DNA of 64,000 nucleotides from NCBI RefSeq assembly GCF_014695395.1, contig NZ_JACJOF010000004.1, forward strand, positions 1-64,000, read 5' to 3'. Shown one piece after another: positions 1-64,000 of the stretch. The first letter of the stretch is position 1; each line of letters starts with the position of its first letter. A program made the translations under genes and the position numbers. The notes beneath the pieces are model-generated. The model was given only the letters and a program-made list of their open reading frames with translations, was not told where the DNA came from and did not search any database. This DNA comes from Nodosilinea sp. FACHB-131. GTDB taxonomy: Bacteria; Cyanobacteriota; Cyanobacteriia; Phormidesmidales; Phormidesmidaceae.

Positions 1-147
1 AGTTACATTGAGCGATTCAACAATACTCTCAGACAGCGGGTTTCACGCTTTGTCAGACGCAGCTTAGCCTTCTCTAAAAGTCTGCGCAATCACATTGGCT
101 TGCTGTGGAATTTTATTCACCACTACAACGCATCATTACCTCTCTAG
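1..147 (+). mobile_element. IS1-family transposase, C-terminal fragment
   Basis: The first 147 bases read in frame to a TAG stop and encode 48 residues beginning SYIERFNNTLRQRV and ending HHYNASLPL. This resembles the C-terminal end of cyanobacterial IS1-type DDE transposases, where the catalytic Glu lies in a 'hxERxN' context; here that Glu would be E4. The N-terminal part lies outside the window. The sequence AGTACTACC just after the stop could be the terminal inverted repeat, because the sequence from about 157 on is homologous to a different gene. Family assignment rests on pattern recognition only. Confidence 0.7.
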
Positions 148-156
148 TACTACCAA

Positions 157-293
157 TCCTCCATGCCTATGGCTATGCCAACTCCAACGATTGGAGCGAC
201 CCGATCCCCGTGCCTTCCAGCGCGATCGAGACCGAATCGCCTAGCAGAGCCCAGACCTGGATGGTCATCCTGAACCAAAACTCTGCTGATTGA
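157..293 (+). pseudogene. Truncated copy of the multicopy small-protein family
   Basis: From about 157 the reading frame encodes ILHAYGYANSNDWSDPIPVP and then WMVILNQNSAD. This matches the C-terminal half of the intact small proteins at 19787-20080 and 31106-31387, which share ILHAxGYADPNDWSDPIPVP and WMVIxTKTxLxE. The N-terminal half, leader and promoter seen in the other copies are absent; the IS1-type transposase end lies directly in their place. The simplest reading is that an IS1-type insertion disrupted this copy. The terminal residues (NQNSAD instead of TKTLLIE) have also drifted, as expected for a decaying gene. Confidence 0.75.
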
Positions 294-332
294 GTAAGCC
301 TCAGTAGATCGAAAAGGCTTCTCTCAGCCTTG

Positions 333-377
333 AGGCCCCCACCCCGAACCCCTCTTCCAAACTTGGGAGAGGGATTT
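333..377. repeat. Imperfect palindromic repeat, CCCTCT/AGAGGG type
   Basis: Positions 349-358 (CCCCTCTTCC) and 365-373 (GGGAGAGGG) form an imperfect hairpin inside a C-rich tract. This looks like the common dispersed cyanobacterial 'CCCTCTCCCAA..TTGGGAGAGGG' intergenic repeat. It lies downstream of uvrB on the minus strand and could contribute to its termination. Confidence 0.5.
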
Positions 378-447
378 GAATCTTTTTGCTAGCAACCCTG
401 TTCCTGATTACAGGGCATTGAGCTAGGCGATCTCTAGGGATGATGCT

Positions 448-2451
448 CTACGATCGCTTACCCAAGAGCTGATCGCGCAGCGACTTGATGCGATCGCGAA
501 ACTTAGCCGCCTCCTCAAAGTCAAGGTTCTTCGCTGCCTCTTTCATCTGCTTTTCGAACTGACCAATCAGTTCAGGAATGTCTTCCAGGGGTAGCTCTTC
601 TTTGTGCTCATAAACCTCCTCTAGCTCGTGGGCATTGAGGCGGCGCGACACTTCGAGAAACGACAGAATCGAGTTGCTATTGCGGCGAATAATCGAGGTG
701 GGCGTAATGCCGTTCTCCTCGTTGTAGGCGGTTTGAATGGCGCGACGGCGCTCGGTTTCGCTAATGGCTTTGGCCATGCTGTCGGTCAAGTTGTCGGCGT
801 AGAGAATCGCCTGCCCCTGCACGTGACGGGCAGCGCGGCCGATAGTTTGAATCAGCGATCGCTCCGCCCGCAAAAACCCTTCCTTATCGGCGTCCAAAAT
901 CGCCACCAGGGAAACTTCGGGTAAATCGAGTCCCTCCCGCAGCAGGTTGACCCCTACCAGCACGTCGTAGAGCCCCTCCCGCAGGTCTTGGATGATTTCA
1001 ATGCGCTCGATGGAGTGGATCTCGGAGTGCAGGTAGCGCACGCGAATGCCGTGCTCGTCGAAATAGTCGGTCAGGTCTTCGGCCATACGCTTGGTCAGGG
1101 TGGTGATCAGCACCCGTTCCTGGCGCGCGGCCCGCTCTTTGATTTCGCCCAGCAGGTCATCCACCTGGCCTTCTGTGGGGCGCACAAAGATCTCCGGATC
1201 GAGCACGCCGGTGGGGCGAATAATCTGCTCGACCACCTTGCCGCCTGAAATCTCCATCTCCCAGTTGCCGGGGGTGGCGGAGACAAAGACGCACTGATTC
1301 ACCTTTTCCCAAAATTCTTCGGCTTTGAGGGGGCGGTTGTCGGCGGCGCTGGGGAGGCGAAAGCCGTGGTCGATTAGCACCATTTTGCGGCTGCGATCGC
1401 CGTTGTACATGCCATGAATTTGAGGAATGGTGACGTGGGACTCGTCAATCACCAACAGCCAGTCTTTGGGGAAGTAGTCGAGCAGACACTCCGGCGGCGC
1501 TCCCGCCTGACGACCGGCTAGGTGGCGGGCGTAGTTTTCCACCCCGTTGCAGTAGCCCACCTCGCGGATCATCTCCAGGTCGTAGCGGGTGCGCTGCTCT
1601 AGGCGCTGGGCCTCCAGTAACTTCCCCTCTTTCTCCAGCTCCGCCAGCCGCTCTAGCAGCTCATCTTTGATTGCTTGGCAGGCTTCTTCGATGCGATCGT
1701 CGGGGGTGACAAAGTGCTTGGCTGGGTAGATGCTGATGCCTTCCATGCTTTGCAGGGTGGCGCCGGTGATCGGGTCAACGTAGCGCACAGCGTCGATCTC
1801 GTCGCCAAAGAACTCAATGCGAATGATGCGGTCTTCGTAGGCGGGGCCGATCTCCAGCACGTCGCCCTTGACGCGAAACTTGCCTCGGCCCAGGTCTAAA
1901 TCGTTGCGCTCGTACTGAATCGAGGCCAGATCGCGCAGCACCTGCCGCTGGTTGACTTCCATGCCCACGTGCAGCGGAATCGAGGCTTTCAGGTATTCCG
2001 ACGGAATCCCTAGACCATAGATGCAGCTGATCGAGGCGACCACAATCACATCTTTGCGCTCAAACAGAGAGCGGGTGGCCGAGTGCCGCAGCATGTCAAT
2101 CTCGTCGTTGATCGAGGCGGTTTTGGCGATGTAGGTGTCGGTGGTGGGAATGTAGGCCTCGGGCTGGTAGTAGTCGTAATAGCTAATGAAATACTCGACG
2201 GCGTTGTCGGGGAAAAACTCGCGCAGCTCGTTGCAGAGCTGCGCGGCGAGGGTTTTGTTGTGGGCCAGCACCAAAGCCGGCTTGCCAATGTTGTCGATGA
2301 CGCGGGCGATGGTGTGGGTTTTGCCCGTGCCCGTGGCCCCCAGCAGGGTTTGGTACTTGGTGTTGTCTTGCAGAAACTTGGTCAGGCCCGCGATCGCCTT
2401 TGGCTGGTCTCCCGCAGGTTCAAAGGGAGCCTGAATGTTGAAGTCGCCCAT
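448..2451 (-). CDS. uvrB: Excinuclease ABC subunit UvrB
   Basis: This is the DNA damage-recognition helicase of nucleotide excision repair; it is loaded by UvrA and positions UvrC for incision. At 667 residues it has the usual length. The Walker A motif GATGTGKT is at residues 38-45, followed by the beta-hairpin region ([12 protein letters not shown]), the DEAD-like box (VIDESH) and helicase motifs ending in QTIGRAARH. The C-terminal UVR domain ([22 protein letters not shown]) is the UvrC contact. The ATG start gives the canonical N terminus. It appears monocistronic, with a 255-base gap to the divergent HipA-like gene. Identification is secure. Confidence 0.98.
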
Positions 2452-2706
2452 GGGTCAACGGTACAAAGACACTACTATGCCTATTTATAATGACTGATTT
2501 TTCCCCAGATGGTAGTTACGGCAGTTACCCGACCGGGCGATCCGGGTAGGGATTGTAGCCAGCGGGCGATCGCCCTTAGCGCCTGCATTCGTTACCCCTT
2601 CAGCCTGAGCAAATCGCTCAATACTTTTTTCGCCGGCCCTTGCCTGGAGCGATCGCAACGGTCGGTTCCACTAAAATGGGCTGAGGCTCTGTAACCGAGA
2701 ATCCAT

Positions 2707-3483
2707 TTGCGAACCGTTGTTGCCACCCGATACGTCACTCCCCTGCGGGAGGGAGGCTCTCTCCCCGCCATTGTGGAAGCTGACGATGATGGCATGTATG
2801 TGCTGAAGTTTCGGGGTGCCGGTCAGGGGGTGAAATCTCTGATTGCTGAACTCGTGGCTGGAGAAATTGCGCGGGCCGTCGGCCTGCTGGTGCCCGAAAT
2901 TGTCCTGATCGAAGTCGATGCTGAACTGGCCCGTACCGAACCCGACCCCGAAATTCAAGATTTGATTCGAGCCAGTGTAGGCCTCAATCTGGCCCTCGAC
3001 TACCTGCCCAGCTCCATCACCTTTGACCCCGTTGCCCAACAGCCCGATGCCGCCCTGGCCTCGGCCATTGTCTGGCTTGATGCCTACGTCACCAATATCG
3101 ATCGCACCGCCCGCAACACCAACATGCTGATGTGGCACCGCCGCCTCTGGCTGATTGATCACGGCGTTGCCCTCTACTTTCACCACAGCTGGAACAACTA
3201 CTTAGAGCGTAGCCGCACCCCCTTCCCCGGCATCAAAGATCACGTCTTGCTGCGATTTGCCAGTCAGCTGCTAGAGGTCGATGCCACCATGACGGCTCAG
3301 CTAACCCCAGATGTCATCACTGGCATCGTCAACCTAATTCCAGAGCCTTGGCTGCTGGAGGGTTCTCCGTTTACCAATAGCCAACACCATCGCGAGGCTT
3401 ATATTGAGTATCTGCTGAAGCGGCTAGAGCCACCCCACGCTTTTTTAGAGGAGGCCATTCGTGCACGATCAGGTCACCTATGA
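2707..3483 (+). CDS. HipA-like kinase-fold protein
   Basis: A 258-residue protein related to the compact HipA-like kinase family (Pfam HipA_2), shorter than E. coli HipA. What can be seen is an N-terminal beta-rich part with a candidate nucleotide-binding lysine (YVLKFRGAGQG) and a catalytic-loop-like segment NIDRTARNTN followed by LIDHG, resembling the catalytic and metal-binding aspartates of HipA kinases. The start is TTG, inferred because no good ATG precedes the conserved core. The 3' end overlaps the next gene by 23 bases, so the two are probably translated together. HipA proteins phosphorylate substrates such as GltX in persistence; the substrate of this compact family is not known from the sequence. 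Confidence 0.75.
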   Translation: MRTVVATRYVTPLREGGSLPAIVEADDDGMYVLKFRGAGQGVKSLIAELVAGEIARAVGLLVPEIVLIEVDAELARTEPDPEIQDLIRASVGLNLALDYLPSSITFDPVAQQPDAALASAIVWLDAYVTNIDRTARNTNMLMWHRRLWLIDHGVALYFHHSWNNYLERSRTPFPGIKDHVLLRFASQLLEVDATMTAQLTPDVITGIVNLIPEPWLLEGSPFTNSQHHREAYIEYLLKRLEPPHAFLEEAIRARSGHL

Positions 3484-3871
3484 TTACGCCATCATTCGGG
3501 TGGTGCCTAAGGTTGAGCGAGAAGAGTTTGTCAACGTAGGTGTGATTGTTTCATGCGCGACGCGCAAATTTCTCGAAGCCAAAATTGAACTCATTCCGCA
3601 ACGGCTGCTCGCCCTTGACCCTACCCTAGACTTAGAAACAGTCGAAGGTTACTTAAACACCATTCCGATTATCTGTGCTGGTGATATTCAGGCTGGCTCC
3701 ATTGGTCAACTGCCCCAGCGAGAACGGTTTGGCTGGCTGGTTGCCCCCCGCAGCACAATCATTCAAACCTCACGGGTGCATACCGGTCTGTGTAGAGATC
3801 TACCGGCTGTGATCGAACACCTGCTGGCCACTATGGTGCGTCCACTCCAGTTTCCCCTGAAGAAGAGCTAA
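3461..3871 (+). CDS. DUF3037 family protein, partner of HipA-like kinase
   Basis: A 136-residue protein with the DUF3037 pattern: start DYAIIRVVPKVEREEFVNVGVIV, then a mid region about where a protein's bins and thresholds would be set (LLALDPTLD), and GPIxxxxxxERFxWLxAPRSTIIQ-like residues (LPQRERFGWLVAPRS). It starts at GTG inside the HipA-like gene, with a strong Shine-Dalgarno (GAGGAGG) six to seven bases upstream. DUF3037 genes often sit directly after compact HipA-like kinases, so this is a recurrent two-gene unit. Biochemical function is unknown; a modulator or antitoxin-like role for the kinase is only an inference. Confidence 0.8.
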   Translation: MHDQVTYDYAIIRVVPKVEREEFVNVGVIVSCATRKFLEAKIELIPQRLLALDPTLDLETVEGYLNTIPIICAGDIQAGSIGQLPQRERFGWLVAPRSTIIQTSRVHTGLCRDLPAVIEHLLATMVRPLQFPLKKS

Positions 3872-3911
3872 ACCTGCTGATCTTTTGAGTGCTTGGGGAA
3901 ATGCCTGGCTC

Positions 3912-3931
3912 TAGCCCCCCGGCTGGGGCTA
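3912..3931. terminator. Hairpin after DUF3037 gene
   Basis: A perfect 7-bp stem (TAGCCCC/GGGGCTA) with a 6-base loop lies 40 bases after the DUF3037 stop. There is no T-run, so it may be a weak terminator or mRNA 3'-end stabiliser. Confidence 0.4.
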
Positions 3932-3995
3932 AAGCGGTTTGACGATGAGGTGCTGCTGAAAAAATAACAATGTGTAATACCGAATCCGTTTGGCT

Positions 3996-4031
3996 AAACC
4001 CCGACAGGGTGCCTGTTTTGAATTGGGGTTT
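3996..4031. other. Hairpin in 5' region of the PepSY gene
   Basis: AAACCCC (3996-4002) and GGGGTTT (4025-4031) form a 7-bp stem about 100 bases upstream of the PepSY gene start. It could be a 5'UTR structure or part of an end-to-end intergenic repeat. No known riboswitch is recognised in 3872-4133. Confidence 0.3.
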
Positions 4032-4133
4032 CTCATGTCGGATGGCGCGCAAGGAGTTGACGCCGTGTCTTTTGACAACATCTTTGCGCATCAGGCATGT
4101 TAATCGGAGTCTTGACTTTGGGCAAATACCGGC

Positions 4134-5579
4134 ATGAATCCCTCCAACCTGGTTGTAAATCAATCTCCAGTAGCTCTATCGCCTGGAAACCGGTTTTACC
4201 GCACGGTGTGGCGCTGGCACTTCTATGCTGGGTTGTTTGTAATTCCCTTCATGGTGATCCTAGCCGCGACGGGCATTATTTATCTGTTTAAGCCCCAGCT
4301 AGACGCGGCCATGTATAACAACCTCATGTTTGTGCAGCCTAGTTCTACAGTGCTGCCTTACGTAGAGCAGATACAAACCGTCGAAAGGGCTTATCCCGAA
4401 GCAGTGGTTACTCAGGTTACGCCGCCCGTAGCCGCCAACCGCAGCACTGAGGTGCTAGTAACAACGGCAGATAAGCGCAATTTGATGGTGTTCGTCGACC
4501 CTCACAGCGGAGAAGTTTTAGGCGATCGCAATGAGGACAACAACCTCCAGGCGGTCGCCCGAAAGATTCACGGCGAGTTATTGATTGGCAAGATGGGCGA
4601 CTATCTAGTTGAGCTAGCCGCCTGCTGGGGTTTGGTGCTGCTGATCACAGGGCTGTATCTATGGTGGCCCCGCCAGAAGTTTGCTGTTTTGGGTACTTTA
4701 ATCCCGCGTCTTTGGAGCCAGAACAAACGGGTATTTTGGCGAGACTTACATGCCGTACCGGGGTTCTATGGCGTTCTTCTGATTGGTTTTCTGATTCTTA
4801 CCGGCTTACCCTGGACTGGTTTTTGGGGAGACACCTTTGCCCAAGTGTCGAGTCAGTTCCCGGCCCAAATGTGGGACGACATTCCTCAATCTGCTGTGTT
4901 GACAGGCTCGCTAAACCAGCGGGGTCAGGTGGTGCCCTGGGCCGTAGAACAGCTGCCCATACCTCAATCTGCTCCCTCGGGCCAAACTGATCACTCGGGT
5001 CACCACGGCGAGTCGGCACCGGCTCAGACTGGCTTGGCCTCTGGCACCCCCGTTAGCCTTGACGCTGTCATCGCCCTAGCGCAGGCTAAAGGCGCACCTC
5101 CTGGCTTCAACGTGACGTTGCCCGCAGGAGAAACCGGGGTATTTACGATTTCGGCCTTTCCTCCTGATCCAACCCAGGAAGTGACCCTGCATGTTGATCA
5201 GTACAGCGGCACCGTGCTGGCCGATGTGCGCTGGCAAGATTATGGTCTAGTTCCTAAAGCCGTGGAGATGGGAACGGCCATTCATATGGGGAGATATTTT
5301 GGGTTTGCCAATCAGTTGCTCATGCTGGTGGCGGCGTTGGTCGTGATGCTGCTGGCCATCACCGGAGTTGTGATGTGGTGGCAGCGTCGGCCCCAGAGTG
5401 CTGGGCTAATTGGAGCCCCCGCCATGCCCGCCTATGTCCAGAACTGGCGCACTCCACTGGCAATTGTTGCCGTTCTGGGGCTGGTATTTCCCCTGGTTGG
5501 TCTTTCACTGGCCGTTGTGCTGCTGTTGGACTACTTTGTGTTGAGCCGTATTCCTGCACTCAAACGCATCTTTAATTAA
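4134..5579 (+). CDS. PepSY-associated TM helix protein (PepSY_TM family)
   Basis: A 481-residue inner-membrane protein. A first membrane helix follows WRWHFYAGLFVIPFMVILAA, then a periplasmic PepSY-like region, a second helix (ELAACWGLVLLITGLYLWWPR), a third (FYGVLLIGFLILTGLPW), a His-rich periplasmic loop (QTDHSGHHGES), another PepSY-like segment (TLHVDQYSGTVLADVRW) and two C-terminal helices. HxxxG histidines in the membrane region are typical of this family, often linked to siderophore/ferric reduction or metal-related electron transfer. The ATG at 4134 is the only start compatible with the first helix. No iron-uptake neighbour is present, so the physiological role stays open. Confidence 0.85.
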   Translation: MNPSNLVVNQSPVALSPGNRFYRTVWRWHFYAGLFVIPFMVILAATGIIYLFKPQLDAAMYNNLMFVQPSSTVLPYVEQIQTVERAYPEAVVTQVTPPVAANRSTEVLVTTADKRNLMVFVDPHSGEVLGDRNEDNNLQAVARKIHGELLIGKMGDYLVELAACWGLVLLITGLYLWWPRQKFAVLGTLIPRLWSQNKRVFWRDLHAVPGFYGVLLIGFLILTGLPWTGFWGDTFAQVSSQFPAQMWDDIPQSAVLTGSLNQRGQVVPWAVEQLPIPQSAPSGQTDHSGHHGESAPAQTGLASGTPVSLDAVIALAQAKGAPPGFNVTLPAGETGVFTISAFPPDPTQEVTLHVDQYSGTVLADVRWQDYGLVPKAVEMGTAIHMGRYFGFANQLLMLVAALVVMLLAITGVVMWWQRRPQSAGLIGAPAMPAYVQNWRTPLAIVAVLGLVFPLVGLSLAVVLLLDYFVLSRIPALKRIFN

Positions 5580-5656
5580 GTGTGATTGATCGGATTTAGA
5601 TAGCCAAACCCAGGCCTGTATAATCGGCGCATCTTTGTCCTCTGCGGATACTTCCT

Positions 5657-7186
5657 ATGGCTCAGTTGTTGAGTGCTCCGCTTGTTTGGCTGCCGCTTAG
5701 CCTGGGAGCGATCGGTCTGCTGGTGTGGCAACGGTGGGCTCAACAACAGCGCTTTAAGTCGCTGCGATCGCTGCCTTCTCCGCCCCAGCACTGGCTGCTG
5801 GGCAACATTCCCCAACTGCTAGGAGCGGTCAAAAATCGACAGCTCTTTCAGATCTTGTTCGACTGGTCCAAGGAATTTGGCCCCAAGTATGTCTACTGGG
5901 TTGGCTATCCGGTGCTGGTGCTCAGCCAGCCCAAACTGATCGATAGCACGATTATGCAGGGCACCCGCGACGGTAGCCTAGTGCGCACCGGTCAGTCGCA
6001 GCGCGCCTGGAACGACCTGATGGGGCCGATCATGATCGGGCTGGATGGGGCCGAGTGGCAGTGGCGCCGCAAGGCCTGGACCCCCGAGTTTAGCTCTGGC
6101 GGCGTCAGTCACTATTTCGCCCTGGTCGATCAGGCCTGTCACCAGACTGTGACCCAGCTGCAAGCCACCCCGCCGGGGGAACCGGTACCTATGGACCCAC
6201 TCTTTGTGGAGCTGACCATGCGGGTGATTGCGGCTCTGGTGCTGGGCATTCCCATCGACCCCAAGCAGCCTAGCTCCGAAGGCCCGCCCCTGGAGATTGA
6301 GCCGACCTACGACGCCATGGCGGTTTTGACCTATCGGTTTTTGCGTATGGCCGTTGGCGAAAAGGCTTGGAGAAAATATCTGCCCACTCAGGCGAGCAAG
6401 GACTACTGGGCGGCTCGCCACTATTTAGAGGACTGCTTGCGATCGCGTATCGACCTGGCCCTGCAACTGCGCGACGGCGACCCCGCCGCTTTAGAAAAAG
6501 CCAGCCCACTATTCCAACAGTCGATGCTGGTCAAAATTGCCGCCAAAGAGCCTCGCTACACTCGCGCCACCCTGCTGCCCGAAATTGTGGAACTGCTGAT
6601 TGGCGGTACAGATACTACCGCCCACACCCTGTCCTTGGCGGTGGGCGAGCTAGCCCTCAACCCCTCAGTGTTTCAAAAAGCTCAAGCCACCGTCGATCGC
6701 GTTTTTGACGATCAAGGCGCTATCACTCTGGCCAGCCTCAAGCAGCTGAGCTACCTGCAAGGGGTGGTCAAAGAAACCCTGCGGCTTTATTCCGTTGCGT
6801 CGGGCACCACGTCGCTGCAAGCGACCCGAGACATCGTCGTTGACGGTGTTGCAGTACCGGCCGGAGCGCGTCTATTTTGGTCGATGCTGGGTGCCGGGCG
6901 CGACCCCGAGACCTATCCAAAGCCCGACAAATTCTGGCCCGATCGCTGGCTCACGGAAGACCGCCAAACCCCAGCCCCGCCGATGATTGATTTTGGCTCT
7001 GGCCCCCACCGCTGCCTGGGCGAACACCTGGCCATGCTGGAGTCAACCCTGATGCTGGCTCAACTGCTGCGGCACTTTAACTGGGAGTTGGTAAACGGGC
7101 GATCGTCGGTGGAAAACCTGAGACAGAATTTGCTGATCTATCCCGTAGATAGAATGCCGGTCTATCTGCAACGCCGCAGCCGTTAG
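5657..7186 (+). CDS. Cytochrome P450 with N-terminal membrane anchor
   Basis: A 509-residue P450 monooxygenase. A hydrophobic N-terminal helix (LVWLPLSLGAIGLLVW) followed by a proline-rich hinge (LPSPPQ) suggests membrane anchoring, unusual for bacterial P450s but common in cyanobacterial ones. The I-helix oxygen-binding motif is IGGTDTT, the K-helix ExxR is E373-R376 (ETLRLY), and the haem-ligand loop is FGSGPHRCLG with Cys453 as the thiolate ligand. Subfamily and substrate cannot be assigned from sequence. It has no ferredoxin gene nearby and is preceded by 77 bases after the PepSY gene. Confidence 0.93.
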   Translation: MAQLLSAPLVWLPLSLGAIGLLVWQRWAQQQRFKSLRSLPSPPQHWLLGNIPQLLGAVKNRQLFQILFDWSKEFGPKYVYWVGYPVLVLSQPKLIDSTIMQGTRDGSLVRTGQSQRAWNDLMGPIMIGLDGAEWQWRRKAWTPEFSSGGVSHYFALVDQACHQTVTQLQATPPGEPVPMDPLFVELTMRVIAALVLGIPIDPKQPSSEGPPLEIEPTYDAMAVLTYRFLRMAVGEKAWRKYLPTQASKDYWAARHYLEDCLRSRIDLALQLRDGDPAALEKASPLFQQSMLVKIAAKEPRYTRATLLPEIVELLIGGTDTTAHTLSLAVGELALNPSVFQKAQATVDRVFDDQGAITLASLKQLSYLQGVVKETLRLYSVASGTTSLQATRDIVVDGVAVPAGARLFWSMLGAGRDPETYPKPDKFWPDRWLTEDRQTPAPPMIDFGSGPHRCLGEHLAMLESTLMLAQLLRHFNWELVNGRSSVENLRQNLLIYPVDRMPVYLQRRSR

Positions 7187-7266
7187 GCGAAGAAGTTAAC
7201 CATACATATTTATTGAGCATGCCGTGCTTCAGCCAAGGGTTAGTAGCCCTTAAAGAGTCTTAGCGT

Positions 7267-7299
7267 GATGGTCAAAGACCGGCCTAGAAGGGTCATCGT
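7267..7299 (+). repeat. 33-base dispersed motif, copy 1
   Basis: GATGGTCAAAGACC followed by GGCCTAGAAGGGTCATCGT is nearly identical to 22991-23023. The two differ at four positions over 33 bases. GGTC/GACC can form a 4-bp stem around a 3-base loop in both copies. An upstream GTCTTAGC is also shared. It may be a structured RNA or promoter-proximal element; function unknown. Confidence 0.55.
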
Positions 7300-7365
7300 A
7301 TCTCCTTAAGAACCATGAAGCCCGCCGCCCGATTATTGCCCTTCCCGTAAGGCATTGTTGCGGCC

Positions 7366-7391
7366 AGCCCTGCTAGATTACAGGGCTTTTT
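7366..7391 (+). terminator. Terminator-like hairpin followed by TATAAT
   Basis: AGCCCTG (7366-7372) and CAGGGCT (7381-7387) form a perfect 7-bp stem with an 8-base loop and a T-run (7387-7391). The T-run merges with TATAAT at 7391-7396, so the end of the terminator and a -10 box for uspA overlap. No good -35 hexamer is visible at 16-18 bases upstream. Confidence 0.6.
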
Positions 7392-7498
7392 ATAATAGAG
7401 GTGTAGCCGCATTGCCCCTGGCCTGGCTCCATCACTGTCTCTATCGCTGCACCTAAAGAGCCTAAAACGCGGGCCTGTCAAACAGGAGACTCACCGCC

Positions 7499-8029
7499 AT
7501 GTTCAAAAAAATTCTGGTTGCTCTCGACAACTCTGCCCACCGGCAAGAGATCTTACAAAAAGCCCTCGACCTGGCTAAAGCTACCCAGGCAGACCTCATG
7601 CTCGTGCACGTGCTTTCGGCCTACGAGGAAGGCAGCCCCGGCATTCCCATTCGCTCGTACCAGGCCTACTACCCCGTGCTCGAAGACTCCACCTGGCGGC
7701 TTTACCAAAAACGCTGGGAAGAATTTGAGGCCCAAGGTATTGCTCAGCTTCGACAAGAACTCGACCACGCCCGAGACATGGGCGTTATTGCCGAATTTAC
7801 CCAGACCTCTGGAGAACCTGCCGCCACCATCTGCAACATAGCTAGATCCTGGGGCGCTGATTTGATTATGGTGGGCAGCCACGGACGCAAGGGTCTCAGC
7901 GAACTGCTGCTGGGTAGCGTAAGCAACTACGTCATGCACCACGCCGACTGCTCAGTGCTGGTGGTGCACCACAACAACGGCAAACTAACCACCTCTGCTG
8001 AGAGCGCCACGGCCAGGACTAAAACCTAG
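7499..8029 (+). CDS. Universal stress protein (UspA family)
   Basis: A 176-residue Usp-fold protein. It starts KKILVALDNSAHRQEILQKAL and carries the ATP-binding signature of the family, G-2x-G-9x-G-S (VGSHGRKGLSELLLGSVSNYV), followed by the terminal strand CSVLVVHH. These make ATP-binding likely. The insert after LVHVLSAYEEGSPGIPIRSYQ is slightly longer than in minimal Usp proteins. The ATG has an AGGAGA Shine-Dalgarno about nine bases upstream. Cytoplasmic stress-adaptation role by family; the exact signal is unknown. Confidence 0.92.
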   Translation: MFKKILVALDNSAHRQEILQKALDLAKATQADLMLVHVLSAYEEGSPGIPIRSYQAYYPVLEDSTWRLYQKRWEEFEAQGIAQLRQELDHARDMGVIAEFTQTSGEPAATICNIARSWGADLIMVGSHGRKGLSELLLGSVSNYVMHHADCSVLVVHHNNGKLTTSAESATARTKT

Positions 8030-8035
8030 CACCGC

Positions 8036-8308
8036 CTACCGGTAGCTTCTCACCCGCTTATGGGGCTGCTGTTTGCGCACCCAGGCGACAAACTTCTGGA
8101 GTCTGGGTTCTGCCTGTAGCTGCTCTAACGTATTCAGGTCGCGGGCCAGGGTGTGATTATCAAATAGGGTGTGAATCTGCTTGTGGCAGGGGCGGCACAG
8201 GAGCACCGTCTCGCTGGTGGGCAGGTGACGTCGCCGGGTGTATTGGCGCGGCACCAGGTGGTGTTCGGTGAGATCGTCTACGGAACGCTGGCACAATTGG
8301 CAAGGCAT
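8036..8308 (-). CDS. HNH nuclease-domain protein
   Basis: A small protein (90 residues from the internal ATG at 8308; a GTG at 8344 would add 12) with a classical HNH fold: CxxC at CQLC, the ββα core EHHLVPRQY, and a second zinc pair and catalytic His in LLCRPCHKQIHTLF. The internal start is preferred because homologous small HNH proteins begin just before the first CxxC. It lies head-to-tail against uspA with only six bases between the stops. Such short stand-alone HNH proteins are widespread in cyanobacteria; target and role are unknown. Confidence 0.8.
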   Translation of the reverse strand: MPCQLCQRSVDDLTEHHLVPRQYTRRRHLPTSETVLLCRPCHKQIHTLFDNHTLARDLNTLEQLQAEPRLQKFVAWVRKQQPHKRVRSYR

Positions 8309-8391
8309 AGGCTCAGCCGCAATAGGGAGTAGTTTTATTCTCACGAATTTGCCCCAGAGACGTCCAATCGGAGTCGCAAGCTGAGGAGCGC

Positions 8392-8426
8392 AAAAAAATG
8401 GCTCCTAGCTGACGGGCCAGGAGCCA
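8392..8426 (-). terminator. Rho-independent terminator of rpsD
   Basis: On the minus strand TGGCTCCT and AGGAGCCA form a perfect 8-bp stem with a 12-base loop followed by seven T residues. It lies about 93 bases after the rpsD stop, which is the natural position for the terminator. Confidence 0.9.
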
Positions 8427-8518
8427 AACTACAAATTAATTGAGTAAGAGTAATGCGTTATGGGCGGTAAGCGATGACCTGTCGGCCAGCAAACAATCTC
8501 CAGTAATGACCAGCAGCC

Positions 8519-9127
8519 TTAGGCCTTACGGGAGTAGTACTCAACCACAAGCAGTTCGTTGACGTTAAGGGCCACCCACTCGCGCTCAATGACGCCATTG
8601 ACCTTAGCGGTGAGCTTGGCTTTGTCAAGCTCAAGGTGGGCGGGCACGTTGGCCAAACCGGGAAATTCCAGGTTGGCTTCGACCAATTTTTTGGAAGCTT
8701 CGCGATCGCGCACGGTAATCACATCGCCAGGGCGACACTGATAGCTGGGAATCGACACCACGCGGCCATTCACGCAGATGTGGCCGTGGTTAACCACCTG
8801 CCGCGCCGAGGGAATGGTCGGCCCAAACCCAAGGCGAAACACGGTGTTGTCGAGCCGCATTTCGAGTAGCTGTAGGATGACCAAACCGGTCGAACCGCCG
8901 GCCCGACGAGCTTTCTTCACGTAGCGAAGCAGCTGCTTTTCGGTCAGACCGTAGTTAAACCGCAGCTTCTGCTTTTCTTCAAGCCGGACTGCGTACTCAG
9001 ACTTTTTCTTGCGGTCTTGGCCGTGCTGCCCCGGCGGATAAGCCTTACGGGGGGACTTGCGGGACAGACCCGGTAGCTCACCCAAGCGGCGTACAACCCG
9101 CAGGCGAGCGCCTCTATATCGCGCCAT
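8519..9127 (-). CDS. rpsD: 30S ribosomal protein S4
   Basis: A 202-residue primary 16S rRNA-binding protein. It starts [21 protein letters not shown] and has the S4 RNA-binding domain ([25 protein letters not shown]) in the C-terminal half. Length and sequence are typical for cyanobacteria and plastids. It is a single-gene unit here, away from the main ribosomal clusters, as is normal in cyanobacteria, with its own terminator. Confidence 0.98.
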
Positions 9128-9262
9128 AAACGTTTACTCTCCGAACAATGTCTAACGTTGGAAGCAATTTCCAAAGATTCTAATCTTAGCGTTGATCCAC
9201 GCTTAGATCAATCTTTGTAGATGGAATTTTGCTGGGATCGGTGACGGAGAAGAGAAGAAGCT

Positions 9263-9341
9263 TGGGTACAGGGTGCAAGGTATAAGGTCTCGGGCAATCC
9301 CTTAGACCCTACACCCCATACCTTAAACCTTGTACCTTAGA
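9263..9341. repeat. Degenerate inverted heptad repeat element
   Basis: A run of GGGTACAGGGTGCAAGGTAT-type units is followed, after a short centre, by the complementary units CCCTACACCCCATACC and TTGTACCTTAGACCCT. The whole can fold into a long imperfect hairpin. It sits between rpsD and the glnQ-like gene, and could act as terminator of the latter. Similar elements occur at 36083-36177 and 44576-44684. Confidence 0.6.
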
Positions 9342-9343
9342 CC

Positions 9344-10117
9344 CTACTGATGCTGACTCAATCGACTGAGGAAAGATCTGAGGCGATCGCTGCGGGGGTT
9401 GCTAAACACCTCGGCAGGGATGCCCTCTTCTTCAATGACGCCGTTGTTGAAGAACAGCACTCGGTTAGAGACTTCGCGGGCGAACTGCATTTCGTGGGTG
9501 ACCACAATCATGGTCATGCCCTCTTCGGCGAGCTGGCGCATGACGCCCAGCACCTCACCCACCAGTTCGGGGTCGAGGGCGCTGGTGGGCTCGTCAAACA
9601 GAATGGCCTCGGGGCGCATGCAGAGGCTGCGGGCGATCGCTACCCGCTGCTTTTGCCCGCCAGAGAGCTGCTCGGGGTAGGCATCGGCGCGATCGCCCAA
9701 ACCCACCTTAGCCAAGTATTGGCTGGCCAGGTCGCGGCAGTCGGCGTCGGAATGCTTGAGCACCTTGCGAGGCGAGAGCATGAGGTTCTCAATCACCGTC
9801 AGGTGAGGGAACAGGTTGAAGTGCTGAAATACCATGCTCACCTGGCTGCGCAGGTGGTAGAGCGCCTTCCAAGGTAGTTTTGGGGCTGACATGTCTTGGC
9901 CCATCACCTCTAGGTGGCCCTGGTTGATCGCCTCTAGCCGGTTGAGGCAGCGCAGAAACGTGCTTTTGCCGCAGCCCGAGGGGCCAATGATCGACACCAC
10001 ATCGCCCTTGGTAAAGGTGGTGCTCACCCCTTTCAAGACATCCAGCGAACCGTAGCTTTTGTACAAGTTTTCGCAGGCAATCACGGGCGTGGCGATCGCG
10101 GTCATGGTAGTCGTCAT
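9344..10117 (-). CDS. Amino-acid ABC transporter ATP-binding protein (GlnQ/BgtA-like)
   Basis: A 257-residue polar amino-acid ABC ATPase. Walker A is GPSGCGKST, the Q-loop [13 protein letters not shown], the signature [15 protein letters not shown] and Walker [14 protein letters not shown], with the switch His in VTHEM. The ATG at 10117 is preferred over a TTG four codons upstream. It is divergent from the SBP-permease fusion gene, and the two probably form one importer, as in Synechocystis BgtA/BgtB, which takes up basic amino acids and glutamine. Substrate specificity is inferred from that architecture only. Confidence 0.93.
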
Positions 10118-10178
10118 GGGCAGGCGCAATGACAGAACTTAATCTCTATTAGAGAATCACTGGCAACCGGAGGCATCT

Positions 10179-10221
10179 GTATCGCGGAATACATTTAATC
10201 CCAAAGGGAATTGACTATTGT
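10179..10221 (+). promoter_or_regulatory. NtcA-activated promoter of the SBP-permease gene
   Basis: GTA (10179-10181), eight bases, then TAC (10190-10192) is a perfect NtcA box GTAN8TAC. A TAN3T -10 box (TATTGT, 10216-10221) follows after 23 bases, the canonical class II NtcA promoter layout. On the opposite strand no TAN3T lies at the right distance, so the site is oriented toward the plus-strand gene. Confidence 0.85.
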
Positions 10222-10285
10222 GCAACACAATCCGGTTGCGATCGCCCGGAGCTGCCGGAAGCTTTTGTTGTAGAGTGTCGCCGAC

Positions 10286-11830
10286 ATGGTTTTTCATCCG
10301 TTTGGCTTACGCTGGTTGAGGCGCTGTTTAGCTTTGGTGCTGGGACTGCTGATCGGGCTCGGGGCAGCTCAACTCGCTAGCCTGGGCCAAGATACCCCGG
10401 CAGTCTGGGAGGTAGGCACCGAACCAGCCTTTCCCCCCTTTGAAATGAAGGATGAAGCCACAGGGGCTTTTATCGGGTTTGACATTGAGCTGATGACGGC
10501 CATGGCTGAAGCGGCAGGTAAGGAGGTGCAATTCACTAGCCTGCCCTTTGACGGACTGGTGCCCGCCATCCAGGGCAAGAGCATTGACGCGGCCATTAGC
10601 GGCATGACCATTACCGCCGATCGCGCCTTGACCGTAGACTTTACCCGGCCTTACTTTGAGGCGGGGTTGGCAATCGCTGTACGAGAGAGCGATTCAGAGA
10701 TCAAGTCCTTCGAAGATCTGACAGGCAAGCGGATTGCAGTGGCGATCGGTACCACGGGTGCCGCGAAAGCCAGCTCTGTGGAAGGGGCCACGGTCAGACA
10801 GTTTGACAATGCCCCCCTGGCGCTACAAGAGCTGATCAACGGCAACGTGGATGCCGTCGTTAACGATTTGCCAGTAACGCTTTATGCAATCAACGAAGCA
10901 AACCTAACGGGGGCAAAAATTGTCGGTGAACTTGTCACCGAGGAGTATTACGGCATTGCTCTGCCAAAGGGCTCAGCGCTGCTCGATGAAATGAATACCG
11001 CTCTAGGAACTGTCATCCAAGACGGCACCTACGCCCAGATCTATCGCAAGTGGTTTTTGTCTGACCCACCTGTTCTGCCGACTGTAGCCCCAGCCCTGGC
11101 GACCAGCGGCACCAGTAGCGGCTTTGCCTGGGGAAGACTCTTTAAGAACCTGTTTAAGGGGGCCTGGATCACGATTCTGCTGACCGCAGCCTCATTTTTC
11201 TTCGGGCTGATTGGCGGTTCTTTAGTGGCCTTTGCCATGATCTCGCCTATCAAGCCCCTGCGCTGGCTGTGCCGCATCTACGTTGACTTCTTTCGCGGCA
11301 CGCCCATGCTAGTGCAGCTATATATGATCTATTTCGGCCTGCCAGCGCTGTTCCAGGGGCTAGGCATTGACATCAGCTTCAACCAAATTTTTGCCGCCAT
11401 TTTGGCGCTCAGTCTCAATGTGGCTGCCTACCTATCAGAGATTCTGCGAGGCGGCATTCAATCCATCGATCGCGGCCAATGGGAGGCGGGCGAATCCCTC
11501 GCTATGAACCCGGTAGAAACCATGCGCTATGTTGTTTTTCCCCAAGCGTTTCGGCGCATTGTCCCTCCGTTGGGCAACGAGTTCATTACCCTGATCAAAG
11601 ACACCAGCTTAGCCTCGGTGATTGGGTTTAACGAGCTACTTCGCCAAGGTGAGCTGATCGTGGCAAGCACATACGCCGCCTTTCAGGTGTATTTTGGGGT
11701 GGCGCTTGTGTATTTGATTATGACCTCCCTAGCATCTATTGCCTTTAGGCGCTTAGAGACCTACCTGGACCCGATCAACCGGCCCAGGAAGGCGAAGAAA
11801 GACCCGGTGCCCTCTGCGATCGGAGTTTGA
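10286..11830 (+). CDS. Amino-acid ABC transporter, substrate-binding protein fused to permease (BgtB-like)
   Basis: A 514-residue fusion. Residues 1-35 are a signal-like hydrophobic segment; about 40-265 form a type II periplasmic binding domain (WEVGTEPAFPPFEM, GFDIELM, FDGLVPAIQGKSID), and about 285-495 form a His/Glu/Gln/Arg/opine-type permease. The cytoplasmic EAA loop is visible (GGIQSIDRGQWEAGESLAMN). This fusion is the architecture of cyanobacterial BgtB (N-II system for basic amino acids and glutamine). The cognate ATPase is divergently encoded. The NtcA box upstream predicts induction under nitrogen limitation. Confidence 0.92.
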   Translation: MVFHPFGLRWLRRCLALVLGLLIGLGAAQLASLGQDTPAVWEVGTEPAFPPFEMKDEATGAFIGFDIELMTAMAEAAGKEVQFTSLPFDGLVPAIQGKSIDAAISGMTITADRALTVDFTRPYFEAGLAIAVRESDSEIKSFEDLTGKRIAVAIGTTGAAKASSVEGATVRQFDNAPLALQELINGNVDAVVNDLPVTLYAINEANLTGAKIVGELVTEEYYGIALPKGSALLDEMNTALGTVIQDGTYAQIYRKWFLSDPPVLPTVAPALATSGTSSGFAWGRLFKNLFKGAWITILLTAASFFFGLIGGSLVAFAMISPIKPLRWLCRIYVDFFRGTPMLVQLYMIYFGLPALFQGLGIDISFNQIFAAILALSLNVAAYLSEILRGGIQSIDRGQWEAGESLAMNPVETMRYVVFPQAFRRIVPPLGNEFITLIKDTSLASVIGFNELLRQGELIVASTYAAFQVYFGVALVYLIMTSLASIAFRRLETYLDPINRPRKAKKDPVPSAIGV

Positions 11831-11849
11831 GGGATCGCTCTAGAGCAAG

Positions 11850-11885
11850 TGGTCGTCTCTTAAATGAGATTGAGGGGAACGACCA
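11850..11885 (+). terminator. Hairpin after the SBP-permease gene
   Basis: TGGTCGT (11850-11856) and ACGACCA (11879-11885) form a perfect 7-bp stem 20 bases after the stop, followed by TTT. Likely transcription terminator. Confidence 0.55.
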
Positions 11886-11935
11886 TTTGCAGAGTAAATC
11901 TGTACGCGAAGATCTCAGCTCAGCAGCGTGAATTT

Positions 11936-11963
11936 GTAGGGGCGCAGCATGCGGTGCCCCTAC
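11936..11963. repeat. GTAGGGGC palindromic repeat, copy 1
   Basis: GTAGGGGC and GCCCCTAC flank GCAGCATGCGGT-type sequence, giving a strong hairpin. The TAG of the minus-strand tfoX-like stop codon (11960-11962) lies within the repeat. Near-identical to the perfect palindrome at 42934-42963. Confidence 0.7.
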
Positions 11964-12307
11964 TTTTGTTTGCCTCGCCGGGCGGCCGCTACCGAAGCCT
12001 CGACCCAGTTGTATAGCAGGCCCAAATCGTCATAGACGGCAGGGGGCAGCTGGTAATACGACATGGTCACAGCCTTGCCGTCGCGGTGATACACAAACGG
12101 CCCCATACCCGCCTCGGTAAAGCGCTCCTGGTTGCTGGCATCGACTTTGAAATACAGCGTTTCGTGGGCGATGAGGGCAAACATAATGCCCTCGCAGTAC
12201 AGCCCGTAGCCGCCAAACATGGCTCGGGCGGTCGCTGGGGCTACCTGGTTGAGGTGGCTGACCACGGCTGTCTTAAAGGCGATCGCTGCCGCTTTGGAGT
12301 CAACCAT
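11960..12307 (-). CDS. TfoX N-terminal domain protein
   Basis: A 115-residue protein with the TfoX_N domain: ARAMFGGYGLYCEGIMFALIA, then LYFKVD and PFVYHRDGKAVTMSYYQLP, which is the family's typical β-sheet core and 'YxxxP' strand. E. coli TfoX/Sxy activates competence genes but needs additional C-terminal sequence; this stand-alone domain is common in cyanobacteria and uncharacterised. Its stop codon lies in a palindromic repeat which probably ends the transcript. Confidence 0.85.
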   Translation of the reverse strand: MVDSKAAAIAFKTAVVSHLNQVAPATARAMFGGYGLYCEGIMFALIAHETLYFKVDASNQERFTEAGMGPFVYHRDGKAVTMSYYQLPPAVYDDLGLLYNWVEASVAAARRGKQK

Positions 12308-12325
12308 GAAGCTGCCGGATCATGC

Positions 12326-12517
12326 CTACTCCTGGTTTTGCTCTGCACTCAGCAAGATTTGATAGACAAACAGCTGCTTCAGAGCGGTCGTCTGCTGCGG
12401 TTGCTGGTTGGCTGAAGCGTGGATGTCTGCCGCTATCAGTACGCCTCCGCCAACTAGAGTCAAGATTACGCACAAGTTGCGAAGAATAAGGCAGGTGGGG
12501 AGGCAGCGTTTTTTCAT
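12326..12517 (-). CDS. Small secreted or membrane-anchored hypothetical protein
   Basis: A 63-residue reading frame from an internal ATG begins MKKRCLPTCLILRNLCVILTL and continues with a hydrophobic stretch and ADIHASANQQPQQT, resembling a Sec signal peptide with possible AxA-like cleavage near ADIHASA. The mature part would be about 30 residues. It is 18 bases upstream of the tfoX-like gene on the same strand. No family recognised; coding status is plausible, not proven. Confidence 0.4.
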   Translation of the reverse strand: MKKRCLPTCLILRNLCVILTLVGGGVLIAADIHASANQQPQQTTALKQLFVYQILLSAEQNQE

Positions 12518-12817
12518 GGGGGCAACCGTAGCAATACCAGATACCAAGACCGACGGCCGGATACCCTCATTATTGAGAGCATCTAGCGATTTTTCTATGT
12601 AACGAAAAAGGCTTTATAAAAGTTACTGAAAGTTGACTAGGTATTCGACAGAGCCCCGACCTTAGATACATGACGTTGGTTGAGCCGCGAATGCTCCAGG
12701 TGTCGTGGATGCGATCGCCAGTAGTGCGAGGAAGCGGCTGATTTTGCGTCAGCAGTGGGTCTGCTCTCCTGGCTCCTGTATTCTTATTCTGGTCTTTTGG
12801 ATACCCAATCTACGTTC

Positions 12818-13441
12818 ATGCTAGGCCTAGCGATTCACACCTGCGGCCCTGATCTGGGGCTGGCCCTGAGCAATTTTGACGGCGAAACCCGCCACCAGAC
12901 CTGGCCCCTGGGGCGCGACCTGTCAACCCAGCTGCACACCATTCTGATGGAGTTTATCGCGCCCTATAGCTGGACAGATCTCTCGTTTTTGGCAGTGGCC
13001 CAGGGGCCGGGGGGCTTTACCGGCACCCGAATTGGGGTAGTGACGGCGCGCACTCTGGCTCAGCAGCTAGAGATACCGCTGTTTGGGGTATCGAGCTTGG
13101 CGGCGATCGCCCAACAGGCCCTAGACAATTCCCCGACTGGGTCTATTTCAGACATTGCCGTGGAGATGCCGGCCCGGCGAGAGCAGTTGTTTACCGCCAT
13201 CTATCAACCGACCGCCAATGGCTTAGAGCCATCCCACCCTGACCAGGTGCTGACGGCAGCAGCCTGGGAGCAGGTGCTGACCAGCTATCCCCAACCTCTG
13301 CATCGCGCGATCGCTGGGGATGACCTGGCGGCGACGGTAGTGCAGGTTTTGGCCTTGGCCTATGGGCGCTGGCTGAGGGGCGATCGCCCTGATTGGTCGT
13401 TAGTGTTGCCCTACTACGGGCAGCACCCGGTGGATCTGTAG
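12818..13441 (+). CDS. tsaB: tRNA t6A37 synthesis protein TsaB
   Basis: A 207-residue TsaB (YeaZ) homologue, the inactive ASKHA-fold partner of TsaD in forming N6-threonylcarbamoyladenosine at tRNA position 37. It starts MLGLAIHTCGPDLGLAL and has the hallmark VAQGPGGFTGTRIGVVTARTLAQ plus the loop FGVSSLAAIA. The ATG at 12818 matches the family start; a GTG 63 bases upstream would add unrelated residues. The C-terminal half is somewhat divergent, as usual for this protein. Confidence 0.88.
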   Translation: MLGLAIHTCGPDLGLALSNFDGETRHQTWPLGRDLSTQLHTILMEFIAPYSWTDLSFLAVAQGPGGFTGTRIGVVTARTLAQQLEIPLFGVSSLAAIAQQALDNSPTGSISDIAVEMPARREQLFTAIYQPTANGLEPSHPDQVLTAAAWEQVLTSYPQPLHRAIAGDDLAATVVQVLALAYGRWLRGDRPDWSLVLPYYGQHPVDL

Positions 13442-13589
13442 GCCTGTGAGCGACGACTGAGGTATAGCCCCACGCAGATTTTCGCAAGGTCGGTCGGCTA
13501 CACTGGGCAGCAACGCCTTTGGCTGTCATCTCTTCACCGCCAAGGGCCAGACTGAGTGCCCCCTTCAGGCCCCCCTTTAGGTGTTTGCT

Positions 13590-15251
13590 ATGGCCAAACC
13601 GATTATTTTCACCGTCGATGACGACCCCGATGTGCTGCAAGCGATCGCCCGCGACCTGCGGCGGCACTACGGTGAGCACTACCGCATTATGCGGGCCAGC
13701 TCTGGGGCAACTGCCCTCGAAGCCCTTCAACAAATCCTTCAGCGCGGCGACCCGGTGGCGCTGCTGCTGGTCGATCAACGCATGCCCGAGATGAGCGGGG
13801 TGGAATTTCTAGAGCAGGCTATAGAACTGGTGCCCGACGTTAAGCGGGCCTTGCTCACCGCCTACAGCGACACCGATGCCGCCATTCGCGCTATCAACGA
13901 GGTTGGCCTCGACTACTACCTGATGAAGCCCTGGGATCCGCCAGAGGAGCAGCTGTACCCGGTAATTGACGATCTGCTGGCCGATTGGCAGGCCAACTTT
14001 CGGCCCCCCTTTGAAGGCATTCGGGTGGTGGGCGATCGCTGGAACCCCCAAAGTCACGAAATCAAAGACTTTCTGGCCCGCAACCAGATCCCCTACCGCT
14101 GGCTCGATGTGGAGCGCAGCGAGGAGGCCCGCACCCTGGCGGGCTGCGTGACCCAGGCCAAACTGCCCCTGGTGCTGTTCCCCGATGGGGAACCCCTGCG
14201 CCAGCCTAGCACCGCCGAGTTGGCGGCTCGCATTGGTTTGCAAACTACGGCTGCCAAGCCCTTCTACGACCTGGTAATTGTTGGCGGCGGCCCCGCCGGG
14301 CTGGCGGCGGCGGTCTACGGCGCATCGGAAGGGCTGCACACGGTGCTGATCGAGCGTGAAGCTCCCGGTGGCCAGGCGGGTACCAGCTCCCGCATTGAGA
14401 ACTACCTGGGCTTTCCGGTGGGGCTGAGCGGCAGCGACCTGGCCCGCCGCGCTGTCAGCCAGGCCCGCCGCTTTGGGGTCGAAATTCTCACCCCTCAGTC
14501 GGTGCAGGCCCTGCGAAGCGACAATGACTACCGGCTGCTGACTCTTAGCGACGGCAGCGAAATTAGCGCTCACGCGGTAATTTTGGCCCTAGGGGTCTCG
14601 TGGCGGCGGCTCGGCACGATGGGGCTGGAGCAGTTTACTGGGGCGGGGGTCTACTACGGTGCGGCCCAAACCGAGGCTCTGGCCTGTGAAGGGGAAGACG
14701 TATATATCATTGGCGGGGCCAACTCCGCCGGGCAAGCGGCGATGAACTTTGCCAAGTATGCCAAGTCGGTGACGATGCTGGTGCGGGGCGACTCGCTGAC
14801 CAAGAGCATGTCGCAGTATTTGATTGACCAAATCGCCGCAACGTCAAACATCACGGTGCAGACCCATACCAGCGTGATCGAAGCCAAGGGCGGTACGCAG
14901 CTGGAGGCGCTGGTGCTGCAAAACGCCATTACGGGGGCTACTGAAACCGTGCCGGCTCAGTCTCTATTTATCTTTATTGGGGCTACTCCCCACACCGACT
15001 GGCTGGAGGATCTGGTGCAGCGGGATGGCCGGGGCTACCTGCTCACCGGCCCAGATTTGGCCAGTGCTGGTGTGCCGCCCCACCAGGTGTGGTCACAGGA
15101 TCGGCCTCCCTTTCTGCTGGAGACTAGCCTGCCCGGCGTGTTTGCGGTAGGCGACGTGCGCTGCGGCTCGATCAAGCGGGTGGCCTCTGGCGTGGGTGAA
15201 GGATCGATCTGCGTGCAGTTTGTTCACCAGTATTTGGGGGCGGTGCGATGA
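13590..15251 (+). CDS. Response regulator fused to thioredoxin-reductase-like flavoprotein lacking redox cysteines
   Basis: 553 residues in three parts. Residues 1-125 are a receiver domain (acidic triad near D10-D12, phospho-acceptor D62 in LLLVDQRMP, Lys in LMKPW). Residues about 145-215 look like a glutaredoxin/thioredoxin-like fold (IKDFLARNQIPYRWLDVE, LVLFPDG), but NPQS occupies the place of CxxC. From about 228 to the end is a thioredoxin-reductase-type flavoprotein with the FAD motif GGGPAG (232-237), an NADPH-binding IIGGANSAGQAA, and the terminal FAVGDVRCGSIKRVASGVGEG. The CATC of true TrxB is replaced by YYGAAQ (355-360). The ATG (13590) is chosen over an in-frame GTG. It overlaps the histidine-kinase gene by four bases. 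Confidence 0.9.
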   Translation: MAKPIIFTVDDDPDVLQAIARDLRRHYGEHYRIMRASSGATALEALQQILQRGDPVALLLVDQRMPEMSGVEFLEQAIELVPDVKRALLTAYSDTDAAIRAINEVGLDYYLMKPWDPPEEQLYPVIDDLLADWQANFRPPFEGIRVVGDRWNPQSHEIKDFLARNQIPYRWLDVERSEEARTLAGCVTQAKLPLVLFPDGEPLRQPSTAELAARIGLQTTAAKPFYDLVIVGGGPAGLAAAVYGASEGLHTVLIEREAPGGQAGTSSRIENYLGFPVGLSGSDLARRAVSQARRFGVEILTPQSVQALRSDNDYRLLTLSDGSEISAHAVILALGVSWRRLGTMGLEQFTGAGVYYGAAQTEALACEGEDVYIIGGANSAGQAAMNFAKYAKSVTMLVRGDSLTKSMSQYLIDQIAATSNITVQTHTSVIEAKGGTQLEALVLQNAITGATETVPAQSLFIFIGATPHTDWLEDLVQRDGRGYLLTGPDLASAGVPPHQVWSQDRPPFLLETSLPGVFAVGDVRCGSIKRVASGVGEGSICVQFVHQYLGAVR

Positions 15252-16651
15252 GCGCGTCGGCACTTTGTCTAGAACATCTGAAGGCGATTGAGCCCTTCAA
15301 CCACCTGCCCCAGGAACGGTTGGAGTGGGTGTGCGATCGCGCCACTTCCCTCCAACTCTCTAAGGGCGACTACCTGGTCAAAGAGGGTGACTTGACCACC
15401 ACGATCTACGTCATTGCCTCGGGTCGCCTCGGCATTACCCGCCAGAGCGAAGGCATCGCCATGCCCATCGGCCAGCACGAAGGCCCTGGCTATATTGGCG
15501 AAATTCCGGTGCTGACGGATGAGCCCGCGCCGGTGACGCTACAGGCAATGTCAGATTGTCAGGTTCACAGCATTGCCGGGGCCGACTTTCTCACTCTGCT
15601 ACACGAGTGCCGCGACTTTGAGCGCGTGGTGTTTCGCCTGATGCAGAAGCGGGTGCGGGGGCTGGAGTCGTTTTTGCGCGGGCGCGAAAAGATGGCGGCT
15701 CTGGGTACGCTTTCGGCGGGGCTGGCCCATGAGCTGAATAACCCAGCGGCGGCGCTGGTGCGCTCGCTCAGCGAAATAGTGCCCGCCATTCGCGAGCTAG
15801 AGAAAATGAATATGCTCTATGGCCAGACCAACGCCACCGAAGCAGAATCGGCGGAGTGGCAGCGGGTGCGCGATGCTGGCTACGAGACCATTCTCAAGTG
15901 CGGGGCCGATGCGGGGACGGTGAGCGATCGCGAAGAGGAACTGCTCGACTGGCTCGAAGACTACGGCGCAACCGAAGCCTGGAAATTGGCCGAACCTCTC
16001 GCCCTAGCGGGTATCGACATTCCCACGTTGGAAAAGCTGATGGTCCCCTGGCGCGACAACCCCACGCAGCTGCACGACATGGGCATTCGCTGGCTGGCCC
16101 TCTCCTTTGAAGTGATGTCGATGATTCAGAGCGGCCAGCACGGGGCCGAGCGCATTGCCACCCTGATCAAATCGATGAAGTCATACAGCTATATGGATCA
16201 GGGCGCGCAGCAGATAGTTGACCTGCACCAAGGGCTGGAAGACACCCTGCGGCTGTTTGCATTCAAGCTAAAGCAGGGCATTAAGGTGGAGCGCAACTAC
16301 GATGCGACGCTGCCCAAGCTGATGGCCCACGGCAGCGAGCTCAATCAGGTGTGGACGAATTTGATTGACAATGCGATCGATGCGATGGGCGAGAAGGGGA
16401 CGCTTACCTTGCGTACGTGTCATTTCCGGGGCGATGCTCGGGTAGAAATTATCGATACGGGGCCGGGCATTCCGCCAGAGATTAAGTCGCGTATTTATGA
16501 GCCGTTTTTTACCACCAAGGGGGTGGGCAAAGGCTCAGGGCTGGGCCTCGAAACGGTGCTTCGCATTGTAGAGAATCGCCACCACGGCACCATTTCTGTG
16601 GAATCTGAGCCGGGGCATACCTGCTTTGCGGTGTGTTTGCCTTTGGGATAG
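15248..16651 (+). CDS. Histidine kinase with N-terminal cyclic-nucleotide-binding-type domain
   Basis: 467 residues. About 10-130 form a CRP-like cNMP-binding β-roll (LSKGDYLVKEGDLTTTIYVIASGRLGI, GYIGEIPVLTDEPAPVTL); an arginine in the phosphate-binding cassette is not evident, so ligand binding is uncertain. The H-box is LGTLSAGLAHELNNP with H161 as phospho-acceptor; the ATPase has N-box NLIDNAIDAMG, G1 DTGPGIP, F/G2 EPFFTTKGVGKGSGLGL. No membrane segment, so it is cytoplasmic. ATGA overlap with the upstream response regulator-flavoprotein indicates a cognate two-component pair. Stimulus unknown. Confidence 0.92.
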   Translation: MSASALCLEHLKAIEPFNHLPQERLEWVCDRATSLQLSKGDYLVKEGDLTTTIYVIASGRLGITRQSEGIAMPIGQHEGPGYIGEIPVLTDEPAPVTLQAMSDCQVHSIAGADFLTLLHECRDFERVVFRLMQKRVRGLESFLRGREKMAALGTLSAGLAHELNNPAAALVRSLSEIVPAIRELEKMNMLYGQTNATEAESAEWQRVRDAGYETILKCGADAGTVSDREEELLDWLEDYGATEAWKLAEPLALAGIDIPTLEKLMVPWRDNPTQLHDMGIRWLALSFEVMSMIQSGQHGAERIATLIKSMKSYSYMDQGAQQIVDLHQGLEDTLRLFAFKLKQGIKVERNYDATLPKLMAHGSELNQVWTNLIDNAIDAMGEKGTLTLRTCHFRGDARVEIIDTGPGIPPEIKSRIYEPFFTTKGVGKGSGLGLETVLRIVENRHHGTISVESEPGHTCFAVCLPLG

Positions 16652-16769
16652 GCAGAAATGGCGCATCGACCGTGATTTGATCTAGCTCCCCAAACCCTAG
16701 CCGCCCTTGCCCAATCGGCATCTGTGGCAAGATAACCATGAGATTCGTTGCAGAGTGGGAGACTTAAAT

Positions 16770-17462
16770 ATGTCGAGTTCTAGAACTCTACTGATTACCG
16801 GCGCATCTACAGGTATCGGTGCCGCAACTGCCCGACAGGCAGCCGCGCAAAACTTCAACCTCGTCTTGGCTGCCCGCTCTACTGAAAAGCTGGATCAATT
16901 GGCGAAGGAATTGGGTAACGATAACGTTCGGACTTTTGCCTGTGATGTTACCGACTATGCGGCTCAAGAAAAGTTGGTAGCCAATGCAGTAGAGGCGTTT
17001 GGCAGTATAGATGCGGTGTTTGCTAATGCTGGTTGTGGCGGTGAGCCGGGTGGGTTTTCGGGGGCTCCAGTTGAGTCTTGGCAGCGCATCGTCAATACCA
17101 ATATTTTGGGCGTTGCTTACACGCTGCGGGCCAGCCTAGCAGAACTAAAGAAAGCCAGAGGTCACGTCATCATTACTGGCTCGATTGCAGGACGCACAGT
17201 GCTGAAAGGTTCTATGTATTCCGCCTCAAAATGGGCTGTCTCAGCGATCGGCTATAACCTGCGCGAGGAGATGCGAGGCACGGGGGTGCGTGTCACTCTG
17301 ATTGAACCGGGGATGGTGGACACACCGTTTTTTGATGACCCAAAGCCCGATGCACTGCGTCCTGATGATGTAGCTCGGACAGTGCTCTTTGCGCTCTCGC
17401 AACCTCCCCATATTGATATTGGTGAGCTTGTGGTTTTGCCCACACCACCGATTGAAGGGTAA
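16770..17462 (+). CDS. Short-chain dehydrogenase/reductase (SDR)
   Basis: A 230-residue classical SDR. The dinucleotide-binding motif is TGASTGIG, followed by NAG-like ANAG, and the catalytic Ser/Tyr/Lys are in ITGSIAGRTV and YSASKWA. The sequence near LIEPGMVDTPF is typical of the YdfG-like/3-hydroxy acid dehydrogenase group. The ATG at 16770 with GGGAGA upstream is preferred over a TTG 63 bases earlier. Substrate cannot be predicted. It appears monocistronic. Confidence 0.9.
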   Translation: MSSSRTLLITGASTGIGAATARQAAAQNFNLVLAARSTEKLDQLAKELGNDNVRTFACDVTDYAAQEKLVANAVEAFGSIDAVFANAGCGGEPGGFSGAPVESWQRIVNTNILGVAYTLRASLAELKKARGHVIITGSIAGRTVLKGSMYSASKWAVSAIGYNLREEMRGTGVRVTLIEPGMVDTPFFDDPKPDALRPDDVARTVLFALSQPPHIDIGELVVLPTPPIEG

Positions 17463-17467
17463 GTGTT

Positions 17468-17842
17468 TCACTGCATTGGAAGCTTGCGAATGCGCACAGT
17501 GTCGTCGTTTATAGTCACTGCTACGCCTTCGGTTAGTTCTAACTCGAGAGTGGGCAAAACATCTAGAAGCTTCTGAGTGACCACGTCAGGCTTGGCAGAA
17601 GATAACCGTAATGTGATCAGACTTGGCTGACTTTACTTACTGAGCGCTACCAGCATAGAGAAGTCTAGGTCTTGCGTTACAACGATGCGACCGTCTACTC
17701 TCGCAAACTCCAAAATCTCGGCATCAGCGGCAGTTGCGGGCAACAGATCTGTAGAACGTACTATGTCGTAGCCCTGTAACTTTAGCGCTGTGACGGTTAG
17801 AGGAGAGACGTGAACGTCAGCAACGAAGCGTAGATTGCTCAT
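17468..17842 (-). pseudogene. DUF5615 PIN-like toxin gene interrupted by an in-frame stop
   Basis: The reading frame encodes MSNLRFVADVHVSPLTVTAL through VVTQDLDFSMLVALSK, then meets TAA at 17633-17635. In the same frame it continues SQPSLITLRL through EGVAVTINDDTVRIRKLPMQ to a TGA at 17468-17470. The continuation is what DUF5615 proteins have at that point, so a single nonsense codon splits a 124-codon gene. DUF5615 proteins are PIN-like nucleases expected to be the toxin of DUF433/DUF5615 pairs. The conserved DFS and upstream aspartates (ADVHV, DAEILEFA) are intact. A sequencing error is an alternative. Confidence 0.8.
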
Positions 17843-18072
17843 GCCGACGTGAAACTAATCGTGCGATCGGATACCGCCCAAGCCGCATAGTTGAGAGCCT
17901 GGCGAATATCTTCTTCCTCTAGTTCTGGGTATGACTCTAGAATCTCTTGCACAGATAGTTGGCTAGCCAGCAGCTTTAGGAGAAAGCTTACCGTGATGCG
18001 CATACCCCGTATGGTCGGCTGACCAAGACACACCGCTGGATCGACTGTAATGCGGTCAAGTTCGCTGAGCAC
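17839..18072 (-). CDS. DUF433 antitoxin-type protein
   Basis: A 77-residue DUF433 protein (DRITVDPAVCLGQPTIRGMRITVSFLL, then LESYPELEEEDIRQALNYAAWA), which is a small winged-helix-like domain and the usual antitoxin and likely autoregulator. Its stop overlaps the start of the DUF5615 toxin gene by four bases (ATGA), typical of type II modules. Because the toxin gene is interrupted, the pair is probably no longer an active addiction module. Confidence 0.88.
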   Translation of the reverse strand: MLSELDRITVDPAVCLGQPTIRGMRITVSFLLKLLASQLSVQEILESYPELEEEDIRQALNYAAWAVSDRTISFTSA

Positions 18073-18175
18073 TAAAGTAGCCCTTAATAGGTGCGTGTCT
18101 TCAGTTTAATAGTATGCCGATGGTTTAACCAGTCTGGCTTAAACTGCTCGTTCTTATCAAAAGATTTAAGGTTAG

Positions 18176-18563
18176 AGATGTGGCGATATTGTACTTACGG
18201 TAGTTCCGTCAGTATATTGGCTAGATGTTCTTTCGGTTGAGAGCCAAGAGTTAGTTAGAGATTTAAGAACACGCGTCAATATTGATGGAGCTGAAGCGAT
18301 CGCGCTTGCTGTTCAGGTGAAAGCGACTCGATTAATTATTGATGAACGGCTTAGTAGACAAGCTGCAAACAGTTTAGGATATCAAGGTTGCTGGAGCGCT
18401 AGAGATTCTTTTATTGGCGAAACGCCAAAAGCTAGTTATAGATGTTAGGCCCATCATGGATAATTTGATTAATCAAGCCAGCTTTCGCATCAGCCAGCAG
18501 TTATATGTAGGTGTACTAGATGCTGCGAATGAGGAGAGAAATATTGAATTAACTAAGAATTAA
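18176..18563 (+). pseudogene. Frameshifted DUF3368 (PIN-like) gene remnant
   Basis: Frame 1 reads VLTVVPSVYWLDVLSVES, then AEAIALAVQVKATRLIIDERLSRQAANSLGYQG; after a frameshift near 18385-18395, another frame continues AGALEILLLAKRQKLVIDVRP, IMDNLINQASFRISQQLYVGVLDAANE and a TAA at 18561-18563. Together these match the C-terminal two-thirds of DUF3368 proteins (GEAEAIALA, LLIDERRGR, GVLGILLLAK, FWVSxxLY). The N-terminal third and start are missing and no UPF0175 antitoxin is visible upstream. Reads as a degraded toxin gene. Confidence 0.75.
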
Positions 18564-18689
18564 CCTGTGAAGCTGAATTAAACTTTCTTGACGATGAATT
18601 TGTGCCGCGATAGACAGACATAAAAATTCCAGCAATAATATGTTCATCCTACTCAATAAAGTGCTATGTAGCTTCAATATGAAATTTTC

Positions 18690-19385
18690 CTAAGCCAACT
18701 TCGATATTGATAGCCGACATAGCTCAACAAAGAAATCTCGGAAATAAAACGACAATTTCCATGCGTACATATTGTTGATTTCTAGTCTTTCGCCGAAATC
18801 AGTGGTGAAGATAGTTACTTCGTCAAACGCAAAATTATGCTTCTCCCTGTGCTCTCTGCTTAAAAACAACTTATTTTTATAAATATTCTGGATTTCGGTT
18901 TTATCTCGTGACCAGGAGAGAATTCCACAGGCATGTACAAAGCAGTTTCTGATTTTGATTGCTGATTGAACTTGCAACCACAAATCTAGATTTTCGGGCT
19001 GGACAGACAGCGCTCTCAAATATTTAAATATTCTCATAGAGCCTTGACCACTAATATCTCTAAGTTTTATGGCTGTATGTTGTTCCAGTTCATGACCTAG
19101 CCTCAAAAGATAGACTTCAAAAATAGATACCACACTGAATAGGTTGCTAGTCGAATTTAAGTATGGGAAAGTTTTGAAGAGTTTTCGCGATTCATGCTTC
19201 CATCTTATTGCCTGATCTTTTTTGCTGTTTGGATAGTAAATAGCAAGCTTTTGAATTTCTAGCTCCATCTCTTGCTTGATGAATTTTGGAGTTTTCCAGA
19301 TATAGTCGGCTATGTCCGAAAATTCAGAATATGAGGATCTAACTAGATTTCCTATACTGCTTTTTGGCGTATTCACAGTTGTCAA
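18690..19385 (-). CDS. HEPN-like protein of unknown family
   Basis: 231 residues, not assigned to a named family. The protein is α-helical in appearance and contains IRNCFVHACG with R146-N147-xxx-H151, which fits the HEPN RX4-6H active-site motif (specifically RNxxxH) placed after a predicted helix (LWLQVQSAIK). The gene is clearly AT-richer than flanking housekeeping genes, suggesting acquisition. HEPN domains are metal-independent RNases in toxin-antitoxin and abortive-infection systems; function here is inference. The leader/small-gene unit at 19531-20080 is transcribed divergently from it, an arrangement repeated at 31-33 kb. Confidence 0.55.
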   Translation of the reverse strand: MTTVNTPKSSIGNLVRSSYSEFSDIADYIWKTPKFIKQEMELEIQKLAIYYPNSKKDQAIRWKHESRKLFKTFPYLNSTSNLFSVVSIFEVYLLRLGHELEQHTAIKLRDISGQGSMRIFKYLRALSVQPENLDLWLQVQSAIKIRNCFVHACGILSWSRDKTEIQNIYKNKLFLSREHREKHNFAFDEVTIFTTDFGERLEINNMYAWKLSFYFRDFFVELCRLSISKLA

Positions 19386-19530
19386 ATTCCTGTTAGTGCT
19401 AAGGCCTTTATGACATCCTGAAACAGAGGCCTAACCAAATATTACTCCGCATAATAGACCTTCTGAGGATCTCATGCAGAGATTTTTAGAGTCTTTCCGT
19501 CGCTAATGTCCCTTTCCCTTCCCTAAACGG

Positions 19531-19559
19531 TTGACGGGGAGCGATCGCACCACTATTAT
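19531..19559 (+). promoter_or_regulatory. Promoter of leader/small-gene copy A
   Basis: TTGACG (19531-19536), a 17-base spacer and TATTAT (19554-19559) form a near-consensus sigma-70 promoter. Copy B has the same -35, the same spacer length and TATTCT at the same place, and the first six bases of the spacer are similar (GGGAGCG/AGGAGCG), so it is conserved between paralogous loci. Transcription start would be near 19566. Confidence 0.75.
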
Positions 19560-19564
19560 CATCC

Positions 19565-19786
19565 ATTAAGCCGTTTGAGCAGAACGGTGGCCATGCAGAA
19601 CTCGAAAATCTTAGCGCTGCCTGAAGGTGCTGGAACACCAACAGACAGCTAACCCCGCAAATCTTGCACGCAGATTGCGAGGCTAGGCTCATCGTACCCT
19701 AGCCCCCTCAGTTTGCACTTCAGCTGCGGGTGGCTGGGGTTTTCGCGTTCTGTCTTCCTCAAACCCATAAAAGGAATACAGAACCG
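19565..19786 (+). ncRNA. Conserved structured leader of small gene, copy A
   Basis: About 220 bases of 5' leader are strongly conserved with copy B (31388-31610). It holds a short ORF (19593-19652, first residues MQNSK-LALPEG shared), a stem AATCT/AGATT around 19664-19680, and a hairpin CCCTAGCC (19697-19704)/GGCTGGGG (19732-19739) followed by TTTT. In copy B the hairpin stem is CCCTAGCT/AGCTAGGG, so pairing is kept by compensatory change. A T-run after the GC-rich stem and 48 bases to the small-gene ATG suggest a terminator-type attenuator. Function is inference. Confidence 0.65.
19593..19652 (+). CDS. Candidate leader peptide (uORF), copy A
   Basis: ATG opens a 19-codon ORF starting MQNSKILALPEG, ending TAA. 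The first 12 codons match copy B (MQNSKTLALPEG) except one residue; an indel then shifts the frame so the ends differ (19 and 24 codons). No obvious regulatory codon cluster. Conservation may reflect RNA rather than peptide; translation is not proven. Confidence 0.3.
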   Translation: MQNSKILALPEGAGTPTDS

Positions 19787-20080
19787 ATGTTTGAATATCT
19801 CGAACCAGACGCCAACGACAACCCAGAGGCCGGTTCCCTACCGCTGCCGCCCAGTGGGGACAGCAAAGGCACCCGACCCCTCACCCCCGAAAAAGTGCGC
19901 CACATGCTCTACGGCAGCCTCGCCGCCCTAGACCGCACCATCAAGATTCTCCATGCCCTCGGCTACGCCGACCCCAACGACTGGAGCGACCCCATCCCCG
20001 TGCCGCCCAGCGCCGAAGCGGCCACCCCCGCCCCTGCCCAGTGGATGGTGATCATGACCAAAACCATTCTGCTGGAGTAG
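19787..20080 (+). CDS. Small protein of multicopy leader-linked family, copy A
   Basis: 97 residues starting MFEYLEPDANDNP, then a Pro-rich linker and the conserved core LTPEKVRHMLYGSLAALDRTIKILH, ALGYADPNDWSDPIPVP, ending WMVIMTKTILLE. Paralogous to copy B (93 residues) and the truncated copy at 157-293. AAGGA lies 13 bases upstream of the ATG. No signal peptide or membrane segment. Similar short proteins recur in multiple copies in Leptolyngbya-like genomes as far as I recall, with no assigned function. It is transcribed away from the HEPN-like gene. Confidence 0.85.
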   Translation: MFEYLEPDANDNPEAGSLPLPPSGDSKGTRPLTPEKVRHMLYGSLAALDRTIKILHALGYADPNDWSDPIPVPPSAEAATPAPAQWMVIMTKTILLE

Positions 20081-20121
20081 CCTACAGCCTCAGATCCCAG
20101 GGTTCTAGTAGGGGCGTTTGC

Positions 20122-21264
20122 TTAAGGCAAAGCACTAAAGCCAGAACCCTGGGATCTATCTCGCAGAGACTTTTGCTCCAGCAACGCTTCTACCGCCCCC
20201 AATAGCTCCGGCTGGCCCCAGTTTTGGTAGAGCGAGGCTGCGATCGCACATCCCCCCGCTCCCACGCCCTCCTTCACAAACCCCCGCTCGTAGGCTCGCA
20301 GCGCCTCAAACCGCGACTCTGCAAAGCTCAACCGCGTCGCCAGCAAACAGGCCCCCGTCAGCTCCGCCAGCCCCACCGTATCCCCGGTAGCATCCTCCGC
20401 CACCCAGCGCGTGGTTCCCACCACCACATTCTGCGGATTCCACTCGCAGCCTTCTGCCGCCGCCATTGCCACCATCAGCGCATAGACCGCCAGCATTTGC
20501 GTGCCCCCCGCCAGCAACACCGGCTTGGTACGACTAGCCGCGATCGCCATCCCCGCCACCACCGGCTGCATCGGGTCACCCACCGCCGCCGCCACCGCTA
20601 GAGGATGGGGCCGATCTGGCAAGCCAGCGCGAGATAGTCCCCTAACAACTAAGGCTTTCTTCTGATCGTGGTTACAGGTGGGGTGGCTGCTGTTGACTCG
20701 CTCCATCGCATCCACCCCCAACCCGGTGAGCAGCCCCAAGGCTGTAGTCGTGCCCCCCACCACGCACTCCGCCAGCAGCAGGTAGTCGCTTTCGTCACCC
20801 AGCAATTCCTCCTGAGCCAACCCCTGCCGCCAGAGATGCTGCACCACCCCCAACGGTAAAGCTGCCCCCGTGCTCAGACACTGCGCAGGTTTTCCTCCAA
20901 GATCGACATAGGGTACCGTTGGCGGCTGGGGCAATCCAGCATTCAGAACGATAAGGGGAATGCCCTGCCCGGCAATGACGGCTCTAGAAATCAGTGCTGG
21001 AGAAGCCCCGGCCTGAAGCGGCGGCAGCGGAAACGTCGGGGATGATGTGAGGCCATTGATCATAAACTCGGCATCGGCTAGGGCAGTGTAGCGGCGATCG
21101 CGCGGAGTCGCCCCCGCTGCCGAAATTCCCTCAACCAGTCCCGTCTCCGTAAACCCCAGCGTCAGCACCAGCCCCGGACGCAACCCCCGCACCCGCCCCA
21201 GCCAATCCTCCCCCTGCCGCCGCTGCGTATAAACCTCAATCAGCCCCTCACCCCCACTCCCCAT
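20122..21264 (-). CDS. cobT: Nicotinate-nucleotide-dimethylbenzimidazole phosphoribosyltransferase family (CobT-like)
   Basis: About 380 residues of the TIGR00303-type CobT-like family, acting in assembly of the lower ligand of cobamides (cyanobacteria mostly make pseudocobalamin, so the actual base may be adenine). Features are EVYTQRRQGEDWL, LGFTETGLVEGISAAGATPRDRRYTALADAEF, and LLAGGTQMLAVYALM. The ATG at 21264 is chosen, since the upstream 23 codons are only the translated 8-bp tandem repeat (WVDGWMGGWVD). It follows the DUF2232 gene on the same strand. Confidence 0.85.
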   Translation of the reverse strand: MGSGGEGLIEVYTQRRQGEDWLGRVRGLRPGLVLTLGFTETGLVEGISAAGATPRDRRYTALADAEFMINGLTSSPTFPLPPLQAGASPALISRAVIAGQGIPLIVLNAGLPQPPTVPYVDLGGKPAQCLSTGAALPLGVVQHLWRQGLAQEELLGDESDYLLLAECVVGGTTTALGLLTGLGVDAMERVNSSHPTCNHDQKKALVVRGLSRAGLPDRPHPLAVAAAVGDPMQPVVAGMAIAASRTKPVLLAGGTQMLAVYALMVAMAAAEGCEWNPQNVVVGTTRWVAEDATGDTVGLAELTGACLLATRLSFAESRFEALRAYERGFVKEGVGAGGCAIAASLYQNWGQPELLGAVEALLEQKSLRDRSQGSGFSALP

Positions 21265-21284
21265 CTCCCTTACCTGCTCATCTA

Positions 21285-21316
21285 CCCATCCACCCATCCA
21301 CCCATCCACCCATACA
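21285..21316. repeat. 8-bp tandem repeat CCCATCCA upstream of cobT
   Basis: Four consecutive units, three CCCATCCA and one CCCATACA, followed by decaying units (CCCGCCCA, CTCGCCCA). It lies in the short gap between DUF2232 and cobT-like genes and extends the cobT frame if an upstream start is used. The same unit occurs inside carB at 46828-46851. Confidence 0.8.
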
Positions 21317-21337
21317 CCCGCCCACTCGCCCACTCAT

Positions 21338-22123
21338 CTACTCCTTCAGCAAATCCTGCACCCACCCCGGCGGCTCCGGAATCTTCGTCCCTAGCCGACT
21401 CAGCAGCAGCCAAGCTGCCAGATGCACCGTAAACAGGTACACCACATTACTCGCCAGCACCGACACCAGAGCCAAGATCTGCACGGCTTCCACATTGGCC
21501 TGGCCCAGCACGCCCACATCCAGCACGCCCAAGCCCACCAGGCGCTCTAGGCCCCAGTTCAGCATTTGGGTGACTTGGGTAGTCAGATATACCCACAGGT
21601 CTTCGCCCACCAGCACCGACGACAGCCACAGGCGAAAGAAAAACCCAATTGTGCCCAGCAGCGACCCTACGGCGATCGACACATACCAATTGGTCCGCCG
21701 CACCCAAAAAAAGCCTAGCTGCACCCCCAGCAGCGCGTAGGGTATGAGAAACAGCAGGCTGCGGGGTGGCCCCATCAGCACCGACAGCAGCAGCCCCGAC
21801 ACCAGCGCCGACATCCATGCGGCCCTTGGCCCCCAGCGCAGATACACCAAAGCCATCGGCAATGGAAACAACAGCCGCAAGATCGGCCCCGGCGGAAAAT
21901 AGGTATTCACCAGCCAGATCAGCGCGGCGGTGCTGGCCAAAAAGGCCGTTTCAACCATAGCCAGAGGGCCAGACTTGAGACGGTGCGACAGGTCAGGGGC
22001 ATCGGACTCGGCCTCCGAGGCACGGTACTCTAGGTAGGTGTCTAGCCCATCGAACTCGCTCGCAGCGTCGTCAACCGGGGGCACAAACTTAGCCCCAGGG
22101 GCGGGGTCAGGGGGGTGACTCAT
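21338..22123 (-). CDS. DUF2232 family membrane protein
   Basis: 261 residues. A soluble acidic N terminus of about 55 residues precedes several transmembrane helices (VETAFLASTAALIWLVNTYF, LLFPLPMALVYLRWG, LVSGLLLSVLMGP, LLFLIPYALLGVQLGFF, and two more toward the end). Matches the DUF2232 membrane family that cyanobacteria share with other bacteria, where some members resemble the transmembrane part of vitamin-transport S components. It starts six bases after the Crp-family gene, forming an operon with it and possibly the cobT-like gene. Function unknown. Confidence 0.85.
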   Translation of the reverse strand: MSHPPDPAPGAKFVPPVDDAASEFDGLDTYLEYRASEAESDAPDLSHRLKSGPLAMVETAFLASTAALIWLVNTYFPPGPILRLLFPLPMALVYLRWGPRAAWMSALVSGLLLSVLMGPPRSLLFLIPYALLGVQLGFFWVRRTNWYVSIAVGSLLGTIGFFFRLWLSSVLVGEDLWVYLTTQVTQMLNWGLERLVGLGVLDVGVLGQANVEAVQILALVSVLASNVVYLFTVHLAAWLLLSRLGTKIPEPPGWVQDLLKE

Positions 22124-22129
22124 GAATGG

Positions 22130-22834
22130 CTAAACCAGCAGACGTTCTAGGGCGTTGATGTCGGGAATGCTCATCAGGTCTTTGTCCCGCACAATTAGCC
22201 CTTTCTTTTCTAGCTTACTCAGTACGCGGGTCACCGTCTCCCGAGCTAGGCCGCTGAGGCTGCTCAACTCCCGATGGGGCAGGTTGGGGATTTCGATGCC
22301 GCTGGCGCTACGATGCCCCTGTCCGTCAGCCAAAAAGAGAATGATGTCGGCTACCCGCGAGGTGCTGTCAGACTCGCGCAGCCGCAGGCGACGGTTGACC
22401 TGCCTGAGCCGCCGCGCCATCAGCTGCGACAGGCGAATGCCGGCCAGGGGCTCGGTGTTGAGCAGCTTGACAAAGTCGCTGGCGGGCATGCTGCCAATGA
22501 CTGTGGGCACCAGAGTAATCACGTCGGTGGAGCGGGGCACCTCTTCGAGAGGGGCCATTTCGCCAAACAGCTCGCCTTTGCCCAAAATGTTGAGGGTAAC
22601 TTCTTTGCCGTCGAGGTTGTAGGTGCGGATTTTGACCCAGCCTTCCAAAATGAAGTAAACCGAGCTGCCCCAGTCGTTCTCAAGCAAAATCACCTGGTTG
22701 GCCGGGTGACGACGAGAGACCACGTGGCTGGTGGCTTCGGCTACAGCCTCCTCTGGCAGATCCTGAAATAGCAGCGCCGAACGAATTAATTTAAGATCGG
22801 CGTCTGTATCTCGAGGGTTGTAGCGGGCATCCAT
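22130..22834 (-). CDS. Crp/Fnr-family transcriptional regulator
   Basis: 234 residues. The N-terminal cNMP-binding-type β-roll (NQVILLENDWGSSVYFILEGWVKIRTYN, GELFGEMAPLEEVPRSTDV) is followed by a long dimerisation helix and a C-terminal winged helix-turn-helix (HRELSSLSGLARETVTRVLSKLEKKGLI). It is clearly not NtcA, whose sequence differs throughout. The phosphate-binding cassette GEMAPLEEVPRS keeps the E and R-S of cAMP-responsive members, so cyclic-nucleotide binding is possible. Divergent from the giant gene across 364 bases. Confidence 0.9.
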   Translation of the reverse strand: MDARYNPRDTDADLKLIRSALLFQDLPEEAVAEATSHVVSRRHPANQVILLENDWGSSVYFILEGWVKIRTYNLDGKEVTLNILGKGELFGEMAPLEEVPRSTDVITLVPTVIGSMPASDFVKLLNTEPLAGIRLSQLMARRLRQVNRRLRLRESDSTSRVADIILFLADGQGHRSASGIEIPNLPHRELSSLSGLARETVTRVLSKLEKKGLIVRDKDLMSIPDINALERLLV

Positions 22835-22922
22835 TTATCACCCCAACATTAATTTTTTTGTTTAAGTTAGTGATATTAAATCGCTTCAACCCATCCTATC
22901 CCAGGCTAGGGGTAGAATCTTC

Positions 22923-22989
22923 CCCTGGTGGCCTAGCGGCGGAATCCAAAGTCTTAGCACTATATCATTCCGCCACTACTCGACCAGGG
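22923..22989. other. Two-tier hairpin upstream of giant gene
   Basis: Outer stem CCCTGGT (22923-22929) with ACCAGGG (22983-22989), and inner stem GGCGGAAT (22938-22945) with ATTCCGCC (22967-22974), both perfect. Two nested perfect stems over 67 bases suggest a structured RNA or a regulator-binding palindrome. Confidence 0.5.
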
Positions 22990-22990
22990 C

Positions 22991-23023
22991 GATGGTCAAG
23001 GACCGACCTAGAAGGGCCATCGT
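22991..23023 (+). repeat. 33-base dispersed motif, copy 2
   Basis: GATGGTCAAGGACC then GACCTAGAAGGGCCATCGT matches 7267-7299 with four differences. GATGG/CCATC can pair to enclose the motif in this copy. Both copies lie about 180-230 bases upstream of a plus-strand gene start. Confidence 0.55.
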
Positions 23024-23198
23024 CCCTAGGGCTGGCTCCATCAGAGGTGTCTCCAACAGCCCCTTCTAGTGACTTCGCAGGGTAGAGGCGCATCCGTTGA
23101 AATCAGCGGCGCTAAGGTATGGCCTGACGTGATTTTTGCAGTCGCCTGACATACACTTTGGCAATCGCTGGGGTACAAGGTAAACACAAGGGGTAGCC

Positions 23199-26100
23199 GT
23201 GCAGCAGGACGAACTGGAAGCTCTGGTAGCCGAAATTGACTCAATCTTGGGGGAAGCCGCGCCACGGCTGCCCTGGGTGATGTCGAATGATGCCAATCAG
23301 CGCCAGCTGCTGGCCCGTGCCCGGGCCTACCTGGCCGAGGTGCAAGCCACCCCCGAAGCCCAGGCTGCGCCTACTAGCGGCTTGCCCAACGACCCGACTA
23401 CCGCTGCCGCTAGCCAGGTGCTCAAGGCGCTACTGCAAGAAATGCAGTACCTGCGCGGGCAGACCATGCAGATTCTTGACCCTCTGCGCAACGAGGTGGC
23501 GACCCTCCGGCAGCAGCGGGAGCTGTTGCTGCAAGAGGTGCAGCAGCTTCAGCAGCAGCGCGTGCAGATCGACCAGGGCGCCAACCTTCACCAGCTGCCC
23601 CCCAGCTGGGAGGCAGCCCTACAGCAGATGACCCAGCAGCTTGAGGCTCGCCTCAGCGCTCAGGTTAACCAGTCGGTGCAGCGGCTTGAGTCGGCTACGG
23701 CTACGGCCTATGGGCTGATGCAGTCTCCCCAGGGGTTTGCCGATGGCGATGCCCCTGGCCTCACGCCTATGCAGCGGCTTGAGTTTCTCAAGCAGCTGCA
23801 GGCCCAGTCTGACCAGCTCATGCTGGGGTTCGATCAGTCGCTGCGATCGGTGTTTGACACACTGCAACAGAGCATTTACAGCTACCAAGATTCACTCAAC
23901 CAGGGGCTCAACCAGATGCACACCCTGGGCCAGCAGGGCGAGCTGATGTTTAGCGCCCTGGTGACGCATTTGGGTCAGCAAATTAACGCCGAGACTCTGA
24001 CCTATTTAGAGTCGGGTCAGCGCCGCGAATTGCCCCAGCCTCAGCCTGAGACCTTTACCCCTGAGACCTTAGATGGAGATACCTTTACCGAGGGGGAGAA
24101 TCAATCGGCTGATCTGGAAGCAGAGCTGGAGCTTGAGGCCCTAGATATTGGCTTTGACGATTTAGATGATCTAGGCGACGACGAGATCACCCTGCTGCAA
24201 TTTGAAGATGAGATTACCGAGCTCCAGCTTGATGACAACCTGGAAGCCGATTTGGACGCTGCCGAGGATGGCGCATCTTCGCCCCTTGATTTGCAGTTGC
24301 TTAACAGCCTGAATGTTGCTGCCCCCGATCCATCCCCAGCGGTGTCGCTGCCCAACGGGGATGACTCCGCTACTGAGGTGGTGGCGGCTGGGGTAGAGGC
24401 TGAATCAGCCCTAGACGATCTCTACCAGAGCTTGTTTGGCGGCGGATTTTTTGCTGACTCTGCTGAGGCCGCGCCTGCGGCTGACTCAGGGGATGCCTTA
24501 GATGATTTTTTGGCGATCGACCGTCTGAGTGAGGAAGCGCCCCCCGCAGATGAGCCCGATGCGATCGCCTCTCCGGAGCCAACCAGTGATTTACCTCGTC
24601 CTGACGACCTAACCCTGCTTACCCAGTCAGCTGAGACGGCCGACACCGACGCGGTTACCGACCTCACCAGCCTTGACCTGGGCAGCCTGCTGGGGGAAAC
24701 GAGCGATCGCCTCGACTCCATAGCACCCGCTGGGGCTGGGTTTAACCTTCCTGACACCATCAAATCCTTCGACGATTTGCTGCCCGCCAGCCCTGGAGAG
24801 GCGGGGAACTCAGAGACTGCCGCTAGCGATGGCGAAGACCTGCTGGGCGGGTTTATGGCCGCTTCCCCCGAAGAAGACTTGCTGGCCCAAGACGCCCTGC
24901 CCATCACTGGTGCCTACGACCTGACTATGGATGACACCATGGTTGACCAGCTCCAGGAAGACCTGGAGAATCTAGAAACCGAGGTGGCCTCTGACAACCT
25001 GTCGCCAATCGACTTAGAGCTTGACCTGACTGATTCTCCAGAGCTATTTAGCCCGCCTGACGAGGTGCCCCCTTCTTCCATTAGTGGCGTTGATCTTTTC
25101 GCCGATCAAGAGCCTGCCCCTGACAATACCTCACCCGCTACCTTCGATCGCCCCACCGAGGCCGTCATGCCAAAGGAGCCTGGTTTCGACTTGTTCGGCG
25201 ACGAGCCCACTACTTCAGAACCGGCTCAAGACCTCGACCTGTTTGGCTCAGAGGCATACACCCCTGCTACCGCCGCCTTAGATCAGGTGACGTTGAGCGA
25301 TCTGGATATTGACTCTCTGGAGCAACCACCGGTAGAACCGCCCGCAGCGGAGCCAACTTCAGATTGGTCTAGCCTCGATCGCTTAGAACTTGAGACGCTA
25401 GAGCCAGAGCCGACCTTCTCTGAGGAAGTACCCAGCATTGACCTGTTCAGCGACGCAGCGTTGGCAGACCTCACCCTAGACCAGTTAGAGACAGATCAAG
25501 GCGATCGGCCGTCCCCTGTCTTCGATTCACCTAACCTGGAGAACGTCAGCCCTGACTCTGACCCGTCGGCCTTTAGGGTTGATGAAGCCGTGAGTGAGCC
25601 AGGCGCAAATGACCTGGGCATTGATCTATTCGCATCGCCCGCCTCGGATGACGCTGCCGGGGAGAATGCAGTTGATCTGTTTGGTCAGATTGATCAGCCG
25701 TCGCCTGGTGTAGATGAACCTGCCGGCATTGATCTGTTTGACAGCCCCATAGCCGATGTAGGGGATGAGCCCCTCGACCTGCCCGCCCCTGCGGCAGAGG
25801 CCCCAGGCCTCGATCTATTTGGCGAGCCAGAGCCAGAGACGCCTTCCCTCATAACTAATGTAGATGGCGGCTTAAATCTGTTTGATATCTCAGCGCTTAC
25901 TCTAGATGACCCTCAGCCAGACGAAGCTGGTCTCGACTTGTTTGGGGATGCGGCTGTGCCAGAAGCACCCGCAGCCGAACCTGCGATCGACCTGTTTGGC
26001 GAAACCACTCAGCCTCAGCAGACTGAGTCCGGAGATCTGTTTGGTGCCGTGGATGAGGCCCCTACGGCTTCGGCCGCTAGCGATTCTCTGGCCTCTATCT

Positions 26101-29100
26101 TGGCGGAGCTCAATCTAAGCTTAGAACCCGAGCAACCTGCCCTGGGCGAATCGGGTTTAACCCTTGACGCTCTCACCGAATTATCTACCCCCGCGCCAGA
26201 TCAACCCTCCCCACCACCCTCTACCTCCACCACGGGGGCAACAGGTCCTTCCCTGACCCTAGAGAATTTGTTGGGAGAGCTGACCCTTGATCCGTTGACA
26301 CCGCTGGCTCCCAATCCAAAACTGGAAGAAACCACCCTAGATGATCTAGCCTCCACTGGGTTTGGGGAAACCCCTAGTCCAGCGGCTCCTACGTCACCCC
26401 CGGCTGAGTTTACGCTGGCTGATTTTAACTTAGGTCCGGGTGCCAGCGGCCCCCTCGACTCGGCCCGCCAACCCGACCCGCCGGGCGACACTATGGCCGA
26501 CTTGTTCTCACCGGATTCTGCTGCACAGCCGGCCTCAGAAAATCTCACTCTAGAGGAGCTCGATCTAGAAGGTGAGTTGCCTGACGCCTTTGCTCCGCTA
26601 GAGGCTGAGCCAGCGGAGTCAACGCTCATCCCAGATTGGGGACTATCGGCTGCACCTTTGGAGCCCGCTGCGCCAGATCTCTCGATTACTTTGAATAGCT
26701 TAAACCTGAGCCTAGATGAGCCCGTCGCCGATGAGCCTGGCTTAGGCGATCTGCTCGGTGCTGAACCAACGGAGCCAGCGCTTACCCTAGAAAGCTGGGG
26801 ACTACCTGCTACGCCCCTGGAGCCCGCTGCCTCAGATCTCTCAATCACTCTAGACGACTTGAACCTGAGCCTAGACGAGCCCGTCGCCGATGAGTTTGGC
26901 CTGGGCGATCCGTCAGATTCTGAGCCAACGGAGTCAGCGCTGATCCCAGACTGGGGACTGTCTGCTGCACCTTCAGAGCCCGCTGTCTCCGATCTCTCGA
27001 TTACTCTGGATGACTTAAACCTGAGCCTAGATGAGCCCGTCGTGGATGAGCCTGGCTTAGGCGATCTGCTAGGTGCTGAGCCAACGGAGCCAGCGCTCAC
27101 CCTAGAAACCTGGGGGCTGTCCGCTACGCCCTCGGAGCCCGCTGCGTCAGATCTCTCGATTACTCTAGATGACCTGAATCTGAGCCTAGACGAGCCCAGC
27201 GCCGATGAGCCTGGGCTAGGTGATTTAAATGCCTTGGGCGATTTGGTGGCTGACGATACTGTGCTTGCCGACGCCCCGGTAGAGACAGCCACCGACTGGC
27301 AACGGGAAATCAGTCTCGACAATATTCTGGATGCTGCTGGGGCCAATTTTGAAGAAACTTTACCACCGTTAGCAGAGCCTCAGCCGGAACCCGACCCGAT
27401 TGAATCGGCGGCCGCAGAGACAGCCGATTCAATGGAGGCAATGATTGACTTCATCAATCTCGATGCGCTGTTGGGAGAACCCCTGACCCCAGTTTCCTCA
27501 GAGCCAAGCCTTGAGTTAGACCTCGACTTCAACCTTGAGCCTGACACCCTAGACTCTGAATCCCAAGACTTTAGTGACCTAGACCTCGGTGCATTAGATC
27601 TGGGGCTGTTAGATGGCGGTGAGGCGATCGCCGAACCAGAGCCTCGCTTCCCCCTCGATACTCCGCTGCCGGTTGAGTTTGGCTTAGGGCGCGATCGCCC
27701 CTCGGTAGATGAGCCCACCAGTTTAGATCTGAATCTAGACCTGAGCCTTGAGCCAGAACCTGCCGCTGACCCACAGGCCGACCTAGATTTTTCTATAGAA
27801 GACTGGCTGGGAGACTCTACCCCTGCCCAGGATGAAGCCGCTGGGGCAGAGGCTAGCCTAAGCAGTTTGGACGATTCTGTAGAGCCACCTGCTCCAGCAC
27901 TGGATACGGAATGGTCTCTGGACGCAGAACCCGCTCAGGATGAATCTGCATACATCTTTGATGAGCCCATTGAGGACGTAGACGAGATCGCCGTTGAACC
28001 GGTGACAGCCAATGACTTCACCTTCGACACCTTTGACAGCTTTGATGAGACCGCTGCCCTTGAGGCGGATGCTGTTGAACTGGATGCGATCGCCCCAGGG
28101 TCAGAGCCAGACTTACCAGACGTAGCGGCCTCAGAACTTGAGACCCAGGAACCCGAGATCCAGGAACCAGAAGCCCCACCAGACTTCCTAGAGCTTGACC
28201 AACTACTGGCAGGCATGGACTTTGGCCCTGAATCCACCCTGGCCACTGATCCAAGCGGCCTAGTTGCGCCGGTCGTAGAGCCACCTGAAACTACCGAGCC
28301 CGAAACCCTTGCGCCCGAAACCCTTGCGCCCGAAACCCTTGCGCCTGAAACCGTTGAACCTGAGGTACTTGAACCCGCCGCCGTCGAACCCGAGATTCCT
28401 GCCAACCTGGAGATCGATCAATCCGATGCGGTTATTCCAGGGCCACCAGTGGATGCTGAGCCAGCGCCTGCCGCACCCACCCCCCTGTGGTTTTTGGGTT
28501 TGGATGTGGGTACCACCGGTCTGTCGGCAGTGCTCTTGGAACGTCGGGGTGGCCAGGTTTATCCCCTCTACTGGGTCGATAATGCTATCTCTGGGGTGAC
28601 CGCCGACAAATTCTTTCGCCTGCCGTCACTGGCCTCGGTGGAGGCCAACGGCGAGGGCTACCAAGTGCAGTCGGTGGGCTCGTCGGCCCTGACCGTGAAC
28701 TGGAGCGATGGCGATACTGCTGACCAGGGTGCGGTGTTGCTCAAAGCGCTAAAGCCCTATCTCAAGCTGGGCATTCCATTCACCGGGGCAGACGGTCTCA
28801 AACCTCAGGTGCAGTGGTCCGATCGCGATCGCATTCCCCTGCCCGTCTTCCAGGACAGCCTGACTCGGCTGTTGGCCACCCTGCCCGTGGGGCTAACCCC
28901 GAAGGCCGCCTTTACGGTGGGTGCCGTCGGCCTTGATGCTGAGGCGATCGCTCGAGCGCTGCAAGCCCTCAACGGGGTCGTTGTCAGCTACCCGGCCAAC
29001 TGGCCCGACACCTACACCTTTAACCTGCGGGAGGCGGTGCTAGGGGCAGGACTCACCGCCAACCCCGACGATATTTATTTTGTAGAAGACGCGATCGCCG

Positions 29101-30341
29101 CCGTGCTCTCGGGCCTGCCCGATCCTTCAACCCCGCTGCCCGAGGGCAACGGTCAGCCCATACAGCAGCAGGCTCTCTACGCCTGCCCCTGGACTGGGGG
29201 CACGGTGGTGCTCTCCGCCGGAGCCAGCGTGACCGAGGTGGGCATTGTCGATCTGCCCAGAGCCTTGGGTGAACTCTCCTACAGCGACTTTGCCCTGCAC
29301 TCGATGAGCTATGCAGGCGACGCCATCGACCTCGACATTATTTGTCACCTGCTGCACCCCGCCGAACGTCGTCAAAGTCGCCCCGCTGAGGGCTCTGGGC
29401 GATCGCCGCAATCCACCGGCTGGGGCTGGCAGGCCGCGATGCCCGAGCTAGATGGCACTCATTGGAGCGATCTCGACCTCGATGGTTGCGAAATGCCCCG
29501 CCCTGCCGAGCCTGATATAGCTCGCCGCCAGCGCCTCTACCAGCGGCTAGAAACCTCTCTGCTGGGCCAGAGCGCGCTAGAAGCGGCGCGACACTTGAAG
29601 ATTATTCTTCAGCACCAGCCCCAGTTTGAGCTAGAGCTGGCCGATCAGCGCTGGGTGGTGCGCAGCAAAGACCTGGAAGACCGGATTATTCTGCCCTACA
29701 TTCAGCGCATCAACGGCCACGTCAACCGGCTGCTGAGCGAGGTCGGGCTCAATACCCAGGGCATTAACCAGGTGATCTGCACCGGCGGCAGCGCCTCATT
29801 GCCCAAGATCGCCCGCTGGCTGCGGCAAAAGTTCCCCAATGCCACCATTGTGCAGGATACGTACCACAGCGATCGCCCCCCCAGCTGTAGCCGGGTCACC
29901 TACGGGCTGGTCAACCTGGTGCGCTATCCCCAAGTGCTCGACCTCACCCGCCACCAGTACAGCGACATGTTCTTGCTGATGGAGGTACTGCGGACCCTGC
30001 CCGAGCAGCCCATGCCCCTCAGCGGCATGCTGCACCTGCTCAAAGAACGGGGTCTAAACGTCGATGCCTGTCAGGCTCACCTCATGGCGCTGCTAGAGGG
30101 TCGCCTGCCGCCCGGTCTGCTACCCAGCACCAGTGGTGGCCCCTCGGCACTAGTGCCCGCCAGCGATGAACTGGCGACTCTGGCCACTACGCCGCTGTTC
30201 ACCCGACCCAATGGCCAGGTCTACGTGCCCAACCTGGAGCAGGGCCAGCGACTGATCAGTTATATGGAGCAGCTGCTAGCCAACAAGCACCAAACCCTGG
30301 TTGACCCCTTGCTGAGCCAGCTCACGGTACTGAATGTGTGA
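23199..30341 (+). CDS. Giant 2380-residue protein with acidic repeat region and C-terminal Hsp70-like domain
   Basis: Start GTG with AAGGGG upstream. Residues 1-285 are Gln/Leu-rich and likely coiled coil ([19 protein letters not shown]). About 300-1760 is acidic, Pro/Ser/Asp/Glu-rich low complexity with 13 [x]DLF motifs (about 630-1100) and about four 52-53-residue repeats ([16 protein letters not shown], about 1135-1345), plus three PETLA repeats (about 1704-1718). From about 1763 to 2380 is an actin-fold ATPase of Hsp70 type: phosphate-1 LGLDVGTTG, then [29 protein letters not shown], and [13 protein letters not shown]. Hsp70-like proteins with long disordered N termini are rare. No signal peptide. 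Function unknown. Confidence 0.88.
26600..27225 (+). repeat. 52-53-residue tandem repeats inside giant gene
   Basis: Four units of about 159 bases each encode DLSITL(D/N)(D/S)[24 protein letters not shown](S/T)WGL and EPAxSD. Units 2-4 are nearly identical at protein level but differ in many synonymous positions, so the protein repeat is selected or slowly diverging rather than fresh duplication. Confidence 0.85.
28306..28350 (+). repeat. 15-bp tandem repeat, codes for PETLA
   Basis: Three near-perfect 15-base copies (CCCGAAACCCTTGCG) encode (A)PETL repeats in the proline-rich linker just before the Hsp70-like domain. They are exact enough to suggest recent slippage. Confidence 0.8.
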
Positions 30342-30417
30342 GCTGCGCTCTCCCCGCAGTAAGGGCGTTTAGAGCCGCTGAGCTTACAATGGGGATACCT
30401 GGCACTGAGGATCGGCG

Positions 30418-31077
30418 ATGGTAATGACCGCGCAACAGCTGGCAGATCTAATGCCAGATGCAACCCAGCTGGAGAGCAATGAGCCAGAGATGGAAAGTTC
30501 GCTGCACTACGCTCAACTGGCGCTGCTGGTGGCTTGTCTTGAGTGGCTGTGGCGCGATCGCACTGACTTTTTCATTGGCGCTAATCTCACTGTCTACTTC
30601 AGCCGCGAACAGCTTAAAAACCGAGACTTTAGAGGCCCCGACTTCTTTTTGGTGAACCAAACCCAGCGCCGTCCCCGAAAATCTTGGGTGGTGTGGGAGG
30701 AAGGCGGGCAGTACCCCGATCTAATTATCGAACTGTTGTCTCCGGCTACTGCAAAAACTGACCGTAGTCTCAAAAAAGTGCTCTATCAAGACCGCTTTAG
30801 AACCCCAGAATATTTTTGGTTTTCGCCTGAAACGCTGGAGTTTGAAGGCTACCGACTAGTGGGGCAGCACTATGATGTAATCGCTCCCAATGAAGTTAAT
30901 CAGCGATGGAGCGAGGTCTTGGGCTTATTTCTGGGTGTCCAGGACGAGACCCTACGCTACTTTCACCCCTCTGGTGAGCTGGTGCCCACCCCAGAAGAAG
31001 CGGCAGCAGCAGCCCAGGAACGGGGCGATCGCTTGGCCGAGCAGCTAAAAGCGCTGGGAGTAGAGCCAGAGGTGTAG
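30418..31077 (+). CDS. Uma2 family endonuclease-like protein
   Basis: 219 residues of the DUF820/Uma2 family, a PD-(D/E)XK nuclease fold greatly expanded in cyanobacteria. Catalytic-type residues are visible at FRGPDFFLV (D of GPD), YPDLIIELLSP (D, E) and the following K of RSLKKVLYQ. The C-terminal tail (PEEAAAAAQERGDRLAEQLKALG) is a common variable helical extension. No partner gene is adjacent. Target and function of this family are unknown, though links to mobile elements and restriction are suspected. Confidence 0.9.
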   Translation: MVMTAQQLADLMPDATQLESNEPEMESSLHYAQLALLVACLEWLWRDRTDFFIGANLTVYFSREQLKNRDFRGPDFFLVNQTQRRPRKSWVVWEEGGQYPDLIIELLSPATAKTDRSLKKVLYQDRFRTPEYFWFSPETLEFEGYRLVGQHYDVIAPNEVNQRWSEVLGLFLGVQDETLRYFHPSGELVPTPEEAAAAAQERGDRLAEQLKALGVEPEV

Positions 31078-31105
31078 GCAGGCTCAACCCCCAGTGGTGT
31101 TCTGC

Positions 31106-31387
31106 TTACTCAATGAGCAAGGTTTTCGTCAGAATGACCATCCATGTCATTCCTTCTGAAAGGGCTGCGCTCGATGCACCGCTGTTGGGCGGCACGGGGA
31201 TGGGGTCGCTCCAGTCGTTGGGGTCGGCGTAGCCGTAGGCGTGGAGGATTTTGATAGTGCGATCGATGCCCACTAGGCTGCCGTAGAGCAGGTGGCGCAC
31301 TCGCTCGGGGCGAGGCTGAGGTTGTGCAGAGTGAGACGGCGGAATGTGCGACGCGCCGCTGGCGTCGGGTTCAAGATATTCAAACAT
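31106..31387 (-). CDS. Small protein of multicopy leader-linked family, copy B
   Basis: 93 residues: MFEYLEPDASGASH, Pro/Gln linker, then RPERVRHLLYGSLVGIDRTIKILH, AYGYADPNDWSDPIPVP and WMVILTKTLLIE. Core residues match copy A almost exactly while the linker varies, which indicates a conserved folded core. Preceded by the same 220-base leader and promoter as copy A on the minus strand, and divergent from the Apea-type HEPN gene. Confidence 0.87.
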   Translation of the reverse strand: MFEYLEPDASGASHIPPSHSAQPQPRPERVRHLLYGSLVGIDRTIKILHAYGYADPNDWSDPIPVPPNSGASSAALSEGMTWMVILTKTLLIE

Positions 31388-31610
31388 CGGTTCTGTGTTC
31401 CTTCTAGGGGTTTGAGGAAGACAGAACGCGAAAACCCTAGCTAACCGCAGCTGAGGTGCAAACTGGGAGAGCTAGGGTACGATCGACCTTAGCCCGGCAA
31501 TCTGCGTGCTAGATTTGCGGGGTTAGCTGTCTGTTGGTGGTTGCAACACCTTCAGGCAGCGCCAAAGTTTTCGAGTTCTGCATGGTCGCCGGTCGGGTTG
31601 AACGGCTTAA
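31388..31610 (-). ncRNA. Conserved structured leader of small gene, copy B
   Basis: On the minus strand this aligns along its length with the copy A leader. It holds the uORF (31509-31583), the AATCT/AGATT stem and the hairpin AGCTAGGG/CCCTAGCT (31435-31477), a perfect 8-bp stem followed by TTTT. Relative to copy A, a C-G pair became T-A and a T-G pair became T-A, so base pairing is maintained. Confidence 0.65.
31509..31583 (-). CDS. Candidate leader peptide (uORF), copy B
   Basis: A 24-codon ORF starting MQNSKTLALPEG and ending TAG. The start and first 12 codons correspond to copy A; the C-terminal part is shifted by one base. Might regulate the downstream hairpin by translation, or be incidental. 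Confidence 0.3.
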   Translation of the reverse strand: MQNSKTLALPEGVATTNRQLTPQI

Positions 31611-31615
31611 AGTAG

Positions 31616-31644
31616 AGAATACTGGTACAGACGCTCCTCGTCAA
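31616..31644 (-). promoter_or_regulatory. Promoter of leader/small-gene copy B
   Basis: On the minus strand TTGACG (31644-31639), 17 bases, then TATTCT (31621-31616). Identical -35 and spacing to copy A, and it marks the upstream limit of sequence similarity between the two copies. Confidence 0.75.
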
Positions 31645-31869
31645 CCGTGGCGATTGAAGATAGCACGATGCTGTGACGAGGTAAATAGATAGGATCCTTC
31701 TGCCTATTTGCTCCTAGGAAAGCTATTATGCAGTCTATTCTCTATCTGTCTGCCCTGTAGAGGGAAGTAGCAGACTATAGAAATCCAAAAAAATGTTGAA
31801 TAGAATTCAATATGGATTTAGATTTATATGATACATAAACTAATTTGTTAAAGGGATTAAGCCCACAAA

Positions 31870-33147
31870 ATGAAACAGAGAAAAATGGATGAATCGCTTC
31901 GGAGCGTGAAATTATTAATTGAATTTTTGAACTCAAAAACAGAAGAAAATGGAGAGAAGGTATTATACTTCGAACGTCAAGGGCTAGGTGGTTTGCACTT
32001 AAACTATAAAGAATCTTCAAGATATCGTGAGTGCTTAAGAGATTTAGCATCAAGCTCAGTTAGAGATGATGACTTAAGCTTGAAAACTGTGGAAGGGGCT
32101 TTTCAAGAAGCATTATTAAAAGCATTGTGTTCAAATGATTGTTCCACCCCTGAAAATTTAAGAATTGATGAGATAGTAGAAAACTTAAAGCGAAAACTTA
32201 CTGCCAAACGAATTCCATATCGTTGCTTCATACCAGTATGCGGAATAAAGGAGAAAGGTCTACCATTCTCCATTGGGCAAGTTGAATTTACTGTTTTTGA
32301 TGACCTTCTCGTCAATCAATTTAAAGAAATAGTAGCGAAACATACAATTCAGAAAAACTTTAAATGGGAAGGACTGAAAGAGGACATTGACAGAAGCTTT
32401 TACAAAAAGATATGTAGTCTAGTTGTTGTAGAAGCAAAAGATTATGAAGCTGCTCAGGTAATCGCAATCAAAAAATTACGAAGAGTTCTAGATATACTCA
32501 ATTTTTTTAGTGCACTAACTCCATTTAACCCAAATGCTTTGACATACTTGCCAGGAGATTTAGAGCCGTATCTCTTTGAAACCATTATATTAAATGAAGC
32601 TGATGGAGCGAGCTACAATACTGCAAGCAAGAAAGTCGGTCCATTGCAGGAGCTCGAAATCTCACGAATCGTCGAATCAGACAAAAACAATGATATTGGC
32701 TTCAACTACATTATTAGTATTCTTCAAAAAAACAATTTAAACAGTTTTGAAAAAGCTCTAATTACCGCTATTCAGTGGGCAGGAAGAGCAATTGTCTCTA
32801 ATAGGCGGGAGGAAGCTTTTCTCTTATATGCTATTGCACTCGAAAGCATTATATTAGTAGACAATCCTAATGCCGAGTTGAGTTATCGGTTGCGAACACG
32901 CGTTACTCATCTCATTGCAAAGAAACCAGAGAATCGAAACGAAGTAGCAAATACCGTGAAAGAACTTTATAATTCACGTTCAAAGCTCGTTCATGACGGA
33001 AAATACGAGATAACCGACCTAGAGATAGATTCTATGAAGTCTATCTCCATCAGATGTCTCAAACGGTTATCTATTGATCCCTTATTCCAAAAAATGACCT
33101 CTCCAGATATGTTCTCAGACTGGTTGGAGGATCAGATTCTTCGCTAG
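31870..33147 (+). CDS. HEPN domain protein, Apea-like
   Basis: 425 residues, AT-rich relative to neighbours. The C-terminal part has the Apea-type HEPN pattern: AITAIQWAGRAIVSNRREEAFLLYAIALESIIL, then LYNSRSKLVHDGKYEI with R370 and H375 (RX4H). The N-terminal 270 residues are unassigned (GVKEKGLPFS-like strand IKEKGLPFSIGQVEF, repeated Tyr/Phe). Apea-HEPN proteins are presumed RNases in phage or plasmid defence, some associated with restriction or toxin loci. It diverges from copy B of the leader/small-gene unit, 225 bases from that promoter. An ATG 15 bases later is a possible alternative start. Confidence 0.7.
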   Translation: MKQRKMDESLRSVKLLIEFLNSKTEENGEKVLYFERQGLGGLHLNYKESSRYRECLRDLASSSVRDDDLSLKTVEGAFQEALLKALCSNDCSTPENLRIDEIVENLKRKLTAKRIPYRCFIPVCGIKEKGLPFSIGQVEFTVFDDLLVNQFKEIVAKHTIQKNFKWEGLKEDIDRSFYKKICSLVVVEAKDYEAAQVIAIKKLRRVLDILNFFSALTPFNPNALTYLPGDLEPYLFETIILNEADGASYNTASKKVGPLQELEISRIVESDKNNDIGFNYIISILQKNNLNSFEKALITAIQWAGRAIVSNRREEAFLLYAIALESIILVDNPNAELSYRLRTRVTHLIAKKPENRNEVANTVKELYNSRSKLVHDGKYEITDLEIDSMKSISIRCLKRLSIDPLFQKMTSPDMFSDWLEDQILR

Positions 33148-33318
33148 TGATCGAATAAGGTGTAAGGAAAGTCTTATGTTGTCAACAAAAGCATTTCTCC
33201 ATATAAAAGTTCGATAATTCGCTCCTGACTTTGCGCTAAGGTAAATAAGTGGTTACGGGCCAACCTCAAACTGCTAGACAGTGTGAGGCGGGCAAGTTAG
33301 GCCAACGGTTATACCCAA

Positions 33319-33356
33319 GAAAAAGCCCCCTGCTTTTCTTAAAAACAAGGGGGCTT
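33319..33356 (-). terminator. Rho-independent terminator of the sigma-factor gene
   Basis: On the minus strand AAGCCCCC, an 18-base AT-rich loop and GGGGGCTT are followed by TTTC. It lies about 20 bases after the sigma-factor stop. Together with TTCTTGG this is a strong terminator. Confidence 0.9.
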
Positions 33357-33376
33357 GAGGTAGCTATGCAGGGTCT

Positions 33377-34639
33377 CTAATTCAGCGCTTCGAGGTAGTC
33401 GCGGACGCGATTGCGGCGCTTGGGCTGGCGCAGCTTTTGCAGCGCCTTCGACTCGATCTGGCGTACTCGCTCGCGCGATAGCTCTAGGGCGCGGCCAATC
33501 TCGGCCAGCGAGTAGGGGGTGCCATCGCCGAGGCCAAAGCGCATGTTGATCACGTCTTGCTCACGGGTGGTGAGGTCAGCCATCAACTGTTGCAGGTCGC
33601 GGCGTAGCGACTCACGAATCAGCATGTCTTCGGGCGACATGCAGTCGGTTTCGAGCAGGTCGCCCAGCTCGGTGTCGCGGTCTTTGCCCACCTTGGTTTC
33701 GAGTGAAACGGCGCGGGGAACGCGCAGCAGCACTTCGCGCACCTGGGCAGCAGTCATGTCGAGCTCGCGAGCGATATCCTCAATTGAGGGGGTGCGGCCT
33801 TTCTCCTGGGAGAGTTTGCGCTGGGCCTTTTTGATTTTGTTGAGCTTTTCGGTGATGTGGACAGGTAGGCGAATAGTGCGGCTCTGGGTGGCGATCGCCC
33901 GGGTAATGCCCTGGCGAATCCACCAGTAGGCGTAGGTGCTAAAGCGGTAGCCCTTGGTGGGGTCAAACTTTTCCACCGCTCGCTCTAGGCCCAGGGTACC
34001 TTCTTGGATCAAATCCAGCAGTTCTAGGCCCCGGTTTTGGTACTTTTTAGCCACCGACACCACCAGGCGCAAGTTGGCCTTAATCATGTGCTCCTTGGCG
34101 CGAATGCCTTCAGAGATGGCCTTCTCTAGCTCGGGTACAGTGAGGGTCGTGAGGGCGGCCCAGGCGCGCTTACCTTCGGCTAGGGTGGGCTTGAGTTCAG
34201 CGATGGGCACTTCGGCCTCGGCGGCCCAGCGCTCTAGGGAAGGGCGATAGCCCAGTTGGGAAGACAGGCGATCGCGGGTTTGCAACAGCTTGCTGTAGGT
34301 GGCCAAAATGCCACCGGTTGTTTCCGCAGCCTGGTTTAGGTCGGCTAAAAGCTGCATGTAGCCCTGAACGCACTGGGCTTCAGAGACCTCTTCGTGGCGC
34401 TCTAACAGGCGCACTCGGCCAATTTCTTGCAGGTAGAGGCGCACTAGGTCAGTGGTGCGACGGCCCTTCAGCACCTCGGCGGCATCGGCTTCGAAGTCGC
34501 CCTCGTCGGTATCAGCCGCAGAGAAACCTTTGAGAGATAGGGATGCTCCCTCATCCTCATCCCCCAAACTGGGGAGACTGAATTCTCGATCGGGCCGGGC
34601 GGAGGCTTCGTTTTTGCTGTAGTGGGGTGTTGCTACCAT
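33377..34639 (-). CDS. sigC: Group 2 sigma-70 factor, SigC-like
   Basis: 420 residues. A variable acidic N terminus (no region 1.1) leads to region 1.2 (DLVRLYLQEIGRVRLL), region 2 (NLRLVVSVAKKYQNRGLELLDLIQEG, core RNAP contact; ATYAYWWIRQGITRAI-like, -10 binding), region 3 and region 4.2 (SLAEIGRALELSRERVRQIESKALQKLR). The spacing of 1.2 to 2 with the inserted LKPTLAEGKRAWAALTTL resembles cyanobacterial SigC; group and name are inferred from resemblance and would need a phylogeny. Involved in nitrogen and carbon adaptation in known relatives. Confidence 0.85.
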   Translation of the reverse strand: MVATPHYSKNEASARPDREFSLPSLGDEDEGASLSLKGFSAADTDEGDFEADAAEVLKGRRTTDLVRLYLQEIGRVRLLERHEEVSEAQCVQGYMQLLADLNQAAETTGGILATYSKLLQTRDRLSSQLGYRPSLERWAAEAEVPIAELKPTLAEGKRAWAALTTLTVPELEKAISEGIRAKEHMIKANLRLVVSVAKKYQNRGLELLDLIQEGTLGLERAVEKFDPTKGYRFSTYAYWWIRQGITRAIATQSRTIRLPVHITEKLNKIKKAQRKLSQEKGRTPSIEDIARELDMTAAQVREVLLRVPRAVSLETKVGKDRDTELGDLLETDCMSPEDMLIRESLRRDLQQLMADLTTREQDVINMRFGLGDGTPYSLAEIGRALELSRERVRQIESKALQKLRQPKRRNRVRDYLEALN

Positions 34640-34946
34640 GACGTGCTCTAGTAACGTGTACTAAACTTGTGCCGATAGGCCATTTGCCAACCTGGCTTCA
34701 GTGTTCCCAAACCGCCAGGACTTTAGAACAGTGGCTGGAGTTCCAGGGGCTGGGCGGTGCTTTTGGGGCTGCTCGAGTCTGCGGAGGGGTGGGCTGAGGG
34801 AGGAAATTTCTAACCGACACCGTAATCTACGCCGTTTATGCAGGTAATTCCTGACGGAACGTTACACCTTGGCAAAAACCTTACATTGACCCCGAGGCGC
34901 CATATAGGATTAGGGCATTCGTTGCAATTGGGAGCAGACTTCGCTA
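34640..34946. other. 307-base gap between sigma factor and PCP_red gene
   Basis: No coding sequence, repeat or named regulatory site is convincingly visible. It must hold the divergent promoters of both flanking genes. Confidence 0.5.
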
Positions 34947-35117
34947 ATGGTTAATGGTCTTCCCTGGACGGCTGATGCCCAGGCCAAGCTCAAAAATATT
35001 CCGTTCTTTGTGCGTGCCCAGGCTCGCAAGAGGATCGAAGATGTGGCCCGCGAGACCGAGGCCGAAGCCGTGACGGCAGATTTGGTCGAGCAGGTGCGCC
35101 TTGAGTTTGGCCAGTAG
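34947..35117 (+). CDS. PCP_red-type mini protein
   Basis: A 56-residue [24 protein letters not shown], then [15 protein letters not shown] and [15 protein letters not shown]. This matches the PCP_red domain found at the C terminus of light-independent protochlorophyllide reductase subunit B (ChlB), where it ends W-x-x-x-A...-L-x-x-(I/V)-P-F-x-V-R. Stand-alone versions are common in cyanobacteria. Below 60 residues, so easily missed. Diverges from the sigma-factor gene. Function of the free domain is unknown. Confidence 0.85.
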
Positions 35118-35298
35118 CCTGGTAGCACTTCAATCCTTAACATTGGCTGTCGATTCTGCCTTTTAATACAAACTGCTTGCCGCCACAGCAGTAACGTTGG
35201 GGGGCTGACAGTCGCTATGGCTCACTGTGCCTGTTAGTGGGACACGGTAGTCGAGCGCGCGCTAAAGCTTTCTCAGACAACAAACTCTGGCTAAAATG

Positions 35299-35327
35299 TT
35301 GCAAGTCGAAGTCATAACGAGTATGAT
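35299..35327 (+). promoter_or_regulatory. Sigma-70 promoter of dps
   Basis: TTGCAA (35299-35304), exactly 17 bases, TATGAT (35322-35327) form a good sigma-70 promoter about 105 bases upstream of the dps ATG. The rest of 35118-35433 has no recognised feature. Confidence 0.65.
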
Positions 35328-35433
35328 TTAGAAGAGCCGAGGGCATAGTGGTAGGATTTCAAGACTAGGCCTGACGGCAAAAGCACAGGTTTGTTGGCTA
35401 TTCGTTCGATTGATAGAAATAAAGAGAGGCCCT

Positions 35434-35964
35434 ATGGTTGCAACCGTTGAAAAAAGTAAGACCAAGCGCGGGTTTTATCCCACCCGCATTGATATGTCGG
35501 CTGAGGTGCGATCGCAGGTTTGTGACGTGCTCAACCAGACCCTGGCTGCCACCCTCGATCTCAAAACTCAGACCAAGCAGGCCCACTGGAACGTCAAGGG
35601 CATGGACTTTTATCAACTGCACGAGCTGTTTGACGAACTGGCCGGTGAGCTAGAAGGGTATGTCGACCTGGTGGCCGAGCGGGTGACTGCTCTGGGGGGT
35701 ACTGCTATGGGTACGGCCCGCATTGCCGCTAGCGAGTCGATTTTGCCCGAGTATCCGATTGATGCTGTGGAGGGGGCTGAGCACGTTGAGGCCCTGGCTG
35801 AGCGCTTTGCTGCCTACGGTAAGCACGTGCGCGAAGCCATCGGCACCACCGATGAGCTGGGCGATGCCGACACGGCCGATCTCTATACCGAGATCTCTCG
35901 CACCATTGACATGCGTCTGTGGTTCCTAGAGGCGCACCTGGTAAAGAAGTCTGACCGTGGTTAA
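35434..35964 (+). CDS. dps: Dps-family ferritin-like DNA-protection protein
   Basis: A 176-residue Dps, a 12-mer that oxidises and stores iron. The inter-subunit ferroxidase ligands are in TKQAHWNVKGMDFYQLHELFDELAGELEGYVDLVAERV (His, then D and E of the D-x11-E pattern). ATG 35434 with AGAGAGG upstream is the start. A basic N-terminal tail (KSKTKRGFYPTR) might bind DNA or membranes. Ends with a strong terminator. Expected regulation by oxidative stress or iron, not visible in the promoter. Confidence 0.92.
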   Translation: MVATVEKSKTKRGFYPTRIDMSAEVRSQVCDVLNQTLAATLDLKTQTKQAHWNVKGMDFYQLHELFDELAGELEGYVDLVAERVTALGGTAMGTARIAASESILPEYPIDAVEGAEHVEALAERFAAYGKHVREAIGTTDELGDADTADLYTEISRTIDMRLWFLEAHLVKKSDRG

Positions 35965-35998
35965 CCGCCACAGTCCTTTGATCCAGGGCTAACTGACG

Positions 35999-36027
35999 GT
36001 CGGGGAGGCAACCCATGCCTTCCCGAC
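35999..36027 (+). terminator. Terminator of dps
   Basis: GTCGGGGAGGCA and TGCCTTCCCGAC form a 12-bp stem with one G-T pair and a 5-base loop, followed by TTTG. It ends 63 bases after the dps stop. Confidence 0.85.
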
Positions 36028-36082
36028 TTTGTCGTTTAAAGCAAAATACGCTTGGACAGACTAGTCCTTGACCAAGCTGATT

Positions 36083-36177
36083 GTGACAGGCTCCAACGGT
36101 TTAGGGTTCAGGGTGTCGGGTCTAAGGCAGGCCGTGAACCTGACACCTTGGATCTTAAACCCTCACTGACCTGTCAC
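36083..36177. repeat. 95-bp palindromic element with terminal inverted repeats
   Basis: Ends GTGACAGG (36083-36090) and CCTGTCAC (36170-36177) are perfect 8-bp inverted repeats; inside are GGTTTAGGGT and TTAAACCCT and a GGGTGTC/GACACC pair. A long cruciform can form. No coding content. Looks like a small MITE-like or repeat-family element between dps and the CDF gene. Confidence 0.6.
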
Positions 36178-36275
36178 CTTTGGCTTGGCAGACTACTAGG
36201 CTTGATGCGGCCTTGCGGTAGCAAGACTTGGTTTTAAGCAGGTACCATAACGCTTCAGTAGCGCTTTTGCTAACT

Positions 36276-37379
36276 ATGCCTAACCCGGCTTCTCCAGTTC
36301 CCAACTCTGACGCGATCGAGAGCGCGATTCACGAAGCGTATCTGGGGCATCCCAGCCATGGAAACCGCCTCGAAACGAGCATCCCTGCGGAAACCGCCTT
36401 GACCTCCGCTGCCGAACTCAATCACTCCCACAGTCACGATCATGCCCACGGGCACGGGCACAGCCACACCCACGGCGCTGTAGACCCTGAGATTGTGGCC
36501 TCAGAGCGGGGGCTATGGGCGGTGAAGTGGTCATTTGTAGGGTTGCTGATTACGGCGATCGCCCAGGCCGTTGTCTTTGCCCTCTCGGGCAGCGTTGCCT
36601 TGATGGCCGACCTGATTCACAACGTGGGCGATGCCATGACCTCGGTGCCGTTAGGGGTGGCGTTTTTGCTGGCTCGGGCCAAACCCTCGCCCCGCTTTGC
36701 CTATGGCTATGGCCGGGCGGAGGATCTGGCGGGGGTGGCGATCGTGGCGGTGATTTTCTTGAGTGCCCTGATTACCGGCTATGAGTCAATTGAGCGCCTG
36801 CGTCATCCTCAGCCCTTAGATCACCTCGGGGCACTGGCGGTGGCGGCCGTCATTGGTTTCATCGGCAATGAAGTTGTGGCCCTGTTTCGGCTGCGGGTGG
36901 GGCGCGCGATTAACAGTGCTGCCCTGGTGGCCGATGGGCTGCATGCCCGAGCCGATGGCTTGGTCAGCCTGGCGGTGCTGGTGAGTGCCCTGGGCGTGGG
37001 ACTGGGCTACCCTTGGGCCGATCCAGTGATGGGATTAGTGATCACCCTGGTGCTGCTGCGGGTGGTGTGGCAATCGACCCAAACAGTGTTTACTCGCTTG
37101 CTCGATGGGGTGGAGCCCGAGATGGTCGATCGCCTGCGCCACGAAATAGCGCACGGGGTCGAGGGCGCCGCCGCTACGGTAACTCAGGTCAAGGCGCGGT
37201 GGCTGGGCCATCGGCTGTATGGCGAGGTGAGTTTGGCGGTAGAGCCGGGACTGTCGGTGGCGGCAGGGAATGCGATCGCATCCCACCTCAGGACTCACCT
37301 TCACCAGCAGTTGCCCTACCTGGCCGATGTCACCATTCAGGTGCAGCCCCAGGAACTCACCGCCCCAGCTCTGGAGTAA
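36276..37379 (+). CDS. Cation diffusion facilitator (CDF) family metal transporter
   Basis: 367 residues from the ATG at 36276 (a TTG 48 bases upstream would add little). An N-terminal His-rich segment (HSHSHDHAHGHGHSHTHG) is a metal-buffering loop. Six transmembrane helices include SVALMADLIHNVGDAMTS and SAALVADGLHARADGLVSL, with D/H residues of the transport site in HxxxD pattern, and a C-terminal cytoplasmic domain. Probably exports Zn2+ or a similar divalent ion by proton antiport. No metal regulator adjacent. Confidence 0.9.
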   Translation: MPNPASPVPNSDAIESAIHEAYLGHPSHGNRLETSIPAETALTSAAELNHSHSHDHAHGHGHSHTHGAVDPEIVASERGLWAVKWSFVGLLITAIAQAVVFALSGSVALMADLIHNVGDAMTSVPLGVAFLLARAKPSPRFAYGYGRAEDLAGVAIVAVIFLSALITGYESIERLRHPQPLDHLGALAVAAVIGFIGNEVVALFRLRVGRAINSAALVADGLHARADGLVSLAVLVSALGVGLGYPWADPVMGLVITLVLLRVVWQSTQTVFTRLLDGVEPEMVDRLRHEIAHGVEGAAATVTQVKARWLGHRLYGEVSLAVEPGLSVAAGNAIASHLRTHLHQQLPYLADVTIQVQPQELTAPALE

Positions 37380-37411
37380 CGACTACTCCGGTAGATCCTG
37401 ACCATTTGACC

Positions 37412-38044
37412 CTAGCCGCCAAGCTGGTGGCAGCGTGACAGCCGCAGCATCATCGCGTCGAGCCGGGCCAGATCGCCAAAGCCTCCTCCTTGGCCGGTCA
37501 AGAAGCCGCCCATTTGCAGCGATGCGATGCGCGGCACCCGCCAGTACCACAGGGCGGGCAAGTGACCCCTGGGGGCTTCAAGGTCAAAGTCTAGCCAGCT
37601 GTAAAACCGCAGAAACCCTACAGGCCGCAGCGACAGTAGCATCAGCCATCCCACTTCTTCAAAAAAAGGATGGGGGGTAGACCAGTTGCGCAGGGCCGGA
37701 TCAAAGTCGATGGTTTCTAACGTGGCGGCATAGACCTGAAGCTGAGCCGAAAAGCCAAAATGCCCGCCACTGGCTCTCTGCCAGCGATCGTCAAGGGCGT
37801 GCAGCAGTTGGCAGGGTAGACCTGCTAGAGCTTCGGTCGACAGGTGAGGCCGATGGCGGGGCTCGGTCTCGGGCGACAGCCCTGGTTCACCGCTGTAGTT
37901 CTGCACCACCGCGTCGAGCAGCAGGTCTGCGGTCAGCCGATCCGCCGCCTCCCAGTCTTCTTCATCGAGCAGCAGGCTGAGTTCGCTGAGGCTTTCTTCT
38001 AAATGGCTGTTAAAGGTGGGGCTGTTGAAGGTGTTAGACAGCAC
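37412..38044 (-). CDS. GUN4 domain protein (single domain)
   Basis: 210 residues. The C-terminal 140 residues follow the GUN4 pattern: LLLDEEDWEAADRLTADLLLDAV, LDDRWQRASGGHFGFSAQLQVYAATL, VGWLMLL, and YSWLDFDLEAPRGHLPALWYW. True GUN4 is the porphyrin-binding activator of Mg-chelatase; this variant is divergent and appears in a cluster with another GUN4 protein, so it is more likely a sensor domain than the tetrapyrrole enzyme cofactor. It overlaps the upstream gene by 11 bases. Might bind porphyrin; unproven. Confidence 0.82.
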   Translation of the reverse strand: MLSNTFNSPTFNSHLEESLSELSLLLDEEDWEAADRLTADLLLDAVVQNYSGEPGLSPETEPRHRPHLSTEALAGLPCQLLHALDDRWQRASGGHFGFSAQLQVYAATLETIDFDPALRNWSTPHPFFEEVGWLMLLSLRPVGFLRFYSWLDFDLEAPRGHLPALWYWRVPRIASLQMGGFLTGQGGGFGDLARLDAMMLRLSRCHQLGG

Positions 38045-39596
38045 GGGTTTGCCCTCCAGTGAGTACCGTTGGGGCAGTTGGATCGACGGCTGGGGTTGGC
38101 ACCGGGTCTAAGGGCATGCATAGGCTCAGGTGGTGGATGACAGCGGCCATAACGTCGAGGCTGAGGCAATAGCGATCGCTCAGGCTTGGGCAGCACCAGC
38201 GCCAGGTCGGCAGGTGGCCCAGGGGCGCTTCGAGGCTGAAATCGAGGTCATGGTAGGGCCTGTAGCCCTGGTAAAACAGCGACGGCGGCTCGCGCCAGCC
38301 GAGGGCTTGCTGAAAGGCCAGCCACTGCTGGCGATCGTCCTGCTGAATTTGCTGCTGGCTCCGGTGTACCTGCTGCTGGGCCCTAAACCCAAAGCGCTTG
38401 TTGCTGTAGCGGTTCCAAAGGGCATCAATGGTGGCTAGATCGATGGCTGGCAGCCGCTGTACGGTGGCGGCGGTGACGGGCTGCATGTCGCGATCGAGGG
38501 CTTTGAGAATAACGGCTTCAGTCTCCATGTCGGCTTCTTGCCAGGCCTGTTGCAGCAGCAGGTCGCGCAGGCGGCTGTAGTCGACCCCAGCGGCAGACTC
38601 AAGGCTGCCATACAGCTCATTGCGCACGGCAATCTCGATGGTGAGCGCTTCATCAATGGAGATATCCCACAGTCGGCGGGCTTGGTCGAGGCGCCCCTGG
38701 TCAAACTCGGAGGGGTACAGGCTGTTGGCCATGGCCTGGCGGCAGAGGGACAGGTATTGCTCTAGGTGCTCTCGAGCCTGCTGAACCTGATCTTGGTGAG
38801 CATCTGCGGCCTTGGTTTCGGCCACAAGGCTGGCATCGACAGCGGTTTTGGCAGTCTGTTGCTCGGTTTTGAGTTTGGCCTCGTCATAGCGCTGCCGATG
38901 TTGTTGGTATATAGCCTCTGCTTCAGGAATCGGCAGGGCTAAGTTTTCAGCCAGTTCTTGCAGCACTGGCCAGGGGTCTTTGGCTGCAAAGGGCTGGTCT
39001 GCATCTATTTGCCGCAGACGGCTAAACTCTGCGGCTGTGGTTTCGTCAAAATAACGGCGCTTTTCGGCCTGGGTTTTGTAAGGGCCAACCGCTCTGACAT
39101 TGAGCAGTTCAGCCTGTTCTGCTGACAGGCCGAGGCGCTGACGCAGCAGGTTAAGATTGTCGAGTTCGGTGGGCGAGAGTTCACCCTGAGTGCGGCTGTA
39201 GGTTTCGGCTTCAGCGAGATAGTCGCGCACTGGGGAGAATAGCAGCCCGCTCTGGGCGGTGGCCATTAGGTCTACGAGGTCTTCGGCCTGATCAGTGCGA
39301 ATTTGCAAATTAAGGTCTGAAATTTGGAAGAGAAACCAGGTTTCGAGGGGCTTGTAGTAGAGGCGATCGCGCAGCCGCCTCAGAATAGAGACTAGCAAAT
39401 CTGAATGGGCAAAAAATCTAATCCCTACTCTAGTCTCTGCTGCATCTCTAACTTCTAAGATGGGGTCAAAGCGAATTTGGCTCATGCCATCTAGATCGCG
39501 CAGGTCTTCAGTTAAGTAGTGAACCTCAGTATCTAGCTCATCATGCTTGAGCTGAGGATCGACAAACTTGATTAAACATGCAATATTTTGCGCCAA
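38034..39596 (-). CDS. EACC1-like domain, helical repeats and GUN4 domain protein
   Basis: 520 residues, TTG start with GAGG nine bases upstream. Residues 1-115 resemble Effector-Associated Constant Component 1 modules (KFVDPQLKHDELDTEVHYLTEDLRDLD, then β-strands LETWFLFQISDLNLQI); about 140-330 is helical with 'LGLSAEQAELLN' hairpins shared with the upstream gene and a coiled coil; about 345-500 is GUN4 (LWNRYSNKRFGFRAQQ, LDFSLEAPLGHLPTW). EACC1 domains occur in bacterial conflict and signalling systems, so a sensor-to-effector adaptor role is inferred. Assignment of EACC1 is by eye. Confidence 0.65.
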   Translation of the reverse strand: MAQNIACLIKFVDPQLKHDELDTEVHYLTEDLRDLDGMSQIRFDPILEVRDAAETRVGIRFFAHSDLLVSILRRLRDRLYYKPLETWFLFQISDLNLQIRTDQAEDLVDLMATAQSGLLFSPVRDYLAEAETYSRTQGELSPTELDNLNLLRQRLGLSAEQAELLNVRAVGPYKTQAEKRRYFDETTAAEFSRLRQIDADQPFAAKDPWPVLQELAENLALPIPEAEAIYQQHRQRYDEAKLKTEQQTAKTAVDASLVAETKAADAHQDQVQQAREHLEQYLSLCRQAMANSLYPSEFDQGRLDQARRLWDISIDEALTIEIAVRNELYGSLESAAGVDYSRLRDLLLQQAWQEADMETEAVILKALDRDMQPVTAATVQRLPAIDLATIDALWNRYSNKRFGFRAQQQVHRSQQQIQQDDRQQWLAFQQALGWREPPSLFYQGYRPYHDLDFSLEAPLGHLPTWRWCCPSLSDRYCLSLDVMAAVIHHLSLCMPLDPVPTPAVDPTAPTVLTGGQTRAV

Positions 39597-39655
39597 GCCA
39601 ATACCTCACAGACGCACCAAGATTGGGCCTTAGCCAACGGCTCATCCTCTGCAAC

Positions 39656-40816
39656 CTATAGTAGGTCAGATAATAAATACAGCTCATCTAAAACGGTTTT
39701 CTCTAGGGCCTTGGCCTCCTGTGGGTCGAGGTTATAGTATTCGCGCGCCTGGGTCAGGCGGCCTCGGTTAAAATCGGAACCAGCCAGGTCGGCCATAACA
39801 CTTTGGTGAAATAGTGCCGCCTCTGGTTGATCGCCAGCTGGCCCAATGTGCTTGCGGGCAACGCCCTGGGGCAGCGAGTCGATGACTATTTCTTCAAACT
39901 GGTGGCGGTAGCCCAGCAACCGCTGCTGCCGCTCGTGCTGACGTTGAGCTTCAGCGGCGGCCTCAGCTTCAGCCTGCTGCCGCGTCTGCTCGGCCTCCTG
40001 GTGCAGAGCATTCAGGCGCTCGTCTTTAAGAAACTGAGCATCGGCCTCGGGCAAACCCATGCTGATAGCTTTGGCCCGCATCACGTTCCAAAAATTCTCA
40101 TCGAGATCGCTGGCTTGCTTGCACACCAGCAACTCTCGGCGAAAGTGCTGATATTTCTCGGCCAGGGTTTTGAAAGGCCCCGTAGCTGTGACGTTGAGCT
40201 CGTTAGCCTCTTCGATCGATAGCCCCACCCGCTGCTGCACCAGACTTAAATTGGCGTTGGCGGCCGGCGTTAATTCACCAAAGGTACTCACATAGCCCTC
40301 GGCCTGGGTGCGGTAAAACTCGTGGGGCGGCAGCAGGGCTTCGCCCAGGGTTAGCAGTTGAGCCAAGACCTTGGCCTGGCTGGTCTGTAGGGTGATAGTG
40401 TGGCTGGGCGGAATCTCTAGGACAAATAGGGTTTTTTGGGCGGTGCGCTCAAGCCAATTGCCCACGTGCCGCAAAACTACTCTGAGTTTGCTCAGGGGTG
40501 CTCGGCACTGAAGCCCGGCATATAAGCTGGGCTCGACCGCTCTAGGATGGGCTACTGCCTCGGCTAAAACGCTGTACTGCGGGTTGGGAAGAAAAGCAAA
40601 CTTGGTCTGCTCAAGTTGGCTCAACTGAGTAATGCTGCTACAGAGCGCTTGCACACCAGCGTGGACAACCCTTGGGTCTGAATCATCCTCTAAGGATTTT
40701 ATCGAAAGCCTAAAACTGTTGCCTGAGTCAAGCTCTTTGACCATTGCCGGTAGGGTTGATAGAGCAGAGTGTAGGGTTAGCCATGCACTGAGGACCTGAG
40801 TTACTACCACTGGCAA
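39656..40816 (-). CDS. Paralogous helical protein of the GUN4 cluster, without GUN4 domain
   Basis: 386 residues (TTG start; GTG at 40810 or ATG at 40744 possible). Its second half is paralogous to the middle of the 520-residue protein: LTPAANANLSLVQQRVGLSIEEANELNVTATGPFKTLAEKYQHF matches LSPTELDNLNLLRQRLGLSAEQAELLNV..GPYKTQAEKRRYF, and GRLTQAREYYNLDPQEAKALEKTVLDELY ends it. A Gln/Glu/Ala coiled coil (EAEQTRQQAEAEAAAEAQRQ) lies between. The first 150 residues (VLEIPPSHTITLQTSQA) are a divergent β/α part. Probably first gene of the operon, 59 bases before the next. Confidence 0.7.
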   Translation of the reverse strand: MPVVVTQVLSAWLTLHSALSTLPAMVKELDSGNSFRLSIKSLEDDSDPRVVHAGVQALCSSITQLSQLEQTKFAFLPNPQYSVLAEAVAHPRAVEPSLYAGLQCRAPLSKLRVVLRHVGNWLERTAQKTLFVLEIPPSHTITLQTSQAKVLAQLLTLGEALLPPHEFYRTQAEGYVSTFGELTPAANANLSLVQQRVGLSIEEANELNVTATGPFKTLAEKYQHFRRELLVCKQASDLDENFWNVMRAKAISMGLPEADAQFLKDERLNALHQEAEQTRQQAEAEAAAEAQRQHERQQRLLGYRHQFEEIVIDSLPQGVARKHIGPAGDQPEAALFHQSVMADLAGSDFNRGRLTQAREYYNLDPQEAKALEKTVLDELYLLSDLL

Positions 40817-41006
40817 AAACTAGGGCGGCGTACTGGCTATAGCGCTGGCTCAGTATATCAATGCCCAGCGGTAACGGCTTTGCCAAGTCATGACCGGAGC
40901 CTACCTAGATACAGTGCTTAGGGTTTGGTGCCTCAACCAACTCCACAGGAGCAATCCATGGGGCAAGGCGGATAGCTAGATCTACAGCAGCCTGGCACTG
41001 CCCATT

Positions 41007-41039
41007 AAAAAGCCCCAGCGTTACTAACACTGAGGCTTA
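41007..41039 (-). terminator. Terminator of psbK
   Basis: On the minus strand AAGCCTCAG and CTGGGGCTT form a 9-bp stem with one U-G pair and an 11-base loop followed by TTT. It begins about 24 bases after the psbK stop. Confidence 0.85.
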
Positions 41040-41062
41040 ACGTTACTGAGACTGTAAAAGAC

Positions 41063-41200
41063 TTATTTGAAACCGACGGAAGCTTGCCACACAAAGGCCA
41101 GCAGCAGGAAAAACACGGGGATGATGGGCAGCACGTCTACCAGGGGGTCGAACAGGGAGTAGGCCTCGGGCAGTTTGGCCAGCAGCATTGCGACTTCCAT
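41063..41200 (-). CDS. psbK: Photosystem II reaction centre protein K
   Basis: A 45-residue ORF below usual length cut-offs: [45 protein letters not shown]. This is PsbK: the mature protein starts at K9-L-P-E-A-Y after removal of an 8-residue leader, has one transmembrane helix and the family end FVWQAxVGF. It binds CP43 in photosystem II. It follows tgt on the same strand with 117 bases between, a neighbourhood seen in other cyanobacteria. Confidence 0.97.
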
Positions 41201-41317
41201 TTAATGATTATCCTCTCGTTACACAGCCGGGACAGACCAGTCTCAGACCTAAGCCGAGCCTTAACCCTGAGCGCCCTGGCTGAAATCTGAGAATTGGTAA
41301 ATTTTCTTCGCATTTTA

Positions 41318-42460
41318 TCATGGTGGGGGGGCGTCTACAGATGTGGCTGTCGGGTTTGGCGCTAACCAATGGGCAAATTCTGTGGCGAAGCGATCGCCTA
41401 AAATCGCCTCCCGGATCCGCTGAGTAAACCGCACTAGCTCGGTGATGTTGTGGATCGAGATCAGGGTAAAGGCCAGCATCTCCTTGGCGTGGATCAGGTG
41501 ACAGAGGTAGGCGCGGCTGAAGTTTTGGCAGGTGTAGCAGGGGCAGGTGTCGTCGATGGGGGTGTAGTCGCGGCGAAAGCGCTGGTTTTTGAGGTTCCAG
41601 CGATCGCCTGCCACCAGAGCCGCTCCGTGGCGGGCTAGGCGGGTGGGGATGACGCAATCGAACAGATCTACCCCAGCGGCGATCGCCTGGGCCATTTCCC
41701 GATAGGTGCCCACCCCCATCAGGTAGCGGGGCTTGTGCTCGGGCAGGCAGGGGGCGGTGGCTTTCACAATAGTTTCGATCAGCTCTGGCGGCTCGCCCAC
41801 GCTGACCCCGCCGATCGCATAGCCCGGCAGATCTAGCGTTGCTAATTGCTGGGCCGCTTCGGTGCGTAGGTCGGGGTAGACGCCCCCCTGCACAATGCCA
41901 AACAGGGCCTGATCGGGTCGTTTGTGGGCCTCAACGCAGCGCTGGAGCCAGCGCCAGGTGCGATCGGTGGAGGCTTTGATTGTCTCGCGGCTGCACGGGT
42001 AGGGGGGGCACTCGTCAAAGGCCATAATCACATCGGCCCCCAGATCGTTCTGGATCTGAATCGAGGTTTCGGGGCGGATATTGATGATGCGGCCATCCTT
42101 GGGCGATTTAAACGTCACCCCGTCTTCAGTAATCGTGCGCATCTGGCTGAGGCTAAATACCTGAAACCCGCCCGAATCAGTCAGCATCGGGCCATCCCAG
42201 CTCATGAAGCGGTGCAGCCCGCCCGCCTCGGCCACAATGTCTTCGCCCGGTTGCAGGTGTAGGTGGTAGGTGTTGGAGAGCACCATCTGCGCCCCGGTGG
42301 TGGCGAGCTGAGCCGGGGTAACGGTTTTGACGTTGGCAAGGGTACCCACAGGCATAAACCGAGGCGTGTGGACGGGGCCGTGGGGGGTGGTGAAGGTGCC
42401 CGCCCGCGCCTGGGTGTGGCTACAGCGAGCGTCGCAGCTAAAGGAAAAAGCCTGGGTCAA
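41318..42460 (-). CDS. tgt: tRNA-guanine (queuine) transglycosylase
   Basis: About 380 residues. Exchanges G34 for preQ1 in tRNA-GUN anticodons. Visible are [27 protein letters not shown] (general acid-base Asp), [16 protein letters not shown] (nucleophile Asp and CVxPTR), and the zinc site [24 protein letters not shown]. The start is uncertain: ATG at 42502 adds 14 residues not found in homologues; TTG at 42460, giving [16 protein letters not shown], matches the family N terminus better. Next gene downstream is psbK. Confidence 0.95.
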
Positions 42461-42605
42461 AATGCAGCGTTCCGAGGAGCAGGGAGAATGGCAAAGCGGC
42501 ATTTATCGTAGCATTTGGCGGCGATCGCAGCTGCTCTATATCCTCAGCCGATGTCTCCTCGCTTTGCTACCCTGAGTCTAGATATTGTCTTCGGTGGTGC
42601 AGCAA

Positions 42606-42938
42606 ATGACCACGGCCTTAGAGAAACGGTCTGATACCTTACTGGTGCGCTTTAAGGCCCTGTCTGACCCGCTGCGGCTGGAGGTAATTGAGCTGCTGCG
42701 ATCGCAGGAAATGTGCGTGTGCGATCTGTGCGATCGCATGGAGATTGCCCAGTCAAAACTCTCCTTTCACCTCAAAACCCTGCGCGAGGCCGGACTGATC
42801 TCCGCCCGCCAGGATGGCCGCTGGATTTACTACAGCCTCAACCCCGCTGAGTTTGGCGAACTTGAAGACTACCTCAGCGCTTTGCGCCAGCTCGGTCCCC
42901 AGCCCCTAGCCCGTCCCTGCTCGCCCGATCGGCTGTAG
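42606..42938 (+). CDS. ArsR/SmtB-family transcriptional repressor
   Basis: A 110-residue winged-helix metalloregulator. The helix-turn-helix is IAQSKLSFHLKTLREAGLISARQDGRWIYYSL. A CVCDLC motif (ELLRSQEMCVCDLCDRM) at the ligand helix is the ArsR type As(III)/Sb(III)-binding arrangement. Start ATG 42606 rather than an upstream TTG. No ars operon gene is adjacent (divergent tgt, convergent peroxidase), so its target lies elsewhere or it senses another thiol ligand. Its TAG stop is inside a 30-bp palindrome. Confidence 0.88.
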   Translation: MTTALEKRSDTLLVRFKALSDPLRLEVIELLRSQEMCVCDLCDRMEIAQSKLSFHLKTLREAGLISARQDGRWIYYSLNPAEFGELEDYLSALRQLGPQPLARPCSPDRL

Positions 42939-42963
42939 GGGCGCAGCATGCTGCGCCCCTACA
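42934..42963. repeat. 30-bp perfect GTAGGGGC palindromic repeat, copy 2
   Basis: TGTAGGGGCGCAG, CATG, CTGCGCCCCTACA is a perfect palindrome. The ArsR stop codon (TAG, 42936-42938) lies inside it, as for copy 1 and the tfoX-like gene. It is very likely the bidirectional terminator of ArsR and the convergent peroxidase gene. Confidence 0.85.
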
Positions 42964-42989
42964 AATCAGGTAGCCATTAGAGATGAGCT

Positions 42990-44522
42990 TTAGCTAGCGG
43001 ACACCTCGGCGGGTTGAGGTGTCTCAGTGGTTGGGGCAGGTGCAGGAGCAGGTGGGGTAGGCAGAACAGGAGGCTCAGCTACGCCAGCGAACTTCAGCAG
43101 GTCGGCCATCTTAAAGTCACCGCCGGTTCCCAGTCTGGGTGTCCAGTTGGGCTCTTGGCAGAGGTACGACAGCTCGTCAGATTGCAGCAGGCCGATAAAC
43201 ACCTCCGCCACAATGCGGCCGCCTACAGGACCGAGCGATCGGCCATCGGCGCGCTTGTCGGCCTCCCGCAGCACGTAGAACCACAGGGGCGTGTTGTGGG
43301 CCAGACCGGCATCGATCGCGGCCACATCCGCCAAGTCAGCGGTAGACAAGGGGGCAATTCCCATTTTGCCGGCGACGGTTTGACCTGAGGGGAGCCCAAA
43401 GGTCAGATGGCGCAGCAGGTTACGTTGAGCCAGCGAGGCCGGGTTCGACGCCATATTGGGCGGAATAAACGGCAGCTGGAACAGGGGCCGCGAGATGGTG
43501 GCATCAATGCGCTGGCTTAGCTGAGGGTTTATCCCTGCTTCTATAGGAAAGAACTTCCGCCAGTCAATTACCTTACGGGCTTCTAAGAACCTGCCGCTGG
43601 AAAGGTCCTCGCCGGTTTGCCCAGGAGCGACAAAAATTGCCGCACCGAAAGGACGCCCCCCGGGAGGACCATCATTGATGGCGTAGCCGCCGCGCACCTG
43701 GCTATGGCCAAAGCGGTAGGCCGCCACCGAAAATTCCACCGGAATGTAGGGCTCGCGCCGCCAGCGAGTGCTGTAAAAGCGGCGGCCCCGCTGCAGCACG
43801 GTGTCGACCACATTCTGGCCCACCAGCAGCGGCAGAAACTCGTGCAGCACAATCCACTGGTAGTGCCAGCGCACCAGCTTTTGGGCTTCGTCAAACAGCT
43901 GGCCGGGGTTCACGCCGTCGGCCTTAAGCTTGTCGATCATCGCGTTGTGGAACTTAACGAAAGCCAGGTGCAGCTGCGACACAATCAGGTTTTCGTCGTT
44001 GCGGGGGTCACCCAGCAGCGCGGTGCCCTGGCTGTTGCGGGGCAGGTCGTGGGGGCGATCGCCGTCGATCAGCAGCTTGCCGCGATTCTCGGGTCTGCTG
44101 TCGTAGAGAAAGGGACTGGCGGTGGGGCCAGCGCCATAGACGCTATCCAGCTCAAAGGATGGGGTGCGGAAGTTCTCGATCGCCTCAGGATCCGATTGGC
44201 GCTCTAGACTAGAGGTAGGGTCGAAGGTAAGGTCGTGGTCGATGAACTGGCCCAAAAAGGTAAACCCAGCTGGAATCGCGGGGTTGTCGGGGTTGTTGGC
44301 TGGGCCGGGGTCCATAATGCCTTCGGCTTTGCCCAGCTCCATCAGGGCTTGGCGAACGGCGGGGGTGTCTTGAGCAAAGGGGCGCGTGCAGCGGAACATT
44401 CTGCCGAAGCGGCCCCGCGCCGGAACGCGAAAGCGCGGGGGCGCCGTGTCTCTGAGATACATTTGACCGTGCCGTGTCATGGCATACCTCGTGTAGTTCA
44501 ACTCGGTGGATGGCCCCATCAT
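42990..44522 (-). CDS. Animal-type haem peroxidase (myeloperoxidase superfamily)
   Basis: About 510 residues from the ATG at 44522. The distal haem segment is FLGQFIDHDLTFDPTSSL (distal His in DHD), the proximal side is HYQWIVLHEFLPLLVG (His as haem ligand), and the Arg-bearing HSQVRGGY follows. The mid sequence FNAMIDKL and LHLAFVKFHN are typical of bacterial relatives. No signal peptide, so probably cytosolic. The cyanobacterial representatives oxidise halides or thiocyanate or give antimicrobial oxidants; substrate is not predicted. C terminus (about 25 residues) is Pro/Ala-rich. Upstream TTG would add 20 residues. Confidence 0.9.
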   Translation of the reverse strand: MMGPSTELNYTRYAMTRHGQMYLRDTAPPRFRVPARGRFGRMFRCTRPFAQDTPAVRQALMELGKAEGIMDPGPANNPDNPAIPAGFTFLGQFIDHDLTFDPTSSLERQSDPEAIENFRTPSFELDSVYGAGPTASPFLYDSRPENRGKLLIDGDRPHDLPRNSQGTALLGDPRNDENLIVSQLHLAFVKFHNAMIDKLKADGVNPGQLFDEAQKLVRWHYQWIVLHEFLPLLVGQNVVDTVLQRGRRFYSTRWRREPYIPVEFSVAAYRFGHSQVRGGYAINDGPPGGRPFGAAIFVAPGQTGEDLSSGRFLEARKVIDWRKFFPIEAGINPQLSQRIDATISRPLFQLPFIPPNMASNPASLAQRNLLRHLTFGLPSGQTVAGKMGIAPLSTADLADVAAIDAGLAHNTPLWFYVLREADKRADGRSLGPVGGRIVAEVFIGLLQSDELSYLCQEPNWTPRLGTGGDFKMADLLKFAGVAEPPVLPTPPAPAPAPTTETPQPAEVSAS

Positions 44523-44575
44523 GGCAAGGGGGTTGGGGCGATCGCAGTACCCGCGCGGGTACTTTTTGGGGTTGG

Positions 44576-44684
44576 GGGGCAAGGTATAGGGCGTTGGGTG
44601 TTAGGTGTCGGGTGTTAGGTGCGATTCGTCAGCGGTAAACCCTGTACCCGATACCCAAAACCCAAAACCCAAAACCCCTCCACC
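44576..44684. repeat. Inverted heptad repeat element
   Basis: Units GGGTGTTAGGTGTCGGGTG on the left and the complementary ACCCAAAACCCAAAACCC on the right form an imperfect long hairpin with centre near 44625-44640. Same style as the element at 9263-9341. Located between the peroxidase and carB promoters. Confidence 0.65.
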
Positions 44685-44831
44685 GCTTTGGGACTTTTGC
44701 TTAAATTCACTAAACGCTGACATTGGCTTACAGCCCCCGAGAATCCTGCCGGAATGCCGCAACCTAAGCAAACGAATCTGGCAATTAACCCTTAGAATGA
44801 TTTGGATTTTTCCTACGCACCCGTGCAGCCT

Positions 44832-47800
44832 ATGCCTCGCCGTGATGACATCAAAAAGATTCTGCTGATCGGCTCTGGCCCGATTGTCATTGGCCAGGCC
44901 TGCGAGTTCGACTACTCTGGCACCCAGGCCTGCAAAGCTCTGCGGGAGGAGGGCTATGAGGTGGTGCTGATCAACTCCAACCCGGCGACGATTATGACCG
45001 ACCCGGAGACAGCGGACCGCACCTACATTGAGCCGCTGACCCCCGAAATCGTCGAGCGGGTGATTGAGCGGGAGCGCCCCGACGTCATGCTGCCTACCAT
45101 GGGCGGCCAGACGGCGCTAAATCTAGCAGTGACCCTGGCCAAAACCGGCGTGCTAGAGCGCTACGGCGTCGAGCTGATTGGGGCCAAGCTCGAAGCCATT
45201 GAAATGGCGGAAGATCGCAAGCTATTTAAAGAAGCGATGGCGCGCATCGAGGTGCCCGTATGCCCCTCGGGCCTAGCCGAGACCATGGATGAAGCGAAGG
45301 ACATTGCCAAGCAGATCGGCACGTTCCCTTTGATCATTCGCCCGGCGTACACTATGGGCGGCACCGGCGGCGGCATTGCCTACAACCAGGAAGAGTTTGA
45401 AACGATTTCGCGATCGGGCCTCGATGCCAGCCCGGTGTCGCAGATTCTAGTTGAGCAGTCGCTGCTGGGCTGGAAGGAGTACGAGCTGGAGGTGATGCGC
45501 GACCTGGCGGATAACGTGGTAATTATCTGCTCGATCGAAAACCTCGACCCCATGGGGGTGCATACTGGCGACTCAATCACCGTGGCCCCCGCTCAAACCT
45601 TGACCGACAAGGAATATCAGCGCCTGCGCGATGCCTCTGTGAAAATCATCCGTGAGATCGGCGTGGAGACGGGCGGCTCGAATATTCAGTTTGCGGTCAA
45701 CCCGGACAATGGCGATTTTATTGTTATCGAGATGAACCCTCGGGTGTCGCGTAGCTCGGCGCTAGCCTCGAAGGCAACGGGCTTCCCGATCGCAAAATTT
45801 GCCGCCAAGCTGGCGGTGGGCTACACCCTCAATGAGATTTCCAACGACATTACCAAGAAAACCCCGGCCAGCTTTGAGCCCACCATTGACTACGTGGTGA
45901 CCAAAATTCCCCGGTTTGCCTTTGAAAAATTCCCCGGCACCACCTCGACTTTGACCACCCAGATGAAGTCGGTGGGCGAGGCGATGGCAATCGGCCGCAC
46001 CTTTCAGGAGTCGTTCCAGAAGGCGCTACGCTCTTTGGAGACTGGTCGGGCGGGCTGGGGCTGCGATCGCGCCGAAAAGCTGCCCAGCCTCAACGAAATT
46101 CGGCCCAAGCTGCGCACCCCCAACCCCGATCGCATCTTCGATCTGCGCCACGCCATGCAGCTTGGCCTCACTGTCAACGATATCTACGACCTCACCGCTA
46201 TCGACCCCTGGTTTCTCAACCAGCTCTTCGGCCTGTTGCAGACCGAAAAGTTTCTCAAGCGCACCCCCCTCAACGAGCTGACCTACGAGCAGATGCGGGC
46301 GGTCAAGCGCCAGGGCTTTAGCGATCGCCAAATCGCCTACGCTACCCAAACCGACGAAGACACGGTGCGCCAGTACCGCAAGGGTTTGGGCGTCATCCCC
46401 GTCTACAAAACCGTCGACACCTGCGCCGCCGAGTTTGAGGCCTTTACCCCCTACTACTACTCCACCTACGAAGACGAGACCGAGGTGCTGCCCAGCGATC
46501 GCCCCAAGGTGATGATCTTAGGCGGCGGCCCAAACCGCATCGGCCAGGGCATCGAGTTTGACTACTGCTGCTGCCACGCCTCCTTTGCCCTGCGCGATGA
46601 CGGCTATGAGACGATCATGGTCAACTCCAACCCCGAGACGGTCTCGACCGACTACGACACCAGCGATCGCCTCTACTTTGAGCCCCTGACCAAAGAAGAC
46701 GTGCTCAACATCATCGAAGCCGAAAACCCCATCGGCATCATCATCCAGTTTGGCGGCCAAACCCCCCTCAAACTGGCCGTTCCCCTCCAGCAGTACCTCG
46801 CCTCCCTGCCCGCCGCCGACCCGTCCGCTCATCCACCCATCCACCCCCCCACCCAGATCTGGGGCACCTCCCCCGACTCCATCGACACCGCCGAAGACCG
46901 CGAACGCTTCGAGGCCATTCTGCGCGAACTCGACATTCAGCAGCCCCCCAACGGCATGGCACGCAGCTACCAAGATGCCCTCAAGGTGGCCCAGCAGATT
47001 GATTACCCGGTGGTGGTGCGTCCCAGCTACGTGCTCGGTGGCCGCGCTATGGAAATCGTCTACTCCGACACCGACCTGGAGCGCTATATGACCTACGCGG
47101 TGCATGTGGAGCCCGACCACCCCATCTTGATCGACAAGTTTTTGGAGAACGCGATCGAGGTGGATGTGGATGCGATCGCCGACCACACCGGCCAGGTCGT
47201 CATCGGTGGCATTATGGAGCACATCGAGCAGGCAGGCATCCACTCCGGCGACTCGGCCTGCTCTCTCCCCACCATGACCCTGCCCGACGCTGCCCTCGCC
47301 ACTATCCGCGACTGGACGGTGAAGCTGGCCGAGCGCCTCAAGGTGATCGGCCTGATGAATATTCAGTTTGCGGTCAAGGGCGACCAGGTCTACATCATCG
47401 AGGCCAACCCCCGCGCCTCGCGCACGGTGCCCTTTGTCTCGAAGGCGATCGGCCACCCGTTAGCCAAGATCGCGGTGCGGGTAATGTCGGGCAAAACCCT
47501 CGCTGACCTGGGCTTCACCGAAGAGGTGATTCCCCAGCACATCTCCGTTAAAGAAGCCGTGCTGCCCTTCGACAAGTTTGCAGGCACCGACGCCCTGCTT
47601 GGCCCCGAAATGCGCTCGACGGGCGAAGTTATGGGCATCGACGTTGACTTTGGCAAAGCCTTTGCCAAGGCCGAACTGGGGGCCAACCAAAAGCTGCCCC
47701 TCGCCGGCACCGTCTTTATCTCCATGAACGATCGCGACAAAGCCGCCGTCATCCCCATTGCCAAAGAGCTGGCCGAAATGGGCCTCAAACTAATCGCTAC

Positions 47801-48101
47801 CTCCGGCACCCGCGCCGCCCTCATGGATGAGGGGCTCACCGTCAACCTCATTCTCAAGGTGCACGAAGGCCGCCCCAATGTCGAAGACGCGATCAAAAAC
47901 AACAAAATTCAGCTGATCATCAACACCCCAGCAGGCAGTACCGCCCTGGAGGACGATCGCTCCATTCGCCGCACGGCCCTGGCCTACAAGGTACCAATCA
48001 TCACCACCATCGCCGGAGCCAAAGCCACAGCCTCGGCTATCCACTCCCTGCAACAACACCCTCTCCAAGTGAAGTCTCTCCAGGAGTATGTGGGGATGTA
48101 G
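44832..48101 (+). CDS. carB: Carbamoyl-phosphate synthase large subunit
   Basis: 1089 residues from the ATG (an in-frame TTG 30 bases upstream is not preferred). Makes carbamoyl phosphate from bicarbonate, ATP and ammonia from CarA. Two ATP-grasp halves ([47 protein letters not shown]), allosteric MGS-like domain at the end ([26 protein letters not shown]). Unusual: residues about 660-675 read [19 protein letters not shown], an insertion encoded by an 8-bp tandem repeat in frame, where homologues go directly to [10 protein letters not shown]. Function is likely retained as the position is a loop between domains. Confidence 0.97.
46828..46851 (+). repeat. 8-bp repeat inside carB
   Basis: Three consecutive CTCATCCA/CCCATCCA/CCCCCCCA units (24 bases) code for the AHPPIHPP stretch of CarB. 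Unit is the same as 21285-21316, and 24 bases keep the frame. Confidence 0.8.
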
Positions 48102-48382
48102 GCTAATTTTGCAGAAAGCTCTGCTCTACGGGAATGCATAACACGGAGATAGCGTGGGAGATGCTGGATAACCCCTGACTTCAAGGAATTATCCAGCGAA
48201 AGTGACGAATAGTATACCGAAGTCTTGTATTTCACCCCCAAATTCGCTGAATAAAGAACAAAAGCTACGGACTCATTCAACAGATATAATGTTCAATTCC
48301 TTAAGATCTAGGTGTTATCCCGCAGGCCTACTAGATAATGCTGAAAATCAGGAGCCTTATGTGTCAGAGCGGCACTTAGTAT
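48102..48382. other. 281-base AT-richer region upstream of AbiV
   Basis: TATAAT at 48285-48290 might be a -10 box of the AbiV gene; no -35 stands out. An imperfect hairpin GCTGGATAA/TTATCCAGC (48162-48170 and 48190-48198) may end the carB transcript: CTGGATAAcccctgacttcaaggaaTTATCCAG is a good 8-bp stem. Confidence 0.5.
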
Positions 48383-49024
48383 ATGGCTGACAGCACCGGA
48401 GATACTGTGAAAAAAAAGGGATATCACATAGAATCTGAAGCCTCTTTAGTAATTTCTGATGAATATATAGGCTTATATGGTCGTGAAGAGTACAACGCTG
48501 CTGTCGCTCATGTTTGTGATTTAATTCGAGCATCATATGTTTTGTTTGTGAATGGTAGTTACGCTCCTTCCGTTTTCTTGTCTATTACCGTCTTTGAAGA
48601 AATTGCAAAAATAAAAGCTGGTCATATGCGTGCTTGGGGAGGTGGAAGGAAAAGAGTAAATCGAAATAAGGATCCTCTCTTTCATCATGGGAAAAAGCAT
48701 AGGATTTCGGTCGATCCTATTTACCTAATAGGTGATCGCATTGGCGATAGTATCGGTGATGAAAGAGCTAAAGAGATATTTGAAGGTTATGAATTAGGAG
48801 ACTATTCACGGCTTAGGGAAGAGTCTCTGTATTTTTCACGCACCAACAATGGATTGCATATCCCAGCGCAGAATATAAACCTTAATCTAGCTGCCGAACA
48901 CCTTCTGATAGCCATCGAGATATTCAGCGACGAATTTTGGGGAGTGACTGCTGAGGCTTCGGAGACTTGTGATACGACCGATGCACTGTATTCGAAAGTT
49001 GAGACAGTACTTAAGAGCAGCTAA
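48383..49024 (+). CDS. AbiV-family abortive infection protein (HEPN_AbiV)
   Basis: 213 residues, AT-rich. Pattern of the AbiV family: LIRASYVLFVNGSYAPSVFLSITVFEEIAKI (first HEPN helices, GSY/A and E-E), a histidine-bearing DPLFHHGKKHRISVDP, and LREESLYFSR, then a C-terminal helix. Lactococcal AbiV blocks phage translation. The HEPN RX4-6H is not clear in the first helices, but the HHGKKH segment may supply the His. Located in the island with a broken DUF6883 gene and DUF4926-like partner. Anti-phage role is by family only. Confidence 0.75.
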   Translation: MADSTGDTVKKKGYHIESEASLVISDEYIGLYGREEYNAAVAHVCDLIRASYVLFVNGSYAPSVFLSITVFEEIAKIKAGHMRAWGGGRKRVNRNKDPLFHHGKKHRISVDPIYLIGDRIGDSIGDERAKEIFEGYELGDYSRLREESLYFSRTNNGLHIPAQNINLNLAAEHLLIAIEIFSDEFWGVTAEASETCDTTDALYSKVETVLKSS

Positions 49025-49091
49025 CACTCGCATATAGTCAGTTTGAAGAGTGTGTTATGGCGCTAGTCCAACGGTTAGCCGCATATAGGAT

Positions 49092-49298
49092 TGGCAGCAG
49101 CTTGAACAAGACATACGAGCTCAAGGCCTATCTCAGTCAGCAGAGTTTCTTGAAACAACCCGTCACGGCCATAAATATTGCATACGGACTAAACTTTGAG
49201 GCGTTAATGGGATTGAGTTGAGTATTCTAACTATTTGGATGGTGACGAACGGAACAGCTAAATTTGTGACTTTAGTGCCAGATAAAGGAGCAAGCTAA
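49092..49298 (+). pseudogene. DUF6883-like gene, interrupted, upstream of DUF4926-like gene
   Basis: Reads WQQLEQDIRAQGLSQSAEFLET, TRHGHKYCIRTKL, a TGA in frame, then GVNGIELSILTIWMVTNGTAKFVTLVPDKGAS and TAA. The two halves together give the DUF6883 pattern (…HGxKYxIxGxLxGxNGxxLxVxTIWM…KFVTLxP). The N-terminal end is lost in a stop-rich stretch. The TAA overlaps the ATG of the next gene (TAATG), showing the former operon. Probably a dead partner of a toxin-antitoxin-like pair. Confidence 0.6.
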
Positions 49299-49624
49299 TG
49301 GCAGAATTATTCCCTTTGTTTTCCCAGGTTGCCTTAGCAAAAGACTTGCCAGAGCATCACCTTAAAAGAGGCGACATTGCCACTGTAGTGGAGCACTATC
49401 CTAGCCGTGAAGGTCGAGAAGATGGCTATAGCTTGGAGGGATTTGACCTACCAAGCATCACCGTTGAGGTAGACGCCTCGCAAATCATCTCCCTCAATCA
49501 GCTACGACAAGAAGAGGAAATTTTAGCCAAGTTACGCCAGCTGTCTCAGTCAAGGCTGTTGCACCTTCAAGACTACATAGATTTTCTTTTGCAAAAAGAG
49601 AAGATAGACCAAAAGAGTGCTTGA
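49298..49624 (+). CDS. DUF4926-like small protein
   Basis: 108 residues. The N-terminal part follows DUF4926 (FSQVALAKDLPEHHLKRGDIATVVEHYP, then YSLEGFD, ITVEVDASQIISL), which is a small SH3-like β-barrel. The C-terminal helix LRQLSQSRLLHLQDYIDFLLQKEK resembles DUF2281 tails. Starts directly at the stop of the degraded DUF6883-like frame. DUF6883/DUF4926 pairs are taken to be toxin-antitoxin-like; with the partner broken, this may be an orphan antitoxin. Confidence 0.75.
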   Translation: MAELFPLFSQVALAKDLPEHHLKRGDIATVVEHYPSREGREDGYSLEGFDLPSITVEVDASQIISLNQLRQEEEILAKLRQLSQSRLLHLQDYIDFLLQKEKIDQKSA

Positions 49625-49836
49625 GACGCTTCGCAACATCGCTAGACACTACTTAAAATAAGGGGCCATGCCCTCTGCGTCAGATTCTTGAACCATATAG
49701 GTACTCCGTTTTCGACAAGAAAGCGGGGAACTAACCGGATCCCCGGTCGTAGCGCTAGGGGAATTTGCACCCTCTGCCGTAGAGGATCGGTTATTGCGAC
49801 TTACCGACCGTCCCTCACAGCGGTACTCTAGCGAGG

Positions 49837-49863
49837 TTAGCACTCTGGCATAGCGAGTGCTAA
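49837..49863 (+). promoter_or_regulatory. CIRCE element (HrcA operator)
   Basis: TTAGCACTC, nine bases (TGGCATAGC), GAGTGCTAA. Both arms are exact matches to the CIRCE consensus. It lies 33 bases before the groEL start, so HrcA represses this gene until heat shock. The rest of 49625-49896 has no clear feature. Confidence 0.98.
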
Positions 49864-51588
<1,725 letters not shown>

Positions 51589-51627
51589 CCTGGCCTGCAC
51601 CCCACTACTCTGAACAAATGATCAACC

Positions 51628-51659
51628 CATAGGGGCACAGTTACGGCTGTGCCCCTATG
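51628..51659. terminator. Perfect hairpin after groEL
   Basis: CATAGGGGCACAG (51628-51640), loop TTACGG, CTGTGCCCCTATG (51647-51659): 13-bp perfect stem. It is related to the GTAGGGGC repeats at 11936 and 42934 (shared TAGGGGC arms). Ends groEL transcription just before corA. Confidence 0.85.
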
Positions 51660-51689
51660 CTTTATGTGGAATCGTTGAGAGTCAGAGCT

Positions 51690-52934
51690 ATGTCGCGCCG
51701 CACACCCAACCCAGGGGGCCACCCATCCTCCTCGCCAGGCCAAGCTAGTCAGTCGCGGGCCAAGCCGGTTGACGTAGAAGCGTTGAGGGCGGCGGCCTCT
51801 AACACCCTCAACGCCTCGCCCCACGAGGGCAGAAAGAAACTAATTGACTTCAACTATTCGACCCCTGGCACGCTCCCTGGCACGCTGAATATCCCTGACG
51901 ATGCCCTGCCCACAGAGCTGCATTTGATGGACTATGGCCCAGACACCTTGCGTACCGCCACGATCGATCACCCAGTTGAGTGCGAGGCTCTCGGCAAGCC
52001 CGAAACCGTTACCTGGCTCGATGCTCGAGGGCTGGGCAGCGAAGATACCCTGCGGCAAATTAGCCAGACCTTTGACTTCCACCCCCTGATGCTGGAAGAC
52101 ATTGTCAACGTGCCCCACCGCCCCAAAATCGACTTTTACGACGACAAGATTCTGATCATCATGCAGATGGTGCAGCCCAAAAAAACCGGCTCTGGCGTAG
52201 GCAGTGAGCAAGTGAGCTTTGTGATGGGCAAGGGCTTTTTGGTCACATTTCAGGAAGAGCCCGAGTGGGACTCGTTTAACCCAGTGCGCGATCGCATCCG
52301 GCGTGGCACCGGCACCATCCGTACCCAGGGGGCCGACTACCTGGCCTACGCTCTGATGGATACCATCGTCGACAGCTTCTTCCCAGTGCTAGAGGTGATT
52401 GGCGAGACCCTCGAGAATCTTGAAGAAGAAGTGGTTGCTAACCCCACCAATGCCACGATCAAAAAAATTCACCGCATGCGCCGGGCGCTAATGAAGCTGC
52501 GCCGCTATATTTGGCCCCAGCGCAGCGTCATCAACGGCCTGATTCGCGACAGTGACGATCTGATCTGCCAGGAAGTGCGCGTCTACCTGCAAGACGTCTA
52601 CGACCACATTGTGCAAGTCGTTGACATCATTGAAAACTACCGCGAAATCGCCTCCAGTCTGATGGATGTCTACCTGTCCTCCATCAACAACCGCATGAAC
52701 GAAGTCATGAAGCTGCTGACGGTGATCTCCTCCATCTTCATTCCCCTCACCTTTATTGCTGGCGTCTACGGTATGAACTTCAACACCGAAAAATCACCTT
52801 TGAACATGCCTGAGCTGGGGTGGTACTGGGGCTATATCATCTGCCTCTCAGTGATGGCCTTGATTGCCGTGCTGCAAATCTACTTCTTCTGGAAACGCGG
52901 CTGGTTTGACAACTTCTCCACAACAAGGCGGTAG
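51690..52934 (+). CDS. corA: CorA-family magnesium/cobalt transporter
   Basis: 414 residues from the ATG at 51690. A Ser/Arg-rich N terminus, the soluble funnel domain (VTWLDARGLGSEDTL, FDFHPLMLEDIVN, PKIDFYDDKILIIMQM), a long stalk helix and two C-terminal transmembrane helices with the selectivity signature YGMNF and a periplasmic loop. Pentameric Mg2+ channel by family. The groEL hairpin separates it from the upstream gene. Confidence 0.93.
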   Translation: MSRRTPNPGGHPSSSPGQASQSRAKPVDVEALRAAASNTLNASPHEGRKKLIDFNYSTPGTLPGTLNIPDDALPTELHLMDYGPDTLRTATIDHPVECEALGKPETVTWLDARGLGSEDTLRQISQTFDFHPLMLEDIVNVPHRPKIDFYDDKILIIMQMVQPKKTGSGVGSEQVSFVMGKGFLVTFQEEPEWDSFNPVRDRIRRGTGTIRTQGADYLAYALMDTIVDSFFPVLEVIGETLENLEEEVVANPTNATIKKIHRMRRALMKLRRYIWPQRSVINGLIRDSDDLICQEVRVYLQDVYDHIVQVVDIIENYREIASSLMDVYLSSINNRMNEVMKLLTVISSIFIPLTFIAGVYGMNFNTEKSPLNMPELGWYWGYIICLSVMALIAVLQIYFFWKRGWFDNFSTTRR

Positions 52935-53059
52935 AAGCATGACGAGATCAGGGCATGAAACCTTTGCCATCTTCCTCAGCTTCACTATCTCCCCTATCTT
53001 CCTCACCGCCCCATCCCCCACGGTGATACCATATCAACGCCCTTGACCCCGCATCCCTG

Positions 53060-53572
53060 ATGGATCTCAAAGCCCATATCCGCGATATTCCCGACTTCCC
53101 CAAGCCTGGCATTCTCTTCCGCGACATTACGCCGCTGTTAGGTGACCCCACCGCGTTGCAATACACCATCGACTTGTTTGCTGAGCAGGTGGCTGAGCAT
53201 CGCCCTGACTACATCGTGGGCATCGAGTCGCGGGGATTCATCTTTGGTATGCCCCTGTCCTACAAGCTGGGGGTAGGGTTTGCCCCAGTGCGCAAGCCCG
53301 GCAAGCTGCCCGCCGCTGTGCACACCGCCAGCTACGCGCTGGAATATGGCAAAGACACCCTCGAACTGCACCAAGATGCTTTTCCAGCGGGTAGCCGGGT
53401 GCTGATTATCGACGATTTGATTGCTACGGGTGGCACTGCGGCGGCCGCCGCCCAGCTGGTCGAGCAAACCGACTGCACCGTTGCCGGGTATGGCTTTGTG
53501 ATTGAGTTGGTCGGTCTAGAGGGCCGCACTAAGCTCCCCAATGTGCCGATCACCGTCCTATTGCAGTACTAA
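53060..53572 (+). CDS. apt: Adenine phosphoribosyltransferase
   Basis: 170 residues. Salvages adenine with PRPP to [22 protein letters not shown] is the family N terminus, ESRGFIFG binds adenine/phosphate and [17 protein letters not shown] is the PRPP-binding loop. Normal length. Monocistronic, 125 bases after corA. Confidence 0.97.
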
Positions 53573-53663
53573 TCTGGGGAGGTGGCAAGGTAGAGAACTG
53601 TCTCAATGCAGCAGTAGATCGGCTCTTCCGTAGAGGTAAACGCCGCTTGCCCTCCCCCTTCAT

Positions 53664-54434
53664 TCATCTCGTCGTTTCCCCAGAATTGCCTTGGGGGTTG
53701 GGCGCCAGGGCCAGGGCATAGCGCAGGCAGCGCATCACCACAAACCACAGCACTGCAATCACTAGCACCAGGCCTACCCGGTTGAGCCACCAGCTCGACT
53801 CCAGCGCCAGGGCATTAAAGGCAGCATGGGACAGCATGGCCGCCACTAGGCCGTTGCGAACCAGCCCCCCACCCTGTCCACCAGGAGCAAATTTTGCTAC
53901 CCCCAGAGCATAGCCCCACAGCGACGACCATAGGGCATGGCCGGGACCGCTCAGCAGTCCCCGCAGGGCAAACATGCTGAGCACGGCGGGCCAAGCGGCG
54001 GCTAAGGCATTCCCCGGTACGCCTAGCCGCGCCACAGCGAAGTAGGCATAGAGCATAGAGCCAATCACCTCCAGGGTGGCAAACCCCAGACCGGCTGCGG
54101 CGGCAAAAATAATACCGTCCACGGGTTCATCGAATTCTGGGTGGTTAGATACGCCTGCCTTCACCACCCAGAATTTTGCTAGTTCGGCCAGCACGGGTAC
54201 CACCACCACCGCCATCAGCCAGGCCGGTAGGGGAACAAACTGCCGCACCAAAAATACTGGAATGAAAGCCAGAATCCCGAAGCCAAAAATCCTAAGCACC
54301 AGACCGCGTGGCTCTGGATTGAGCTTGTCGCGAGTGTAGAAAAACCACAGCAAAAACGCCAAAGGGGCCAAAGCTAAGGCCACAATGCCCACTACCGTAG
54401 CCAGTACATTGGGATCGCTTGCAAGATTTGCCAT
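53664..54434 (-). CDS. PrsW-family intramembrane protease-like protein
   Basis: 256 residues, about eight transmembrane helices. The PrsW motifs are visible: VLAELAKFW (consensus EExxK, with Ala at the first Glu), DEPVDGIIFAAAAGLGFATLEV, GPGHALWSSLWGYALG and MLSHAAFNAL. Known PrsW cleaves anti-sigma factors in Bacillus; the first Glu of EExxK is thought to be catalytic in some members, so loss of one Glu could affect activity. Start ATG 54434 (GTG two codons upstream possible). Convergent with apt; divergent from the lycopene cyclase gene. Confidence 0.85.
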   Translation of the reverse strand: MANLASDPNVLATVVGIVALALAPLAFLLWFFYTRDKLNPEPRGLVLRIFGFGILAFIPVFLVRQFVPLPAWLMAVVVVPVLAELAKFWVVKAGVSNHPEFDEPVDGIIFAAAAGLGFATLEVIGSMLYAYFAVARLGVPGNALAAAWPAVLSMFALRGLLSGPGHALWSSLWGYALGVAKFAPGGQGGGLVRNGLVAAMLSHAAFNALALESSWWLNRVGLVLVIAVLWFVVMRCLRYALALAPNPQGNSGETTR

Positions 54435-54630
54435 GGCCACAAATTTGGGTTAAATCGCCTCTGAATGATACATTGCCCAGTTGCGGGAGGGGGAAATTAG
54501 AGCCGAGGAGCACCTCGAAGCGACTATCACCTGCCTCCCGTACCCTTTCTCCCCCTATCCCAATCTGCTCAATAACGACCGCAATCTTTGTAAGATAGGG
54601 GTTCACAGCAAACGAGGTTGCAGGCAGTTC

Positions 54631-55860
54631 ATGCAGGATGTGTTGGTCATTGGCGCGGGGCCGGCAGGGCTGTCGCTAGTGGCAGCCTTAGCAGAGATGG
54701 GGCTGGCGGTGCAGGGGTTAGCCCTGGGCGACCCAGCGCACCCCTGGCCCAATACCTACGGCATCTGGGTCGATGAACTCGAAGATGTGGGCCTGGTGCC
54801 GTTTCTAGAACATCGCTGGAAGGACTGCCTGGTGCACGTCAACAGCGGCCCTGTGCCCCTGCACCGCGAGTATGGGTTGTTGAGCAACGATCGCCTGCAA
54901 TCCTACTGGCTGAGTCAGGCTGAGCAGCACCAGGTCACCTGGCATCGGGGTAAAGCCGTTCACATCGACCATAGGCCCACCCATACCCAGGTTACGACCG
55001 CAGCGGGTGAAATGCTTACTGCCCGGCTGGTAGTCGATGCTACGGGGCATCAGGCGGCGCTGGTGCAGCGTCCGGCTGCACCAGATCTGGCGTTTCAGGC
55101 GGCCTACGGCATTGTGGGGCGGTTCTCTAAGCCGCCTACTGACCCCCAGCAAATGGTGCTGATGGACTTCCGCGACGACTACCTCAGTCCAGCTCAGCGC
55201 CAGGAACCGGCCACGTTTCTCTACGCGATGGATTTGGGCGATGGGGTGTACTTTGTGGAAGAAACCTCGCTAGCCCACCATCCTGCCATTTCTATGGAGG
55301 TGCTGACACAGCGCCTGCACCAGCGCCTGGCCCACCGGGGTATTGAGATTAAAGAAACGCACCATGTGGAGCGGTGCCTGTTTCCGATGAACCAGCCGCT
55401 GCCCGATTTTACCCAGCGGGTGGTGGGCTTTGGTGGGGCCGCTAGCATGGTGCACCCAGCATCGGGCTATATGGTAGGGGCGCTGCTGCGGCGGGGGCCG
55501 GGGTTAGCCAAGGCGATCGCCTCTGCCCTCAGCTCACCCCAAACTACCCCCGAGCAAGCGGCCCGCCAGGCTTGGCAAGCCCTATGGCCCGCCGAACGCG
55601 TGCGCAAGCACTACCTCTATCTCTTCGGCCTCGAAAATTTGATGGCCTTTGACGCGCCGCAGCTGCATCAGTTTTTTGATGCTTTCTTTAACCTGCCCAC
55701 CGATGACTGGGCTGGGTTTCTGACCGACAATCTCTCGCTGCCTGAGGTAGTGCAGGCCATGCTGGGGCTGTTTGGCCGTGCCCCTAACCCGGTGCGTTGG
55801 GGGCTGATGCGATCGGTATTTAGCCACGGCCACCTGCTGGGACGCACGCTGATGAGCTAA
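54631..55860 (+). CDS. crtL: Lycopene beta-cyclase, CrtL type
   Basis: 409 residues from the ATG at 54631 (upstream in-frame codons are not homologous). FAD-binding VLVIGAGPAGLSLVAALAE, then NTYGIWVDELED (cyclase motif), RLVVDATGHQA, and the conserved FGGAASMVHPASGYMV. Converts lycopene to beta-carotene. CrtL enzymes occur in some cyanobacteria while others use CruA/P. Divergent from the PrsW-like gene with a 196-base gap. Confidence 0.9.
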   Translation: MQDVLVIGAGPAGLSLVAALAEMGLAVQGLALGDPAHPWPNTYGIWVDELEDVGLVPFLEHRWKDCLVHVNSGPVPLHREYGLLSNDRLQSYWLSQAEQHQVTWHRGKAVHIDHRPTHTQVTTAAGEMLTARLVVDATGHQAALVQRPAAPDLAFQAAYGIVGRFSKPPTDPQQMVLMDFRDDYLSPAQRQEPATFLYAMDLGDGVYFVEETSLAHHPAISMEVLTQRLHQRLAHRGIEIKETHHVERCLFPMNQPLPDFTQRVVGFGGAASMVHPASGYMVGALLRRGPGLAKAIASALSSPQTTPEQAARQAWQALWPAERVRKHYLYLFGLENLMAFDAPQLHQFFDAFFNLPTDDWAGFLTDNLSLPEVVQAMLGLFGRAPNPVRWGLMRSVFSHGHLLGRTLMS

Positions 55861-56057
55861 TTGGGCACAGGTTGTATACTCAGGGGTTATAACCAGCCCA
55901 TCAAACCCTACGACCGTTGTTACACTGTCGTAGCATTGCCAGAGGTAATGGACTAGCTAAGTTCTGCACCCAATGTGGGCAACCTGACTGTATTCCACGG
56001 GCAAACGGGCTGCCCTGCCCCGGCCCAGCTGTCGTACCTGTCGCTGTAGAGTCCATC

Positions 56058-57509
56058 ATGGAGAATCCTTTCATGGCTGAGTTACCCAACGCCCCCGGGG
56101 CCCAACCTGCACCACCACCGCCTCCCAGACCTCCCCAAACGGCGGCCCAGGCCCAGGCCTCAGCTCAAGCTCGGGCCCAGGCTGCCGCTCGTGCAGCAGG
56201 TCAGGCGGCAGCCCAGGCAGCGGCAGCGGGTCACGCTCCAGCGGCCCACCAGGCCCCAGCAGCGCAGCAGCCTCCGGTGGGTCAAGCCCCGGCCGTGCAT
56301 CAGCCTCCGGCCCCAGCGGCTCAGGCTCCAGCCGCGCATCAGCCCCCAGCCCCAGCGGCTCAGGCTGCGCCTGCCCCAGGGCAAGCTCGTCACCGTCCGC
56401 CTTCGCCGCCGCCCATGCCCAAAGCGGCAGAAACCCTCAAGGTGGGCAGCGGTCTGACCCTAGAAAAAATTGTGCGCGAGGCCTTTGATAAGGGCTTCTC
56501 TGACATTCACATGGGCGTGGGAGAGGTACCGCGATTCCGCGATCGCGGTGACATTGCAACGACCGAGTACCCAGTCACCGACGAAGCCACCTTCTACGCC
56601 TGGCTCGAAGAAATCCTCAAGCCCGAAGAAATCCAAGAGTTTCGCCAAACCCTTGACTTTGACGGAGCTGCTCAGTACGACTTCACCCGCATCCGGATCA
56701 ACATCTTTGACTCCCTGCGCGGGCCGGCTATGGTGCTGCGTCTGATTCCGGTAAAAATTCTCACCCTCGACCAGCTGGGGTTCTCACCTATCTTTCGCGA
56801 TGTGTGCCACTACCACAAGGGGCTGGTGCTGGTGACGGGGCCTACGGGTTCGGGTAAGTCGACCACCATGGCGGCGATGATTGACTATGTCAACACCGAG
56901 ATGCCCAAAAACATCATCACCATTGAGGACCCGGTAGAATTTGTGCACACCAGCAGGCGATCGCTGATCAAGCAGCGGGAAGTGGGTATGCACACCCAAA
57001 AATTCGACAACGCCCTTAAAGCCTCCCTGCGGGAAGACCCCGACATCATTCTAGTCGGTGAGATGCGGGACAAAGAAACCGTCAACACCGCCCTCAAAGC
57101 GGCCCAGACCGGTCACCTTGTGATGGGCACCCTGCACACTAACAGCGCCGTTAAGACTGTAGAGCGGATTCTCAACCTCTACGAGCCGGAGCAGCAGGCT
57201 CCGGTGCGGGTTTCCCTGGCGGAGTCGCTGGTGGCGGTCATTGCCCAGGGCCTCTGCCGCACCACCGACGGCAAGCGGGCCGCCTTCCACGACATCCTCA
57301 TCAACACCGATGCGATCAAAGACTACATTTTGCGGGGGCAGCTCGACGAAGTCGAAGCGCTGATTCCCAAATGTACCTTTGACGGTATGTGCACCATGAA
57401 CCAGTCGCTCTACGCCCTCTACGAGTCGGGGCGCATCACCGAAGAGACCGCGCTGGAAATGTCGCCCAAGCAAAACGAAATGGCCCAAATGCTGCGCGGC
57501 CGTGTCTAA
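56058..57509 (+). CDS. pilT: Type IV pilus retraction ATPase PilT
   Basis: 483 residues from the ATG at 56058 (a second ATG at 56073). Residues 1-120 are an unusual Ala/Pro/Gln-rich low-complexity extension. The core has SDIHMGVGEVPRFRDRG, Walker A GPTGSGKSTT, Asp box EDPVEFVH, Walker B REDPDIILVGEMRD and His box HLVMGTLHTNSA. Terminates PKQNEMAQMLRGRV. Drives pilus retraction for phototaxis and DNA uptake. The frame runs on upstream of ATG with FCTQCGQ, which resembles a zinc ribbon but has no ATG. Confidence 0.92.
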   Translation: MENPFMAELPNAPGAQPAPPPPPRPPQTAAQAQASAQARAQAAARAAGQAAAQAAAAGHAPAAHQAPAAQQPPVGQAPAVHQPPAPAAQAPAAHQPPAPAAQAAPAPGQARHRPPSPPPMPKAAETLKVGSGLTLEKIVREAFDKGFSDIHMGVGEVPRFRDRGDIATTEYPVTDEATFYAWLEEILKPEEIQEFRQTLDFDGAAQYDFTRIRINIFDSLRGPAMVLRLIPVKILTLDQLGFSPIFRDVCHYHKGLVLVTGPTGSGKSTTMAAMIDYVNTEMPKNIITIEDPVEFVHTSRRSLIKQREVGMHTQKFDNALKASLREDPDIILVGEMRDKETVNTALKAAQTGHLVMGTLHTNSAVKTVERILNLYEPEQQAPVRVSLAESLVAVIAQGLCRTTDGKRAAFHDILINTDAIKDYILRGQLDEVEALIPKCTFDGMCTMNQSLYALYESGRITEETALEMSPKQNEMAQMLRGRV

Positions 57510-58263
57510 CGGCACTGCGGTGGGCGCAGTTGCCTCTAGCTTCAAAGGTATTGCTCTCTTTACCCCAGGGGGCGACTGCGTCTACTGCATCGACGAGCAA
57601 AAGCGAGCCCACTGGCACATCGACCTCTGTGCGGCTCTACAGACCCACCTGGAGCTGCCGGAGCCGCCCTATTTTTTGCTGCCCTGCTTTACCGCTACCG
57701 TAGATCGTTGGGTCAACTCCGCTACCCAAACCCCTGTGACCGTGGCCGAGGCTTACCCCCGTGTCCTGCGGTTTCAGCCTCTGCTCAATGCGTTGTTTGG
57801 CCTGGGGGAATTGCAGTGGCAGCCCAACTACACCAGCGCCGAAGAATGCTCAGTAGCGCTGATCGAGTCGTACCAGTCCACCTTTCCCGAACTATGGGAA
57901 TGCCACGATTTGGTGATGCGCGTCGAGCAGGCGATCGCTGTCCCCATGCCCACTACACCGCTGCTGGAAATACCGCTAGCGGTTGACCCGCTGCCCCAAG
58001 CGCACTGCTTCAAGCTGTTTGTCAGGGCTACCGACACGGCTGTCACCGAAAAAATGCTGCGGTTTTTGTACACCACGCTAGAGTCAACCCTGCCTGGTGC
58101 CTACACCCTCCAGGTGATTGACGTCACCACTCACCCTGCCGAAGCCGAGGCCGCTAATATTACGGCGACCCCGACCCTGATTCAGGTTTCTCCAGAACCC
58201 GTGCGGCGGGTCGTGGGCAGCGTACTCAGCCAGGAGCAGATGATGCAGCTGTTAGCAGGGTGA
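57502..58263 (+). CDS. KaiB-fold protein, coupled to pilT
   Basis: 253 residues, GTG start inside the pilT stop region (8-base overlap), so translationally coupled. Residues about 170-250 follow the KaiB pattern: FKLFVRATDTAVTEKMLRFLYTTLES, PGAYTLQVIDVTTHPAEAEAANITATPTLI, PEPVRRVVGSV. Residues 1-160 are a second, unassigned domain (FKGIALFTPGGDCVYCIDE). KaiB-fold (thioredoxin-like) domains bind KaiC or histidine kinases such as SasA. Coupling to PilT suggests motility or light-time control; inference. Confidence 0.83.
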   Translation: MSNGTAVGAVASSFKGIALFTPGGDCVYCIDEQKRAHWHIDLCAALQTHLELPEPPYFLLPCFTATVDRWVNSATQTPVTVAEAYPRVLRFQPLLNALFGLGELQWQPNYTSAEECSVALIESYQSTFPELWECHDLVMRVEQAIAVPMPTTPLLEIPLAVDPLPQAHCFKLFVRATDTAVTEKMLRFLYTTLESTLPGAYTLQVIDVTTHPAEAEAANITATPTLIQVSPEPVRRVVGSVLSQEQMMQLLAG

Positions 58264-58472
58264 CCGAGCGGCACAAATTGGGACTATCGACTGCGGTGTC
58301 CAACCAGCGTACGCACCTGAGGCTGTTCTGCGGACGTGTTACAGGTGCTTTGCAACGGTGGAATTTGCTAAGGTGATTGCGCAGAACAGCCTCTCAACCG
58401 ACAATGGGCAGAAAAATTCTGCGTGGGGAAAGTACTGCTTCCTGGCCCACCTATTCCTTTAGCTGGTTATCT

Positions 58473-59561
58473 ATGTCGATCAAAAACATTATTTCTCTGG
58501 GCCTGCTGCTCTTTATTCCCATCTCGATCGCAGCAGAACGGCTGGAGTGGGGTGCCCTAACCATCTTTGTGCTGTCGGCGCTGGCTATTGTGCCCCTGGC
58601 GATTTGGCTGAGCACCGCCACCGAAGAGCTGGCCGTGGTGACCGGGCCGACCATTGGAGGGTTGATCAATGCCGTTTTTGGCAACGCCACGGAGTTGATC
58701 ATTGCCCTGGTCGCCCTCAAGGCTGGTCTGATTGACATTGTCAAAGCCAGCATCACCGGCTCGATTTTGGCCAACCTGCTGTTGGTTTTGGGGCTCTCGA
58801 TGTTCTTTGGCGGGCTGCGCTACAAAGAGCAGGAGTTTAACCAAAACGTCGCGGGCATCAACGGCAGCACTATGGCTCTGGCGGTGACGGCGATCGTGCT
58901 GCCCGCCATGGTGATCAATACTTCGAATATTGTCGAGCCAACCGCGATTAGCCGCCTGTCGCTGACGGTGGCGGTGGTGATGATTGTGGTCTATGGGCTA
59001 ACGCTGCTCTTTTCTCTCAAGACCCACAGCTACCTCTACGACGTGGGCGTGAGCGACCAAGCGGGCGCTCACGGCGAGGGTGAGCACGGCGCCGAGAAGC
59101 CCAACCTGGTGCTTTGGATTGGCGTGCTGCTGGCCGCTACGATTGGCGTGGCCGTTGAGTCTGAAATTTTTGTGGGAGCGGTGGAAGAAACTGCCAACAG
59201 CCTGGGGCTGACCGACCTGTTTACCGGGGTGATTTTGCTGCCCCTGGTGGGTGGTGCGGCGGAATATGTCACCGCCGTGCGCATGGCGGTGAAGAACAAC
59301 ATGGATCTGTCGGTATCAATCGCCATGGGATCGAGCCTGCTGGTGGCGCTGCTGGTAGCCCCCATTCTGGTGCTCATCGGCTACTTTATTGGCCAGCCCA
59401 TGGACTTGAACTTTGGCCCCTTTGAGGCGATCGCGGTGGTGATCGCCGTCGCCGTCGTCAACCTGATCAGCCAGGATGGCAAGTCGAACTGGCTGGAGGG
59501 GGTGCTGCTACTTTCCACCTTTGCCATTCTCGGAGCTTCGTTCTTCTTCCACCCGGTGTAG
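58473..59561 (+). CDS. cax: Calcium/proton antiporter (CaCA family, Cax type)
   Basis: 362 residues from the ATG at 58473. About eleven transmembrane helices with the two Cax repeats: GNATELIIALVALKAG and GGAAEYVTAVRMAVKNN, each bearing the Glu that carries Ca2+. A short acidic/His loop (GAHGEGEHGAEK) separates the halves, the acidic loop of CAX proteins. Likely exports calcium across the plasma membrane. Monocistronic. Confidence 0.92.
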   Translation: MSIKNIISLGLLLFIPISIAAERLEWGALTIFVLSALAIVPLAIWLSTATEELAVVTGPTIGGLINAVFGNATELIIALVALKAGLIDIVKASITGSILANLLLVLGLSMFFGGLRYKEQEFNQNVAGINGSTMALAVTAIVLPAMVINTSNIVEPTAISRLSLTVAVVMIVVYGLTLLFSLKTHSYLYDVGVSDQAGAHGEGEHGAEKPNLVLWIGVLLAATIGVAVESEIFVGAVEETANSLGLTDLFTGVILLPLVGGAAEYVTAVRMAVKNNMDLSVSIAMGSSLLVALLVAPILVLIGYFIGQPMDLNFGPFEAIAVVIAVAVVNLISQDGKSNWLEGVLLLSTFAILGASFFFHPV

Positions 59562-59648
59562 GCACCCAAACTAAACAACGCCTGTAGGGCGGGTTAGGTA
59601 GCAAACTACAGTGATTTCCACTGCGTCCGAAAGCGATACAGCGAAGGG

Positions 59649-61094
59649 TTAGCTCAGCCAATCTACGGCGTAGCGATCGCCCCTTTCGCCCAAAAACTCC
59701 CCCAGCTGGTGCAGAGTCAATGGCCCAGGCATGGGGAACTGCCCCGGCATCTGCTTTAGATCCAGGTAGTGCTGAATGATCGAGGCATTGTCTCGCGGAA
59801 AGCGCTGTTCTTTGACGCCTAAAAATTCGCCCCGGCGGCGAGCCTGAGACAGGATTTCCGATCGCCACTGCTCAATCGGCGCAATTCCCAGGGAGTTGAT
59901 CCCGTTTGAAAACAGGGTGAGATAGATGTCGTTGTAGGGTTCAGTGGTTTGCAAATAGTCCTTGAGCAGTCCCAGGGAGGTTTTGTCGTTAAACACTGTC
60001 CAGTAGGGCACCAGACCCAGGCGCAAACACAGCCAGGGATGCAGATAAACAAACGACTCAGCTAATAGGCGATCGCTGGGAATGCCCCGATTGTCGTACC
60101 ACCAGCGATGCAGGTCGGCCACCAGCGGGCTGAGGGACTGCGGATCGTCAAACACAATCCGCTGCACCTTCAGCCCGTGCTCCTCGGCAAAGTCCATCAC
60201 ATCTTCACGCAGGGCGGGCTCAAAACCCCATTCCGCCTCGGGCCAGTCGCCATCGGAAGGGGGGCTGTGCCAATGGCTATGCTCAGACCCCTGCTGCTTG
60301 AGAAACTCGGCTACCCGAGGGCTGCCTTCAACGTACTCTTCGCGATGAATGCCGCCCTTGCCGCCTACCTGGAAGAAATGGCGATCGCTGACCTGGGTGG
60401 CCGGCCACTTGTACTGACATTCCACCAAAAACAGCGTGCCCCCCGGCATCAAGTTTTGCTGCAAAAACTGCCGATAGGCGGCCCCCAACCGCCTGCGCTT
60501 GAGCCGAAAATAGGCCACCTGTCCCACCTTCAACCGGTCCTGGTTGGGGTCGTGCATTTGGTAGGCTGCCAGGTCGGGGTTCGCCGCTAGCAACCGCTGC
60601 ACCCGGTCTTCGGCCCAGGTCAGGGCCTGCTTGGGATCATCTTTGTCGCTTGAGTGGCGGGCACAAACTAGCAAGGTTTGGGGCAGCCAGGGAATGCCCA
60701 GGGCCGCGCATAAATGAGAGACTGCTCCGTTAGAGGAGCCCACCATCATCGCCGGATACTGCCGCTGGGGGTATTGATTAACCGCCCATTGGGCCAGGGT
60801 TTCGGACCGCACTTGCTCTAAAGCCCCTGGGCTAGAGGCATCGAGCCAGCCTAACCCGGTGATGATGGCATCGTTGATTGCATTGGGCAAACTGCCGATG
60901 GCCTGAGCTAGCCCTACCGCCAACTGAGGCACCGGACCCCCAGCTGGCAAATCCTTTCCGTTGAGATAGTTGGCCGCCGACTGTAGCCCCTGGGTGGCAG
61001 AATCCATGCCGGTCACGTACTGGGGCTTAATTCCTTGGGCAGCCAGTTGCTGATTGATGGCCAGATAAGGAGAAAAAGGCACGACTGCTCTCAA
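59649..61094 (-). CDS. Uncharacterised 481-residue protein
   Basis: Not recognised. TTG start. The N-terminal half has MMVGSSNGAVSHL, which resembles a GxSxG-like nucleophile elbow, and VCARHSSDKDDPKQALTWAEDRVQRLL, with DRLKVGQVAYFRLKRRRLGAAYRQFLQQNLMPGGTLFLVECQ resembling a Rossmann-type strand-helix arrangement. The C-terminal half includes WWYDNRGIPSDRLLAESFVYLHPW and YWTVFNDKTSLGLL. No signal peptide or membrane span. Lies between the Cax and GH31 genes, on the opposite strand to both. Confidence 0.7.
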   Translation of the reverse strand: MRAVVPFSPYLAINQQLAAQGIKPQYVTGMDSATQGLQSAANYLNGKDLPAGGPVPQLAVGLAQAIGSLPNAINDAIITGLGWLDASSPGALEQVRSETLAQWAVNQYPQRQYPAMMVGSSNGAVSHLCAALGIPWLPQTLLVCARHSSDKDDPKQALTWAEDRVQRLLAANPDLAAYQMHDPNQDRLKVGQVAYFRLKRRRLGAAYRQFLQQNLMPGGTLFLVECQYKWPATQVSDRHFFQVGGKGGIHREEYVEGSPRVAEFLKQQGSEHSHWHSPPSDGDWPEAEWGFEPALREDVMDFAEEHGLKVQRIVFDDPQSLSPLVADLHRWWYDNRGIPSDRLLAESFVYLHPWLCLRLGLVPYWTVFNDKTSLGLLKDYLQTTEPYNDIYLTLFSNGINSLGIAPIEQWRSEILSQARRRGEFLGVKEQRFPRDNASIIQHYLDLKQMPGQFPMPGPLTLHQLGEFLGERGDRYAVDWLS

Positions 61095-61294
61095 AATAGG
61101 GCGAGGTGTTTGGCCCCATTAAATCCTAGCGGAAAGGTTATTCTCATCTAGCTGCGGGCAGAGGGGGAAGGGGATACAGGCCAAGAGCTAATTCTCTCTG
61201 TGGGTAGACAAATTCTTTGGGCCTTTAGGGGAAGCCGTGGCCTCAGCTTGCCCCTAGCCTGTCAGAGAGGAACCACCTGGGGGTAAGCAAAAGA

Positions 61295-63748
61295 ATGGCT
61301 GTGCTAAAACCACTCTGGCTAAGGCTGAAATTTGTGCTGCAAGCCTTGTGGTTTCTTAGGTACATGCCCTACGCGATTTGGTACTCGTGGCAGCGCGATC
61401 GCCGCGATCGCCCCTACCAAACCCCGCCAGCAACTACCCCCATGCCCGTAGGCAAAGGACTTCATGCCACCCCTACCGAGCGGGGCGCTGAGATTGAGTT
61501 TGAGCACGCCTCCCTCGAACTCGCCTTTTTAACACCAGATTTCGTTCGCGTCACCTGGCAGCCCGGTCGGCTGCCCCTGCCCTATGGCCTAGCCGACCAC
61601 CCCTGGCCTGCTGTCACCACCCAACTAGAAGAGCAGTCTCAGGGATGGGTGCTCTCTAGTTCTGAACTCACGATCAGCGTAGGTTGGGACGGCAGTTTGG
61701 CGATCGCCGACCAGACCGGCCAGATTCGCCAAGAACTCCCTCCCCAGCGTTTGGGAGAAGGGTGGCAGCAGACTACCCCCCTGCGGGACGAAGAGTGCCT
61801 CTTCGGTCTGGGGGAACGGGCGGCAACCTTTAACCTGCGGCGACCCGTAGTTTCAGAGCAGAGCGGCCCAGCCCAGACCAAAACCTACCAGTTCTGGAAC
61901 TACGACCCCGGCAACATCTACGAACCCGGCACCGACCCGATGTATATCTGCATTCCGGTGTACCTGGGTCTGCACCAGCAGGGCAGCTATCTGGTGTTTT
62001 ACGAAAACACCTTTCGGGGCGAGCTACGGTTGGGCCAGCAAGCCACCACCACCTTCGAGGCCGGTGCCCTGCGCTATTACCTGGCGATCGGTGCGCCGCC
62101 CCAGCTCATGCAGCGCTATACCCAGCTCACCGGGCGAGCACCCTTGCCGCCCCGCTGGGCCCTGGGGTATCACCAATCGCACTGGGGCTATCGCACCGAG
62201 GCCACCCTGCGCCAGGAGGTGCAAAACTTTCAGCAGCACGACCTGCCCCTCAGCGCCCTGCATGTAGATATTGACTGCCAGGTCAACCACCGCGCCTTCA
62301 CCATCGACCCCCAGCGGTTCCCCAAGTTTCGGCAGTTTACGGCGGAGTTGGCGGTCAATGGCGTGCGGCTGATCGCGATCAACAATCCCGGCATTCAGCA
62401 CAACCGCCACAGCAACCTGTTTTTAGAAGGGCAAATTCTCGATGCTTTCTGCACCTACGCCAACGGCGATCTGGTAGTTGCCCCCGTCTGGCCGGGGCGG
62501 TCGGTCTTCCCTGACTTTACCGATCCAATTGTGCGCGACTGGTGGAGCCGCCAGTTTTCCTACCTGCTTCAGGCGGGAGTAGCCGGTTTTTGGAACGATA
62601 TGAATGAACCGGCGGCCTTTGTGGCCTGGGGCGACCCCACCCTGCCCCTGGCGACTCAGCACAAGCTAGAGGGGCGCGGCGGCGACCACCGCGAAGCCCA
62701 CAATGTCTACGGCATGCTCGAAACCCGTGCCGCCTTTGAAAGCCTGCGGAGCCACCGGCCCCATATTCGTCCCTTTGTGGTGACGCGATCGGGCTGGGCT
62801 GGGCTGCAACGCTACGCTTGGACCTGGACCGGCGATATCGTCTCGACCTGGGAGGCGCTGCGTCAGACCGTAGCCACCGTTTTGGGTCTGGGGCTGTCGG
62901 GGGTGGCCTTTTGCGGCCCTGACATTGGCGGATTTTTGGGCAATCCGGGGCCTGAGCTATACCTGCGCTGGTTTCAAATGGCCACCTTCATGGTCTTTTA
63001 CCGCACCCACAGCGCCGTCAGCGTGGGGCACCGCGCCCCCTGGACCTACGGCGAACCCTGCCTCAGCATTGCGCGCCGCTTTTTGCAGCTCCGTCAGCAG
63101 CTCATGCCCTACTTCTACACTCTGGTGTGGGAGACCGCCGAATGGGGATATCCCCCTGTGCGTCCGCTGTTCTGGCTGGACCCGACAGACGAAAGCCTGT
63201 GGAACCGAGAGGATGCCTTTTGTCTGGGGGACGCGCTGCTGGTGTGTCCAGTGATGACCCAGGGAGAGCGCTGCCGCCAAGTTGCCCTCCCCCCCGGCAA
63301 TTGGTACAGCTTTTGGGATGACACGCTATGGCAGGGTGGGCAAACCGTCGAGCTACCGGCTCCGCTGGAGCAAATTCCCCTGCTGGTAAGGGGAGGCAGC
63401 ATTTTGCCCCTGGCTGAAGGTGAAGACCTGACCCTGCACCTCTACCCACCGGCCTTGGGCCCTGATGGGGAGGGGGAAAGCCAAGGTCAGCTCTACAGCG
63501 ATGCCGGAGAAGGCTACGGCGACTCGCGACTAGACCAGTGGCATCTAAGCCAGCGGGAGCAGACCTTAACCCTCACTTGGCGATCGCAGGGAGACTACGA
63601 GTTTCCCTACGAAAAGGTGAACCTACACTTGCACGGGGCGACCCTGGAGCAGGCCTGGGTGGATGGTCAAGAGATAGCGGTGGCAGGGCAAGTGCTACAC
63701 AATGCAGTCTTTAGGCAAATCAGTCTAAAGGTGCGGCAAGATGAGTGA
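61295..63748 (+). CDS. Glycoside hydrolase family 31 alpha-glucosidase
   Basis: 817 residues. N-terminal β-sandwich, then (β/α)8: GYHQSHWGYRT, LHVDIDCQVNHRAFTIDPQRFP, nucleophile Asp in GFWNDMNEPAAF, WTGDIVSTWEALRQTVATVLGLGLSGVAFCGPDIGGF with the acid/base region, and a C-terminal sandwich. Hydrolyses terminal alpha-glucosidic bonds, likely in glycogen or sucrose/oligosaccharide turnover; exact specificity unknown. No signal peptide. The WNDMNEP motif identifies GH31. Confidence 0.95.
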   Translation: MAVLKPLWLRLKFVLQALWFLRYMPYAIWYSWQRDRRDRPYQTPPATTPMPVGKGLHATPTERGAEIEFEHASLELAFLTPDFVRVTWQPGRLPLPYGLADHPWPAVTTQLEEQSQGWVLSSSELTISVGWDGSLAIADQTGQIRQELPPQRLGEGWQQTTPLRDEECLFGLGERAATFNLRRPVVSEQSGPAQTKTYQFWNYDPGNIYEPGTDPMYICIPVYLGLHQQGSYLVFYENTFRGELRLGQQATTTFEAGALRYYLAIGAPPQLMQRYTQLTGRAPLPPRWALGYHQSHWGYRTEATLRQEVQNFQQHDLPLSALHVDIDCQVNHRAFTIDPQRFPKFRQFTAELAVNGVRLIAINNPGIQHNRHSNLFLEGQILDAFCTYANGDLVVAPVWPGRSVFPDFTDPIVRDWWSRQFSYLLQAGVAGFWNDMNEPAAFVAWGDPTLPLATQHKLEGRGGDHREAHNVYGMLETRAAFESLRSHRPHIRPFVVTRSGWAGLQRYAWTWTGDIVSTWEALRQTVATVLGLGLSGVAFCGPDIGGFLGNPGPELYLRWFQMATFMVFYRTHSAVSVGHRAPWTYGEPCLSIARRFLQLRQQLMPYFYTLVWETAEWGYPPVRPLFWLDPTDESLWNREDAFCLGDALLVCPVMTQGERCRQVALPPGNWYSFWDDTLWQGGQTVELPAPLEQIPLLVRGGSILPLAEGEDLTLHLYPPALGPDGEGESQGQLYSDAGEGYGDSRLDQWHLSQREQTLTLTWRSQGDYEFPYEKVNLHLHGATLEQAWVDGQEIAVAGQVLHNAVFRQISLKVRQDE

Positions 63749-63815
63749 TTCGGTCGAGGTGGCTTGGAAAAATGGCAGGCTTTCGGGGTGATCGCTTCCC
63801 GTCAACTACCCCCGC

Positions 63816-64000
63816 TCAATTCCCCATGTATGACTCGCCCGTTAGCGACAGCAGAAACAGCAGCCCCATCCACAGCAGCAGTAGGCCATAGAAGATCAGC
63901 GCCAGGCTTTGCAGCAACAGCTTGAGCAGCACCGGGCGCTGATTTTGTCTGCGGCTCATCGCTCGCAGCAGCTCAAGGGCGGTGGCAATTACCAAGATTA
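63816..64000 (-). CDS. Partial membrane protein, C-terminal end
   Basis: On the minus strand the frame runs in from the window edge: ILVIATALELLRAMSRR, then VLLKLLLQSLALIFYGLLLLWMGLLFLL and GESYMGN before TGA (63816-63818). One clear transmembrane helix and part of another. No family recognised; the rest lies outside the window. Confidence 0.6.
   Translation of the reverse strand, partial: ILVIATALELLRAMSRRQNQRPVLLKLLLQSLALIFYGLLLLWMGLLFLLSLTGESYMGN

Follow-up and report, generated by a model that had tools for sequence, protein, structure and literature searches.

We find that the two small genes in the window, the first 64 kb of one contig from a 6.16-Mb genome, each lie behind a leader RNA whose helices P1 and H1-H4 are kept by compensatory change. 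That the leader represents a structured RNA class is well supported, and our searches of Rfam and of the open-licence literature did not find it there. Our preferred reading, which we put at roughly two chances in three, is that the leader acts as a two-gate attenuator, in which the gene would be on when P1 is formed and off when P1 is absent; termination, blocking of the ribosome-binding site (RBS), the direction of control and any signal are parts of this reading that we infer. What is added is a structured RNA class for which our searches gave no match in Rfam 15, along with a protein family that is not catalogued; filamentous cyanobacteria carry both in multiple copies, and the RNA class has relatives in Chloroflexota.

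As an earlier note on this DNA had proposed, the window holds two intact loci with a common promoter, leader, hairpin and small gene, which we refer to as copy A (19531-20080, plus strand) and copy B (31644-31106, minus strand). Both carry the -35 hexamer TTGACG (19531-19536 in A, 31644-31639 in B), a 17-base spacer and a -10 hexamer (TATTAT at 19554-19559 in A, TATTCT at 31621-31616 in B), followed by a leader layout of equal length and a hairpin with TTTT behind it, the stem ending 47 bases 5' of the start codon in the two copies alike. The leaders are 85% identical, and each folds far below its shuffles (z -4.8 for A and -4.6 for B; 0/200 shuffles). The truncated third copy reported in the same note was likewise seen, at about 147-293; it lies directly 3' of an IS1-type transposase end (PF03400, 27.4 bits against a cut-off of 24.1) and has a frameshift in the C-terminus of the small protein. 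No tRNA was found within the 64-kb window. A Uma2-type endonuclease gene (PF05685, 30418-31074) is convergent with copy B, and a 2380-aa ORF (23199-30341) contains a tandem repeat of 159 bp (26604-27214).

Table 1 Features of the leader-gene units in the window. R3 is the covariance model built from 32 diverse copies of the leader.
Feature	Position	Strand	Basis
Promoter-like -35/-10, copy A	19531..19559	+	sequence; left edge common to most copies; placed TTGAC
Structured leader RNA domain, copy A	19596..19752	+	R3 167.6 bits; compensatory changes
Leader helix P1, copy A	5' strand 19596-19615; 3' strand 19733-19752	+	
Leader hairpins, copy A	H1 19616-19649; H2 19657-19678; H3 19681-19704; H4 19705-19730	+	
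Alternative terminator-like hairpin (19697-19739) and TTTT (19740-19743), copy A	19697..19743	+	folding of the 3' part
Predicted RBS hairpin, copy A: GTTCTGT (P1 3' strand) with ACAGAAC 5' of the start codon	19747..19784	+	
Small gene, copy A, 97 aa, without Pfam/NCBIfam match	19787..20080	+	
15-bp inverted repeat 3' of the copy A stop codon, possible 3' terminator	20092..20157	+	by eye
Promoter-like -35 TTGACG/-10 TATTCT, copy B	31616..31644	-	sequence; conserved edge
Structured leader RNA domain, copy B	31422..31580	-	R3 148.1 bits
Alternative terminator-like hairpin and TTTT, copy B	31431..31477	-	fold; genus pairing count
Predicted RBS hairpin, copy B	31390..31427	-	leader fold; copy B outside the RBS swap test
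Small gene, copy B, 93 aa	31106..31387	-	
Third copy, truncated and frameshifted, behind the IS1-type transposase end	147..299	+	

The earlier note listed three copies; the repeats are real, and their family is much larger. DNA similarity identified 12 leader copies in the genome itself, at 83-100% identity over most of the length, and R3 gave 17 matches there, 16 of them strong at 84-168 bits. Ten of the 12 DNA matches start at or before query base 6 (ACGGTTGACG), with L042 and L041 starting at query bases 38 and 51, and the flanks of the own-genome copies otherwise differ, save for a few common repeats. The leader DNA is also present in 17/22 other genomes of the same genus, with 2 to 17 matches each; the named relatives that carry it belong to Nodosilinea or are comparable strains of Leptolyngbya or Phormidium type. 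To describe its wider range we used three covariance models: R1, built from 39 genus copies with the structure taken from RNAalifold's first consensus; R2, in which a hand-made structure with local H2 and H4 replaced that consensus; and R3. R1 identified full-length relatives in 6/386 cyanobacterial genomes, our own counted, R2 also detects the leader RNA in other cyanobacterial families, and R3 finds it in 13/386 genomes from 8/143 genera, one of the 13 (G008) being doubtful. No Rfam family reached threshold on the leader (Rfam 15), and no report of the RNA or the protein was found among the open-licence papers listed by our searches, mostly at the level of titles and the beginnings of abstracts.

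In the leader, P1 (19 pairs) encloses the four hairpins; H1 has 11 pairs and a 2x2 internal loop, and a CUAACC-type linker separates it from H2, which H3 and H4 follow. Across 32 diverse copies from several genera, P1 and H1-H4 were paired in 93.9% of cells, the weakest helix being H4 (86% paired). Both sides have changed at 40/50 pairs, a count as high as this occurring in 0/500 shuffles, and the covariation score was 0.521 versus 0.194 in shuffles (0/500 as high) and at most 0.103 in slid versions, on an alignment that was fitted to the model's structure and thus favors that structure. Copies from the genus by itself covary little, at 2 pairs, and the P1 strands are almost identical among the 39 genus copies. 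R2 outscored R1 for 8/8 f11/g15 relatives (31.6-50.2 vs 31.1-44.2 bits) and fell below it for 4/7 G215 relatives; because of these mixed scores we are surer of P1 and H1 than of the precise pairs in H2 and H4. R2 additionally detects the RNA 5' of four diverged own-genome paralogues (L015, L018, L019 and L020). A further hairpin, P0, on the 5' side of P1 was also considered as a conserved element and dropped, since for the most part it was not clearly better than shuffles.

The promoter-like element is placed consistently as well, with TTGAC found 63-81 nt 5' of P1 in 27/32 diverse copies, compared with 728/5,820 random 135-mers that contain TTGAC anywhere; a -10 with at least four matches to TATAAT was present in only 16/32. 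The short ORF (MQNSK-LALPEG) that had been counted among the conserved features did not hold up: it begins with ATG in 5/39 genus copies and with TTG in 2, and past LALPEG its reading frame differs between copies A and B because the length of the H1 loop changes. With a start codon that is rarely ATG and a frame that is not kept, attenuation through a uORF or leader peptide was rejected. The broader suggestion of a regulated RNA element is, by contrast, strongly supported by the cross-genus compensatory changes and the placed TTGAC, and further by the one gene family found downstream in cyanobacteria and by terminator-like and RBS hairpins that exclude P1. A recent duplication without further homologues or covariation was the reading that could have undone this suggestion; we found both homologues and covariation, and the RNA reading was not refuted. 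A conserved aptamer-like fold by covariation, combined with a predicted expression platform, gives the leader the general layout of a riboswitch.

The 3' strand of P1 has two further possible partners. It can form the 3' side of a GC-rich hairpin with U4-5 behind it, and at its end it is complementary to bases at or beside the Shine-Dalgarno sequence, so that P1 and the predicted terminator-like and RBS pairings exclude each other. In copy A, the terminator-like hairpin uses strands of H3, H4 and P1, and the predicted RBS hairpin encloses the Shine-Dalgarno sequence AAGGA (19771-19775). The terminator fold plus H1 and H2 left 97.3% of cells paired in the 39 genus copies, in which the P1 fold and the terminator fold both pair in 97-98% of cells. 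When the 3' part was folded separately, the minimum-energy structure placed the terminator-like hairpin beside an RBS-side hairpin in 15/15 clade representatives; the latter begins in the P1 3' strand or just 5' of it, and several of these folds contain further helices. In 31/32 diverse copies the final 28 nt of the RNA include a T-run of at least four.

The RBS-side pairing was evaluated by exchanging RBS sequences among 27/32 copies, leaving out L041 and four copies in which a start codon was not found. The duplex with the own leader beat the mean of the other-clade swaps in 24/27 (failures L138, L123 and L131), at least one foreign RBS paired better than the own one in 13/27, and the pairing ranked within the best 5% of letter shuffles in 21/27, with 6/27 outside. 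The Shine-Dalgarno sequence of the f11/g15 copies falls immediately outside the RBS hairpin; the G011 hairpin starts directly after P1 and scarcely overlaps it. Folds with P1 enforced and folds with the P1 5' strand barred were at most 5 kcal/mol apart in 20/32 copies, the P1 fold being the lower in energy in 26/32; where the difference exceeded 5 kcal/mol, P1 was favored in 11/12, though the downstream sequence is short in four copies. The free minimum-energy fold contained most of P1 in 19/32 copies and none of it in 13/32. Taken together, the pairing, swap, energy and TTGAC results are most simply read as a leader that has two mutually exclusive states.

In the attenuator that we favor, each copy would form a self-contained unit of promoter, ~220-nt leader with a structured body, and small protein gene. 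With P1 closed around H1-H4, the strand required for both the terminator and the RBS cover would be locked in P1, and we propose that RNA polymerase would then read on and the gene be translated. With P1 absent, the freed strand would complete the GC-rich hairpin preceding U4-5, favoring an end of the transcript, and would pair at or beside the Shine-Dalgarno sequence, silencing any message that had been read through. The balance could be set by a signal acting on the H1-H2-H3 body, or by an RNA that pairs with one P1 strand. The repeated promoter-RNA-gene unit, with 16 strong leader copies in this genome, offers a direct test of whether such regulatory RNAs act separately or as a common pool.

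Eleven of 15 relatives found with R1 have an ORF of the small-protein family behind them, three are cut by a contig end and one (L136) retains a 39-residue family remnant only; a family ORF lies 3' of the leader at 13/15 further loci, the others being L158, where the leader is truncated into its ORF, and L149, the G008 match (R3, 37 bits), which has none and may be false. In the genome itself, 14/17 leader places carry an intact family ORF and 3 are decayed by manual count, and a protein search there returned 10 intact close copies, plus fragments and weaker relatives. The profile missed the protein of G011, yet there too a recognisable family relative lies behind each of the three leaders inspected. 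From the fetched loci we gathered 101 distinct family members, mostly about 70-140 aa as called, with a core of roughly GS-x3-V-x2-TI-x2-LH-x-LGYA-x3-DWS ... EVMSIL-x-R. Neither window protein matched Pfam or NCBIfam up to E 1, and a comparison of 76 members with Pfam produced only stray single matches (SCIMP, E 0.0098; DUF3107, E 0.072). An AlphaFold2 model was confident only from about residue 31 (beta-alpha-beta-beta). Foldseek returned no match with E up to 0.001, which is no evidence for a new fold. A fold similarity to PII, CutA and dodecin-like small beta-alpha proteins was also considered; by Z score the best rows were tied between chain 3jc8_Oa of a type IVa pilus (Z 4.4, rmsd 5.7, 69 aligned) and GlnK2 (4ozn_C; Z 4.3, rmsd 2.8, 61 aligned), neither of them a trustworthy neighbor. 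A sequence search of solved structures gave one match at E 0.35, which is not meaningful. Icd-like proteins were tried as kin of the small protein and showed no profile similarity, in a comparison with only four Icd-like rows.

The protein profile matches more widely than the RNA, in 29/386 cyanobacterial genomes. On 33 family loci R3 gave no match up to E 10, and the leader RNA is thus not universal in the protein family. Among 29 RNA-less family loci inspected, 11 were judged divergent from a small HTH-like ORF, L085 is divergent from a ribbon-helix-helix (RHH) ORF, and two more have possible same-strand regulators; of ten neighbor proteins compared with Pfam, 6 HTH and 1 RHH protein pass the cut-off and 3 fail. 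These other family members may use protein regulators, in keeping with a regulatory role for the RNA as well. The loci divergent from small HTH-like regulator ORFs include L084, L024, L017, L021, L022, L069, L089 and L090, and at some RNA-less loci palindromic sequences were seen by eye between the family gene and the HTH-like ORF.

Outside cyanobacteria, R3 gave full-length matches in Anaerolineae and Thermoflexales (Chloroflexota) at 72.6, 67.2 and 47.1 bits among the matches listed, and these three genomes carry 2, 1 and 4 copies of the RNA (L162, L224, L226 and L308-L311). We inspected six of these seven copies, and they show P1 and T-runs. No stretch of the Chloroflexota loci inspected matches the small-protein family, under conditions in which the positive control does. 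H1 and its tail have a still wider range. A scan of public genomes for this pattern, which leaves the 5' side of the outer stem free, yielded at least 113 stretches, and we examined the 80 listed ones. Among the pattern matches evaluated, the outer stem is paired at 5/6 places or more in 30/30 cyanobacterial, 30/31 viral and 10/50 other matches; the 40/50 matches in non-cyanobacterial genomes with at most 4/6 places paired look like chance.

A hairpin with the GGTG/CACC inner stem and a CU(A/G)ACC tail lies 5' of ORFs in phages and some proteobacteria (L275-L305; L165, L232, L240 and L218). The ORFs behind it are Icd-like above the cut-off in 3/4 tested (the fourth scoring 24.1 vs 25), SymE toxins in 2/2 by Pfam, with scores that nevertheless fall well short of the threshold in NCBIfam's stricter SymE model, and HNH nucleases in 3/3 tested; three others (L194, L215 and L220) gave no match. 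The icd gene is under antisense control by C4. Phage Icd-like genes behind a similar hairpin recall the phage C4/CI setting, and in Pantoea and Erwinia the H1-like hairpin with a CUGACC tail precedes SymE-type genes, which recalls the SymR/symE leader (RF01809, PF08845); unlike SymE, the small proteins have no match to SymE_toxin. At Rfam thresholds neither C4 nor isrK was found on 11 viral loci with the H1 hairpin. For the leader itself, homology to SymR was rejected, at 31.3 bits against 61, on the minus strand and in only 1/8 copies. Two Rfam families match the H1-type hairpin of L165 (6892-6966) below threshold: symR at 40.4 bits against 61 on the minus strand, and R1162 plasmid antisense RNA at 31.0 against 55 on the plus strand. 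The H1 module may be shared through either common descent or reuse of a part, and it provides a handle on the hairpin 5' of phage growth-inhibitor genes.

The rival readings of the leader differ largely in what would act on P1. A metabolite or ion bound at the H1-H2-H3 junction could stabilise P1 and thereby activate the gene, which would be one particular form of the attenuator with its input named and which we consider possible rather than probable: the closed multihelix body, the conserved unpaired linker and the internal loop of H1 would suit a ligand, and P1 overlaps the terminator as in on-switches, but no pathway gene stands behind the leaders inspected, one gene family follows the 16 strong copies of a single genome, invariant unpaired bases are few (by eye), and H1 also stands without the rest of the RNA 5' of phage genes. 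Downstream-peptide RNA is a glutamine riboswitch. This RNA (RF01704) precedes unknown small cyanobacterial ORFs of 17-100 aa according to the parts of PMC2864571 considered, a precedent for a ligand that the leader here resembles in lying 5' of short cyanobacterial ORFs. Neither RF01704 nor C4 antisense RNA (RF01695) was found at gathering on the window, or up to E 5 on 19480-20180. Alternatively, terminated leaders may pair through their P1 strands with their own or sibling read-through messages, as with IsrK and P4 CI. IsrK, from the Salmonella prophage Gifsy-1, is the closest working precedent: as PMC4825925 describes it, the terminated form acts in trans to switch on the read-through message, which is otherwise silent, and the two predicted folds lie at -85.66 and -84.21 kcal/mol. 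Compared with that account, the predicted layout here is similar, with a terminator in the leader, a closed RBS on the read-through message, a small ORF downstream and two alternative folds of similar energy; on the other side, no Rfam match to isrK was found here at threshold, and IsrK is a single prophage locus with other proteins, for which trans activation has been demonstrated. Complementary segments 5' and 3' of the RNA body recall phage P4 CI RNA (as described in part of PMC4825925) and phage P1 C4 antisense RNA (in part of PMC2864571, which gives the c4-a1b1 motif without an Rfam number there), and premature termination is a P4 CI feature to which the predicted terminator may be likened. 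The near identity of the P1 strands within the genus would suit pairing between RNAs, as would the presence of H1 and its tail before Icd-like and SymE-type genes, SymE being under the antisense RNA SymR in the part of PMC1891008 considered; against this, P1 is equally a good cis helix, and C4, isrK and other Rfam families remained unmatched at threshold. Since the anatomy resembles IsrK and H1 precedes phage genes, we regard an RNA input in trans as a serious alternative to a small ligand, albeit a tentative one. More doubtful is its extension to a multicopy pool, in which any terminated leader would pair via P1 with sibling messages and H1-CUAACC would be a cross-phylum part common to phage Icd and SymE-type leaders as well; if true, one leader-RNA pool would set all small genes of the multicopy family, and the cyanobacterial sets would be chromosome-spread relatives of phage immunity-type RNA control. 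The parts of PMC4825925, PMC2864571 and PMC12390103 considered do not report the leader RNA; the last presents its type I toxin-antitoxin system as the first from cyanobacteria.

That the small protein binds its own leader seems unlikely to us. The RNA is tied to the protein family in cyanobacteria, and other family members adjoin HTH or RHH regulators, which would be in keeping with autogenous control, but the Chloroflexota loci inspected have the RNA without the family and the 33 family loci tested have the family without the RNA. Least probable of all, and in our view a distant prospect, is that the conserved hairpins serve DNA transfer in a mobile or selfish element and not gene control. 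Such an element could explain dispersed copies with a common left edge, loop inversions, integrase ORFs that end upstream of two copies, and the greater RNA identity of the paralogues L031 and L033 (97.5%) than of L031 and the flank-matched L094 and L096 (92.4%). It would not account for the pairing logic of the RBS and U-run or for the placed TTGAC element, and for L032 the identity is higher with the flank-matched L093 (96.8%) than with its best paralogue (95.6%). Some copies, moreover, share downstream flanks between species, which argues that they are old residents.

We compared 25 pairs of copies from different genomes that have 300 nt or more of flank in common; 20 share the downstream side only, and some of this sharing runs through a gene that is itself repeated. 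The mixed identities of paralogous and flank-matched copies suggest gene conversion or unit copying for some copies only. Among 56 genus leaders (L031-L120, L164-L241), 6/32 distinct H1 loops also occur as the exact reverse complement (shuffle mean 0.17; 0/2,000 shuffles reach 6), with CTGGAA/TTCCAG, CCGTTAA/TTAACGG and GTGAGA/TCTCAC present in both orientations, as if the H1 loop flipped between its arms. The integrase ORFs (Phage_integrase, PF00589) end about 100 nt 5' of P1 (L052, 5255-5770; L055, 7374-7727). Arrays of imperfect ~21-nt repeats, e.g. GTGGCACAGCTGTTTAGC, were seen by eye 3' of the L008, L009, L010, L004 and L011 ORFs.
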